Both the position numbers and the translations under genes were made by a program. A model generated the notes under the pieces. That model was not told the DNA's origin, searched no databases, and saw nothing but the letters and a program-made list of their open reading frames with translations. This document shows, piece by piece, positions 1 to 64,000 of a stretch of DNA of 64,000 nt. The first letter of the stretch is position 1, and each line of letters starts with the position of its first letter. The DNA lies in NCBI RefSeq assembly GCF_037975245.1, contig NC_092579.1, positions 28,896,666 to 28,960,665 of the forward strand. Reading direction: 5' to 3'. The DNA is from Apostichopus japonicus. Taxonomy: Eukaryota > Echinodermata > Holothuroidea > Aspidochirotida > Stichopodidae.

Positions 1-160
1 TATTTGAAATATCTGTAAAGCCTACCACCTTTTCACAGCTAATTCTGAAAGCCAAAGGGGGGGAGGGTAGGTGGGGGGAGGTGTGTGGGGGTGGGGTAAA
101 TTGAAATGTAGTAAGGGTGTACTGACTAAAAAAAATGGTTCTTTTAGATTTGAGACTGAC

Positions 161-3100
161 CCTATCTTTCGGAAACGGTTTTCCCAAGAGATGATCTGTG
201 ATATCTTTTCCGTCGTAAATCCTGTCTCCGGGCAGAGTGACGTTGGCAAGCGACGCTATCGTCGGGTAGATGTCTAGCATGCTGGTGGTGACCTCCGATA
301 TTAGACCTCCATTGATGGTCCCCGGCCAGTAGACTGCTGCCGGGACACGATGGCCCCCTTCCCAGACGGTCATTTTACTGGTGCTACCTCCACCGCCTAC
401 AAAAGGACAAAATATGAACTCAGTAACACTGCACTCGCAAATACTATCATCAAATACTACCCTGGTGGGGTTCTATATTTCTAAGTACACGTGCCATACT
501 TTCAACTCACATTCACAGTCACAGTCACATTCAGCCCGTACATTTGTCTCTTCATAAAAATGAACACACAAGTCAATAAACTTTGAATTCCATTCATGTG
601 CCGCTCGGTGGCTCTCTGCAAAGTTTGACGTAGTCTGCACGGAGAACGCTCGCAAACGTGATTTCTGCGTGTTCATCTGCCAATGACCAATCGAGCAGCA
701 CCATGCATTCAGGAAGATTTGCCCACTTTTGCCTGCGTGACAGTTACCAATATTGGGGCGTCGATTGGGCAACCAGGCGTGATTAATGCAACACAGCAAA
801 TATATATAACTATTATTAATAATTAATTATTATTATTATTAATATTATTATTAATAATAATTATTAAAAAATGATAATAATAATAATAGCAGCGCGCAAT
901 GCGTCAAGAAGGAAAAGCAAACTAAATCCTATTATTGAAAGCTGGTTGTCTCTCGGCTTCACTTAATAACTAAAAATATGAAGACATTTTCTAAGTTTTT
1001 GATGGTCCCTGGTCTGACCAAGATGACAAAATTTCAGGATATATTAATAGGTGACAATTGTTATTATGAAAACACAATGGAAAGCCCGATGCATGAAACT
1101 ATTTCCTGCTGGATAATTAAACTAAATCCTTCACTCTTACCTATTCTCATAGTATATTAGATAACTTTTACGCGGTTAAGTTCCAAAGGAAATGGTTGTA
1201 TGGTTATATGGTTTAAAACTTGATGATCTTATTAAAATACATACTGCATGTTTCGTTAACAAATCTATAAATAACAACTTACCCCCTGCATTCAATGATT
1301 TTTGCTCTAGTAATATTGTTATTCATCACTACAAAACAAGACATGCTGATAATGTTTGCTGTTGGGCAGCTCATACAAAACATTGGAATGTTTAACTTTT
1401 TAAAGATATTATGTCATTTAAGTAGTACAATACCAACGAATATTAAAAAATTAAAATATTAAAATGTTACGGTCTGCTTCATATTTTCAAAAGAAAGACA
1501 ACTAACCAATGAATGGAACATTATTAATGTTATATCTCACATAAATCTGTTTGAGTTATTAACAATGCATCCAGCTAGCACCTGGATTATTATTCAACAA
1601 TCAACAAGGCATGCAAAATATTCAATTGAAGTAGTGTAATTGTAAAGAAAAAAATGTAATTAAGTAAATTTATGTTTCTTTTGCTTCTTTTTGGTTTTGG
1701 AGTATTCTACTGTTTAGTTTTATAGGACACTACTTTCACACACTTGATTAATATACATTGTTATAAGTTGTTGTTCTACCTGTCTAAACTTGAACTTGAA
1801 TATGTAACCTAATTTCACAACAAAAGCCATCACCCTAAATGGGGTGGGTGAGGTGCAAGGGGGGGGGGGAGGAGGAGGCAATAGGATACAGTTCTATCCT
1901 TGGTGCATTTTACAAGGGACATTAGAATGAATAATGTGGGTTGAGAAAAGTTTAAGGGGCCATTTTTGAATTTTTTTTATATGGCCTGGTATTTGTGTAC
2001 AAAACTATAAAGGAAATAAAGTAATAAAAGTGGAAAAGATACTATACCTTCCAACTTTTGCCAAACGCCAATGAAAGGACTAGGATCCCCTCCAAGCTCA
2101 CATTTAGCTTCCCAAGGTCCATTGTCACCTAACAAAGAGAAATGATAAAGGTTACAAATAGATGAAATTAATATGTTTTACCATAATTTAAGAAAAAATC
2201 CCAATCTGGAATTTTGGATATCTTACATGACTATTGACTAGACAGATCACCTGGTGACTAAACTATAGTTTGCTGAGAGACATAGCATAGCAAAAGCAAA
2301 CCGCAGCCTTATTTTTCAAACTCTCATTCTACACTGTCATGCAATAGAGAAACCATTGGCTGATGGGGATGGGTTGTCCTATTTCCTTTCCTGAACCGCT
2401 CAACGGAGCTTATTAACGTTTGATTGACTTCACGAATGATTCACCTGCAACCCAGACCAGCGTGTTCTTTTCCTGACCGCTCTCTTTGACAGCGTTCACA
2501 ATGGTTTGAACCGTGTCATCCATTTCCAAGAGTGTATCTCCGTAGATTCCTTTGTTCAAGGACTTGTTCTTGAAATGGTCCATGTAAAGCAGAGGTACGT
2601 GCATGTGAGTGAGTGCCACATACAGCAGGAATGGCCTGTCATCTTGTCTTGAGAAACCAAAATTAAGAGAAAGAATTTAAACAAAAATTAGATGAAAGAA
2701 GAGCTGAGGAAATGATCGGAACAGGAGAGCAGTTGGCATCTGTTGATACCGCTGAATTTTGTATACATTTTTTTTGGGGGGGGGGAGAGGAGGAGGGGGT
2801 GGGAGACATTTGCTGAACGATATAGTTTTGGGCTCTTCCATAGAGTTGACTGCCACCACTTCAGGCAAAAAGAAGACATATTTCAGATATTGCAAATTTT
2901 CCAGAAAGATTTTTTTTATTATAAACTTTGACAGTAATGAAACTCAAATGACTGCTTCCAATTAGCAAAACTGATAAAAAACCAGCCACTTGCAATTCAC
3001 ATGATAATGCTTCATCAAATTGTGTTCTTATTACACTTTTTGAAGTCACAGTACATCGATGCACTTTCAACCTGCCAACTGAAAAAAATGCATATTTGAT

Positions 3101-6100
3101 AGTCCACAAAATATTTGCAAAATGTACCACATGCAAAACAACTTACTCATTTTTGATAAACTTTACCGCCATTTCGGCATATCTTTTCGACAAGGATGTC
3201 TGGTTCACAGGCTGGGCAACGATGGATTCATTATAATATAAAGGAACTCCAGGATATGTTGGATCTGGTGGAAAATTAATACAAGGACTGGTTAAAATTT
3301 GGAATGAAAAAAATAAATAAATACACGGTCTGAGAATTTTGGACCAAATGCGTAATTCGTTTAATCACCCAAGCTTCTACATAACCTAAATTCTTTCTTG
3401 AGATATCATGTGTGAAATTTCTTTGCCCATTTTGACCACCTCTGCTGATAAACATTGCACTTTGACCCATCGTGTTTGTCCTCAGTGCCGGGCAAGCGAA
3501 TACCAAATTTAATCCAGTCCTAAAAAAATAGAAAACTAAAGACATCTACTACAAAAAATACACAAAATGGTAGTAGATAAAGTTAAGTTATCCTAGAGGT
3601 GGGCCTTGCAAAATTTCTGATATGAATATTCATTGATGGATGGTGCTGCACAAAGACCACAAGTTTTTTATTCATCTCTCAAGACAAGTTATAATGTGGC
3701 AAGTTGCATTGCCTCAAGACGTACGGTATTGCATGATGCAGTATTTCTAGGGTTAGGGTTTAACCCTAGCCATAGTGTTTCGCCAATCCACAAGATACGT
3801 CATTCATTGAGCTGTATCATGCATGATGACATTGCTCGACATATTAAACTGCGTACAAAACGGTTCTCTTGAGAAACGCTGTCACGTCAGGATTTGGCTG
3901 TACTACAATTAAAATGTCTGAAAAATACCAGTATGGGTGAGGATCTACTTTCACTTACCCTCTTCTCCCGAGCGATCCTTTGGGCATGATTTACCGATGG
4001 GAATATTATGGCCGGGGTCATCTGAACAGCCCATGTCATTACTGTACGGTAGTCCATAGTAGAAATCAAATCCTGCAAAATGAAAATGACGTTATTTTAA
4101 TGATGAAAATTGCTAGATAGAGAGGATTGTTTTTCACACCATAGTCACATGGGGTAGATTATGAAGTTTATAAAAATTAATAAAAATGATAAATATCTGA
4201 AAGTCAATAGGTCAAAAAAGTCAATGTTGTCAACTCGAGGAAATGCCTTGGACTCAAGTCAAGGCACAGTTTACTTGTGACTTAGCGTGTTAAATGACTT
4301 GTGACTTGAATTGACAATATTTAAATGTACTGTGACCTGACTTGACAATAAATAAAATATATGGTGCCTTGACTTGAATTTCATGGACTTCTTGCCATTG
4401 AGAGAATAGATGCTACCCATTTTTTTGTTCAAATTGGAAAGAAATGCTATGCACCCATGGAAAGAAATGTTCGGCTTATTTTGTTGGTGACACTTACATT
4501 CCACTTGCAAAGTCATTTATTGCACGAGTGGTTCACAGTTTAGCATTGTGGTCAGGACCTCTTTAGCATCAAGAACCATATTCATACTTGGTTAAATACA
4601 AAACTGTTAACAATACAATTCACATCAGTTGGCCAAAATTACTGTCCAAACTAGGCATATAGCAAACATCTGCTTTCAAATCTGGACATGTTGATTGATT
4701 TATCCAGAATGAATATTCAACAGGATGGAAAGAAAACAAAGGATGAGCAACCTCACCCCAACCCCTTTATCTGCATAAATTAAAAACCTGTTAAATATGG
4801 TCCCTCTACAACGATCCCAATCTCAAGATGGATCTTAGGTTCATAACTATTGCAATTTACAATACAGAATTATGTGCTATTTTTGATATACAAATGTTAA
4901 CTTTAAATTCAGTATATACACATACAGTACAAAGCCCTTTCATCCACTCAACCCCCCCCCCCCCATCCCCACTTCCCTTGGTTAACTTATTCACTTCTTC
5001 AAAAGATGACATTAAATAAATTAACACCCTGATATATAATAGGTCTGAGTAAACCTGGTGTTTAATTTTTTTTAAATATATATTAATATATATATATATA
5101 ATATATAAATATATAATATATATAGGTCTTATGTATGCCTATTGCCTAAGACAAAATAAGATCGAACAACACATGAAATACAGCGAGTCAAAGGATACTT
5201 ATGCAGTCTCGGTAAAGCGCGTAGAGAAACTCCTCTTTCATACGATGGAAGCCAAACACGCTCAGAAAAACATCCCCCAAAACATGACTTTTCCAATGAA
5301 ACAAGACCTATCACTGGACAAGGCTTCTAAACTATTGCCAGTGGTAGATTCCTAAGGAGGAGGAGGTGACAGCGATGACCCGGATGAAGGTCAAGGAGAG
5401 GGGGTGGGAGGCGGGGTGCAGTCCTAAAATATTACCACTTATTAGGCTAGGTAGATGGAAGAAAAAGGTGCAACAGTAGAGTCAATACTGATAACAGAGG
5501 AGTGCTGTAAATTCATGTATTTGCATTGCCAGAGACATTACAACACCAGAACAGTCCACTATGAATTTCGTGGCATATATAATTAGTAGCGGACAAGGTA
5601 AAACATGTAACGAAGAGTCAAATATTGCACACTGTTTTGAAAATGCTCTCTCAACATCTCGAGATGTGGTTGGTTAAATGTAATAAATTCCGACTACATG
5701 GCTTCAACTTTCCCATGTTGTTAGAAGGAGATGAGAATAAGGTTGTCTGTGATGGCATCACTACAGATGGTAATGAAAGTTTATCTAAGAGCATAAAAAT
5801 GTTCTTGCCAACATTTCATTTATCCTTGAAACTTGATACATGTGGAATGTTTTTTTTCTTCTTCCAGCTGTCAATGTTCTCTATGTATAGAATTTCATCT
5901 ATTTAAAGCAACTTTTTTTTTTTTTTTGTGAACATGCTATTTCCCATGTCAATGAAATGATTGCATTTTCAGCTCAGTAGGCCTCTAACATCATTAACTT
6001 TTCCTGTTGCCAGATGCATATATCCAAAATATTGCAAAATTATTCAAAATATTCATCTTTGCCATACAACATGCAAACTGAGGGTTGCAAATGATTTCCA

Positions 6101-7190
6101 CCTAAAGATGCAGACTAGTAAAATTTGGAGCAATTTTTCAAAGCAATCAGTTTGAGCTACCAGAAGACTCACTTCATGTTGTATTCGTTAACTGCAAAAT
6201 AAGGCTTTTGAGAAAAGACTTGTCGTACCTCTTGAGTTGGGATGGAACTCCTTCGTAATTCCGAGATGCCATTTGCCGACCATTCCCGTCCTGTAGCCGG
6301 CTGACTTGAAGGTCTCTGCAAAAGTTGTCTCATTGGTGGGCAGCCCTCCGACTGAGAAAGGACTGAAGTTTCTCGTGACTCCGGTCCTCTTTCCTAACCT
6401 TCCCGTGAGCAGAGCAGCTCTCGAGGGAGTACAAACTGATGCTGCAGCGTGGAAATCTACAAACCTGTTGTCGCAAGTGACAAGAAGAAGATTAACAATC
6501 TACACAGGTTGGTTCAATATTGTGTTTGGACATGAGTTTTTCTATCGGTCTGAATGAGGGACCTTTTCAATCTATATACTGAGGCTATTATGTCCCACTT
6601 ACCCTCTCTATGTGGGTGGGAGGGGGAGGGAGGGCACCAACTACATGCAGTTCACTGCCCTCTTCCTCCCAAATTTACAATCCTGAAGAGTGATTCTCAC
6701 TGTGCCTGTGTAACGTATCGCTGTACTTTGACTTAAAGTTCTAAGGGAAGGTTAATACAGACCCCTTAAAAATGTCATAATGAGTAGGATTCCGAAAGCT
6801 TTGAGCAGACATTTGAAACGACTCCACAGGCCCCTTTTGCGCAAGTAAATGTAAAATAAGACAAAAAATAAACCCACCCAATGTCTATTCACAGTGTCAG
6901 ACAGACACAATTTAATACTGACATGATATGTAGACTGTGCAGTTTATCATTATTACCCAAAGATTAAGCAATCTTAGTTCATCAAGTTACCTGATGCCAT
7001 TATCAGCTAGTGACTCCAGATAAGGGGTATTAGAAGGTACAGTTTGTGGGCTCCAATTACCACTCATATCAGCGAATCCAAAGTCATCAACCAGTATGAT
7101 CAAAATGTTTGGACGTTTATTGAATGAAGACGAGCTTGCACATGCCATCATTACCAAGAGGTAGGTAAGTACATGGTGAGTGAAATCCAT
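161..7190 (-). CDS. ARSG: Arylsulfatase G-like lysosomal sulfatase, 3' end off window
   Basis: Seven exons on the minus strand, in transcript order: 7190-6991, 6464-6229, 4072-3959, 3264-3147, 2647-2445, 2128-2048, 396-161. All splice phases agree and give 396 codons. A sulfatase hydrolyses sulfate esters; vertebrate ARSG is a lysosomal heparan-sulfate 3-O-sulfatase. Visible here: an N-terminal hydrophobic signal segment (about residues 5-20), the metal-binding DD at residues 35-36, the formylglycine motif CTPSR at 78-82, GKWHLG, THMHVP, the GDNGPW metal site, and [13 protein letters not shown]. The phrases [24 protein letters not shown] and [13 protein letters not shown] place it with ARSG rather than ARSA or ARSB. 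The start is the first ATG before the signal segment. About 100 C-terminal residues are expected beyond the left edge. A non-coding upstream exon is possible. The family call is strong; strict ARSG orthology is inferred. Confidence 0.9.
1192..1805 (+). mobile_element. Non-LTR retrotransposon 3' remnant in ARSG intron 6
   Basis: The open stretch 1192-1395 has the look of the region after the reverse transcriptase in L2/CR1-type LINEs ([15 protein letters not shown], then [10 protein letters not shown]). It then degenerates into AT-rich sequence. There is no intact reverse transcriptase and no clear 5' end. The resemblance is by eye only; a translated search against repeat libraries would decide it. 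Confidence 0.4.
5076..5124. repeat. AT-rich (TA)n-type tract in ARSG intron 2
   Basis: An imperfect run of TA and TAATA steps inside the 2.2 kb intron between ARSG exons 2 and 3. Confidence 0.7.
6229..6464 (-). CDS. ARSG: ARSG exon 2, carrying the sulfatase catalytic motif
   Basis: This exon encodes residues 67-145 and contains [12 protein letters not shown]. The cysteine (residue 78) is the one converted to formylglycine in sulfatases, and the C-x-P-S-R core is intact. GKWHLG, with its catalytic lysine and histidine, lies in the same exon. The acceptor is CAACAG and the donor reads GAG|gtacg. All expected active-site residues of this exon are present, so the gene looks functional here. Confidence 0.88.
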
Positions 7191-10100
7191 CGTTTGTTCT
7201 GGTTACCTTGTGAGTGAAAGAAAATGAAAAGGAGGAAAGTTCAGAGTAGAGTGAGAGCATTTAAAACAATATTTGGTCAGCAAAAAAAGATGATGAAAGG
7301 TAACAAGCAACATTTAAAACTTTTTGCAACACTTAATTGGGGAAAGTTACATCTTTTTTATTTGGTCAAGGTGGTGTGTGTTAAAGGGACATTCCTTCAC
7401 TATGGTGTGAACTCACTAGAACACTCATTGCATATTGGACAAACAGTTGATGACCCTACTATACTGGTTAGGTTATGCATTGGCACAATTTAAATTTAGC
7501 CTAGGTGAATATGCAGTAGCTTGCACTCATAATTAAAAGGATACTCATTGCTGAGCTAGAATGTAACAGCACTCCCATCATTGTGTATATCAAGAAACGT
7601 AGCAGTCTCTGCATTTAGTTAAAAGTGAGTCTCCATGCAAGTCACCGACTGGCATGCCATGGTGAACACTTGTAGCATAGCCTAGCCATACTGTAATCTG
7701 CTTAACTTGGGCCTAACATAGGGCTAAAATAAGTAACTGTATTATTAACCTAACAATTGTACTCTCTCTGTCAGTGAGAACCCTACATAAGACCTTTGCG
7801 GTTTGAATATAATAATGAACCAAATGAGCTGATATGGGGAAAGGGATTCTCCTTTTCGAAGTTTATTAGGGTTCGTCTAAGTGTTGTTTTGCTCTCGCGG
7901 AACTCCATCTTACCACTGCTGCAACTCAATTAGGGGCCTAGGCCTACGCCTAACTTACGCTAGTAATAATTACTGGGTAGGTACGGTCTAGCACAACTCA
8001 CAGGGCCTGATACTTATAGGACATGATATGTATTACATTATATCGATATTATATAGCTCGCCAAATTTTGGAACATCACCTTATCACTGGTCTTGATCAA
8101 GACGATTCTAAACATTAACTCACCGAATTTAAGACCCGGCCGGGAGATCACTCCACAGTTTACGACAACCGACCAACCACGGAAGGTCATGTGATGTGCT
8201 CCCAATCGCTACTTGTCAATTGTAAGAGAAAAACGTTCCGTAAACAACAGAATGCCACTATTGGTCTCGCACCACAATTAATTGTTCCATTGACTTACAC
8301 ACTAAACTCGTCACTTTCAAGACCTGCCAAAGCATAGATAGAAGTTTTCCCGGTATATCCTACCCATCAAATGATAGCTGAGATCTTGGCCTATCATGAC
8401 ACTTGCAAACTTCCGTATTATGACAGTTTAGATTTTGAGCTAGAAGAGGAGCAAGTTTAGCATACTGAACCCCACCCTTCCATCTGCTCACTCGGAGTAA
8501 TATCAACATTTTCTAAAATGGTTTATAACACCTTCGATCCTCCCTATTTTCACACCATGTGTATTTTTTTAAATTATGCTCTTTCATATAAAGGCAGAAC
8601 AAACACTGATGGTAACTGATAATATGCTTAAACAAGCATTACATAATTAGGTACTTTTACCTCTTTTCTCCGACAATGATTAACCTTTCGAGCGGATGTA
8701 AATTTGAGAATAATTTAGACTGCTTAGAGTTATTTTCCGTCTCATAAAAAAGCTTTGATCTGTATGGACCCTGGCTACCATTCGAACATCTACTTTCAGA
8801 GTCTTCTAGATTTCTTACGTCGTTCATACGCGCTTGTTTACGTGTAAAAACGACAAGGAGCCTTGTGTTGCTAAGGAGCAACAAATCCTGTCGTCATACA
8901 TTTTGTATAGGCCTACAGTCCTGATAAGCTGCGGGCGTTCCAGCTACAGTTTATTTATTTTTTTAACGAAAATAGTCAAAATGGCAATTTTGGAATTGAA
9001 AATTGCTGTAAATCTGGTGGTGACGAACGCCTAGCATTTATTGTGATACAAGATACGAAGTACCCTGGAAATAATACTGAAATACATTGAAGTAAAAGAT
9101 ATTGTAAAAAAGGGCGTTTGTTTATTTGCTGAGGAGTTCTTTGACATAACACATTTCCCTTCCCCTGCGCCACCACAGTCAGCCTCAAGTATGTGTAGGG
9201 ATACATGCCCGTTCGAGCTGCACGGAGTGTAGCTCCTTCCGGAGGGGTAATTCTTGGAACCGAATATATACAGGCAGAACTATATGTAAACAAAAGTCTT
9301 GGTAGAATCTTTTCTACAGATGGTTGCAGGAATTAACGCCAAACAGTAAACAGGAGGAGAGAAACGTTTCAGTGGCTTCTGCAGGGGGACGTCCCTGGCA
9401 CCACCCATCCCTGGAATGCACTAACCACCCTGCAAAACTAACCACCGGCCTCACCCGTTAGTCTTCTTCTAGCTAGTGAAATCGAAGATAAAGCGAACCT
9501 TTATAAGGAATTGTTATTATAATTATGATTATTATTATGATTATTATTATTATTATTTTGTTTTTAATTATTATTATTATTTTTATTATTATTGACGACA
9601 ACTAAAGAACTCGTATACTTGGACTCCGTTTAATAAAAAAAACCGCACGGGATGAGTACATAAATATCACTCCCATCAAAACAATAATATTATAAAACTA
9701 GTTACGTAAAAATGAAACGACGGAAAGTTTCATAACTTTTCGATTCAATTGTCATGCTATTGTATATGGTATATACTACAAAAAGTTTGGAAAGGAGATT
9801 ACAGACATCATGAAAAAAGTAAACTTGGCCTAAATGATGTCCCTTCGGATGCCGTTTGGTGACATTTATAGCCTATAACGTGAGGTTTGCTTCTGTGGGT
9901 CTTTCGTGGAAAACCTGAAAAAAAAAATTTGAACAACAAAAAAAGATAAGTCCTTAATTTCAAAAGATTAGAGGAACGTACTTTATTTAGCAATTAATTG
10001 GAAGTAGAATAATTAAACCCAAATATCATGTAAAGAAAAAGATGCTGAGATAAATGCAGATTGTGAAACTATGCACATAAAGTCTCATCTAAACATAAAT

Positions 10101-10466
10101 ATGTTTTTATATTGTTTATGCAGAACATATTAATGAAAAGCACCATCAACATAAATACGATAAAACAATTTGATTAAACTGTTTCGTGTTAAACAATTTA
10201 TTATATCAGTAAACTGATTTTTTTTTTTGAATGATACTCACAGTGGTGACAATTTAGTACATTCAAATTCTTGTTGTGCCTTTTTCGAGAAGACGACATT
10301 TGAACTTCAAGCAACCAGCTGTGTGATTTACATTGATCAACACTGACATAATTGCTTCTGTCTTGCTTCAAAATGTGCATCGAATAATATTTTACTAATT
10401 TTGGAGACATTCTAATCAACGTGAACCCACCTGAAATCGTTATGAGTTGAAAAATCCAGAACAGTG
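7191..10466. other. Upstream of ARSG: no gene recognised
   Basis: This probably contains the ARSG promoter and perhaps a non-coding first exon, but I cannot place a transcription start. I see AT-rich sequence, scattered AGGCCTA-type words near 7.9 kb, and an ATT/TTA-rich tract near 9520-9595. The open frames are short, without recognisable protein character. Nothing else is supportable. Confidence 0.5.
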
Positions 10467-10472
10467 AAAAAA
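10467..10472 (-). terminator. Pol III T6 terminator after the tRNA-like gene
   Basis: Six T residues on the minus strand begin six bases after the tRNA-like 3' end, the usual place for RNA polymerase III termination. This favours a transcribed unit over a chance fold. Confidence 0.5.
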
Positions 10473-10477
10473 CTTCC

Positions 10478-10549
10478 AGCCTCCACCGGGAATCAAACCC
10501 GGGCCTCCCGCTTTATATGCGGACACCCTGACCACTAGGCTATGGACGC
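10478..10549 (-). tRNA. tRNA-like gene, anticodon position reads AUA (Tyr-type), possibly SINE-derived or pseudogene
   Basis: On the minus strand the 72 bases fold as a cloverleaf. The acceptor stem GCGTCCA/TGGAGGC has 6 of 7 pairs with one G-G mismatch. A three-pair D stem encloses TAGTGGTCAG. The anticodon stem TCCGC/GCGGG encloses the loop ATATAAA, and the T stem CCGGG/CCCGG encloses TTTGATT. Box A (TAGCCTAGTGG) fits the consensus and box B (GGTTTGATTCC) has one mismatch. A T6 run follows closely downstream. The anticodon position reads AUA, which would decode UAU (Tyr), but the body looks more like tRNA-Asp or tRNA-Glu and there is no intron. It could be a diverged tRNA, a pseudogene, or the head of a SINE. 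Confidence 0.55.
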
Positions 10550-10782
10550 TGATCGTATATGTCCAGAGATTCGAAACCGGTAAGGAAGGTCGTAATTCCA
10601 ATGTAGGCGTGTGTCACCTGTATCGAACAATACTATATAGTTCTGTTTTGGTGACATATTTGCCTTAACCTATAGAGATTAAACATGATGCTAACCAACT
10701 CGAAATCATTTGTGACTCCCAAATTAAAGCCGGATCTCGAAAGAGATACTCTGAACAGTTTTTCTTCTGAACTCACACGCCC

Positions 10783-14571
<3,789 letters not shown>

Positions 14572-14602
14572 ATTGTCTTGAATATATTTATTTATATTAC
14601 AC

Positions 14603-14605
<3 letters not shown>

Positions 14606-14639
<34 letters not shown>

Positions 14640-14654
14640 ATATATATATAGATC
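14606..14654. repeat. (AT)n microsatellite upstream of the VWC-gene start
   Basis: A TA-repeat run with one GTCA interruption, about 35 bases upstream of the start codon of the VWC membrane-protein gene (minus strand), so in its 5' flank or 5' UTR. Confidence 0.85.
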
Positions 14655-15185
14655 ATATATAATATCTCAAAATATTCACCAAAGTAAATAGAAGCACGAA
14701 GCCCAATAAGTTCTCGATAGAATGCAGTTAATTGACAGAAGTAAGAACCATCAATCTGTGTTTGTTAAATGACCGATGCGTTTGCTCTTTCCGGTAGCAC
14801 ATGATTCAGCGTGACGAATAAAAACGGTTACGAGGAAACAGGAAACCACTGTGAAATATCCAGAATTGTTTTGAAAAGAGTTAAAGGATTTTAATTAAAG
14901 GGGATAATACCGTAAGTGTAATGTATTCCACATCATTTCATGTCAATACTCTTTCGATCATACATCATATATACGGGGGTAAGCATGTTTTTAACACATG
15001 CACGTTAAAACATGTATAGTAAGGCAGTGATTTGACGTGAGGGAGTGTGTGGTGTTGGGTACCACGCTTCACCTCTTTCGTCAGTCTGTGAGAAACATTC
15101 AGTCGGGGTCCTTTTTTTCAAATTCAAAAGCATTTATTAGCCCAATATATGCCTCTGAATGCACAGTTTGACCCCTTTACTTACT

Positions 15186-15321
<136 letters not shown>

Positions 15322-15954
15322 TCCTTACCTATCTAAGTCGGGGAATATCAAAGTTTGCCTCCACGTCCCACCTATAAAATCTAGCGCACATCCCTGCGGT
15401 ATGGTATCTAATTAGTATCTCAAAAGAGTGGTTTAAATCAAACCACTTCTTCTTCCGTATTCAATCCAGTGCCAATTAAAAAGAAGAGTTAAAAAACTAC
15501 AGCAAAACAAAATAATTAATCGTCGTGTGGAGCTGTTTGCATCAAATGCATTTGTGGTACGGTGCACCAGGGAACAACTCCCAGGGTGCACCATGTCTCG
15601 AAAACACTATACAGACATTAATAGCATTATATGCAGGATGTTTTGTACGTTATGTCTCTTTAATTTCAATCCAACCCACCGCCATTTGCGCTTCTTGTTA
15701 ATCCATATACAATTCGATGGAAAACTAGTTAGTTCTTCCAGATATCAACTGTTATAGGCGTATATAAACTTATAGATTAATAGCATTATGACTTTGGACT
15801 TCCGAATTCTAAAGAAATAACCTTCCGGTTGAGTTGTTAAACATTCGAAGGGAAGGAAACGAGGGCAAAGTAAATATATCCGACATGGTAAACCACACTT
15901 AGCATTAACGGTCATCCTATCAGAGCCAATAGGCTATGGTTTCAGACGAAACAT

Positions 15955-16244
15955 CTATTTAGGCTCGGTCCAGGGGTTGGAAATACATCTCCCTGTATAA
16001 ACTTGGTTTAATAGCAGAACCTATAACGTGTAGACCTAGCTGTAGTCCTAATTAATAGCCTGAAAACATTTCAGATCTAATATTGCAGTTTTTAAGGGTG
16101 GGCTTCAACGACCCCAGAGTCTTGTCTCTACTAGCTTGCTGTCCCCCTGGCCTTGATATATCACTCCTTGGTGTCCTGGATACACCCCTGTAACGCACAC
16201 GTTGCAGTACTCAAATAAATTAAGATACGTTATATAGGGTTACC
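15955..16244. repeat. Diverged duplicate of the VWC-gene intron 1 flank
   Basis: This stretch aligns by eye with about 14110-14460: shared runs include AGCAGAACCTAT, GTGTAGACCTAG, ACCCCAGAGTC and ACTCAAATAAAT, all in the same order and orientation. It is the intronic part of a segmental duplication whose exon part follows immediately to the right. Confidence 0.75.
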
Positions 16245-16590
16245 TGTTCTGCGTAGTCGGAAATACTTTCATTGGTTGACTGAAACTGGACCTGGTATGA
16301 TAATGTATGTATTTTTTTAGATCCTCCAGCAAGCAGGAACTCGCGAAGAAGCCATCATTGGCTTATCAAAGCAGCAAGCTGACCGAAGTAAGTCTCTTAT
16401 ATTCATATTTTTAACGTCCATGATTATGAATTGTCAATTGTCAACAGCTCTGTTACTGGACGACATACATTAATCTCCATGGAGTGACTCGAAGTTCGGG
16501 ACCTTATGATTGAAAAGCACCGGCGTTAACCACTGAGCTTATAACACTTCCCAAGACTTCCATCCAAGACGACGAAAAATAACCTGTATC
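16244..16590 (-). pseudogene. Duplicated signal-peptide exon of the VWC gene, split by a SINE
   Basis: This is a second copy of exon 1 (14460-14571). Read on the minus strand, the outer part (about 16557-16586) still encodes RLFFVVLD and the inner part (16244 to about 16303) encodes LSYQVQFQSTNES, ending at an intact GT donor. About 240 bases of SINE lie between them. The copy also differs from exon 1 by a net two bases before the donor, which shifts the splice phase. I find no duplicate of exons 2-4 nearby, so this looks like a dead partial duplicate. Confidence 0.75.
16304..16545 (-). mobile_element. tRNA-derived SINE, copy 1 (inside the duplicated exon)
   Basis: Read on the minus strand, the element opens with a tRNA-like head (box A-like AAGCTCAGTGG, then a box B-like TTCGAGTC near position 60) and ends in an A/TACAT-rich tail. 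It aligns over its full length with 17933-18174, with shared runs such as GACCGAAGT and GTCCATGATTATGAATTG. Confidence 0.75.
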
Positions 16591-17240
16591 TCAGCTATTC
16601 TAAAACTTCCAGCCTTCCAGTAATTTGCAAAGGTAATAATAACTTTCGTTTTCGATAGAATGACGGTATAAATATGATATACATATAGAGAGTGTGGTAA
16701 CTGGTAATACTTAGAACCTTGCAATTAGCTGAAAACTATTGTTTTTATTTTTAGCATATTGGCTTAAATATCATTTCTGTCCGGACATGCCCTAGAACAT
16801 GTAGCTCCATGCTCAGAAAGCTGAACTAAACACTGTATCCAGTTTCTGTATGATACCGAAAGATGGCGACTGTATTTCAGTGGGCCCAGGGCCGTATATC
16901 TAAATATACGACTCTTGAAAGGGCCAAACCAACTCCTGGGTAAAACTGGATCTAATAGAGGTCGCTATGCAACCTTTCCAGTCCTACTATAGGATCTGTA
17001 TTTCCAGTAAGAGCCATATCTCTATATACGGCTCTTATCTGTTTCCTTCTCAATGTGTTTTGAATCTTTTACCTTGAAACGATTACGCAATATTTGATAC
17101 AGAGCCTACCGCCGCGGTACCGTGAGTTACATATCAAAGCGATCAGGTTGGTCTTTTTCATGAATTCGATGAACGTAGCGAATCGCTGATATTTTTACTA
17201 CGAAACGGGCCGTCCATTTAAATCTGCTTCCTTTGTAATT

Positions 17241-20200
17241 ATGTACAACGTCTCTCGAGGACCTAGCAAGTTCACTGTGCAGAGCAGACGAGGTAAAATA
17301 GTTTCTTGTGTGGTTGGTTTCACATTCTATAACAATATGAGTGAAAGTGACTTAGCCTAACGTTGAATTAGAACTTAAGCCTACGCCTAACAAGTTAGTA
17401 CTACAGTAGGCTACACTACATAATATGATTAGACGGCCCATATGAGACTTGATCCCTTCCATACTATGACCTAGCATGCATACGATAACCCGTTTCGAAG
17501 GAAAATGTAGGCAATAAATTATCCAGTATGGCATCGCAAAATGCTGTACAAAATGGCAAATCGTTATCCAACTTAGTGATGGGCCTACACTAGAGATGTA
17601 TGGCAGAAACTACAGTATATCATATGAGACATGAGTGTTCAAAATATGAGAGCTCAATATTTGAACACAAAATTATTCCCTGAAGTGATCTTCTAACCAT
17701 GGTATGGTGCTAAGTGTAATCTTAGTAGTGTTCGCAAAATATATCAAGCAAAGGCATCCCATGAACAACTAGTACAAGTTGACTGTAGAAGATTATGTGT
17801 GAGCAACACATATACATGTATAAAGGTAGCATCCCAAGTGGGACACATTTTATGGCAGTCAGTGCTGAATCAGCATTCTTAATGTGTAGGCCTAGTTCAG
17901 CTTTGGTTGCAAAGCATCTGATGGGTGATTAAAGTATGTATATATGTTTTTTAGATCCTCTTGCACGCAGGAACTCGCGACAAAGCCATCATTGGCTTAT
18001 CAAAGCCGCAAGCTGACCGAAGTCAGTCTCTTACATTCATATTTAACGTCCATGATTATGAATTGTTAATTGTCAACAACTCTGTAACTGGAGGACATAC
18101 CTTAATCTTGGAGTGACTCGAACTTGGGACCTTATGATTGAAGGCACCGGTTGGCGTTAACCACTGAGCTAACACTCCATTGGAGTGGAACCTTAAGCTC
18201 TGATAGTAGGGGCCTAGTTCTATTTAATGGACAACGAATGTTTGCCTAAGATCAACCTACAAAGGCATGGTCAAATGGGCTACTTTTAGTACATTATTAT
18301 ACCTTTTGACCACACATTATCTTTGTATACATCTATCTTTGCAGCTGGTCAGCTTGACCCATCCTTTGAACAGAGAAACGGAAAGGCAGATCCACGGCAA
18401 AATATGAGGTATTGTTCATGACCTCTCAACTTTATGACTTCCTGTCTCTCCTTGGTTTCCTTCATTTCTTTCCTTTCACAACATCGATAAAGAACCTACG
18501 TTATCTTCCCTACTCATCATATGTACTTTTCTAATGATGTATCATAGGCACCCGTTATTGGATTTCAATCCTGTTCTGTTCATATGGGATAATAGATTTA
18601 ATTTTAGTTCATCGATTTAGACCGAGAAAGTGGAAGCCATGCATCAGTGGTGTATGTAGAACTTATAGAGCATTTTATTTGCACAAAGAATGCTAGATAA
18701 GTGCCAGATAGTGTGATGAGATCACCAGAACAGGGGCAGAAAGAAGTTAGTCCGTTCTTAGCACATGGCTAAGAAGATCATAGATGAGAGCTACAGCATC
18801 AGCTGTGATATGAAACCATGGTCTATTATGTTACGCAGTTAGATACAGGTTGTAGTTATTTTTAGGTGTTGTTGTCGGAGTGGGAAAGGAATCGGCAGAA
18901 GAGAAAGTAGACGAAAGGGCAGTTATATGTCCATAGAAATATAATAGAATTGTCTTTGTAATTTACATCAAAATTATACAAAAAAACCACAACGTACCGG
19001 TACTTGCAATCTTAGGGCTTAAGCTAATGCACGCAGAGGTACCTCCTTTTGTTAGTGTCAGGTGGTGTTGGTCTGGCCGCTTGGTACGAGACTGGTTAGT
19101 GCGCTTTCCACAGGTTAGTATTTATAAATGTTCAGGTAAGAAGGGTATTAATTCTGATTGATTACGATAGAGATGTCGGTGCTGGGCAGAGTTACAGGAA
19201 ATGGAAATTTAGGGTTGTTACAAAATGAAATGCAGACAGGTTCACATGTTACGGCAAGAAGGAATAATTCAAACAGCAACAGCCGAAGATCACAGAGGCT
19301 GCGTCATGGAAACAAGAAACCATGTGGAACTGTCCGTTATATAGGGATGACTTAAGTTCAGCCGACCGTAACCGCACCTTGGTAATTAGCATGGCGTAGC
19401 TTGACAATGAAGGAATCCAGACCAGCCACATACTTAGATCAATGGTAAACACGGTATACAGACACACAAGCAAATTGACTTTCCATTACAATTATTATAT
19501 ATTCTATGTAGTATCTAGGAAGCAAGAAATTGACAGAAACTTTACTATTGGTATTTTTACTGGCAAGCTGGAACCAAAATATATGTGCACGAATTTTGGC
19601 CGTTGGCAAAAAAGCTTACCTCGACTGTATTTTCTATGTCGACTGGCTCTGGGTATCACTCAGATGTGTTAAATAATTTCATGACATTTATGGAACCTTT
19701 CGTTTTCTTCAGTTTCCAGTCCCAAGCAGTGCCTACCTTCCATCAGCAACAGAGCAGCAAACGACATGACAACAGATTTTACAACAGAGGCGACCATCAA
19801 TTTACAACCAATCACCTTGACATAGTGAAACTGCTTTCTGATGGTATGGATTGCTTTAAATACTTTTTCAAAGTAAACCCATAATTGATTGATTGTTTTG
19901 AAGTCAAAACTCTCTGTGTATTTTATTAGGGGTGGGGGGGGAGGGGTTACTCTTACTGACCTTGTAAAATTGTGAGGGTAAGTCGGCAATTATGATTATG
20001 GATCGATTCGTCCAACTCAGCATCATAGAGAAACGTTGTACTCAAAGCCCAAGGGGCCAAGCCGCAGTGAATTAATCAGGTCATCCATCCGGAGTCTGTG
20101 CATGCAAAGTTCTTCCATACCACCCTCATTTAAATACAATAAAATTTCGACTGTCTCACCATTTCTCAACAATTCCAAGCCTTACGTGTTTTGATTCTGT

Positions 20201-23156
20201 ACAACGTGGTATTTTATACAGATTAATCATGTCTAAACTAATTGTGAAAAACCTTGGCAAGAGAATCATACTGGAACAACAATGATTGCACCGCAAGGTT
20301 TTCTATCAATGCCATCAAATCCAGGGACTCGAGAGATTATTCAACCAGAAAAGATAAATGCATTAGAAGTAGTAGTCCACTGCAGACTGGACTCAGAATA
20401 ATGGACAGGTTAGATGTTGCTTGTCATATAGTAGCTTTTTGCTTTTGACTTTTTGTGGTTCAGAAGAGCAGTGTGAATTGGCACTATGGCAATATCCCAG
20501 TCAATGTGGCAGTCAGTTATCTCAAGGATTTAAAGTTTTGTTTTTCTAATTGGACTGACTTCCTCTTCCTCCCTGTAGACTGGAAGCAAACAGAAAGAGA
20601 GCTGCTTGATTACAAACGTGGTAAAGGTAAGTCTTAGTACCAGAGGCTTTTTTTGGTTTCCATGATAATCGTAACCTATCCATTCATGATGGCGTATGTG
20701 TGTATGTTTGTGTGAGTGCGTTTGTGATGCCCGGCTTGTTAACACGATATCTCAAGAAGGGAAGTTCAGACCAATTTCATATATAGTGTGTAGAAGTACC
20801 ACATCGAGTACAAGAAGCCCATTGTTTGTAGTGGAGGTCAAAGGTCATTTGGGGTCACCAGGGAACAACACATACTTCAATAAAGGTCACCCCTGTTGTA
20901 TCGACACCAAACCTGCATACTTTACGGATGACATAACCCCTTTAGTCCACCATTCAACTTGTTCACTGGCATATGTATGTGTGTGTCTATGTGTGTGTCA
21001 CATGTCTATGTGCATGCTGGAGGTTTAGATCATCTTTTAATCGCTCGGCTCAGGAGGTGAAGCTGATGAAGTGATTGCTTTGCTTTTTCTCTTAAAGTTC
21101 CTTGACACCTCATTCTGTTTATCTGCAGGCAATAAAGTGGTTGAAGAACACGTTTGCAAAGAGGACAATCTACGAAGTAAGTCAATATTTCTGTCCTTAC
21201 ATTTATTGGTTTTCTGGAGGGGGGGGGGGTTTAGAGAAGGGGGACGGTGGGTGGGTAACACACCAGGTTATTGAGCATGGTGAACACAAAGAGATAGATG
21301 TAAGGGGATTAGTAGACAAAGGATGGAGAGAAGAAAGAAACCAACAGGGGAAGAGGAGAGGTAGGAGATAAACTGTTGAGGGACAAAGAGAGGATTAAGG
21401 GAAGAGTTTAGAGAATAAAACTAGAGAAGGGCAAAGACAGAAGGGTGTGGAGCAAAAAGGGTGAAGAGAGCTACAAGAAGAGGAGTGACAGACGGGGTGG
21501 GGTTGAACAAGGGGATAAGGAGGGGGGACAGAAGAAAAGTTAGTTTCGTTTTCGTTTATTTTATTTGTTTTTGTCACAACATATATACAACAAATGTAGC
21601 GAATACCGATAGTGATTGAATGTGAAAGGAAGTGCATCAAGAAACCCTTGTGGGCTTATGTCCTTCCTGAGTGTTGAGTCCATTAGGTTGAATGGAGCGA
21701 AGGTGTTGCATCCACAGTCTCTCTCTGCTGATTTGTACTAAGTCAGGGCGGATCCCATTTAGGAACATGTCATTAATGGTATGATTGGGAAGGTTAAAGT
21801 GTTCTCCAACCGGGTTCTCAATCTTCATGGTGTTGTCTGTGGATCTGTGAACATAAAACAGCTTCTTGAGGGTGGTTTTGGTTTCACCAACATACTTAGA
21901 GACTTGCTTGACACTCCCTGGGTTTGAAAGTAACAATGTACAGGGCAGGAAGTCTGCGGTTAAAGGGAGCATTTATTTAAATCGATTTGAAATCTGTTCT
22001 GTCCAATATGTAACCACGTATTTCTTTCTAATAGTGCAACTGTTATCTGTTGCTCTGTCCGAATGTCTGATACAACTTTTTTACATACAGTAAAAGGAGG
22101 GGGGGGGGGGGGCGTGTGAATCAAAAGTTAACAAAATTCTGATGACCTTTATAAAGCCAAGTATGATATTTAATTGTTAACATCAGTTTGTACAGGAATA
22201 GTAACAGTATTAATATTTTATATTAATATTTAATATTAATATGTAGCTCAATTGGGTCCATTGCTCACTCCCTACTGTCTGTATGCTTTTCTGTGATTCA
22301 GTCAAAAGCCTTTTCTGTGCTCTGAGCTAAGGCCGGATTAACGAATGGGCAACATGGGCAGTTGCCTGTGGGCCTCCACAACAAGGGGCCTCCACATAAA
22401 AAATATAAGGGAAATGTAGGCTGACACGTATCATCAAAATCAAACTGTGTGCGTTTTACGTCATCTACATATACGAAAGCCATATTCAATTGTAATTGTA
22501 TCTCTTTGTGAATGATAGAAACAGCTAAGTGGTTGTTTTCCTGGCATTGCAAAGCACACGTCGGCAGAAACATGATTGGCCTAATATTTAAAGTCATCAA
22601 TCTCAACGTCTATTTTCTGTAGAACTAGGTTAGTGGTTGGTTTTGAAACGTTGCAGTACACCCTCACACTGCGCCTGTCATCACCTTCCGCTAGGTTCCT
22701 GCCCCCAACTGATTTATTTTACTTAAAAAATACTGCACCATTTTGCATCTAAGCACCCTTAATTATTCAAAAAAATCCAAAGGGGAGGGGACACCCCCTC
22801 CCCTTAGACCTCTCCAGGACGGCGATCACTGGGGTGCTTTGGGTCTCCACTACCGAACGTTGCCCACGGGCCTCCAAATGTCTAAATACGGCCCTGTCTG
22901 AGCTTGAAAGTTTGGGCCATTGAATGACACGTTATCAATGATTAGAAATTAGTTCATGCCCCTAATAAGTCATATGTATTTAGAGTTAGTTCATGTCCTC
23001 TAGTAAAGTCTTCATCTCTATCTTCTCACTCTATTTTCATTTAAGATCCAAGATTAAGCCAGTTTCTTTCTTTTCCCTGCCCTTCTAGACTTTAAACCAA
23101 TCGACCTTGCTCAGCTTTCACTCAGCCAAATTCAGTTCGACGATCACATCTCTTGA
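17241..23156 (+). CDS. MCRIP: MCRIP family protein (FAM195; MAPK-regulated corepressor-interacting protein)
   Basis: Six exons (17241-17292, 18345-18408, 19713-19843, 20579-20626, 21129-21176, 23089-23156) join in phase to 411 bases: 136 residues plus stop. The N-terminus MYNVSRGPSKFTVQSRR matches the start of vertebrate MCRIP2. The middle (NHLDIVKLLSDDWKQTE) matches the conserved ENVRF..EAW block, and the end has NFKPIDL, matching the conserved F-x-PIDL of MCRIP1/2. In mammals MCRIP1 is an ERK substrate that binds CtBP, and MCRIP proteins associate with stress-granule/DDX6 factors. I cannot say which paralogue this is; an invertebrate may have one gene for both. Exons 4 and 5 are each 48 bases and also open in another frame (see rejected items). 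Human MCRIP2 is about 160 residues, so 136 is reasonable. Confidence 0.85.
17933..18174 (-). mobile_element. tRNA-derived SINE, copy 2 (MCRIP intron 1)
   Basis: Second full-length copy of the same SINE. The head reads GTTAGCTCAGTGGTTAACGC and the tail is again (ATACAT)-like. It sits antisense in intron 1 of the MCRIP-like gene. Differences between the copies are scattered substitutions and small indels, so neither insertion is very recent. Confidence 0.75.
20690..21020. repeat. Dispersed repeat with AGGTCA half-sites (MCRIP intron 4)
   Basis: This intronic block has GT-rich ends and contains AGGTCAAAGGTCA at 20835-20847, a perfect direct repeat of AGGTCA with one-base spacing, then GGGTCA and AAGGTCACC. 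Similar ATATCTCA and GGTCA-bearing text recurs near 24.1-24.5 kb and 42.3-42.6 kb, so it is probably a dispersed repeat. Confidence 0.45.
21637..21972 (-). pseudogene. GIY-YIG endonuclease fragment of a Penelope-like retroelement
   Basis: The minus-strand frame encodes SKYVGETKTTLKKLFYVHR followed by PVGEHFNLPNHTIND and DMFLNGI. This is the GIY-YIG endonuclease tail pattern (YVGET, then R/H, then HFNLPNH) of Penelope-like elements. No reverse transcriptase domain is attached, so it is a fragment. It lies in MCRIP intron 5, antisense to the gene. Confidence 0.65.
22329..22896. mobile_element. Non-autonomous hAT-like element with 8-bp target duplication
   Basis: The element begins AAGGCCGGATTA and ends AATACGGCCCTG, imperfect inverted ends. 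It is flanked on both sides by the identical octamer TCTGAGCT (22321-22328 and 22897-22904). Eight-base target duplications are the hallmark of hAT transposons. The 568 bases include G/C-rich words near both ends and no transposase. It sits in MCRIP intron 5. Confidence 0.75.
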
Positions 23157-24554
23157 TGAAACGCCTGCACCAATGAGTCTTGGTTACGTACAGATGTGAG
23201 GGAGGAATGATGCGGTTGCCAAGTGTACAAAAGCTTACCAGTTTTTAAACCTCCAGTGTCACTGGGGACCATTCATTGCAAAATAGAAAATCTATTTATT
23301 CAGAGTTTATATCATTCAAATTCATTTTGTGGTCACATGACCAGTCTATTCTCCACATGGCATTTAAATGAAAGATGAAGTGAATGTATTTTTGAGTGGA
23401 AAAAACGAAACGAACAAAATATATGAAATTTTGTGTTCTTTTGGTGTAAACCTTTTAATTAGTCATTGCAAAGCTAATGAAGATGCAGAAACAATGACAA
23501 AATCACCATCTTTTATATGAGATAGATTCTTGCTAATGCAGCTCATGGCTTAAAGGGTGTGAAGACTCACGCAAAAAGAAACGTCTAATGCCTGTACTCT
23601 GACCTAGTTTTGAATGAGCTGTAACAAAATTGTTAGACACCACCATCGATCCCAGAAAATACACACACAGCTTGCTACCGTCGGTAATTAGACACTAGTG
23701 TACAGTCAGTATATACAGCTGCGGTCAATACCCACAGCACAGTGTATAAACAATACAGCGATGGACATCTCATGTCCAGCTAAAGATAACAAGGTATCAC
23801 TTTTCATGACTGTACTGTCTGCATTTTGTAGTGACACGAACAAAACGTCACTTGCAAGCAACAGAAAGTTAACTTTTTCAGATGGCCGCACACGGTTTGG
23901 GGCGAGTCTTCAATGCCTTTAAAACTTATTGTCACTAGACTACCTACCAGCAAGCCTTGCAGACTAATTGGTAAAAAGAGGTCATTTTACGACCAAGGCA
24001 GGTCAGTAACGTTATCTCAAGAAAATTTCCCATGATAGCGTGCTATAATTTGGGTCTATACAGCAGCCTTTAATATTCAGGAGATGAAAACCAAGAACAT
24101 GCTGGCACATCTACACATCATGGGGCATTTATCTACCAAGTGATTTAACTTGTGTTTGTTGAGATATCATGTTTTCAAGCTCTTTTGACATCTCCCATTA
24201 AGCCCCACACATCTTGAATATTAATAAGGTAAAAATTGTAGTTGCAAAGACCATGTACTTACATCATCATACCAATATACGAACTTAATCGGATCTAAGG
24301 TTGCAGCGATAATGACATTTTAAGAATTTAACATCAATATTCATGTCATGGGAACCAAATCCAACAGGGATAGCTACACACATGGGGCATCTACCTACCA
24401 TGTATGACATTGATTCAACTCGTCGTTGAGATATCGTGTTCACAAGCTAGCCGTCACACGTTCACACATACTGGCACACACGCCAGCAATGGTTAGTGAA
24501 CCTTCGTCATAGTAACCAAACACCTCTTGGGGTACATTGGATGTATGTTTGGCA
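23157..24554. other. MCRIP 3' flank, no further gene
   Basis: This holds the MCRIP 3' UTR at its left end, then sequence with dispersed-repeat character: two related blocks near 24060-24200 and 24340-24490 share words such as GGGGCAT and GAGATATC. No coding exon is recognised. Confidence 0.45.
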
Positions 24555-25132
24555 TATGGAACACCAGATTAACATTTATTCAATGATTACAGATATCTCT
24601 AATTCATTTCCAGATATCTCTAATTGAAACATATTTGAGATATATATATTTGAGATATATATATGAATTAGAGATATCCAAAATTCAATTAGAGATATCT
24701 AGAATACAATTAGTGATATCCAAAACTGAATTAGAGATATCTAGAATTCGAATTAGTGATATCCAACTTCCAGATATCTCTAATACGAATTCTTGATATC
24801 TATAATTCAATTTTGGATATCTCTAATTTGAAATCATGAAATCAATTTTGGATATCTCAAATTATTTTCTTGATATCTCAAATTCAATTTTGGATATCTC
24901 TAATTCAATTCGAGATAACTTTAAATAATGTTTCCTTTTTGGATATCTTAAAATCAATTTGGGATATCTTAAATAAATTCAAGATATTGAAAATGCAATT
25001 TCTGATATCTCAAATTGAAGATATCTTCAACAATTAGAGATATCTTTAATTTAATTCGAGATATCTGAAATTAATTGAAGATTATCTCTAATTATGTATA
25101 GTTATGAATAAATGTTAACATGGCGTTCCATA
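24555..25132. mobile_element. Foldback element packed with GATATC palindromes
   Basis: The ends TATGGAACACCAGATTAACA (left) and, on the other strand, TATGGAACGCCATGTTAACA (right) are about 28-bp inverted repeats. The 500 bases between carry about 20 GATATC sites set in words like AATTAGAGATATC and CAATTTTGGATATC, in both orientations, so the whole element can fold back on itself. There is no coding content. No clear target duplication was seen. Confidence 0.7.
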
Positions 25133-25202
25133 CAAGCGTAGTATAGCTTTCTTCCAATAATATGATTTGTCCAACGGCGTGACTACTTGTACACCTTTTA
25201 CT

Positions 25203-25298
25203 TGCAAAGCATCGAAAAGTCGTGATGGATCAAGATACGATGGAAGATCTGGTTCATATGATTACGACAGTGGCTACTCTAGAAATCCACCCTAATGA
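25203..25298 (+). other. Exon-like stretch ending in tandem stops (RNA-binding-protein-like tail)
   Basis: One frame reads SKSRDGSRYDGRSGSYDYD followed by SGYSRNPP and two stops. The Ser/Arg/Gly/Tyr-rich ending resembles the tails of RNA-binding proteins. No convincing upstream exon was found in the 2 kb before it. It could be the terminal exon of an overlapping gene, an alternative last exon, or a retrocopy scrap. Confidence 0.25.
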
Positions 25299-28200
25299 GA
25301 TATCCAAGGTTCCCCATAACTGGTCTCTCTGGACCAATCTTTTAGAAATAATTTTATCTTCCAGGTTTAATGGGTACTATTCACCAAAGACAATCTTTCC
25401 CAAGCTCTCTTCCAATGGTAGTTTTTATTTTTGATAGCAAAATTATGGGGAAACAGAAAGAAGAGTGCCTCTCTTAAATTGGCTCTACATCTGATAGGTG
25501 TGCTATGGAGTATTGACCAAAGTTGAGCAGAGTGGTTTAAAAGTAGCTTATATGTGTAGTTTCATTTCTTCAGCAATATTGGTACTAACTTTATGATGCT
25601 ATGGTATGGGGAATAATTCCGGTTCAGAAGGAAACCATCTTTATCTCAAACAGAGACATGATCCTCTGTGGTACTTGCAGTTACACCTTTAGTCAAATAC
25701 CTATTGACGATTTATTCGTACCTATGGTTTCATGGTTATCTTGGAAATAAAATATTTACCTTCAATGGCAAAACTAATTGGACCTTTGTTGATGCAGAGT
25801 ACTGAAAAATGTAATAGCTAATTTAATGCATGGTTTTTGTTTTTTAATGGTATACACATTTTTGACTTATCTGCTGTCATCATTTCCTAGTGACATTAAA
25901 CCTGTACAAGCAGAGTTGTCACACACAAAGTGTCCTTGGTGTGTAGCATATTTGCATTAACATTTGGAAATTTCTAGTTTTCTTGGCTGGTCGGTTTTGA
26001 TTTCAAAATAACGAACAGTTAAGATTTTGTTTATGTAACTCATGTGTCTTATTAAGAAGAAAGTATCTGTGGTCAACATCTAAAGAAAATAAAAGTCAAG
26101 TATTAAGTAGTTACTCGCTGATTGACATTCTTGAAGATACATCATATTCTTGCTTCAAATGATTTCTTGCGATCTTATGTTGTCTCTGACTGAGATCTTA
26201 AGGGTACAGCGAGTTGGTACTTACTGGAAAAGATGTCACTTACTGGAAAAGAAGTTTCAACTTTTCAAGTCTAACTAATTGCCTTAAGCAACTTGACTTG
26301 TCTTTTATTTATATTATTTTTTAACTGCAGAAGAATAACCTTAAACTAAACAATCATTCCTGGCATCTTTATGCAATATCAGGCGTGTTTGTATGCCAGT
26401 GAGCGATTTCACGCGATAGCGTTACTTTAATTCAGATATCTGTAAACAGTATGAACTACATGCATTATGACCGATATGTCAGCACCAACCATATAAAGTC
26501 TGCAGAGCCCCCCTATTGGTATGTCTGTTAAGGTGAGTGGGACGTAGACCAGCTGGTCCTTCACATCTGATGCCAACGTGCAGGTATGATATATTGTACG
26601 TCGGCGTGCTAATGCTATTAAATATGGATGAAGTTGCATCATCTGGTTATGTCACCAATTGGCTGTCCCTGTTGTTGTGTTCCCTTACAACCATGATGTT
26701 TGCCCTTAACCACCGAGTCGGGAAATTTCAGAATGTTCTGCTGCCCCCATGGACCACGAATTGTCACAAGACTGCAGCAGCAGCAGATGGGTCTTTACAC
26801 CATAAACTTCCCATCTACACAGTACATGTACCGAAACTCCACTCGCCAACAACTCACGGACTCATGAAAACACCAAACTGGAGAGACCCTACAGTAAGAG
26901 TGTGGAAACATCAAGGAGATTTGTTTTTCTCAAATCAAAATATATTCAGAATTAAAAATAAAATAAAGCGCTGTCGACTCGTATCAAATCCACAGTTCTT
27001 CCAACATGTACTTCTACGCACATACGCAATTGAAACATCACAACAGTGGGAAAAAATATTAAAAATATAGTTAGCTGCAGGTACAGACGTTAACATGAAT
27101 TTGGCAGTGAACAAAGGAATTGGTGTGTGCTAATAAGGCCTACACAAGACTTGTTGGGGATACTCAGTTGTCTTCTCTTTCAATGAAGAAGTTTCAGTGG
27201 ACCAATGTGTGCATGCTCGTCCCTCACCCCTTTGCAAACAACCTAGTGCTTTGGTCATATCAAAGGGTTTCCCTAAGGGTGTCAACTGTCTTGAGATTGT
27301 TTGTGTCCAGTATGACCATCCAAGGTAATCTATATGACACCGGACTGAATGAAGCAGGGTCTTCATTTACTTCCTCTGCAACCTCCTTCAAAGGTCACCT
27401 GATGCAAGTACCGTGACAAGTATTGTTAACCCTGGGTAATATTGCAAAGCATGTTTTGGGCTTGAAAAGTGCATGGTACCTGATGATGGATAGGAAAATA
27501 AACACTCTTCACTGCAAGTTTGTTGTTAACATTGTAATCAATATGCATTTACAAGTGATCACTTAAAGGTATACCAGCATCTGAGGTTTAAAATATACAC
27601 AATACATTGCAAGTCAACAGAAACACTGTGCTATCCCAAATATCTTGACAGCTTCTTGCATTGCTGGGATACCAAAATGGAATCTATTCCCATTTGAACC
27701 CAATTCAAAAGTAGTGAATTGTGTGAGTTTATATCAAGACAAAAAGAATGACTGAAGAAAGCATCAAGTTTCACACCGTGTTTGTGTCTCATAGCTTTTG
27801 TGTATTATACATATTTCAAACCTCGTGCCTCGGTCTCCCTTCGATACTTGCCAACTGGACTAAAAGAGCAAAACCCGATCTGGAAGGTCTGCATTGTACA
27901 AAAACGAGCCCCAAATCTGCCTGACAACGGCTGCTGCCCTCACCGCCAATTTCGCCAAATCACACCACCATGTCTCCTGTTCTGCAGCAGACTTTCACTA
28001 TTTCATTAAACTATTACTCAAACTCTCTTTCTCTCGCTCTGCAAGGTCCCCCACAGCTACTGTATTGTCACCAAACTTTCTGCAGTGGTACACCAGCAGG
28101 TAGGTTGACAGCACACCCCGCCTGCAAAAATCACCAACTTTGAACACCAACTGCTGCAGTAACTGTCTCTGGCAGCAACAGCAGCACGGCCATTTTCTCC

Positions 28201-29841
28201 CTACCAGCACTTAACCTTGAAACAGCGGGCGCCAGCAACAGCAGCAGCTACAACCCCAACACCAATTGATCAGCCACGACACGATGCAGCTTTCCTCTTA
28301 ACAACTTTTACACCTTACAATCTCCGTCACCAACACTTATCACCAACCTGGATTGCCCTAGCGTATAAAAACAGTGAAGAAGAAAAAATTAATGGCATGT
28401 GATGATGACAAAAAGTACAATGTTATATTGATACTACAAAAGCCTTTAATTAACTCTCTTCACAAAATCACAATTTATAATTAAAGGTAAAAGAGAAAAA
28501 CATAAAAAAAAGGAAGAAAAAATGAAGACACTTAAAATGTTTCTACAATATGAATTACTGATATCCAGTAAACTAATTTACAATGTTCCCCCACCCCCAT
28601 GCAACCCCCCCCCTTTCAGGTCATTCTTCCCTTATAGTGGTGCTTGCATATAGCCTAAGCAATCTGCTCCATTCATGAGAGTGAACCCCGCAAGGGCCAA
28701 AGTAAGTAATAGAGGGTCCTCACCATTCCCCCACGACCAGAAATTTGTAAAGAGCACCATCAAAATTTTAACATGAATCTTGCTGGATGAGCAAGTTTTC
28801 AAAAAACCGGGTCTCAAGAATATATGGACAACATGAAATATTGATAATAACCAATTTTGACTGCTAACATATTTTTTTCCTAATTTATTGATGAAAAAGA
28901 AGGGGATTAAAATATTTTACAAATGTTTAAGCAGCTTTGCTTTGTCACACCTGAAGTTGTTGTTCTTTCTGCTTGATAGATTTACAATATAATGTACAAA
29001 CACACCTGCAATAAGTTCTAGCTAGAAACCTGACAAGTTTAGAAGCAGTCTGGCTATAACACAAGGAAGCTGGAAATCCAAAACAGATTTCGATCATGTC
29101 AGAACAAGGAGAGAGTCAACATTGCATATGTACAGAACAGAATATGGACATGAATGCCATAAAGAGTTTATTGCAACTGCTGTGCTGCAACAACAATCTG
29201 TTGTGACGTCACCACCCAAGATTCTTTGTCAAAAGCATTTCGATTCTAAGACAAACCCCTGGATAAAGGACCACTTATCAGACAGTGCAAACAAATGCAT
29301 ACTATGTAGTACATTGGGCATACACAAGGTATTTAATTGTTCATATTCAGTCCACAGGGAGAAGATTTGGACCTTGTTGGTGTCTGATCTCAGGCTTAAA
29401 ATTACAAAAGGAAAGAAAATGCACATTTAACAAAAGAGGTATGATGAATGAAAAGAGACACAGATGTTCCATTACAAACAGTAATCATTTCTACATAGTG
29501 AATCTCTAACAAACAAGTGAAAATGCAACAAAAAGAACTTGATTTTAAGTTTGAAATACTGTAACCATGGAAATGGTTAGCTATGGAAAAACATCCAGGC
29601 TTTTTTTCTGCAGATAGCTAAAGTTCCATCCAAAAATCTTTCTTATCATTCACACAAAATATCGGGCATATTTCATTCTCTTAATCTTACTTAAGTTCCA
29701 AATATAACGATACTAAAAAACAAAAAGATTTACAAATACCATGAGTCCTGTCATCCTTGATATATTCTCCATCAAGAGGTCTCACATGCTAGCAGTCATA
29801 CGAGGAACTGACGTATTCTTTCAGATGCCAGCTTATTGCAT
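25299..29841. other. Intergenic region between MCRIP and SRSF2-like genes
   Basis: The longest open frame (26537-27070, plus strand) has no family resemblance, and its composition does not look coding. CAGCAG-like runs occur near 26.77 and 28.2 kb. The right end should hold the SRSF2-like 3' UTR (minus strand), but no single poly(A) signal can be chosen. Confidence 0.4.
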
Positions 29842-30986
29842 TCATTCTGCAGGTGAGCGCGAGCGTGATCGTGAGCGAGATCTTGATCTGGACTTCTGGG
29901 GCGATGGACTTCGGTTCCTTTGCGGCGACTGTGACTTTGACCTTGAGTGCGATCTCTTTACTGGAGATGAACCTCTTGGTGGGCTCCTGGATTTGCTTCT
30001 GGATACTGATCTTCTCCTTGGTGACCTCCTTGGAGATCTGCGTGGGGACCTACGTGGAGACCTAGAGCGTGATCTTGAGTAACTTTTGCGGCGGCGTGGG
30101 GACCTGGATCTTGATCTTTAAAAAAAAATAAGAATAGTTTGTTGAAATAGTTTTTTTGGCTAATTTAACACCCTATTATCGTGCAATTTAACTTTGCTGC
30201 TGTAAAAGTAGCCTAATTGTGAAATGCAAGAATCTGACCATCAAATGATACTTTTTAAGAAAAGTAGCCCAAGAAGAGACTCAACACTAAACTCACACAT
30301 CTTGATCCGCTCTCAACCCCATATCTCTTTGACAGTCCGAGTCCATATTATCCAGCCTATAATCGTATGGCCATGGCGAGGCAATCCCTTGGAAAGGGAA
30401 TAGCCTAGGCTAGATATGAATGCTAGTTGCTACTAGCCTACTCATGACCCAGTGAATGATGGGACTTCATCCAAACTGTGAAAAGAGTAAGAACTAGCAT
30501 TGTCTCTTATGCTGGTAACCTAAGCCTAACAAGTTACAATAAAAGCAAAATGAATACAAACCTTCTCCTTGAGTCCCTTGACTGGTGTCGCCTGCCGCCG
30601 CCATAGCCTCCACCACCACCACCACCGCCGCCGCCGCCATACCGGTTGCCGTAACCGCGATCATATTGCCCTCGGTAATTATATGGTGGTGGTCTGCTTG
30701 GTCGGCCATATTTAGCCTTCTGCACTCGCAATTCGCGATCCTCAAATATTTCTCCGTGGAGATCATCCATGGCTTCTTCTGCATCTCTTTTCTCGTAAAA
30801 CCTTACAAAGGCAAACCCACGACTTTCCTTTGTGAAACGATCCCGTGGAATATACACGTCACCAACTCGGCCATACTTAGAAAACAAATGCTCTAGATCC
30901 TCAGGTTTTGTTCCATATGATAGATTATCGACCTTAAGAGATATCATGTTTTCTGCGTCTGGTGGTGGTCTTCCATATCCAGACAT
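29842..30986 (-). CDS. SRSF2: SRSF2/SC35-like serine/arginine-rich splicing factor
   Basis: Two exons on the minus strand: 30986-30562 and 30115-29842. They join in phase to 232 residues plus stop (human SRSF2: 221). Residues about 14-92 form one RRM, with RNP2-like LKVDNL and RNP1 RGFAFVRF. The linker is rich in Gly/Tyr/Arg and includes a run of 11 Gly. The second exon is a classic RS domain (repeated [16 protein letters not shown]) ending SPAE. SR proteins bind exonic enhancers in the nucleus and promote spliceosome assembly. The start [14 protein letters not shown] and the text [25 protein letters not shown] match SRSF2 closely. The acceptor reads AAAG and the donor AAG|gtttgt. A frame on the opposite strand over exon 2 is only its shadow. 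Confidence 0.92.
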
Positions 30987-31072
30987 TTTGGCAGATATTC
31001 GGTAACGATGTGATGTGATTTAGGTGGATTTCTGTAGAGCAACTGAGCGTCGTTCTTCTCCTTTTCAGAGTA
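30987..31072. promoter_or_regulatory. Candidate bidirectional promoter / 5' leader of SRSF2-like gene
   Basis: Only 86 bases separate the SRSF2-like ATG from a divergent short ORF. No TATA box is visible. A pyrimidine-rich CTTCTCCTTTTCAG just before the divergent ATG looks like either a splice acceptor or an initiator tract. Inference from spacing only. Confidence 0.3.
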
Positions 31073-31180
31073 ATGGCGGAAGAGGGCGTTCCATGGATGA
31101 CTATAACTGGCGATGGAAATCTGCTATTTGCAGGATCAGCTATACAAAAAGAAAGTGTCGTTGGCACGCGAAAGTTGTAA
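31073..31180 (+). CDS. Possible first coding exon of a gene divergent from SRSF2-like
   Basis: An ATG in good context (GTAATGG) opens 35 codons beginning MAEEGVPWMTITGDGNL and ending at TAA. A GT (TT|gtaaat) just before the stop could be a splice donor, so this may be a first coding exon. I do not recognise the protein and find no convincing next exon. In mammals SRSF2 also has a divergent neighbour (MFSD11), but this peptide does not resemble it. Confidence 0.3.
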   Translation: MAEEGVPWMTITGDGNLLFAGSAIQKESVVGTRKL

Positions 31181-32969
31181 ATAATAGTACAGCGTTGAAA
31201 AGAGAAAGATTTTTAAATTGATTCCATCATCCACATTCGAACAGAAATCGAACAAAAATGTCTTGGCCTTTATTCACTCGATTTGGCCGGTAAATACTCT
31301 AAATATGATCGGTTGTGATACAGAAAAACTGGCAACCTAGCTGTAGGCTGTAAACTTCAAACTGGTGTCACACTGTGACACCATCGTATTGTTTGTCTTG
31401 TACTATCACTGACTACTGCCACAGTGCCACGGATTTGACTATAGGCTTCTCTGCTTGAATAATTTCTTCACAACGAATCAATATAAGGCTAATCATATGC
31501 AGTATTAAGAACATTCTAATGTAATTTTACATGGCTAAAATCTCGGCCGATGTGATAAAAATTTGAAAGCTCTGAAGCCTCTAAGGTCCACCATATTGTG
31601 GATCCCCTGGACCCTACGCAGACAGCGGTCAATAAACTGTTCAATTTGGGTATAAAGACACATTCATAACAATAACGCTACCGTGGTTTCAAGTGTTTAG
31701 GAATTGGGCATATTGCACAAGTATACCAAAATGACTGGTCGAGCTCGAAACTTCCCCCTCGAACACTCGAACTCTTTGCCTCCACCCCCTCACCCCCCTG
31801 GAGAAAATATATGGTAAGGCCACTGTCCACACTCATCACATTGACAGGGTTTCAAATAAGCTACTGAGTAGCTTTTCAAAACTGTAGAAGAACAAGATTT
31901 CCATGACATCAAATAGCGCGTGTACAATAGGTTTCAACTTACACATTTGTCAAGGACTAATGGCGTTGAGTCCCTGTTCGAAGGAACAGAAAAGAGGTGA
32001 CAATTACAAGTCTTCCCTCGTGATTCCCTGAACACACACCAGACAAGGTTTGGTCATGCAAGTTGCCCGTACATCAACATGCAGTGGCGTATAGCCACGG
32101 GCGGTGGTGGTTGGGGTGCGATACCCCTCCCGCCTCCCACCTCCCGCCTCCCGCCTCCCGCCTCCCGCCTCCCGCCTCCCACCTCCCACCTCCCACCTCC
32201 CACCTCCCACCTCCCACCTCCCACACGAAAAAACATGTACATAGATTTTATTTTTGAAAAATATGTCATGTCTACCCCTCCCCTTCAACAGACAAAAAGC
32301 CTATAGCTACGCCCCTGCTTCCATGGTTTGATCACTAAGACGACGAAGTTATCCCTGATCATCACTTGGAAAGGTTTCCAGATTCTGTGGGCTATGCTAA
32401 CCCTTGAGACTACCCAAACCAAGCTTTTTTCGTTCTTCTTTAAAATGTGCAGCGTATTTACTACATCAAAATAGGGACTCCAGTATGAACTTGTACCACA
32501 TTCATTACCACTAATTAAGTTCGCAACAGGTCATCAGTATTGCGCCAAATATGCTAGAAAGGCAAATAATGGCCGGCATTGATCGAATTTCAACAAGCAT
32601 TTTACTGCCACTGTAGTAGTTACCCACACTGAAATATTAACTATATCTAGACTCCTCGATGGCTGGGAACAATTTCTAGCATATCAGAGCCTCGATCTAG
32701 GAAAGTTCTTTGAACACCGCTAGCAAGTTTTAGCGTGCATCTCTTCTAGTGGGACATGTAATATGTGTTGATTTTGCCAGGTGTAAGTCTTGTAGTATTG
32801 TCGTATTGTCGACTGTTGCTGAAATACAGGCGGCAAACAAGTAACTGCTTTGATTCACCAAAAGTATCAACAGGAATGGTTAAGAATCAAAACTCAACAT
32901 TTACCGACGAAACAACTTTACATTAAATTTTCGGGAGACGAACTTTTTATTGCGTTGTATAACATGCTT
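31181..32969. other. Intergenic, no gene recognised
   Basis: Outside the CCTCCCR minisatellite and its surrounding short inverted-repeat element I see only unremarkable AT-rich sequence with no coding exon. Confidence 0.4.
32127..32223. repeat. CCTCCCR minisatellite (about 14 x 7 bp)
   Basis: Tandem heptamers CCTCCCG then CCTCCCA give a pyrimidine-only strand of nearly 100 bases. The open frames across it are artefacts. It lies within a short element whose ends (CAGTGGCGTATAGCC near 32081 and GCTACGCCCCTG near 32317) are near-inverted repeats. Confidence 0.9.
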
Positions 32970-34353
32970 ATTAGGAACATAGGCGTACGGGACCATTTCA
33001 GTTTGGGGGGCAGAACTTTTTGTGCCCGAAAGTTCCCGTGACACTATCTAAGCGGAGCGCCACCATCGATTGGCGCGTAGCGTACAAGAAAATTTTTGGC
33101 ACACAATGCCTCTCAGATTGCCGGAAACGGCACTTCTGAGGCCTTGCAAGTTGCATCTAAACATTCTTTATTTTATAATCTCACGTTTTAGAAATTTACA
33201 CTTCCCCAAAAATTTGGTAAATTAGAAGAAGAAAAAATGGTAAAATCACTTTGAAGGGGAAAAATGGGACAGTATATTTTTTAAGCTCCTATTTAGTTAC
33301 CTTATTTATTATTTTAACACAGTACTCAGCTACCTCCAGAAAAACATACATTGTTCAACGACACGTAGGCGGGATATGATGTCGCTGTGTCGGGTGAGAC
33401 TGCAATTTGTCTCACAAAAAAGTATAAAATATAACAAAGAATACGATAAACCTGTACTTCTAGTCTTGTATGCACTCCCCCCCCACCATCCATGAAAAAG
33501 AAAATGTTTCTTATATACACTCATGTTGGGGATGTCCAGGTCAAGGGCGGCGGAAGCTTAATCTGGGGGGGGGGGGCACCGACATCAAAGGGTACTTTGC
33601 AGAAATTCGATTGGACTGATTCAGCCTTATATTTAGAACCCTTTATAACTCTTATTGTAGTATCTTATTTGTGTATACACATCACTCCATCAACGCCCCC
33701 CCCCCCCCCCCCAAAGGAAAATATGCATACTAGCACTGCAATATCCAATGCGCAAATTGGTAAACAAGGAACAAGTTTTCTTTTGAGACAAAATGAGGTG
33801 AAATCATGCTAGTTGCTAATGTAGGAATCTTCCGAATTAGAGTTTTTTTCTTGTTAATATCTTAACAAATTTTTTCCATTCGAAATAGCTTTGAGTTTGA
33901 CCCACAGAAATTCATTAAAAGTCACGGGCTTAGCCAAGATTTGCAAAGTTGTATGCACGACTATCTGAGCGGAGCGCCACCATCGGTTGGCGCGGAGCGT
34001 ACTATAAAATTTTTGGTTTTACAAACCCCTCAGATGGCCGGAAACGGCCCTTCCCGAGTGTTCATTCTGGTTCCCTGGCCTCTTGCTAACTTGAGGCACC
34101 TCAATTTTTATGTAGAAAAAAGGCACAGTTTTAACCTGCCCCCTGTGCCCCCCCCCCCCGGTTCCGCCGCCCTTGGTCCAGGTATACAATTGACTAGTTA
34201 GAAAAAAAATGATCGTGCAAAAAGCGTGGTAGCCCAGATGAACTGCGCCAACGGTGGTGTTACACGGAAATATTCGGGCATCATGACGCTAAATAAAGAA
34301 AATCATGGAATTGTTGCGCAAAAATTTGAAAAAGATTCGGGCAAGCTACTGCA

Positions 34354-34356
<3 letters not shown>

Positions 34357-34410
<54 letters not shown>
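34357..34410. repeat. (TA)n microsatellite
   Basis: A pure TA array immediately left of the hairpin within the 1.65 kb inverted-repeat element. Confidence 0.9.
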
Positions 34411-34412
<2 letters not shown>

Positions 34413-34475
34413 CCAGAGGACAAGAAATTCGGGCAAAAATCCTGAAAAATTCGGGCAGCCTAAGAGGAGAAAAAA

Positions 34476-34509
<34 letters not shown>

Positions 34510-34579
34510 TTTTTCTCCTCTTACTTAGGCTGCCCGAATTTTTCAAGCCTTTTGCCCGAATTTCTTGTCCTCTGGAAAT
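34411..34579. repeat. Long hairpin: about 65-bp inverted arms around an A/TA loop
   Basis: The left arm begins CCAGAGGACAAGAAATTCGG and the right arm ends with its reverse complement. The arms stay complementary with few mismatches through AAATTCGGGCAGCCTAAG and the GGAGAAAAA run. The loop is poly-A plus (TA)n. It lies inside the 1.65 kb inverted-repeat element. Confidence 0.85.
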
Positions 34580-34637
34580 TTGGGGGGGGGGGCAGTCTGC
34601 CCCCCTGCCCCCCGCCTCGTACGCCTATGATTAGGAA

Positions 34638-35842
34638 CACTCATGTGGTTTTCCAACCACATTAAATTTTGATCGCAGATAGTGTTCACATTAGCCTATG
34701 TGAAAATTCCACCTGTTTTTACAACTTTTTAATTAAAGGTATAAGGTTTGGACACTATCCAATTCAAGGTTAGTTAAGTTTTTTAATAAAAAAAAAAAAA
34801 AATTGATCAGAAGGGACCCTCCTGAAAACTGACAGCAAAGCATGCAGATATTATGCTCTTTGCAACTATGACATAATGCATATTTGCGAGTGGAAAATTG
34901 ATTGGGTATAAAGAAAAAGTTGTAACAAATTCCAAATTCCATCTACCAATTTTTCGAGACGATACATAGAAGATGAATGCAGTTTTATCCAGGGTGCTTA
35001 GAAAGTGGATCTTATATCATCTGTCAACACTAATCCTAACAAGACCCTGAACTTTCCAGGAAGCATAATTCTGGCTCATTGGTCAATACAATGGTGGTCA
35101 TGTCATTTTGAGATTCTTTCATATGAAAGTTCAAGTACGTCGTCGTTGAGCTGAAAATCTCATTCAACACTATCGAATTTATTCAGATCAAGTTGAAAGT
35201 GGATTGCAATCCTTGTTATTGAGTACTTAAGTACGCTTTTGTGCGATAAATTGCACCTTTTGATACGATTTATCCAAAATGCTGCACTTAGCATTGACTA
35301 CCCAGGCTGAGCCTGCAGCACAGTAGTCCGGCCTAACCAAGGACAAGACTAGGCAGTAACAATTAGGCTAGGCTTAGGCTAAGTAGTAAGGTTACTAAGC
35401 GCCAAAGTTAACTTGGCCTAAGGTAGGCCTAGTAAAAGGCTGAAGTTAGTGATAGGCCTAACTGTTGCTGTTATGGCCAGTTAAGTCACTCAAACCTCCA
35501 GCCTTGATGCTGCTATTTACTGTTGAAGGCTATTGAGTATTGGTGACCTAGCCTATGCCTTAGATTAGAATAGAATTAGCCTAGGCCTAGTAACACTACT
35601 AAGTTAGATTGACTTGGATTACTCAGTAGTCTAAACTCAGTTGACTGTACCTATGCAAAAACAAATTTGGTGGCATATTATAATATTACTGTATGGCTAT
35701 GTAATAATGAATTATGATATTTATTTTCCATCGATTAAATAATACATCCAACTTGATGGAAGGCAGCCTATATATCTGGTTGCATAAATTGCACTTTTCA
35801 TAGCAATTTCTACAATTACGTATTGGTTATAAACTTATATGT
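34638..35842. other. Intergenic AGGCCTA-rich stretch
   Basis: Between about 35330 and 35620 the words TAGGCCTA, GGCTTAGGC and GCCTAGGCC recur many times. No coding exon is recognised. Confidence 0.5.
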
Positions 35843-35853
35843 CTACTGTTAGC

Positions 35854-37571
35854 TAAGCTTGCACGGTTTCGTGAAAACTTACAACCGGTTTTTCTCTAGC
35901 AAAAAACCGAATCTGGCTCAAAAACCGGTTTTTTTTCCACCTCCCGAATTGCATTGAAAACATCCAAATCTCGATCGCTAAGATGCATATTTTTGAAGCT
36001 TTACCAACAGCGGTTTCAACTCTGTTTGTTTGCAGTAAAGGGTTAAAAACAAGGAGAATAAATTCAAGCAATGTTACTGCCTTCATGACTCTCATTTTAT
36101 AACCCACGTTAACTACACTGAAGTAAATATGTCGAAAAGAAATGTGTTAGTGAAATTTTTTCTTAAAGTTTTAACATCACGTACACCTATCGTTTGTCTT
36201 GTGTTAACTGTACTTCACGAAGTTCAAATTCGTGTAAAATATCACGGTCATGTTATATTATATTATATGTTATATTTTCGGAGATGAGGGCCGAGCGTAA
36301 ACCCCATTATGACCAATTGGAGATCGTAAAAAAAAATGCTTTACAATATGATTGGTCCAATATATTCAGTAGTGGCTGACAAAGTGGTCGAATGTACCAA
36401 ATTGCACGAGGCTCTAGCCATGTTCGCGGGTGGTATCTTGGCGGTAAAAAAAATTCTCTTCAAGGAGTGAAGAGAATTTACAGTCTACACTTTCAAGTAC
36501 AAGATGAAAAACATCGCTGGCAAAAGCGGGGATTAGGTTGGCAAAGAATATAAATTGTTAACGTTTAAGTTGAAAACATGTGTTCATCAACGTAAACGAA
36601 AAACAAACTGAGAGACGCCTTGTCTGATAACTGATAAGAAGAAATGTTGAAAGGAAACTCACAAAGAAAATACAATCTATTAGCGTACAAAGGAGAATTG
36701 TCCCAACAGCAACATCTGTAATTTCCAGCCATGTATGCAACATTTTTACTCCTTTAATATTCCTTGACTCAAGCCTGACGCCAGGTGTGTCTTGTGAATA
36801 ATGGACTGTGATTGTTCTCATGTTACTTGTTGCATCTTAGTTGTTAAACTCAGAGCCCCCCCCCCCGTGATTGTTACTTGTTGCATCTTAGTTGTTAAAC
36901 ACAGAGCACCCCCATGATTGGTAATGTTACTTGTTGCATCTTAGTTGTTAAACTCACAGAGCCCCCCCCCCCCCGCGACTGTACATGTCGTATGGTATTG
37001 TGGATTGCGCAATGTACCTTTGAGGTTTTAACGTTTATTTTTTGAACACGAGCTGTGATCAATGTGTTTGAAAAGATTTTCTCCATATACTCTACCAATA
37101 AATTGAAGTTAAATAATAAGAACAACACAAGGAGGACAAACACGTTGGATATAACAATTTACTTTGAACTGCATCTCGTCATTTGAGTGTGTACTTCTCA
37201 CAACTACTAACGTTGGCCACCAAGGTCAGTTCAATACTACAAGGTCACCTAACTGATGCACGCATATAAGGGCTGCATAGCCTAATGTTAGGCCTAGCTA
37301 TCCACCCTCAAGCACTGGTTATGGCGTGTGCCGATCGTAGCTGACAATGTCGTCTATCAGAAAAGCTTTCTCTTAATGCAATTTACTTTCATATTGCAAA
37401 AAAAAACGGTAAATAGGAGAAACCAAAGTCAACAAACTCTGTTTTTTCCAGTTTTTGCAATTCAAATTTCGGTTTTTACCGGGTTTTTCGGTTTTCTTAA
37501 AATAAAAGATAGTACCGAAATTCGGTCGGAAAAAACCGGTTTCGGTACTAAAACCGGTTTACCGTGCAAGC
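35854..37571. mobile_element. Inverted-repeat element with GCTTGCACGGT ends and 11-bp flanking duplication
   Basis: The left end reads GCTTGCACGGTTT and the right end AAACCGGTTTACCGTGCAAGC; both ends also carry multiple AACCGGTTT palindromes. The same 11 bases, CTACTGTTAGC, flank the element (35843-35853 and 37572-37582), which indicates insertion with target duplication. About 1.72 kb, no recognised transposase. Confidence 0.65.
36819..36976. repeat. Three tandem copies of a poly-C-ending unit
   Basis: The unit TTACTTGTTGCATCTTAGTT, then AAACTCAGAG and a C run, repeats three times at about 50-base spacing inside the GCTTGCACGGT element. Confidence 0.8.
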
Positions 37572-37748
37572 CTACTGTTAGCCATGTTGCACTTTCTACC
37601 ATCGGGTTCACCCAATCGTTAATGTCTGTTATTGTTAGAAGAGTGAGCAATTGTACTGCCTGTTATGTTAAATTTAGTGAGATGGTTTGCTGGACATCAT
37701 AAACAAGACAAACTGGCATAATGTATATGACAAATGATTTATAAATAG

Positions 37749-38019
37749 AAAGTGGCTATTCTTACGACTAGTCGTAACAATAATTACCTTTTACGCATGC
37801 GCAGTTGCTTTAACGTGGCTATTTTTACGACTAGGAGTACTATTTTTACGACCGGGAGTAACAATAATTTCCGGTTAGGGTTAGGTTTAGGGTTAGGTTT
37901 AGGGTTACCCCTACTACATGCGCAGTTGCTTTATTTACTTTACTGCGCACGAATTCGCCGATGTCGTAAGAATAGTTTATAAATAATTGTTACGACTAGT
38001 CGTAAGAATAGCCACGGCC
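37749..38019. mobile_element. Terminal-inverted-repeat element carrying telomere-like TTAGGG text
   Basis: The ends share a long inverted repeat, GTGGCTATTCTTACGACTAG followed by TCGTAACAAT. The 10-mer TTATAAATAG flanks both sides (37739-37748 and 38020-38029). The interior holds four or five TTAGGG/TTTAGGG steps and two NRF1-like CGCATGCGCAG words. The 9-11 base duplication would suit a Mutator-like element. About 270 bp, non-coding. Confidence 0.7.
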
Positions 38020-38029
38020 TTATAAATAG

Positions 38030-39225
38030 TCCCCATGTTGTACCATACAACTTAATACTTGTAGTGATCCTCATTGTTTTTACAATGACACAAAAATCAT
38101 AAACTTAGTTCTAGCTTACATAATGATTTTAACAATGGAAACACTGTTCAGTTGAAACACAATGACAAGAATATACAGTTTATAATTCTTTTGAAATCTA
38201 TTGTAAGCTTGTGCCTGTGGAAAAATGCTTACAATGTCAATTTCGAACAGGGGAATTGGTTTTATTTAGTCAGATTTAGATCTGCAAAGTTGTATTATGT
38301 CCATGGTATTTGTGGCTATATCATTAAGCTCATACTGTAGATTATGTGTATTTAAATGGTGAACTTGTTCAACCTCTCATTGTCAAATAGCTTAGTTACA
38401 ACAGTTAAAATCTGTTGGTAGTCCACCTTTGAATCATTTACAGTTTAAATTCACATTTACATTTTCATCTGATGCCCATGTAGCTATCCATCTCAGAGTT
38501 TGTTAAAACTACACCAGTTTCTCTTGAACTTATTACACAAGCAAAACTCATTGCAAATCTTAGTTGAATTTATAATCTAATCAGCCAGGAAATGACAACC
38601 CTACAAAAGAAGCATTGTGCAACACCATTGTGCAAAACTGAAGATCATTGAGGTACCGTAGGTCTTGGAAACTTGATAATGGGTGATTAATAGATTAATT
38701 CTCTGATTGATGAAGGGATCAGTTTATCTTTCATTCAGTTTGCAGTACTTTATGTTGTATATGCTGAAAGCAAATCTATTTTGAAGGGAACAATTTAGTG
38801 TTGAAATTTTGTGGACTGTAGCAGCTTTGAAGGACTGTTTCCTGTGTGAAAAAAGAAGAAGAAAAAGCTATATATCTGTGCATTTGAATAGCCATTTCCC
38901 ATACTGCATGGCATTGGGCGATGCGTTGCTGTATAAAATATTCCATGTGTTGTCACCTGACTTGATCATGGGCTACATATTATTGTTGCAAAATCCTAAT
39001 TTCCGATTTATCCCCCACTCCCTCCCGTAATTTGAACCATGCATCAGGATAAGTCTGTGGATCAAGTGGTTATTTTGAGATTAAACAGTGTGCAATACTC
39101 TGAATCATTTGGTTCCCATCACACTCTTTGTGCTGGATGTGCATTCTATTCTCTCTTACAGCTTCCCTGTGAGGACAAACTAAAGAACCGAAAGAAGCAT
39201 GCCGTTAAATTAAAAGTTGACGAGG
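38030..39225. other. TECPR1 upstream region with candidate 5' UTR exon
   Basis: A clear acceptor (CTCTCTTACAG, ending 39161) precedes the TECPR1 start codon by 64 bases, so 39162-39225 is probably 5' UTR joined to an unplaced upstream exon. No other gene is recognised. Confidence 0.45.
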
Positions 39226-42200
39226 ATGCAAGAAGGATTTCTTTGGGCCATCGACTGCTTGGGTAAGGCACACACCATCTCCACCAGTGAACAGTTCTGG
39301 CAGTTACGAAGCCATGACTTCCAGAGACGTCCGTTGGAGTTCAAACGTATCACAGCCGGGAAGCATTCTGCGTGGGGTTTGAGCAGCGACTTGTTCCTGT
39401 ACGTCTACGTGTACGCTTCTGATGTGCCAATCAGATATCTGGAATTCACCTATGAAAATCAGGTATGTATGTAAATATATATACAGGGATGTGCCCAGGA
39501 TTTCCTGAGTGCCGGATATACTGATTACCGTCCTGGGGGAGGGGTCTAAGTGGAGGAGGTATCCCCCTCCCCTTTTTCGATTTTTGAAGGTGCTCAGATG
39601 CCAAATGCTGGCATTTGTGTAGCTTTTTAAGCACATTACACTAGTTTTGCTAACAATTTACATTTTAAAATTTTTTTGGTGAAATATATTGTTAGGAATG
39701 TCAGGATTTTAGATGAAAATATTGCTGGGTGGGATTCACGATTTTTAAGACAGTGCTGGGCGGTAATTTTTAGTGCTGGGCGTGGCCGCCCAGTGCCGCC
39801 CAGCGTGGGCACATCCCTGTATATATATACATGAATCTTTGTTGTCTGTCAAGCTTCCATCGGTGCCTTCCCACATCCCCCTTCCCCGCCCTTTCCCTGA
39901 CCTCTGGCAATATATGGACACACAATTCAAAGACAGTTTAACTTACTGTAGTTACCATCTCAACAGGTACTTAAAAAGTCTGTTAAACATTTCAGTATAT
40001 GACAGCTCTTATGCCTAAGCTGTTTTGCATAAAAAAAAACTACTTTTTCCCTTTCAGAGATGGAGACCCATCCATGGATTTTCAGAGAAAGCACTGTTCT
40101 TCACAGATCCTCCCCCTTTCAGTGACGAAAAGGGAGCCCGTAAACTACCTCGACCTAGAGAGATCAAGTTGCCCAATGAACATTGGCAATGGGAGAGTGA
40201 GTGGAGGTTTGAGTCCAACTTCAAAGGAGAAACTGCTGGAGGGGTAAGAATTATACATGTCTTGGTAACTGGTTTTGAAAATATTTCAAATATATCTTTA
40301 GTGTGCTTTGATGTGATGACTTCTAAGATGACGAAGGTTTATTAGTAAATGCTGCCATTAATTCTTTACTTCCTAAGTAAACACCGATTTTGTAAGATGT
40401 CTTAAAAGGTGTCCCATAGTTAAATCAATTGATGACAATCTTGTTTTGCTTGGTAGGTTTGGTTTATATTAAACATATTGGCATCATATATATAAAATTC
40501 TGCAAATGAACAATCGACAGAGGTTGTAATTTTATGTCCTTCTTCGTCAGGGTTGGCAATATGCAGTAAAGTTTAATCATCATGACAGATATCATCCTGA
40601 GAAACACTGGAACTCTTGTATCAGGAGGAGGAAATGGATCAGATACCGAAGGTATACGGCAACAGAGGTCTGGGCAAAGGTATGCGACGACAACGTAATG
40701 TTCGTATTGATCGGTGAAATTTTGTCTTGTAGACTTACAGACATAAAAAAAAAAAATAGTCTTTTTATATGTTTCATGAAACAGCCTAACATGTTGTTCT
40801 GGTCACGATTGTGTGGGAGGAAAATGCTAAGCATTTGTACTATACCCATGTAACTGAGAAAAATTGTAGTGGAGTATCAGGTGCTTTAAGAGATTTCCTT
40901 TAGAATTGATAAGACTGAAAAAGATAAAGAAGCATTGGTTCAAATTTGTTTTCTTCTTTAATTGACCTTTCTGAATGTTCATACCTAATTAAAGTCGTGA
41001 CCAAAGTGGAGCAAAATGGTTTTGAAATTCTTCAAGTTTTCCTATTTTTCATTTCACAATGTGGTTAATACTATGTAGGAATATTGTCTACATTAGACAA
41101 TGGATTGAACTAAATCTCAGAACTCAAAAATGAGAATCTTGAACTACAGTTATCTTGATAATCTTCATTCAGCGAATCGGACTATGAAATATGATTGTCA
41201 GAACCTATCATGAAAACCACTCTAATTGCAAATCAAAGAATGCTTTGGAAGAGTCGAGGTACATTTGTTAGGTTGAGTCCAGATTGTTAAACAAAATTAT
41301 GTTTTAAGTAAATTACATGCTACGCACTCAGTTGAACTTTTTTTCTTCCATATGGACTCAATATGAGGGCTTCATTCTTTATTAGAATTCTTTTATCCGT
41401 TCTTTTATTCATCTTTTAAACTCTTTATCTGTCAACAGGCGTCTGGCCTCAAGAGTACTTGTACCACCCACATATCTTCCCTGATTGGCCTTTCATTGTC
41501 TTTAATTGTCTTTAATTATCTGTGCTGCTTCTCAGGTTTCAGACTTTCACCTACTGTAACTCACATTTAACGTGTGCGCCCTCATCCATTGACATGTCTT
41601 AGTCTATCTCTACCACTCTTTGGGTGTCACAGGCTGCACCCAATTCACTGGGATGAGTCGCTTCGTCTATTAACTATTTTCATCCTCTATCTATGCCTCT
41701 CCTCAGGTGCCAGGGGTGTACCCAAATCACTTGGATCCACCCCTGATAGACGTCGCTGCTGGGGGTTACGCTCTCCCGGCTCAGCCAGCTGGTTACATGT
41801 CCATGTGGGTGGTCACCTCAAATGGGAAGGTAGGTCATTACTCTAGATTGGAATGCTTAAGTAAGAAGTGGGGAGTTGAGGGGTGGGGGAATGAGATGGA
41901 GCAGTAAACTTGACACAGGGAAACACTGGAGATAAAGAAGTCTGTCCCAAGCCAGGGGCAGGTCAAGAAAGACGGTGTGGAGGGAAGGAGAGGGGGGTGG
42001 AAGAATTATATAGAAACAGCAACTTACGTTGTGTATGTGGTAGTCATCTGGTTATTTTATAGGGACACTTTGATACTAAAATCTTTTACATTTGCACCCA
42101 GGAATAGTGATGTTCTATAATGACACGATGGTAACTTCTGATTGCCTCAACACAGAACTTCTTAACATGTGAATCCAACTATTAATTATTATATTTGCAA

Positions 42201-44078
42201 TTTTGCATTGACATTTGACATGCCAAGAGATGACATCACTCATTGGTTCCTTGCTGAAAGCAGAGGAACCTTTGTAGTCAGGTCGGTGTGTGTGTGTGTG
42301 TGTGTATGTTTGTGGCACATGACAGGTAGTTTGTATGCACGATAACTTAAGCGAATGTTTCATCAATGCCATACTTGTTGGGTGGGTGGTCCATAATGAG
42401 TTGACAAACTCCCTGGTACATGAATGTTAATGTGGTCACAGGGGTCAAACTTCAAAATCTTCAAATTGCAATATACTTGGCAACCACAAGTTTGAGTTTC
42501 TTCAAACTTGGTATGGTGATATTGATAGACCACATAAACATGCTGATGTGTCTTGCAATTGATAGCATGCATATTAATGAGGAGGCAGGCTGAGTGTTAT
42601 GTTTGTAACAGAAGTGTCCATATCCTAATGTTTTCATTCTGGTCTTTGAGTTATTTTGTCATCCTGACAGGCTTTATTCTTTCAACTTACATGAAGAAAT
42701 TGAATCTTGTTTTTTCTTTCAAGATTTTTTGCCGGGTAGGAATAAATCACAAACATCCAGAAGGGTTGGGATGGCGGGAGGTATCCCTACCTCCTAAGGT
42801 GGCTATCCTACAGGTGTCCGTAAGTCCCACAGGTATCGTCTGGGCAGTCACTCATGAAGGAACAGGACTAGTCAGGACACAGGTATCCAGGGAGTATCCC
42901 TTAGGTAAGCCTTTTTTTTGTGGTTTTGTGCAAAAAGAAGAAAAAGAAAGGAAATAGATAAAAAGAAACTTTTAATATAAAGTGTTATGTCACAGGTTTT
43001 TTTTTCTTCTTTTGATATTAAGAATTAGGAATTGTGGAATTAACAGTTGAAGTGTAAACTGTTGGTTAATCAATACTTTAAAGCAGGGGTAGGCAACCTT
43101 TTTGAACAAATGGGCCAGATATAAGGAGTGAAAAATTGACTGGGCCGCACCTAACTAACAACCTGCTGTTGATTTCAAACCTTTGATTCCGAGGACTTTC
43201 AAGCAATAGGTGTGTGTACTTAATCTGTATTCACAAAAACATAATGTCAATACAGAACAGTTGATAATTAATAGGGATAATAGGCCTACCTGACAGCATC
43301 ATTGGTGCCGATAATTCTAAGCAGCTAGCTCGTTTTTTTGTGATGATGTAAAATAGATTGATATTTTTTTCTTTTTCTTGAGACATCTCACGGACCGCAA
43401 AAAAGTCACTGGCGGGACGCATGTGGCCTGCGTGCTGTAGGTTGCCCACCCCAGCTTTAAAGGAATGGATTGGATTATGCAATATGCCATAAAAGCAGCA
43501 TATAAAGTCGTAAAATAAAATTTGTGATTTGAGCCGGAAATGATCGTTATTGAGTGAAGTCGTACAAAGTGTTACAGGAAAAGATCTTGATTTCCAAGCT
43601 TTGGGGGCATGGGGCTTCAAACTCTTTAGATATTACATCTGTACTTTATATCAGGCCCCTCTTAACACTGTTTGGAAAATAGCTCAATTTTTTGTCACAT
43701 GTTTCACAAAGTAAGTACTGGTATGTTCCCATAATAGCTGAAAGCCTAGGCCAAATAAGAAGTGATTTTTCCCATGAACATTGTAAGGCCACTTAGTCAG
43801 GGGTATTTACCCTCTGCATTCTTCTATGGAAAGATTGTAACCCTCCTGGTTCATATCCTTTGCTAAATGTAAGAATGCTCTGTTTTATTCAGTTGTTATT
43901 TTACATCATTAGTCCCTTGATTAAATTCCTGTCGTGGCTTTCTTTGTACTCTGAAGTGCTGTTTTTTTATTATTTTCTTAATTTACGTGTTGTATTATTA
44001 TTATTTATTTATTTATAAATTTATTTGTTTATGAATTTATTATTTATTATTTATGATTATTTTTTATCTACATTTGTA

Positions 44079-44111
<33 letters not shown>

Positions 44112-47100
44112 TTTTTATTTATATTTTATCATTTATTTATTATTTTCTTCATTTGCATGTTGGTTGTTACATTTGGCATAATTTCTCTATGTTCTTTCTC
44201 TTCCATTTGTAGGTCTGGGTTGGGAAGTGGTAGACCCACCCGAACGTCAATTACTGTCTCAAGTGTCCATGGGAATGAATGCAGTGTGGGGACGCACTAA
44301 AGATGGCACGGTGAGTTTAACATCGCAGTACCCATTGAAGAAAAATCATTGAATGACTCAAGATACCTTCGAAATTTTTTTTTAAATATTGTGAGATACA
44401 AACCATCTGTGACAATCACTTTTGGAATTATAAATTAAAAAGTTTTATCATTATTTGAATTGTTGCTAAGTTCTATTATGTGAAAAGTGTCTGGATTACA
44501 ATTTTTTGTAGAATCATTTATAATTCTCAAATTAATGTAAACTTGTTGAGAAAATATTAACCTATCGGGGGCTGCCTCAACTGATGGGCTATATCAACAA
44601 TACTTTATGGAATTAGTGTGTACCTGTGGTAAATAACTGGAAATTTGAAGATTTCAATTCAGAAAGCTGCTCTCAAGGAACTAAAAACAAACAAGCAAAA
44701 TGTGAGATTACAACCACTTTATTAATACCATAATTCCATTGTTTTATACTTCCAAATTTTACAATGTTTAAATCCATGAATAGCTTTATTTACTATAAAA
44801 AAAATGAGATCTTGGGATATTTCTCTGGCACATTTATCCATTTTCTCATTTATTGCAAATTTTTTAATGTTGACCACTTCTGCTGCTTGTGCATATATCA
44901 TTCCCAGGTCTGGATCAGAAAAGGCTTTGATTTAATGCTGTCCATTACGGATCGAAGCGCCCTCACTGGTTCTCATTGGATCCAGATGCCTGGGCGAATG
45001 TCGCATCTTACCATAGGTCCTAATGACCAGGTAAGTAAAACTTTTGAGAGATGGTAAAATAGGGCTCTTACCCTGGTTCATAAAAGACAACTTAAATCCA
45101 CCACAACTTTACTGCGGGCATTTCAAATAGGTACCTTCACCACCCTCAGTGTGTGAGAGTGGTAGCTGTGGGCTGAGGGGGTGGGGGTGGGGGGAGGCTG
45201 GGGAACTGTTGTCTTTTATCTTGGGAAGCAAAGTCAGGAATTGGTGTATGCATTGTCTGCTTTGTAAATAATTCAACTGATTACTTATCAATAGGAGAAG
45301 GCTTGATTCCTTGCTGGTGTTTATTCTCGATCAACGCATGGAAGTTTCAAGTAATTATTTGGTGCCTTTTTTTTATAAATGAATATTCTTGGAAAATGTC
45401 ATTGATCACTGGAATAAGAACTGTTAATGTTTAAATGGAAAGCAGTCTTAACTTTTTGTAAGTGTCAACATTGAAAATTCTACTTTAAAAAAAAAGAAAA
45501 ATGCCACAGTAGATTTAACTGAACTTGTCAATCACTGGAAGAACTACTACAGGCTATATTTTTTGGGGGGGGGGGGGCGGCTGAGACCCTATAAACCCAT
45601 CTTGATATATTCATCATTCTGCAGGTCTGGGCGATAAGCTTTGAGGACCACAGACTTTTCATGAGAGGCGCAGTGACGTACGAAGAGCTCAGCGGTCGTT
45701 CCTGGAAACTCATCAACGTGACCGAGAAACGAAGCACATTGGCAGGTAGCCAGGACACCCTCAACTTCACGGACACGCATAGCATATCGTCCAGCGACAT
45801 CTTTTCCCCGCAGAGCAGCTATTCATTAAACTTCCCATTCAGTCCCGGATACATGTCCCAGACCAGTAGCTACCCGTCGCTCCTGAGTCCCGTGAAACTG
45901 CCGGGAGACCGGGACATTTCAGCCGAGTCCACGTTTCGTTCGGGAGACAGACAGTTTCGGCATCTCGCCTGCCAGACAGAGGACATGGATCCCTCTGACA
46001 GCGTCAGTAGCGGCGACGCTCTTAGCATGGGGCGTCTGTGCGGGAGCTACACGGGTATTTCAACTTTTGACCTCGACGAGGTGGACAAGAACGATTCCTT
46101 ACCGCCGAGGAAACCTGCCAACATCCCCTTGTTGTTGAATCGGTCCGTCTCTCAAAGCTGTGATATCTTACTGTCGGATGATCGTACCGGTGGAGCGAGT
46201 CGGAGGCGGCATTCTCTCGCCGATGTTCCCAGGACGGAGCGGTGTGAGGAGTCGAGCGGGTCATCCGGCGAGAGCACCGAGGAGGAGGAGGTTCCAACAG
46301 AGGTAGCAGCAGCAGCGACAGCTGCCGGGCAGGTAGACCAACACATAAAATCTTACGCTACATTGCAGAGGCAAGTCAGCTGGACGTCCGACTACAGCGA
46401 CGAGATCGTCAACTTTGCGGACACTGACTCGAGCGACGATTCCGACTCTGAAGAGGGTCACAGCTGCGCTACTTTTCAAAGCAAAGAAACGCAGACTGAT
46501 CTTCTGAACACTTGTGGCGATAACGAGTCAAACCTCTTTTATAGCAGGGAAAATTCTATCGATTGGTGCCGGAGCTTCGAAGTCGACAAGCCTCTGAGCT
46601 TCGAAGTCGACGAGTCTTCCGAACTGCAAGATCACTCCTCGGATACGTCCGAGTCAACGGACATAAATTTACCGGATGATGCCATCTTTGATCATTTTGA
46701 AAGGGACACGTTGAAAAGGCAACCCTCAAACTCATTCTCGGGCGCAACTCGGCACAACGGTTCGTTCTGCGTGCCGCCTCGGGACACAAAGAGCTTTTCA
46801 GATTTGCTGGCGGCTCCCATTGGCTCGATAAACAACAGTGGTAAAAACACTTCGATGGTATCGTTTGCAAGTGAGCATTATGTCTTAGTGGAGAAGGACT
46901 GGGGAGATATGAGCTACAGAAGAGGAACATTTGATGACGATGACGACGATGATGATAATGCTAACATGTTGTGGGTGTGGGTCTGTGGGGGGAGCTGTTG
47001 GGTAAAGCCAACTTCACTGCCAAAGTGGTTCAAGCAGGGTGAGTAATATCTCCCAGGTTGGTTCTTTTTATGATGCACACATTGGACTAAGTTATGTTAG

Positions 47101-50100
47101 AGAGAACTAAAGAACAAATTATGCAATCATCTGATTTGTTATAAATATATGCAAGGTAAATCGTATTTAATCGTTGCATTAGTCGTTATTAGTCATCTTA
47201 ATTTCTGTAGTCATCCTCATGTTTTTCCTATTAGTTATAACTAATCACTTTTATAGTCATAGTTCACTCCTCAAAGCTTTCTGTAATCATACATAAGTCA
47301 TCCCTTTGTCAACCCCATAGTCATGCATTCTCATCTGTAGTCATTCTTAACCATCTGTAGTCTTCATTCATAATGATGGTCATCCTCATCAATCCCATAG
47401 TCTTCTATTCTCATCTGTAGTCACCCAGAAGTTCCAGAACCATCTGCAGTCTTCCTTCATAAAGATGGTAATCCTTCATCAATCCCATAGTCTTCTCATC
47501 TGTAGTCATCCTTAACCATCTGTATTCTTCCTTCATAATATCATAATAGATAGTCATCCTTCATCAATCCCATAGTTTTCTATTCTCATCTGTAGTCATC
47601 CAGGACCATCTGTAGTCTTCCTTCATAATAGATAGTCATCCTTCATCAATCCCATAGTCTTCTATTCTCATCTGTAGTCATCCAGGACCATCTGTATTCT
47701 TCCTTCATAATATCATAATATATAGTCATCCTTCATCAATCCCATAGTTTTCTATTCTCATCTGTAGTCATCCAGGACCATCTGCAGTCTTCCTTCATAA
47801 TAGATAGTCATCCTTCATCAATCCCATAGTCTTCTATTCTCATCTGTAGTCATTCTTTAACCATCTGTAGTCTTCCTTCATATTAGATAGTCATCCTTCA
47901 TCAATCCCATAGTTTTCTATTCTCATCTGTAGTCATCCACAACCATCTGCAGTCTTCCTTCATAATAGATAGTCATCCTTCATCAATCCCATAGTCTTCT
48001 ATTCTCATCTGTAGTCATTCTTTAACCATCCGTAGTCTTCCTTCATAATAGATAGTCATCCTTCATCAGTCCCATAGTCTTCTATTCTCATCTGTATTCA
48101 TCCAGGATCATCCGTAGTCTTCCTTTGTAATCCATAATTATCCATTAATAGTCATTCCATCATCAATAGTACTCATACACTGGCATATACTTAATCTTCC
48201 TTAGTTTTCTTGTCATCATACAGTCATCCTTCATCATAGATTGTCATATCATAGTCAATCTGTAGTCACCTGGAATCATGCTGTAGTCATTCCTTAGTCA
48301 CACCCATAATCATATTTATTCATTCCGTATTCATTAGTAGTCATCTACAGTCATCATTCTCCATGATTCTCCTTCCGACGTAGATAGTTATCTTATCATC
48401 ATAGATAATCTTCCATAATCATTCTGTAGTCATTCGTAGTCACACCCATAATCATGTTTCCATATTCATCAGGAGTAATCTACAGTCATCATTCTCCACG
48501 GTTCTCCTTCCGGCGTTAGATAGTTATCTATCATCATAGATAATCTTCCATAATCATTCTGTAGTCATTGGAAGTCACACCCATAATCATGTTTCCATAG
48601 TCATCAGGAGTAATCTACAGTCATCATTCTCCATGATTCTCCTTTCAACGTACATATTCATCACATCATATCTAGTCATCTGTAGTCAATCTGTAGTCAT
48701 TGGAAGTCACACACATAATCATCTTCATTCATTCCATAGTCATCAATAGTCATCTACAGTCATCATTCTTAATGGTTCTCCTTTCAACGTACATATTCAT
48801 GACATCATATGTATTCATCTGTAGTCATGCGCAGTCACACCCATAGTCATCTTCATTCAATTCATAGTCATCAGAAGTCATCTACAGTTATCATTCTCCA
48901 TGGTTCCCCTTTCGACATTAGATTGTTGTCTTATCATCATAGATAATCTTCCATAATCATTCTATACCGTAGTCATTCGTAGTCACAGCCATAGTCATCG
49001 TCATTCCATAGTCATCAGTAGTCATCTACAGTCACCATTCTCCATGGTTCTCCTTTCGACGTACATATTCATCACATCATATGTAGTCATCTGTAGTCAA
49101 TCTTTAGTCATTCGTAATGATATCCTCCTTTGTTTTATATTGAATCTTATTGCTTTTGTTTGATTTTGAGCAATTTCAAAAATTTCCTTTTTAACCATTA
49201 CAAAAAAATGTTTGGTTTTCACTTGTAGGTGTTATAAGTCAAGCTAGTTTCAAGCATAAGCTGCAAGAAGGTGCATGGAGGGGCCAACTTTTAAAGTCCC
49301 TGAAAGCAAGACGAAGTCTGGAAACAGATGCATTTAGTCACTACCTCTCCTCGGTCGACACGGTATGCTGCCCTCCCTACGCACTTCACCATCACTTTTC
49401 ATGACTCTTATTTCAGGGTAGCAAAGAATTGACAGTGTTCTGTTCCTTGAAAAATCAGTGAAAGTATTAAGAGGTTGTGAAAAATCCAAAGTGAAAGAGG
49501 GACATATTTTATGCATCCTGGTGGTGAAATTTGCCTATAATATGCTGTGTTTGTTATCAGAACACAAGATTTGACAAAGATTTTGTACCACACATGATCC
49601 TGAAGCAAATAGGTACAAGTATGACCTCATAGAAGCAAACTCAATATTTTCTTTTTCTCTCTTTTTTTTCTTTTTTCTTCTTCAAAATTTACATCCAATA
49701 ATCTACATCAGAGTATGTATGCAGTTGAATAAGGGTTATAGATATATTGTTTAACTTCACATCCCCGTAGGTGCATTTGGACTCATTATCTTAAAATCAA
49801 AGATCAAATATGAAAGTGAAAAGAAAAGCAAAATAAATTATTTGCTGTGTAGTTTGCACCTATGACATCATACCTGTTTCTTCATTTTTCTTAAAAACTA
49901 TGGCAAATTTCATTTATTAATATCTTACGAACGCCATGTCAGATTTGCTTGCCAACTACACCTGATGCTTAGAGTATGCAACTCTTTCGGTTTAGTCGAG
50001 CCTGTCACGCATCTAAGTTTGATATTTAGGACTTCCACTCTATTGAAGATTTTTTATCAAAATATTAAACCAAGAATGTTTTTATTTTCACCAACAAAAT

Positions 50101-53100
50101 GTGCATTGCTCAATGTCCTTTTTGGGGAAGTATTTTTTGAACTCTGATATGTCAATTTCAGCTGCCTTAAAGTTGACCTCATTTAGGTGAGGTAGCTGCT
50201 CTTCACAATGCCGCTATGTTGCAACATTTTACCATTTTGATATCATGGTTAAAAGTAATACCGACATGAGGTTTGTCAAATTAGGAAAGATAAAATTGTC
50301 AAATGCCATTGTTTTCAAGGAGTTGAATTATCCTCTCATCTAAGTCTCTCAGAAGCATTAGTTTTACATTTTGCTGTTAATTTCATGTTAATAGTAGCTT
50401 CTGCCACCAGTGTGTTTCCTATTGAAGTATCTTCAGTAGGCTGTAACTACTGTAGGTCATAGTGAGAAAGATGTGCACAATTGTAGCATATATGTTTTAA
50501 TATTTGACAGACACCTTGGATCAAGAAAGGTAAAATTCAGTGGCAATCCGAAGATCGGAAACGACACTGGCTGGATTGCGACGTGGAGCTTGTGAAAGGA
50601 GACGACCAGACTAAGAATAAATTCACAGTGGTGTGCGACATGTACGGTAAAAAAAAGGTGAGTAGTTGAACCAAAAGAAACGTAAATTCACTGTGGTATT
50701 TGACATGTACGGTAAAAAAAAATGTTAGAAGTTGAACCAACTGAAGCATAAATTCACTGGTGTGCGACATGTACGGTAAAAAAAAGGTGAGTAGTTGAAC
50801 CAAAAGAAACGTAAATTCACTGTGGTATTTGACATGTACGGTAAAAAAAAATGTTAGAAGTTGAACCAACTGAAGCATAAATTCACTGGTGTGCGACATG
50901 TACGGTAAAAAAAAGGTGAGTAGTTGAACCAGAAGAAGAATAAATTCACTGTGGTGTGCGACATGTACGGTAAAAAAAAGGTGAGTAGTTGAACCAGAAG
51001 AAGAATAAATTCACTGTGGTGTGCAACATGTACGGTAAAAAAAAGGTGAGTAGTTGAACCAGAAGAAGAATAAATTCACAGTGGTGTGGAACATGTACGG
51101 TAAATGAAAGGTTAGTAGTTGAACCAGAAGACGAATAAATTCACAGTGGTGTGCGACATGTACGGTAAAAAAAAGGTGAGTAGTTGAACCAGAAGAAGAA
51201 TAAATTCACAGTGGTGTGGAACATGTACGGTAAATGAAAGGTTAGTAGTTGAACCAGAAGACGAATAAATTCACAGTGGTGTGCGACATGTACGGTAAAA
51301 AAAAAGGTGAGTAGTTGAACCAGAAGAAGAATAAATTTACAGTGGTGTGCGACATGTACGGTAAATAAAAGGTGAGTAGTTGAACCAGAAGAAGCATAAA
51401 TTCACAGTGGTGTGCGACATGTACGGTAAAACAAAGGTGAGTAGTTAAACCAGAAGAAGCATAAATTCACAGTGGTATGCGACATGTACGGTAACAAAAA
51501 GGTGAGTAGTTGAACCAGAACAAAGGTGAATAGTTAAACCAGAAGAAGAATAAATTCACAGTGGTGTTCGACATGTACGGTTAAAAAAAGGTGAGTAGTT
51601 GAACCAGAAGAAGAATAAATTCACAGTGGTGTGCGACATGTACGGTAAAACAAAGGTAAGTAGTTGAACCAGAAGAAGAATAAATTCACAGTGGTGTGCG
51701 ACATGTACGGTAAAACAAAGGTGAGTAGTTGAACCAGAAGAAGAATAAATTCACAGTGGTGTGCGACATGTAAGGTAAAAAAAAAAGGTGAGTAGATGAT
51801 CCAGAAGAAGAATAAATTCACAGTGGTGTGCGACATGTACGGTAAAAAAAAGGTGAGTAGTTGAACCAGAAGAAGAATAAATTCACAGTGGTGTGCGACA
51901 TGTACGGTAAAAAATGTGAGTAGTTGAACCAGAAGAATAATAAACTTGCAGTGGTGTGCAATATGTACGGTAAAAAAAAAAGGTTAGTAGTTGAACCAGA
52001 AGAAGAATAAATTCACAGTGGTGTGCGACATGTACGGTAAAAGATGTGAGTAGTTGAACCAGAAGAATAATAAACTTGCAGTGGTGTGCAATATGTACGG
52101 TAAAAAAAAAGGTTGTGTAAAAGTAAGTTGGCCTGACGTTTCGATCCTAGCAGGATCTTCTTCAGAGGCTAAATGGTTAGTAGTTGAACCAGAAGAAGAA
52201 TAAATTCACAGTGGTGTGTGACATGTACGGTAAAACAAAGGTGAGTAGCATACAGGGTTGGTGTTTAGGTGGAAGACGGGGGGATAGGGTTAGTTGGGGG
52301 GGATGAAAGGTGGGACTTTCCCATTGTTATTTCAACCTCCATATACGACAAACTTCTCGGAATATTTTCCCCCCAAAACATCTATTGACTGCAAAATGAG
52401 ACAAACAAGTACATCGGAGGCAAGGCATGGTCTGGCCATAAAAAAAACAGAAGTATATAGGTCTGTGCCAAAAGAAACACAAACACAGAAATCTGTGAAA
52501 TGTAATAGTTCCTACATTTATACTGAGCATGAGCATGAAGAATTCTATTATTGAAACAAAAATTATGATTACTGAATCATGTTTACTGGCAACAGAATTT
52601 TTGTGTGCATACATGACACATACACAGGTGGAGTTTTGCCACCTCCCCTCCCTCCTCCTTCAAACTTGCCCACTCCATGCCATTGCTTATTCAAAACAAA
52701 AAATCTGAAGACTTTTCAAATCTATCATCTGTATGAACCAAAACAATTTAAAGAAGAATGGTAAGTTCTTGTGGTGAAAGTTATTTGCTATTATTGTAGT
52801 GCACTATCAATATTATAGTGTTTGAGCTCTGAAGTTAAAAAATCTTTGAAATATAAATATAGAAAGAAAGCTGTAATCTTGGTGTTCAGATCTCTTGTCA
52901 GGGGGATGGAAAGATAGAGAGCAGAACACTTCTACGGTATCCTCCTCAGTACGTGCTATCTCGATTTTATTTTCACTTCCTGCAGAAATTACAAATTCCA
53001 ATCTCAGAAGTCACCTGCGTCTTTGAAGTCAGCACTGGAGATAAGCCCACCTTCAGCATCCTCACTGCCAAGAGTATTCTGGATAAAAACCCGGTCAGAT

Positions 53101-56100
53101 TCAGAGTCGGGACAGAGGAAGAACTCCGAGATTGGGTAAGAGTTGTCCTAAATCGGGTCTCCTCGGCAAGAAGGGGTCTTCAAACTTTACGTACAACATT
53201 TTTGTCACTTCGTGTTTCGATTTCATATGAGAAGGTTTTTCTCTTTTAAAAGTCATATCTCGTTACAGTCAGGGAATCGCAAATGTGGTTTTGCTAAATA
53301 TTGGTATGTGATGTCTTAAAGTATTTAACTTCTTTGGCATCTGCTTAATTTAGCTGATTTTAGTAATACTCAAAGTATCAATTGGTAAAATTTACAGACC
53401 ATCTAAAGATTATTTCATTGTTTAACCTGTTTTCATGAATTGGTCTTCCAATACAATGTTTTTTTCTTTCAAATGTCATATCTCGTCACTCTCAGGGAAT
53501 CACAAATGTACCTTACTTCTTGTTTTTCTTTTATTTTGCTAGAAATGGTTTCCAAGTATTAAACCTCTTTGGCATCTGCTTAATTTAGCTGATTTTATCA
53601 CTCGATAGCCATTAAAGATGATTTCATTGTTTAACTTGTTTTCATGAATTGGTTTTCCAATACAATTTTTTTTGTTTTGATTATCTAAAACTGAATATTG
53701 CCATGATATGATATGTTTAGTTTCTTTGATCCTCTTTAGATAGTTGCAATAAGTCTGGCATGCTCAGATATACAGGACGTCGCTGCCACGCCCAGCCCCT
53801 ACGCTGCATGGTGCACCACCTCCAGGGGTGATGTCTTTTACCATCAGACCAAGCCAGACACGGAACTCTCTCCTGCTAAACAGATGTGAGTACTAAATTC
53901 TGCCGCCCGATTAGTGACACCTTCCAAGAAGAATGAGCATATAACCCCCATCCTCCGCGAACTGCATTGGCTACCAATACAACAACGTATCAATTATAAG
54001 ATTGCACTGCTCACTTTCAAATCTCTAAATAATATGGCTCCTGTCAACATTTCGGAACTCATCACCAAATATGAACCAAGTCGTAGTTTACGCTCCTCAC
54101 CACAACTCTTTCTTTGCCATCCTTCTAAATCAAAGATCAACTTCTACTGAGAGAGATCTTTCACAGTAGCTGCCCCCATGGTTTGGAACAGTCTTCCAGG
54201 AAATATCTGTTCTTTAACTAATCTTAATCATTTTAAAAGAGATTTGAAAACACATATTTTTAAATGTTTAACATGAACACTTTATACTTGTAATGTAATG
54301 TAAATATTTGCTCTTATGTTTTAATACTCCTTTTCTTTTTTTTGTATTGTTATTTTGAGTTACCCGGTGCAAGTTTTTGTATTGTTTGATATCTTTTAGG
54401 TATTTATATCTGTACAGTGCTTTGAGATTATATTGGAAAGTGCTTTATAAATAGCACATATTATGATTTTTATTATTATCTGTATGTTGAAAAGCCACGG
54501 TATGTCAGACATTACTCGAGTACCGAGTGTTTGAGAACCGTACTATCGAGAAAAATCAGACTGAATCAGTGTCGTTCTCAACTGCTTAGTCAGATCAGTG
54601 GAAATAATTATTTGATTTCTTGAAACTAGAAATAACGGAATAATACACAGTGATGATATCAGATTGAGTCTTACATTTATCAAAATTTGATACAAAACCA
54701 GGTAACTTGGCCCAAAAAACATTTCCGGTAATTTTGTAAGATGAGTCATGGAAGTAGTTTCCGCCCATCTCGAGACGATATCACTTTAAGGAAATTATCT
54801 GGCAACTTGTGTGTTAATACTATCATTTCTTTTTCATCCTTTACAACAGGTACTGGCAACAGATAGGCGGTCACCTGCACCACATTGAGAGCTGCCCAGC
54901 AGGGGTAGTGTGGGGTATTGGAATGGACCATGCGGTTTGGGTTTGGACAGGAGGCTATGGAGGGGGAATTTTTAAGGGTAAGAAGAAAGGTACACACTTT
55001 TTATCCATTTGAGAATTTTAGGATGCCCTACCCCCCAAATATGAGTGAATAAGAGTGAAGCCAATCATGACTTGGCAGAATTTCCTTTTTTCATAGTAAA
55101 TCATAGTCCAAGCAAACCACTTCTTTAATTTTAAATTGATGATGATTTCGGCTCGTCAGGTGCAGGCCTTTTTATAAAATTAATCTAAATCCAGAATTTT
55201 TATAAATTCTATAAACTTAACCAAAATTTGTTCTTGTAACTTCATATAAACAATCAAACATACATGGATGACATTAAGCAGCACTTGTCCTTGAGAATTT
55301 TCTTTTACACATGTAAAAAGTTGTCATTTGAGGCTGTAAAAATGTTAATGTTTGAGTTTTTGTTGTATCGAGGAACTAAGACTTAAACGTCTGTGTATTG
55401 GACTGACTATAAAGTCCAGCCAGCTAAAATGATCAGGGATGTAAGTCTTCCGTATTTTTACGGAAATCCGGTTTTTTTTTCAGGGATGTAAGTCTTCCGT
55501 ATTTTTACGGAAATCCGTTTTTTTTTTAATTCCAATAATGTTCCACAAAATTGTTCGAATATCAAAGACACAACGCGGCAAAAATGCCTGGCCCGTTGCA
55601 GCAAGCTAACTTCAACTTTCACTCATCGATCAATCAAAATACCATTCCTGTTTCGCATCATCGCATTGCACTGTACAACATTGTGCCATGTGAATATCGT
55701 TGCGTACGTGCGAACTTCAAATCGCCATAGCTCATTTCTGTCGTTGAAAAACCTTGCCTAATTCACGTTGATTGGACTGCTAAATTAATATCTTCGTAAC
55801 TGCTGGTGCTCGACATAACTTTCGGAATTAACGCTTGTGATATTTGTGAGCGGCGGAAATCTACGGGATACGCATATGAAAGTCGATATTTGTGATCGCA
55901 TTCGAATGTGAGACTGTTTTTTATTCCGTAGTTGGCTGCGACGTATTCGTAACTTTGAGCTAGCCTAACATAATGATAGTGTGTAAGTAGTAAGAACTAG
56001 GGGTAAGATGTGTTAGCGCTAATACTTCTGAGCTAGCCTAACTTAACGATAGTGTGTAAGTAGTCAGAGCTAGGAGTAGGATGTGTTAGGACGGCATTCA

Positions 56101-59100
56101 CCCGGGGTCTCCGAATAGTTTTCCGTTTTTTTTTTTTGGCTGCACTTACATCCCTGAATGATGAAACTCAGCTGTTTAAACTTTGGTCATTTTTATAAAA
56201 AGTTAACAATTGGTACAGAAATGCAACCTGCTCTGATAGCTGTGTTACTTTTCAGTCTATCACATATCAAACCTTAACGTTGTGTCTTATGTCATCCATC
56301 AAGATATAATTGATGTTGAAGATTGAGTTTGACTACGGAACTTCAGAAATTTAGGAAGTGGATCAGACTATGACAATGTTTATTTATTTATAATATGTAT
56401 GCATATTTTTCCTATGTTGCATTTATTTGCATGTAAAAATTGAGAATATATATACAAAAATGTAAATATTTCAAAGCCGAAAATTGAATATTTTTGTCAA
56501 CAGGCGTAAATAGCAGCACCTCGGGGATCTATGACCAAACAGATACGAAGAAAGTTTACCTCTTCGAGAATCAGAGGTGGAGTCCGCTCTACGGATTTAG
56601 CAGAAAGTGAGTCGCTTTTTACATCAACCCTTCGCTCTATTATAAAAGTTAAACCAGTACCAATATTTAATAGGATGGTGAATATGGTTGTTCCCTTGGT
56701 TGTAAATCTAGGGTCTCATACTTGTCAAATCCAAGTTTGATGGGACATTTCAGATGTATCGATCTCCCCCCCTCGAATGCTGTTCCCTCCCTCGAATGAT
56801 TCTCAGAGACACCTCATGCCCGATTTCATCATTTCCTGTGTTTCTTTGGCAGAGTTAAGTAACATATCCTGCGCGCATATACCCACAAACACGTCTCCTT
56901 CAGTCATAGAATCCCTGGAAGAGTCAATTTCCTGGCCTGAGAAAAGTTGGGGACAAAGTCTGGAGTAAAAATATCAAAAGTCATGAAAGGGTCTTGGAAA
57001 ATGGAATGGTTTTCTAAATTTTTCCTTGCTGACTCTGTGGTACAAAAATTTATGCCCAACGCAAAATGAAAGAGATCATGGAATTTTTTTATTTTTTGGA
57101 ACATGGAAAAGTCATGAAGTTTAATTTTCAAGGAATTGTGTTTAACCATGTTGCAATTTTTTTTTAAATGATGATCTATGGTAACATTAGATTGCAGCAA
57201 ACTGGAAACACAAAATGTAGCTTTATGAAACTTGTAAGACTTTGCTGTAGACCTCTTGTTCTTTACAAGCCCCCCCCCCTCCACCCCTTTCAGGAGCCCT
57301 TGTCCTCCCAGCAGGCACCAGGAACACCCCTTCAATATACCCAGTAATATATTTTATTTTGTTTTGGCTCAATCAGGCATATACTCTGGATGACAGATTC
57401 AGGGAAAGTTACGGAATCAAAGGATACGGTCACACCTCCGTCTGGACAATGGCACTGGGTAAGACAGCAAACCGTGGTTACAGTATATAGTGCAATGTGT
57501 ATAGTGTAGTTCATCCCAGATTTAATAAGGAGTGGCACTGGGTAAGACAGCAAACCGTGGTTGCAGTATATAGTGCAATGTGTATAGTGTATTACATCAC
57601 AGAATTAATAAGGAGTGGCACTGGGTAAGACAGCAAACCGTGGTTGCAGTATATAGTGCAATGAGTATAGTGTATTACATCACAGATTTATTAAGGAGTG
57701 GCACTGGGTAAGACAGCAGACCGTGGTTACAGTATATAGTACAATGAGTATAGTGTATTACATCACAGATTTAATAAGGAGTGGCACTGGGTAAGACAGC
57801 AGACCGTGGTTACTGTATATAGTACAATGAGTATAGTGTAGTACATCACATATTTAATAAGGAGTGGCACTGGGTAAGACAGCAAACCGTGGTTACAGTA
57901 TATAGCAATGAGTATAGTGTAGTACATCACAGATTTAATAAGGAGTGGCACTGGGTAAGACAGCAAACCGTGGTTACAGTATATAGCAATGAGTATAGTG
58001 TAGTACATCACAGATTTAATAAGGAGTGGCACTGGGTAAGACAGCAAACCGTGGTTACAGTATATAGTGCAATGAGTATAGTGTAGTACATCACAGATTT
58101 AATAAGGAGTGGCACTGGGTAAGACAGCAAACCGTGGTTACAGTATATAGCAATGAGTATAGTGTAGTACATCACAGATTTTATAAGGAGTGGCACTGGG
58201 TAAGACAGCAAACCGTGGTTACAGTATATAGTGCAATGAGTATAGTGTAGTGCATCACAGATTTAATAAGGAGTGGCTGTTAGACAGAATTTGAGTCTTG
58301 AATATGTTATAGTTCTAGAAAAAATAACAAAACCTGATTGCTAGTGGTTGTGTTTCCATGATCGCTATTTACTTGGTTTTTCAACATTTTATTCAAAAGT
58401 AATGCTGAAACTCTGGAATTCTGCTTTAAAGTTCTCAGAGATACTGAGGATGATGATGATGATGATGTTGGCTCTTATGTTGCATATCGACATGTTAATA
58501 TCAACCCAACCTTTCTTTATAAATTCAAATAACTCAACCCAAACTTGTCCTTCAAATTCATATAAACAAGACGGCAGCACCATTTGTCTTTGACAAATTT
58601 TAGATGTATTGTGAACATGTAAATTTAAGGCCATAAAGTCTTATGTTTTACCATTGAGTTTTGTGTTGCATCTGATTAAAACTATGTGTGTATGGGAAAA
58701 ACAAAGACTTTTATAGCCTCAGATTACTTTACAGTGTAATGTGTTATACATTTTTCAAGGACAAGTGCTCTTGAATGTCATCCAGCGATGTTGTGCTGTT
58801 TACCTGAATTGAAAAGAACACATTTTGGTTGAATTATTAGAACTGTTAAACAATGGATTAACATTAACAAATTAGGCCTGCACTGAGGCGTGTCACCATC
58901 AAATAAAGCCTTAAAGAAGCAATAAAGCGATGGAAACATAACTACGTAGCACTCAAGGTTTTCTTTTCTTTTTCTTTTCTTTGATATATCAAAACTCTTC
59001 CTTAAATTCACAGTTTATCTTTAATTTTGAATATTAATACATCCCAGTCAATGCAAGTACTACCATCTTAGCATTCTTTCAAACCAATATAAGAGAGTCA

Positions 59101-62100
59101 ACTGTATCCTAACCAGTCACTTTCTAATTTATAACTTTGCGATAAATTTAGTTCTTTATCAAAACGTCATTTGTCACCTCTTGATCTACTCCAGACTTCA
59201 GAATGGCAGATTGACTTCAGTGTTAAGGGTAGCACAGATAAGGAAGGCTGGCAATTTGCTAGAGATTTCAAGCAGTAAGTACTTTCATAATCTTTTTTAT
59301 ATTCCGGCCATAAAAAGTTACGTTTAAGCTAGCAGGTTAACAGTAAAGAATAATGCAATGGGAGGATCCTGTGTTAAAAATATCATTTTACAATTTGGAA
59401 TTATTTTTTTGGAATTACAAACAGCTATTTTAGTTTATCATACTGATATAATTAAAGACTCACAGACATTCATTTATGGTCTTTATATCTAGTCAAATAT
59501 GCATATCCAGCAATATTCAGTGGATAATACAAATTAGGATACAATTATTGTGATTTTCATGGCTGTGGCGCTTCAGCTATTGGTAAAAAGCTGACCGTTG
59601 AAACAGCTAGTTTCTCTCTTTTTGTGTTTACTATATATAAGTATAAACCTGAGCTTATCTTTTTAAGTTGTAATATTTTCTTTCATCATTGAGTGGCTCA
59701 AATACCACTGCCTTCATGGATTTGCCAATCCATGCTGTTCCCTGGAGGAACCCAATGAAGAGGAGAAGGGCTACCCCTAAAGAGAGGTGTGTGTGTGAGG
59801 GAGGGGTGTTGGTTGCACCAGTCATGGTACATTTTCATGGTGGAAGTTGTCTAAAAAAGAAAAAAGATTTTGGCAAATAATGGTGGATGGAATTACAAGG
59901 AATTGCTTTTATTTTTTTCCCCCAAGAGTCACAACTCACACAATATATATTTTTGATCCATGCATGTACAGGGCATGGCTTTTGTTTGAAAATGTTTTGC
60001 AAATAATCAACAATTTGTCTATATTATTCCACTATCCTCTCTTTTCGTCTATTTAAAGTAACTATTCAAGCAATAGTTTATCTTCATTCTCTTGAGCAAT
60101 GATCATGCATCTCGAATCTTGCACCGACAACCTGTGCACCTTTTGTTTCCATATAGGCCAGTTCAAACTTAGCGTACATTGGGTATGGTTGTAGTGTGGT
60201 GCTTCAAGTAGCTAGGGCCTTTTCTGAGTGCAGTAGCATGAACCTTGCTTCATATTTTCTCATCCTTTCTGACACTGTTACCTATCACTGATGGCAAAAA
60301 CTTGTAGGTGTTTCCATCATGATCTCTTTTGGGATTACACCTTATAAAGAGGTGAATATGCAGCTTGTAATGGCTCTTAAACAGCAAATTAGAGAAAGCT
60401 GTTGCCCAGCAACCAATTTAACAAACTAAAATTGTGCTGCTTTGAAGGAGTAATAAAGGAATTATGTCATCGTGATAGAGATAACACCCCCCTCCCCATC
60501 CCCCCCTCATCTCGCCTCCTTCTAACAGAAACAAAAGGTGTTTTCCTTCTTTTTGGGACATACAGAAGGTTGAAATGGACAATGGTAGTGTTAGGATTTA
60601 CTCTCAAGTTCATTGCATTCAGTGAGGGACCTTCGCATCTGCTGACTGCATAATGAACTCACGTCATCAACAACGAAGACGTGTTCTTTTTATCTGCTTA
60701 AAGTTTTTATCTCCTTAAAGTTTCCATCAAGTGTCTCCTTTACTCTGCCATGTTTTCATTTTGCCCCGTCAAGTCTATTTGGAAACAAAGAACAGCTCTC
60801 TAGACCTCTGGAAGAAGTAGGCCCTCTCCCCCTTCCCCCTCCCCCTCCCCTCCTAATTTGTATGTTACATTCATGTGTTAGCACCCTTATAATTATTGCT
60901 TATATATGCTTTCGCTTTCTTACTCTCCTTGTGATATTAATTTGACAACCGTAGTAACGAGTAAATCTGTTAACGTCTTCTTTCATTTACAGTAGCAAAG
61001 GATTTCACAAGGAGAAGCGATGGAATGACTACGTCCGTAGAAGGCGATGGTTCAGGTAGACATTTATGTTAATAATGACACTAAAATCAGTGATTATGCT
61101 AATAATGACACTCATATATAAAATCAGTGATTCCAGTACAGTTTCAGATGACACAGTTATTGCTCAACTTATTATTGTTGGCATCCAGTTATTTTGCATT
61201 CAGACTCAAGTTTCAGTTGGAAGTTTGGTCGAGCTTCAGTTCAAACTCAATTTTCGTTACATTTCTCCGATGTTAAATGTAGTTAGGTTTTTACCTGATT
61301 CAGCCTACTGCTGTGTACTGTTATGAATATGAACGCCAGTTTTTGAAATGCAGTGGCAATGAGTATTACTGTCCTCTCTATGCGACTTTAACTGAGGTTA
61401 TCATAAACCCAGTGAGGAAGAAGTATTAGTTTTGGTTTGAATATGAAATTCTAAAGACAGAACACTGTGTAATGACTGACTGCTGATCTATTGCAAAAGC
61501 CTGTTTAAGCAAGTGACATTCCCATCCTAGCAGGATCTTCTTCGGAGGCACACTGCAAAAAAAAATGAGAAGGAGAACAAGTGAACTAGACATAGAGAAA
61601 AGTCAATTGGAACATTGAACAACCAAGAATGAAAGAGTAGAATTTTGGCAGAACAGTTGCCAGGGAGATGAAAAGACTGCTTGAGATGAACTGTGAAGAG
61701 AAACCATAACAAAGATGGAGTTAGCCATGGAGCTGAAGGAGTGAATGGTTGAAAGAAAAAAAAACATAGCATTCCAAAATATATAAATTAGATGATTAGA
61801 TAGATAACTAGTAAAACCTCTTCTATTTTGTTTTTATCATTTACTTTGATCCACAAAGGTCTTGTCAGCTGGTGACGACTGGGCCATGGAGGAGGGCCAA
61901 GGGACTTGACCTCATTGACGTGTCCCTTCAGGTCGATGCGGACATCTCACAAGATGGACCCATTGCTGTCTGGGCCCTAGGGACTAATGGTGATGTAATG
62001 ACTAGGATAGGAGTCACCAGACACAATCCTAGGGTAAAGGCAGAACTTATTTTATCAGTTTCAAGAGAGCAGGGATGTGCCCACGCTGGGCGGCACTGTA

Positions 62101-63299
62101 CGGCCCCGCCCAGCACTTAAAATTACAGCCCAGCACTGTCTTCAAAATCGTGAATCCCGCCCATCACTATTTTAATCTAAAATCCCGACAATATTCCTAA
62201 CAATATCTTCAACATAAATTGAGCCTAGCCTATGCCAAAATCATACAGATTAATAATGCATCAGTTACGCATGCGAGAAACATTACTTACGGCTCTCAAT
62301 CGGTCCCTTTTTAAATCTCTTTGAAACAAATAACTTTTACCAGGTTGAAATTGAGCCTAGCCTATGCCAAAATCATACAGATTAATAATGCATCAGTTAC
62401 GCATGCGAGAAACATTACTTACGGCTCTCAATCGGTCCCTTTTTAAATCTCTTTGAAACAAATAACTTTTACCAGGTACGTAATATATTTCACTAAAAAA
62501 AATGTAAATTGTTAGCAAAACTAGTGTATGTGCTTAAAAAGCTACACAAGTGCCAGCATTTGGCATCTGAGCACCTTCAAAACTCGAAAAATGTCTCAAA
62601 GGGGAGGGGGACCCCCCTCCCTCTTAGACCCCTCCCCAGGACGGCGATCAGTTTACCTGGCACTCAGGAGATCCTGGGCACATCCCTGAGAGAGTCGTCA
62701 TAAATGCCAGACCAGAGGTGAAAGTAAATCTCATAATATTAATCAAATCACAACATAAAATTTGATTGGGGTGACTTTTGTGGGATACTAGGCCATATTC
62801 GTTTGCAGCTGTAAGTTTTGAATCTTTAGTCCAGGTTGTAGTGACTTTGAATCTTCTGTAGGTGGGCCAAGATGAAGTGATGATGGAGGGTGGGGTGGGT
62901 GGAGTTGGGTGGGGTTGGGGTGATGAAGGCTGGTACTCTGGGAGTGTACATAGTACTAGGATATCAGTCAAGACATATTTCTTGCTTTATTTATTTGGTT
63001 TTTAATTTAAAGTGGTTGTTCTGAGCTGGGGGGATGGGAGGGAGGGGGCATTGGTGAAGGGGGGGGTATGGTAGGTCACAATATTGGAATCACTTCCATC
63101 CACCACTCATAACAATGCTCACTCTGTCTTTTACATTTGGTCACTTCAATTTTTTTCCTCCAGGGTTCATCTTGGTTTCACATTCCGACCGACCAGCCAT
63201 TCCAGTCGATTTCAGTCGGCGGTAAATATCGTGTCTGGGGTATCGGTAAGGACGGATCGGCTTTCTTCAGGAACGGTGTTCACGTGGATAACGTGACAG
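39226..63299 (+). CDS. TECPR1: Tectonin beta-propeller repeat-containing protein 1, 3' end off window
   Basis: Nineteen exons join in phase to 1278 codons: 39226-39462, 40058-40243, 40551-40679, 41707-41829, 42724-42904, 44213-44310, 44908-45030, 45625-47038, 49229-49362, 50511-50657, 52986-53135, 53740-53885, 54850-54977, 56504-56606, 57377-57458, 59195-59274, 60993-61055, 61859-62033, 63164-63299. TECPR1 acts at autophagosome-lysosome contacts and on damaged membranes, binds ATG5-ATG12 and recognises sphingomyelin through dysferlin domains. Visible order: TECPR propeller start (MQEGFLWAIDCLGKAHTIST), dysferlin domain 1 (YENQRWRPIHGF to WNSCIRRRKWIRYRR, about 76-182), TECPR blades (WVVTSNGK, WAVTHEG, WGRTKDGTVW), a long acidic Ser-rich linker, a PH-like domain (about 876-985), TECPR (WGIGMDHAVWVWTGGYGGG), dysferlin domain 2 (about 1088-1175), and blades (WALGTNGDV, WGIGKDGSAFF). 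The start aligns with the vertebrate N-terminus. Roughly 130-150 residues should follow beyond the edge. Confidence 0.93.
39484..39819. mobile_element. CAGGGATGTGCCCA inverted-repeat element, copy 1 (TECPR1 intron 1)
   Basis: It begins CAGGGATGTGCCCA and ends TGGGCACATCCCTG. TATATATA flanks both ends, though in low-complexity surroundings. 336 bp, non-coding. An inverted, longer copy of the same family occupies 62070-62688. Confidence 0.75.
43084..43454. mobile_element. hAT-type MITE with perfect 8-bp duplication (TECPR1 intron 5)
   Basis: The ends CAGGGGTAGGCAACCT and AGGTTGCCCACCCCAG are the widespread hAT/Charlie-type termini. The octamer CTTTAAAG flanks both sides (43076-43083 and 43455-43462). 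371 bp with no transposase. Confidence 0.88.
44090..44112. repeat. Short (TA)n within a TTTAT-rich tract
   Basis: A TA run inside the T-rich 43960-44160 tract that precedes the TECPR1 exon 6 acceptor. Confidence 0.7.
45625..47038 (+). CDS. TECPR1: TECPR1 exon 8: last N-terminal blade plus disordered acidic linker
   Basis: At 1414 bases this is by far the largest exon (residues 360-830). It opens with the TECPR blade VWAISFEDHRLFMRGAVTYE, then runs for about 400 residues of Ser/Asp/Glu-rich low-complexity sequence with a duplicated SFEVD motif and an eight-Asp run. It ends LWVWVCGGSCWVKPTSLPKW, matching vertebrate LWAWVSGGGCVVEACAMPRW. The linker is longer than in human TECPR1 and explains most of the larger predicted size. 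Confidence 0.9.
47160..49130. repeat. Degenerate TAGTCATC satellite filling TECPR1 intron 8
   Basis: The intron is built from variants of ATCTGTAGTCATCC. From about 47330 to 48130 a higher-order unit of about 90 bases (CTTCATAATAGATAGTCATC, then CAATCCCATAGTCTTC) repeats about nine times. From about 48280 to 49100 a second, longer unit (CACCCATAATCATG, then CAGTCATCATTCTCC) repeats at least five times. No coding content. Confidence 0.88.
50640..52250 (+). repeat. Minisatellite made of TECPR1 exon 10 end plus its 5' splice site
   Basis: About 23 extra copies of a 64-68 base unit follow the true donor at 50658. Each copy holds the exon 3' end (GTGTGCGACATGTACGG, then AAAAAAAG), usually the donor GTGAGT, then AGTTGAACCAGAAG and the start of the next copy. 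Most copies keep the donor; some read GTTAGT or GTAAGT. Any transcript reading past the true donor meets a stop (AGT AGT TGA) at once. The array is interrupted near 52112-52175 by a foreign repeat. Confidence 0.93.
52112..52175. repeat. Dispersed-repeat insert with CCTAGCAGGATCTTCTTC core
   Basis: Inside the exon-10 minisatellite a unit is interrupted by text containing GACGTTTCGATCCTAGCAGG and ATCTTCTTCAGAGGC. The core CCTAGCAGGATCTTCTTC recurs at about 61526-61543 in TECPR1 intron 17. Element class unknown. Confidence 0.55.
53892..54475 (+). mobile_element. 5'-truncated LINE (L2/CR1-like) 3' end abutting the exon 12 donor
   Basis: The sense frame reads LNSAARLV, then ITPILRELHWLPIQQRINYK and TFKSLNNMAPVNISELI, then VAAPMVWNSLP and FKRDLKTHIF after a stop. 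These are the conserved last motifs of L2/CR1-type LINE ORF2. It ends with A/T-rich (ATT)n. The recognisable element starts only six bases after the exon 12 donor at 53886. Confidence 0.8.
55434..56156. mobile_element. CAGGGATGTAAG inverted-repeat element (TECPR1 intron 13)
   Basis: It begins CAGGGATGTAAGTCTTCCG and ends CTTACATCCCTG. The hexamer AATGAT adjoins both ends. The first 48 bases are tandemly duplicated (second copy from 55482), and a roughly 70-base internal segment (TGAGCTAGCCTAAC) is also repeated. 723 bp, no transposase. Confidence 0.7.
57449..58275 (+). repeat. Minisatellite made of TECPR1 exon 15 end plus its 5' splice site
   Basis: Nine further copies of a unit of about 82 bases follow the true donor at 57459. 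Each repeats the exon end TGGCACTGG and donor GTAAGACAG, then CAAACCGTGGTTACAGTATA and CATCACAGATTTAATAAGGA. A last partial copy loses the donor. The frames reading through it on both strands are repeat artefacts. Confidence 0.93.
62070..62688. mobile_element. CAGGGATGTGCCCA inverted-repeat element, copy 2 (TECPR1 intron 18)
   Basis: It has the same termini as 39484-39819 but the opposite orientation. AGAGAG adjoins both ends. It is longer (619 bp) because an inserted segment of 132 bases is present twice in tandem (about 62215-62477). No coding content. Confidence 0.75.
62215..62477. repeat. Perfect-looking 2 x 132 bp tandem duplication
   Basis: The block from AAATTGAGCCTAGCC to TAACTTTTACCAGG is present twice in direct succession with no difference I can see, so the duplication is recent. 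It lies inside the second CAGGGATGTGCCCA element. Confidence 0.85.
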
Positions 63300-64000
63300 G
63301 TGAGACAGCCTTCCCGACCAATGTTACATGATCTTTTGTGTTTGTGAGGTTCCTTCTTTTTACATTGTGGCATTTTGGGGGGGGGATGGGAAAAATGGGC
63401 GATTGAAAAAAAAAAGCGACTTTAAAATATAGCTTCACTTGGATTCATTTTTTTGCCTGGTTCAGGTATGTTGTGTAGTCCTTGCTAAGTCCCCTGTCTC
63501 TATAGATAATTTAATGACAAAACTTATTTCTGATAAAAGTAGGCTTTGTTTAAAAATGAAATGTTATTTGTAGCAGTTCTTCAAAACAGGCTGAGATTTG
63601 GGGAGTCCACCTAATGATACTGAATGGCTTCTTTGACCTTTGTGCCACACTAAGGATTGTTGTACACCATGCATGAAGTGTGAAATCTTACTGACAGGAT
63701 TTACTTAAAAAGTTTTATCAGCGAAGTACACAACGCAAGAAATAAATTTCTGAAAGTTTACCAATTAAAGTATAGTATTTTTGTACCAATTATTTGGTTC
63801 AAACTTTTTTCTTCGGCTGCTTTTGCCAATATCTTTGGATTGCAAGAGTGGCCGTAAAACAGTAGGGAAAACAATTGCAATCCTTTTCCATTGTGGTGGA
63901 CAAATGCCTCTTTCTTCCCCTCCCCTCCCCACCCGACCCCATCCCCCACTCCACAAGTTCACACTCAAATTAATATGCCTTATGGTAACTATTCTCTTTT

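Follow-up and report, generated by a model that had tools for sequence, protein, structure and literature searches.

A donor site followed by many near copies of itself raises the question of which copy ends the exon and what, if anything, the other copies do. We addressed this for TECPR1, an autophagy gene that lies on the forward strand of a 64-kb stretch of DNA (the window). The original prediction had the donor copied about 23 times behind its own exon, and our anchor search agrees with this, yielding 24 units and hence 23 extra copies. The exon concerned is indeed exon 10 in our gene model, in which only coding exons are numbered and exon 1 is the first one with a plausible start codon.

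The gene model and the array at exon 10

Splice signals and reading frames allowed us to join 16 exons of TECPR1 into a stop-free sequence of 1153 residues, and the gene continues 3' of the modelled exon 16. A solved TECPR1 chain, 8p5p_A, is matched both by the open reading frame (ORF) of exon 2 (E = 2e-11) and by that of exon 3 (E = 6.8e-9), and the ORF of exon 5 matches the Hyd_WA propeller family in Pfam (E = 5.4e-11). For exon 11, Pfam gave only a sub-threshold PH match (E = 0.039). No Pfam family was found for five of the ten ORFs submitted, including that of exon 10, and several others had sub-threshold matches only. The features considered below are as follows.

50511..50657, + strand: TECPR1 exon 10, 147 nt, phase 0 (modelled from splice signals and frame)
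50605..52248, + strand: tandem array of 24 units of ~65 bp (Tandem Repeats Finder and anchor search)
50658..50663, + strand: authentic donor GTGAGT (donor 1), the only one of the 24 that keeps the frame
50658..50669, + strand: read-through codons V-S-S-stop
50724..52246, + strand: span of the 23 extra donors, 15 of which score at least as high as donor 1
50724, 50787, 50853, 50916, 50981, 51046, 51111, 51176, 51241, 51307, 51372, 51437, + strand: GT of the first twelve extra donors
51502, 51591, 51656, 51721, 51788, 51853, 51916, 51983, 52046, 52112, 52241, + strand: GT of the last eleven extra donors
52112..52176 (ends approximate), + strand: unrelated insert of ~65 nt in unit 23, bringing the unit to a length of 130
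52986..53135, + strand: TECPR1 exon 11 (model)
57377..57458, + strand: TECPR1 exon 15 (model), the final 9 nt of which open the second array
57450..58277, + strand: second donor-spanning array, 10 units of 81-83 bp
59195..59274, + strand: TECPR1 exon 16 (model)

Elsewhere in the window, an ORF at 30534-31019 on the reverse strand, ~8 kb upstream of TECPR1, matches RRM_1 (E = 3.4e-21) and resembles the splicing factor SRSF2. Another reverse-strand ORF, at 12074-12814, has a von Willebrand type C domain match under the Pfam cut-off (E = 4e-5). The sole tRNA-like match of the tRNA and Rfam scans (10477-10550, reverse strand), called tRNA-Tyr with the odd anticodon ata, is possibly a tRNA-derived repeat.

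At exon 10, Tandem Repeats Finder reported a period of 65 with 14.1 copies at 50605-51520 and 9.0 copies at 51522-52109, and the anchors of the 24 units span 50638-52221. The array is therefore present where it had been placed (50640..52250), but it begins earlier, at 50605. Each unit is made up of 53 nt of the end of exon 10 and 12 nt of the start of intron 10. Unit 1 is the genuine end of the exon, with the repeat starting 53 nt inside it and the exon 10/intron 10 junction at 50657/50658 (AAG/GTGAGT), and all units align to it in both the exon part and the donor. The array is not a chance product, since its linker 23-mer has 19 matches with at most three mismatches in the window, all of them within the array, against a mean of 0.00 in shuffled sequences (n = 100).

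Differences among the units record some of the history of the array. In the compared columns, units 2-3 are identical to units 4-5, and units 8-9 to units 10-11, unit 11 having one extra A; such identical two-unit blocks are a mark of local re-duplication. Similarity is 98.5% between units 20 and 22 and 89% between units 21 and 23, many units carry private changes, and unit 14 contains a 24-nt partial duplication. We suggest that a segment spanning the junction, comprising the last 53 nt of exon 10 and ~12 nt of the intron, was duplicated in tandem, and that the array may then have been enlarged by further local duplications. As for the insert in unit 23 (52112-52176), its 31-nt core matches once in the window, and with the palindrome-like core GATCCTAGCAGGATC it looks like a part of a dispersed element.

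Competing donors and their messages

A GT stands at the donor position in all 24 units. The donor word is GTGAGT in 17 units (the real donor and 16 copies), GTTAGT in three, GTTAGA in two, and GTAAGT and GTTGTG in one each. Scored with a matrix that, like the U1 5' end, was not tool-derived, donor 1 (AAG/GTGAGT) reached 12.32, ranking second among the 15 real donors scored. By this score, the real donor is equalled or surpassed by 15 copies, making 16 strong units out of 24; five are intermediate (8, 10, 20, 21, and 22), and three are weak (2, 4, and 23). By the same matrix, none of the 13 other introns scored contains a site as strong as donor 1; this scoring used a model without exon 14, the sequence from exon 13 to exon 15 being taken as one intron.

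We found no sign of selection on these donors, as their columns vary about like the other columns. In the 18 non-redundant units (units 4, 5, 10, 11, 22, and 23 set aside), the donor columns had 0.78 changes per column vs 0.88 elsewhere, and 10 of the 37 control blocks were as conserved or more so. With all 24 units, the values were 1.78 vs 1.44, and 30 of the 37 control blocks were as conserved or more. Masking of the decoys by RNA structure was also considered. In the RNA, base pairing is possible between ATTCAC of the consensus unit and the donor GTGAGT (50616-52248), and local folding gave donor 1 an unpaired probability of 0.063 and the decoys values from 0.006 to 0.438. Masking was rejected because donor 1 is not clearly more open, nine of the 23 decoys having a higher value and one an equal one.

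The exonic context of the decoys is copied to a varying extent: upstream identity to exon 10 extends over at least 20 nt in six of the 23 decoys, and over at least 40 nt in two of these, with a maximum of 45. Between repeats, alignment of short reads can yield spurious junctions (PMC10632439). The array contains 13 GAAGAAGAA motifs, which we take to be enhancer-like in role, and exon 10 contains none. According to the available text of PMC5585400, enhancers situated between competing donors favor the intron-proximal donor, a rule for which its own genome-wide analysis gave no distinct confirmation.

We joined each of the 24 donors in silico to exon 11. Donor 1 gives an open frame, and every one of the later 23 leads to an identical ending, YGKKKVSS-stop, after residue 927 and three codons past exon 10, with the length of exon 10 ranging from 147 nt up to 1730 nt. 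Hence, production of the protein requires the first of the 24 donors, and since the truncated product is one and the same, the choice of a donor is binary for the protein: either donor 1 or truncation. A truncated message is expected to undergo decay. These results bear out two statements of the original prediction, namely, that reading past the first donor meets an immediate stop, and that the use of later donors truncates the protein. As the modelled exons past donor 1 are open to residue 1153, the full-length protein appears to be kept.

It had also been proposed that each unit contains TTCACAG, a possible weak acceptor defining a micro-exon of about 30 bases. The motif recurs, but the micro-exon idea is not supported. 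TTCACAG occurs 15 times in 50501-52320, one of these occurrences lying inside exon 10, against 24 units. The size of the proposed micro-exon agrees with the units: once unit 1, being the exon proper, is set aside from the 18 candidates, AG/TGGT remains in 17 of 23 units, and the candidate micro-exon would be 29 nt long in 11 of the 17 and 27-31 nt in the other six. Only four of them (units 11, 20, 22, and 23) would keep the frame, and 13 would truncate the protein. Upstream of the 14 TTCACAG/TGG sites scored, pyrimidines make up 24-29%, compared to 59-88% at the 15 acceptors of the gene model; units 12, 21, and 23, in which the AG stands in other words, were left out of this count. With so little of a pyrimidine tract, we consider these sites poor acceptors, though poorness is no proof of non-use.

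A second array at exon 15 and other minisatellites

TECPR1 has a second array of like kind at exon 15, which the original prediction did not mention. It opens with the last 9 nt of the exon and its donor, and all ten units carry TGGCACTGG/GTAAGA; read-through would run for 16 codons before a stop. The first 15 columns are invariant in all ten units, and none of the 54 other 15-column blocks is. This could hint at constraint on the donor, but we do not build on it, since just 15 of the 84 columns vary at all. The linker pattern of the exon 10 array has no match with up to three mismatches in the exon 15 array, nor the reverse, and the two arrays thus look independent.

More generally, the gene is rich in minisatellites. 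Two further large ones, with periods of 82/165 and 135, fill most of intron 8 (47296-48125 and 48274-49116) and touch no modelled exon. Of 20000 random placements of the gene's four large arrays, 1.2% had at least two arrays starting no more than 53 nt from an exon end, a limit set after the data were seen; a single array spanned some donor in 26% of placements. In a scan of the boundaries, two of 16 donors were followed by copies (22 in one case, 9 in the other), and none of 15 acceptors had any. Among control 20-mers in introns, a control that includes the intronic parts of both arrays, 256 of 1634 had at least three later copies in their own intron. As the placement test and the boundary scan disagree, we found no sound evidence that arrays prefer donors.

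Known systems and alternative readings

The architecture is already known; what stands out here is how many units there are, that one gene has two such arrays, and how good the decoys are. The descriptions of other systems below follow the available portions of the papers cited. In amphioxus, tandem repeats across exon-intron boundaries have been called 'mirages' and described for Adh3 (units of 10-72 bp) and the globins BflGb6 and BflGb9 (150-160 bp); splice signals are present in many but not all copies, and the length differs between haplotypes (PMC3087553). Either exon boundary can be duplicated (PMC3087553; PMC3902484). The Adh3 data and RT-PCR of the globins suggest that regular splicing is undisturbed, although the copies could be cryptic sites (PMC3087553). 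Troponin C was added later in a paper that also likens repeats of 60 and 108 bp in PGBD5 to mirages (PMC3902484). In the parts of these two papers available, all cases termed mirages are cephalochordate, and TECPR1 is not among the genes named.

The TECPR1 arrays resemble mirages in several respects. They are minisatellite-like, with 24 units of ~65 bp and ten units of 81-83 bp, and the reported mirage units bracket 65 and 83 bp in size. Both include the authentic exon end, with an overlap of 53 nt at exon 10 and of 9 nt at exon 15, and the donors at exon 10, with a GT in each of the 24 units, are of uneven strength (16 strong, five intermediate, and three weak). The differences are that two haplotypes of BflGb6 are described with six and three units, compared to 24 here, and that two arrays occur in one gene. 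The comparison with the lancelet is one of form. Among the literature matches listed, as judged by titles and abstract openings, there was no report of such arrays in TECPR1.

Another precedent in form, though an opposite one in the use of its repeats, is human IFI6, as there, too, a tandem repeat offers several donors to one exon. Its repeat unit is 12 bp long and in frame. Turri et al. in 1995 reportedly described the IFI6 (6-16) minisatellite with its multiple splice donors. In the description available, two of the repeats further downstream serve as donors, giving three mRNA species, and the alternative donors encode different proteins (PMC4526556). In TECPR1, by contrast, the units are 65 bp long, and the 23 later donors all leave one stop and no different proteins.

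Duplication in tandem of a segment with splice signals is also known from intron gain of the Rogers type, in ATP2A1, potato RdRp, and 24-bp repeats in fission yeast (PMC4974935). The difference is that the TECPR1 junction already has an intron, the donor of which has been multiplied, and that the copied GT sites are strong while the AG sites look poor. In human genes within segmental duplications, tandem repeats at exon-intron boundaries may form novel introns in recent paralogues, and the repeat is often retained in an alternative transcript (PMC2812944). Like the TECPR1 arrays, which are seen here in DNA, these variable internal repeats are minisatellites that lie at exon-intron boundaries and alter the structure of genes. 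In intron 18 of ABCA7, the length of a VNTR is linked to splicing, but the effect is skipping of exon 19, and the repeat is not described as a copied donor in the text available (PMC6660495).

We consider it probable (about 0.78) that the arrays at exons 10 and 15 are new mirage minisatellites, neutral for the most part, and that splicing relies on the first donor. The first copy would remain the working end of the exon and the other 23 would be intronic decoys, which the spliceosome may mostly pass over in favor of donor 1. Occasional use of a later donor would result in one identical truncated or decayed message, and a second array of like kind would have arisen at exon 15. We propose that donor 1 wins because it yields the shortest exon (147 nt) and the only readable mRNA of the 24. 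That the decoys are mostly ignored is suggested by the open downstream exons, the unconstrained decoys, and the amphioxus reports. The recurrence of the architecture at exon 15 and the match in form with the amphioxus mirages are consistent with this reading. Against it, 15 of the 23 decoys equal or exceed the real donor in score, the 13 GAAGAAGAA motifs between competing donors could push the choice downstream, and the invariant donor columns at exon 15 could hint at constraint.

The same decoy scores, together with the lack of a comparable site in the 13 other introns scored, would also fit the idea of the original prediction that later donors are really used, in which case the copy number would determine how much of the TECPR1 mRNA is truncated or decayed. 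The donors described in the IFI6 repeat (PMC4526556) and the correlation of the ABCA7 VNTR with exon 19 skipping (PMC6660495) point the same way. Yet the donor columns at exon 10 are not conserved, one identical truncated product leaves no graded set of isoforms, and amphioxus mirages have been reported without disturbance of splicing (PMC3087553; PMC3902484), so that we regard this use of the donors as unlikely. A sharper form of it, in which the array is a length-tunable brake, each added unit shifting splicing to the one truncated or decayed message, builds on the decoys that are as strong as the real donor and on the GAAGAAGAA motifs between them, and seems to us more doubtful still. Were it true, allele length would set the dose of TECPR1, with two arrays in the gene.

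An assembler could have created or mis-ordered the extra copies. The recurring two-unit blocks (2-3/4-5 and 8-9/10-11) would fit such an artefact, and one amphioxus mirage seems to be aberrantly assembled in the genome draft (PMC3087553). On the other hand, many units have changes of their own, there are an insert in unit 23 and a partial duplication in unit 14, and exon 15 has an array of like form but different sequence, which makes an artefact very improbable. Least credible is an intron or micro-exon in the making, in which the units, by a tandem duplication of the Rogers type, supply both GT and AG and form new small exons between exons 10 and 11. In its favor, AG/TGGT stands ahead of the exon copy in 17 of 23 units, four of the 17 micro-exons stay in frame, and it has been suggested that new introns can stem from mirages (PMC3087553); the pyrimidine fractions (0.24-0.29 vs 0.59-0.88) and the 13 truncating micro-exons argue against it.

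With 16 donors of equal or better score in a similar local context on one pre-mRNA, the exon 10 array is a natural experiment in splice-site choice, in which the first donor alone can make the protein; such arrays could show how cells ignore decoys. If donor 1 is used almost always, position (the first donor and the shortest exon) rules over strength. If it is not, the array would act on an autophagy gene as a control that varies with repeat length. As one gene has two of these arrays, one may ask whether minisatellites across donors are common in the source genome, and in a host other than a lancelet the finding would gain in general interest.
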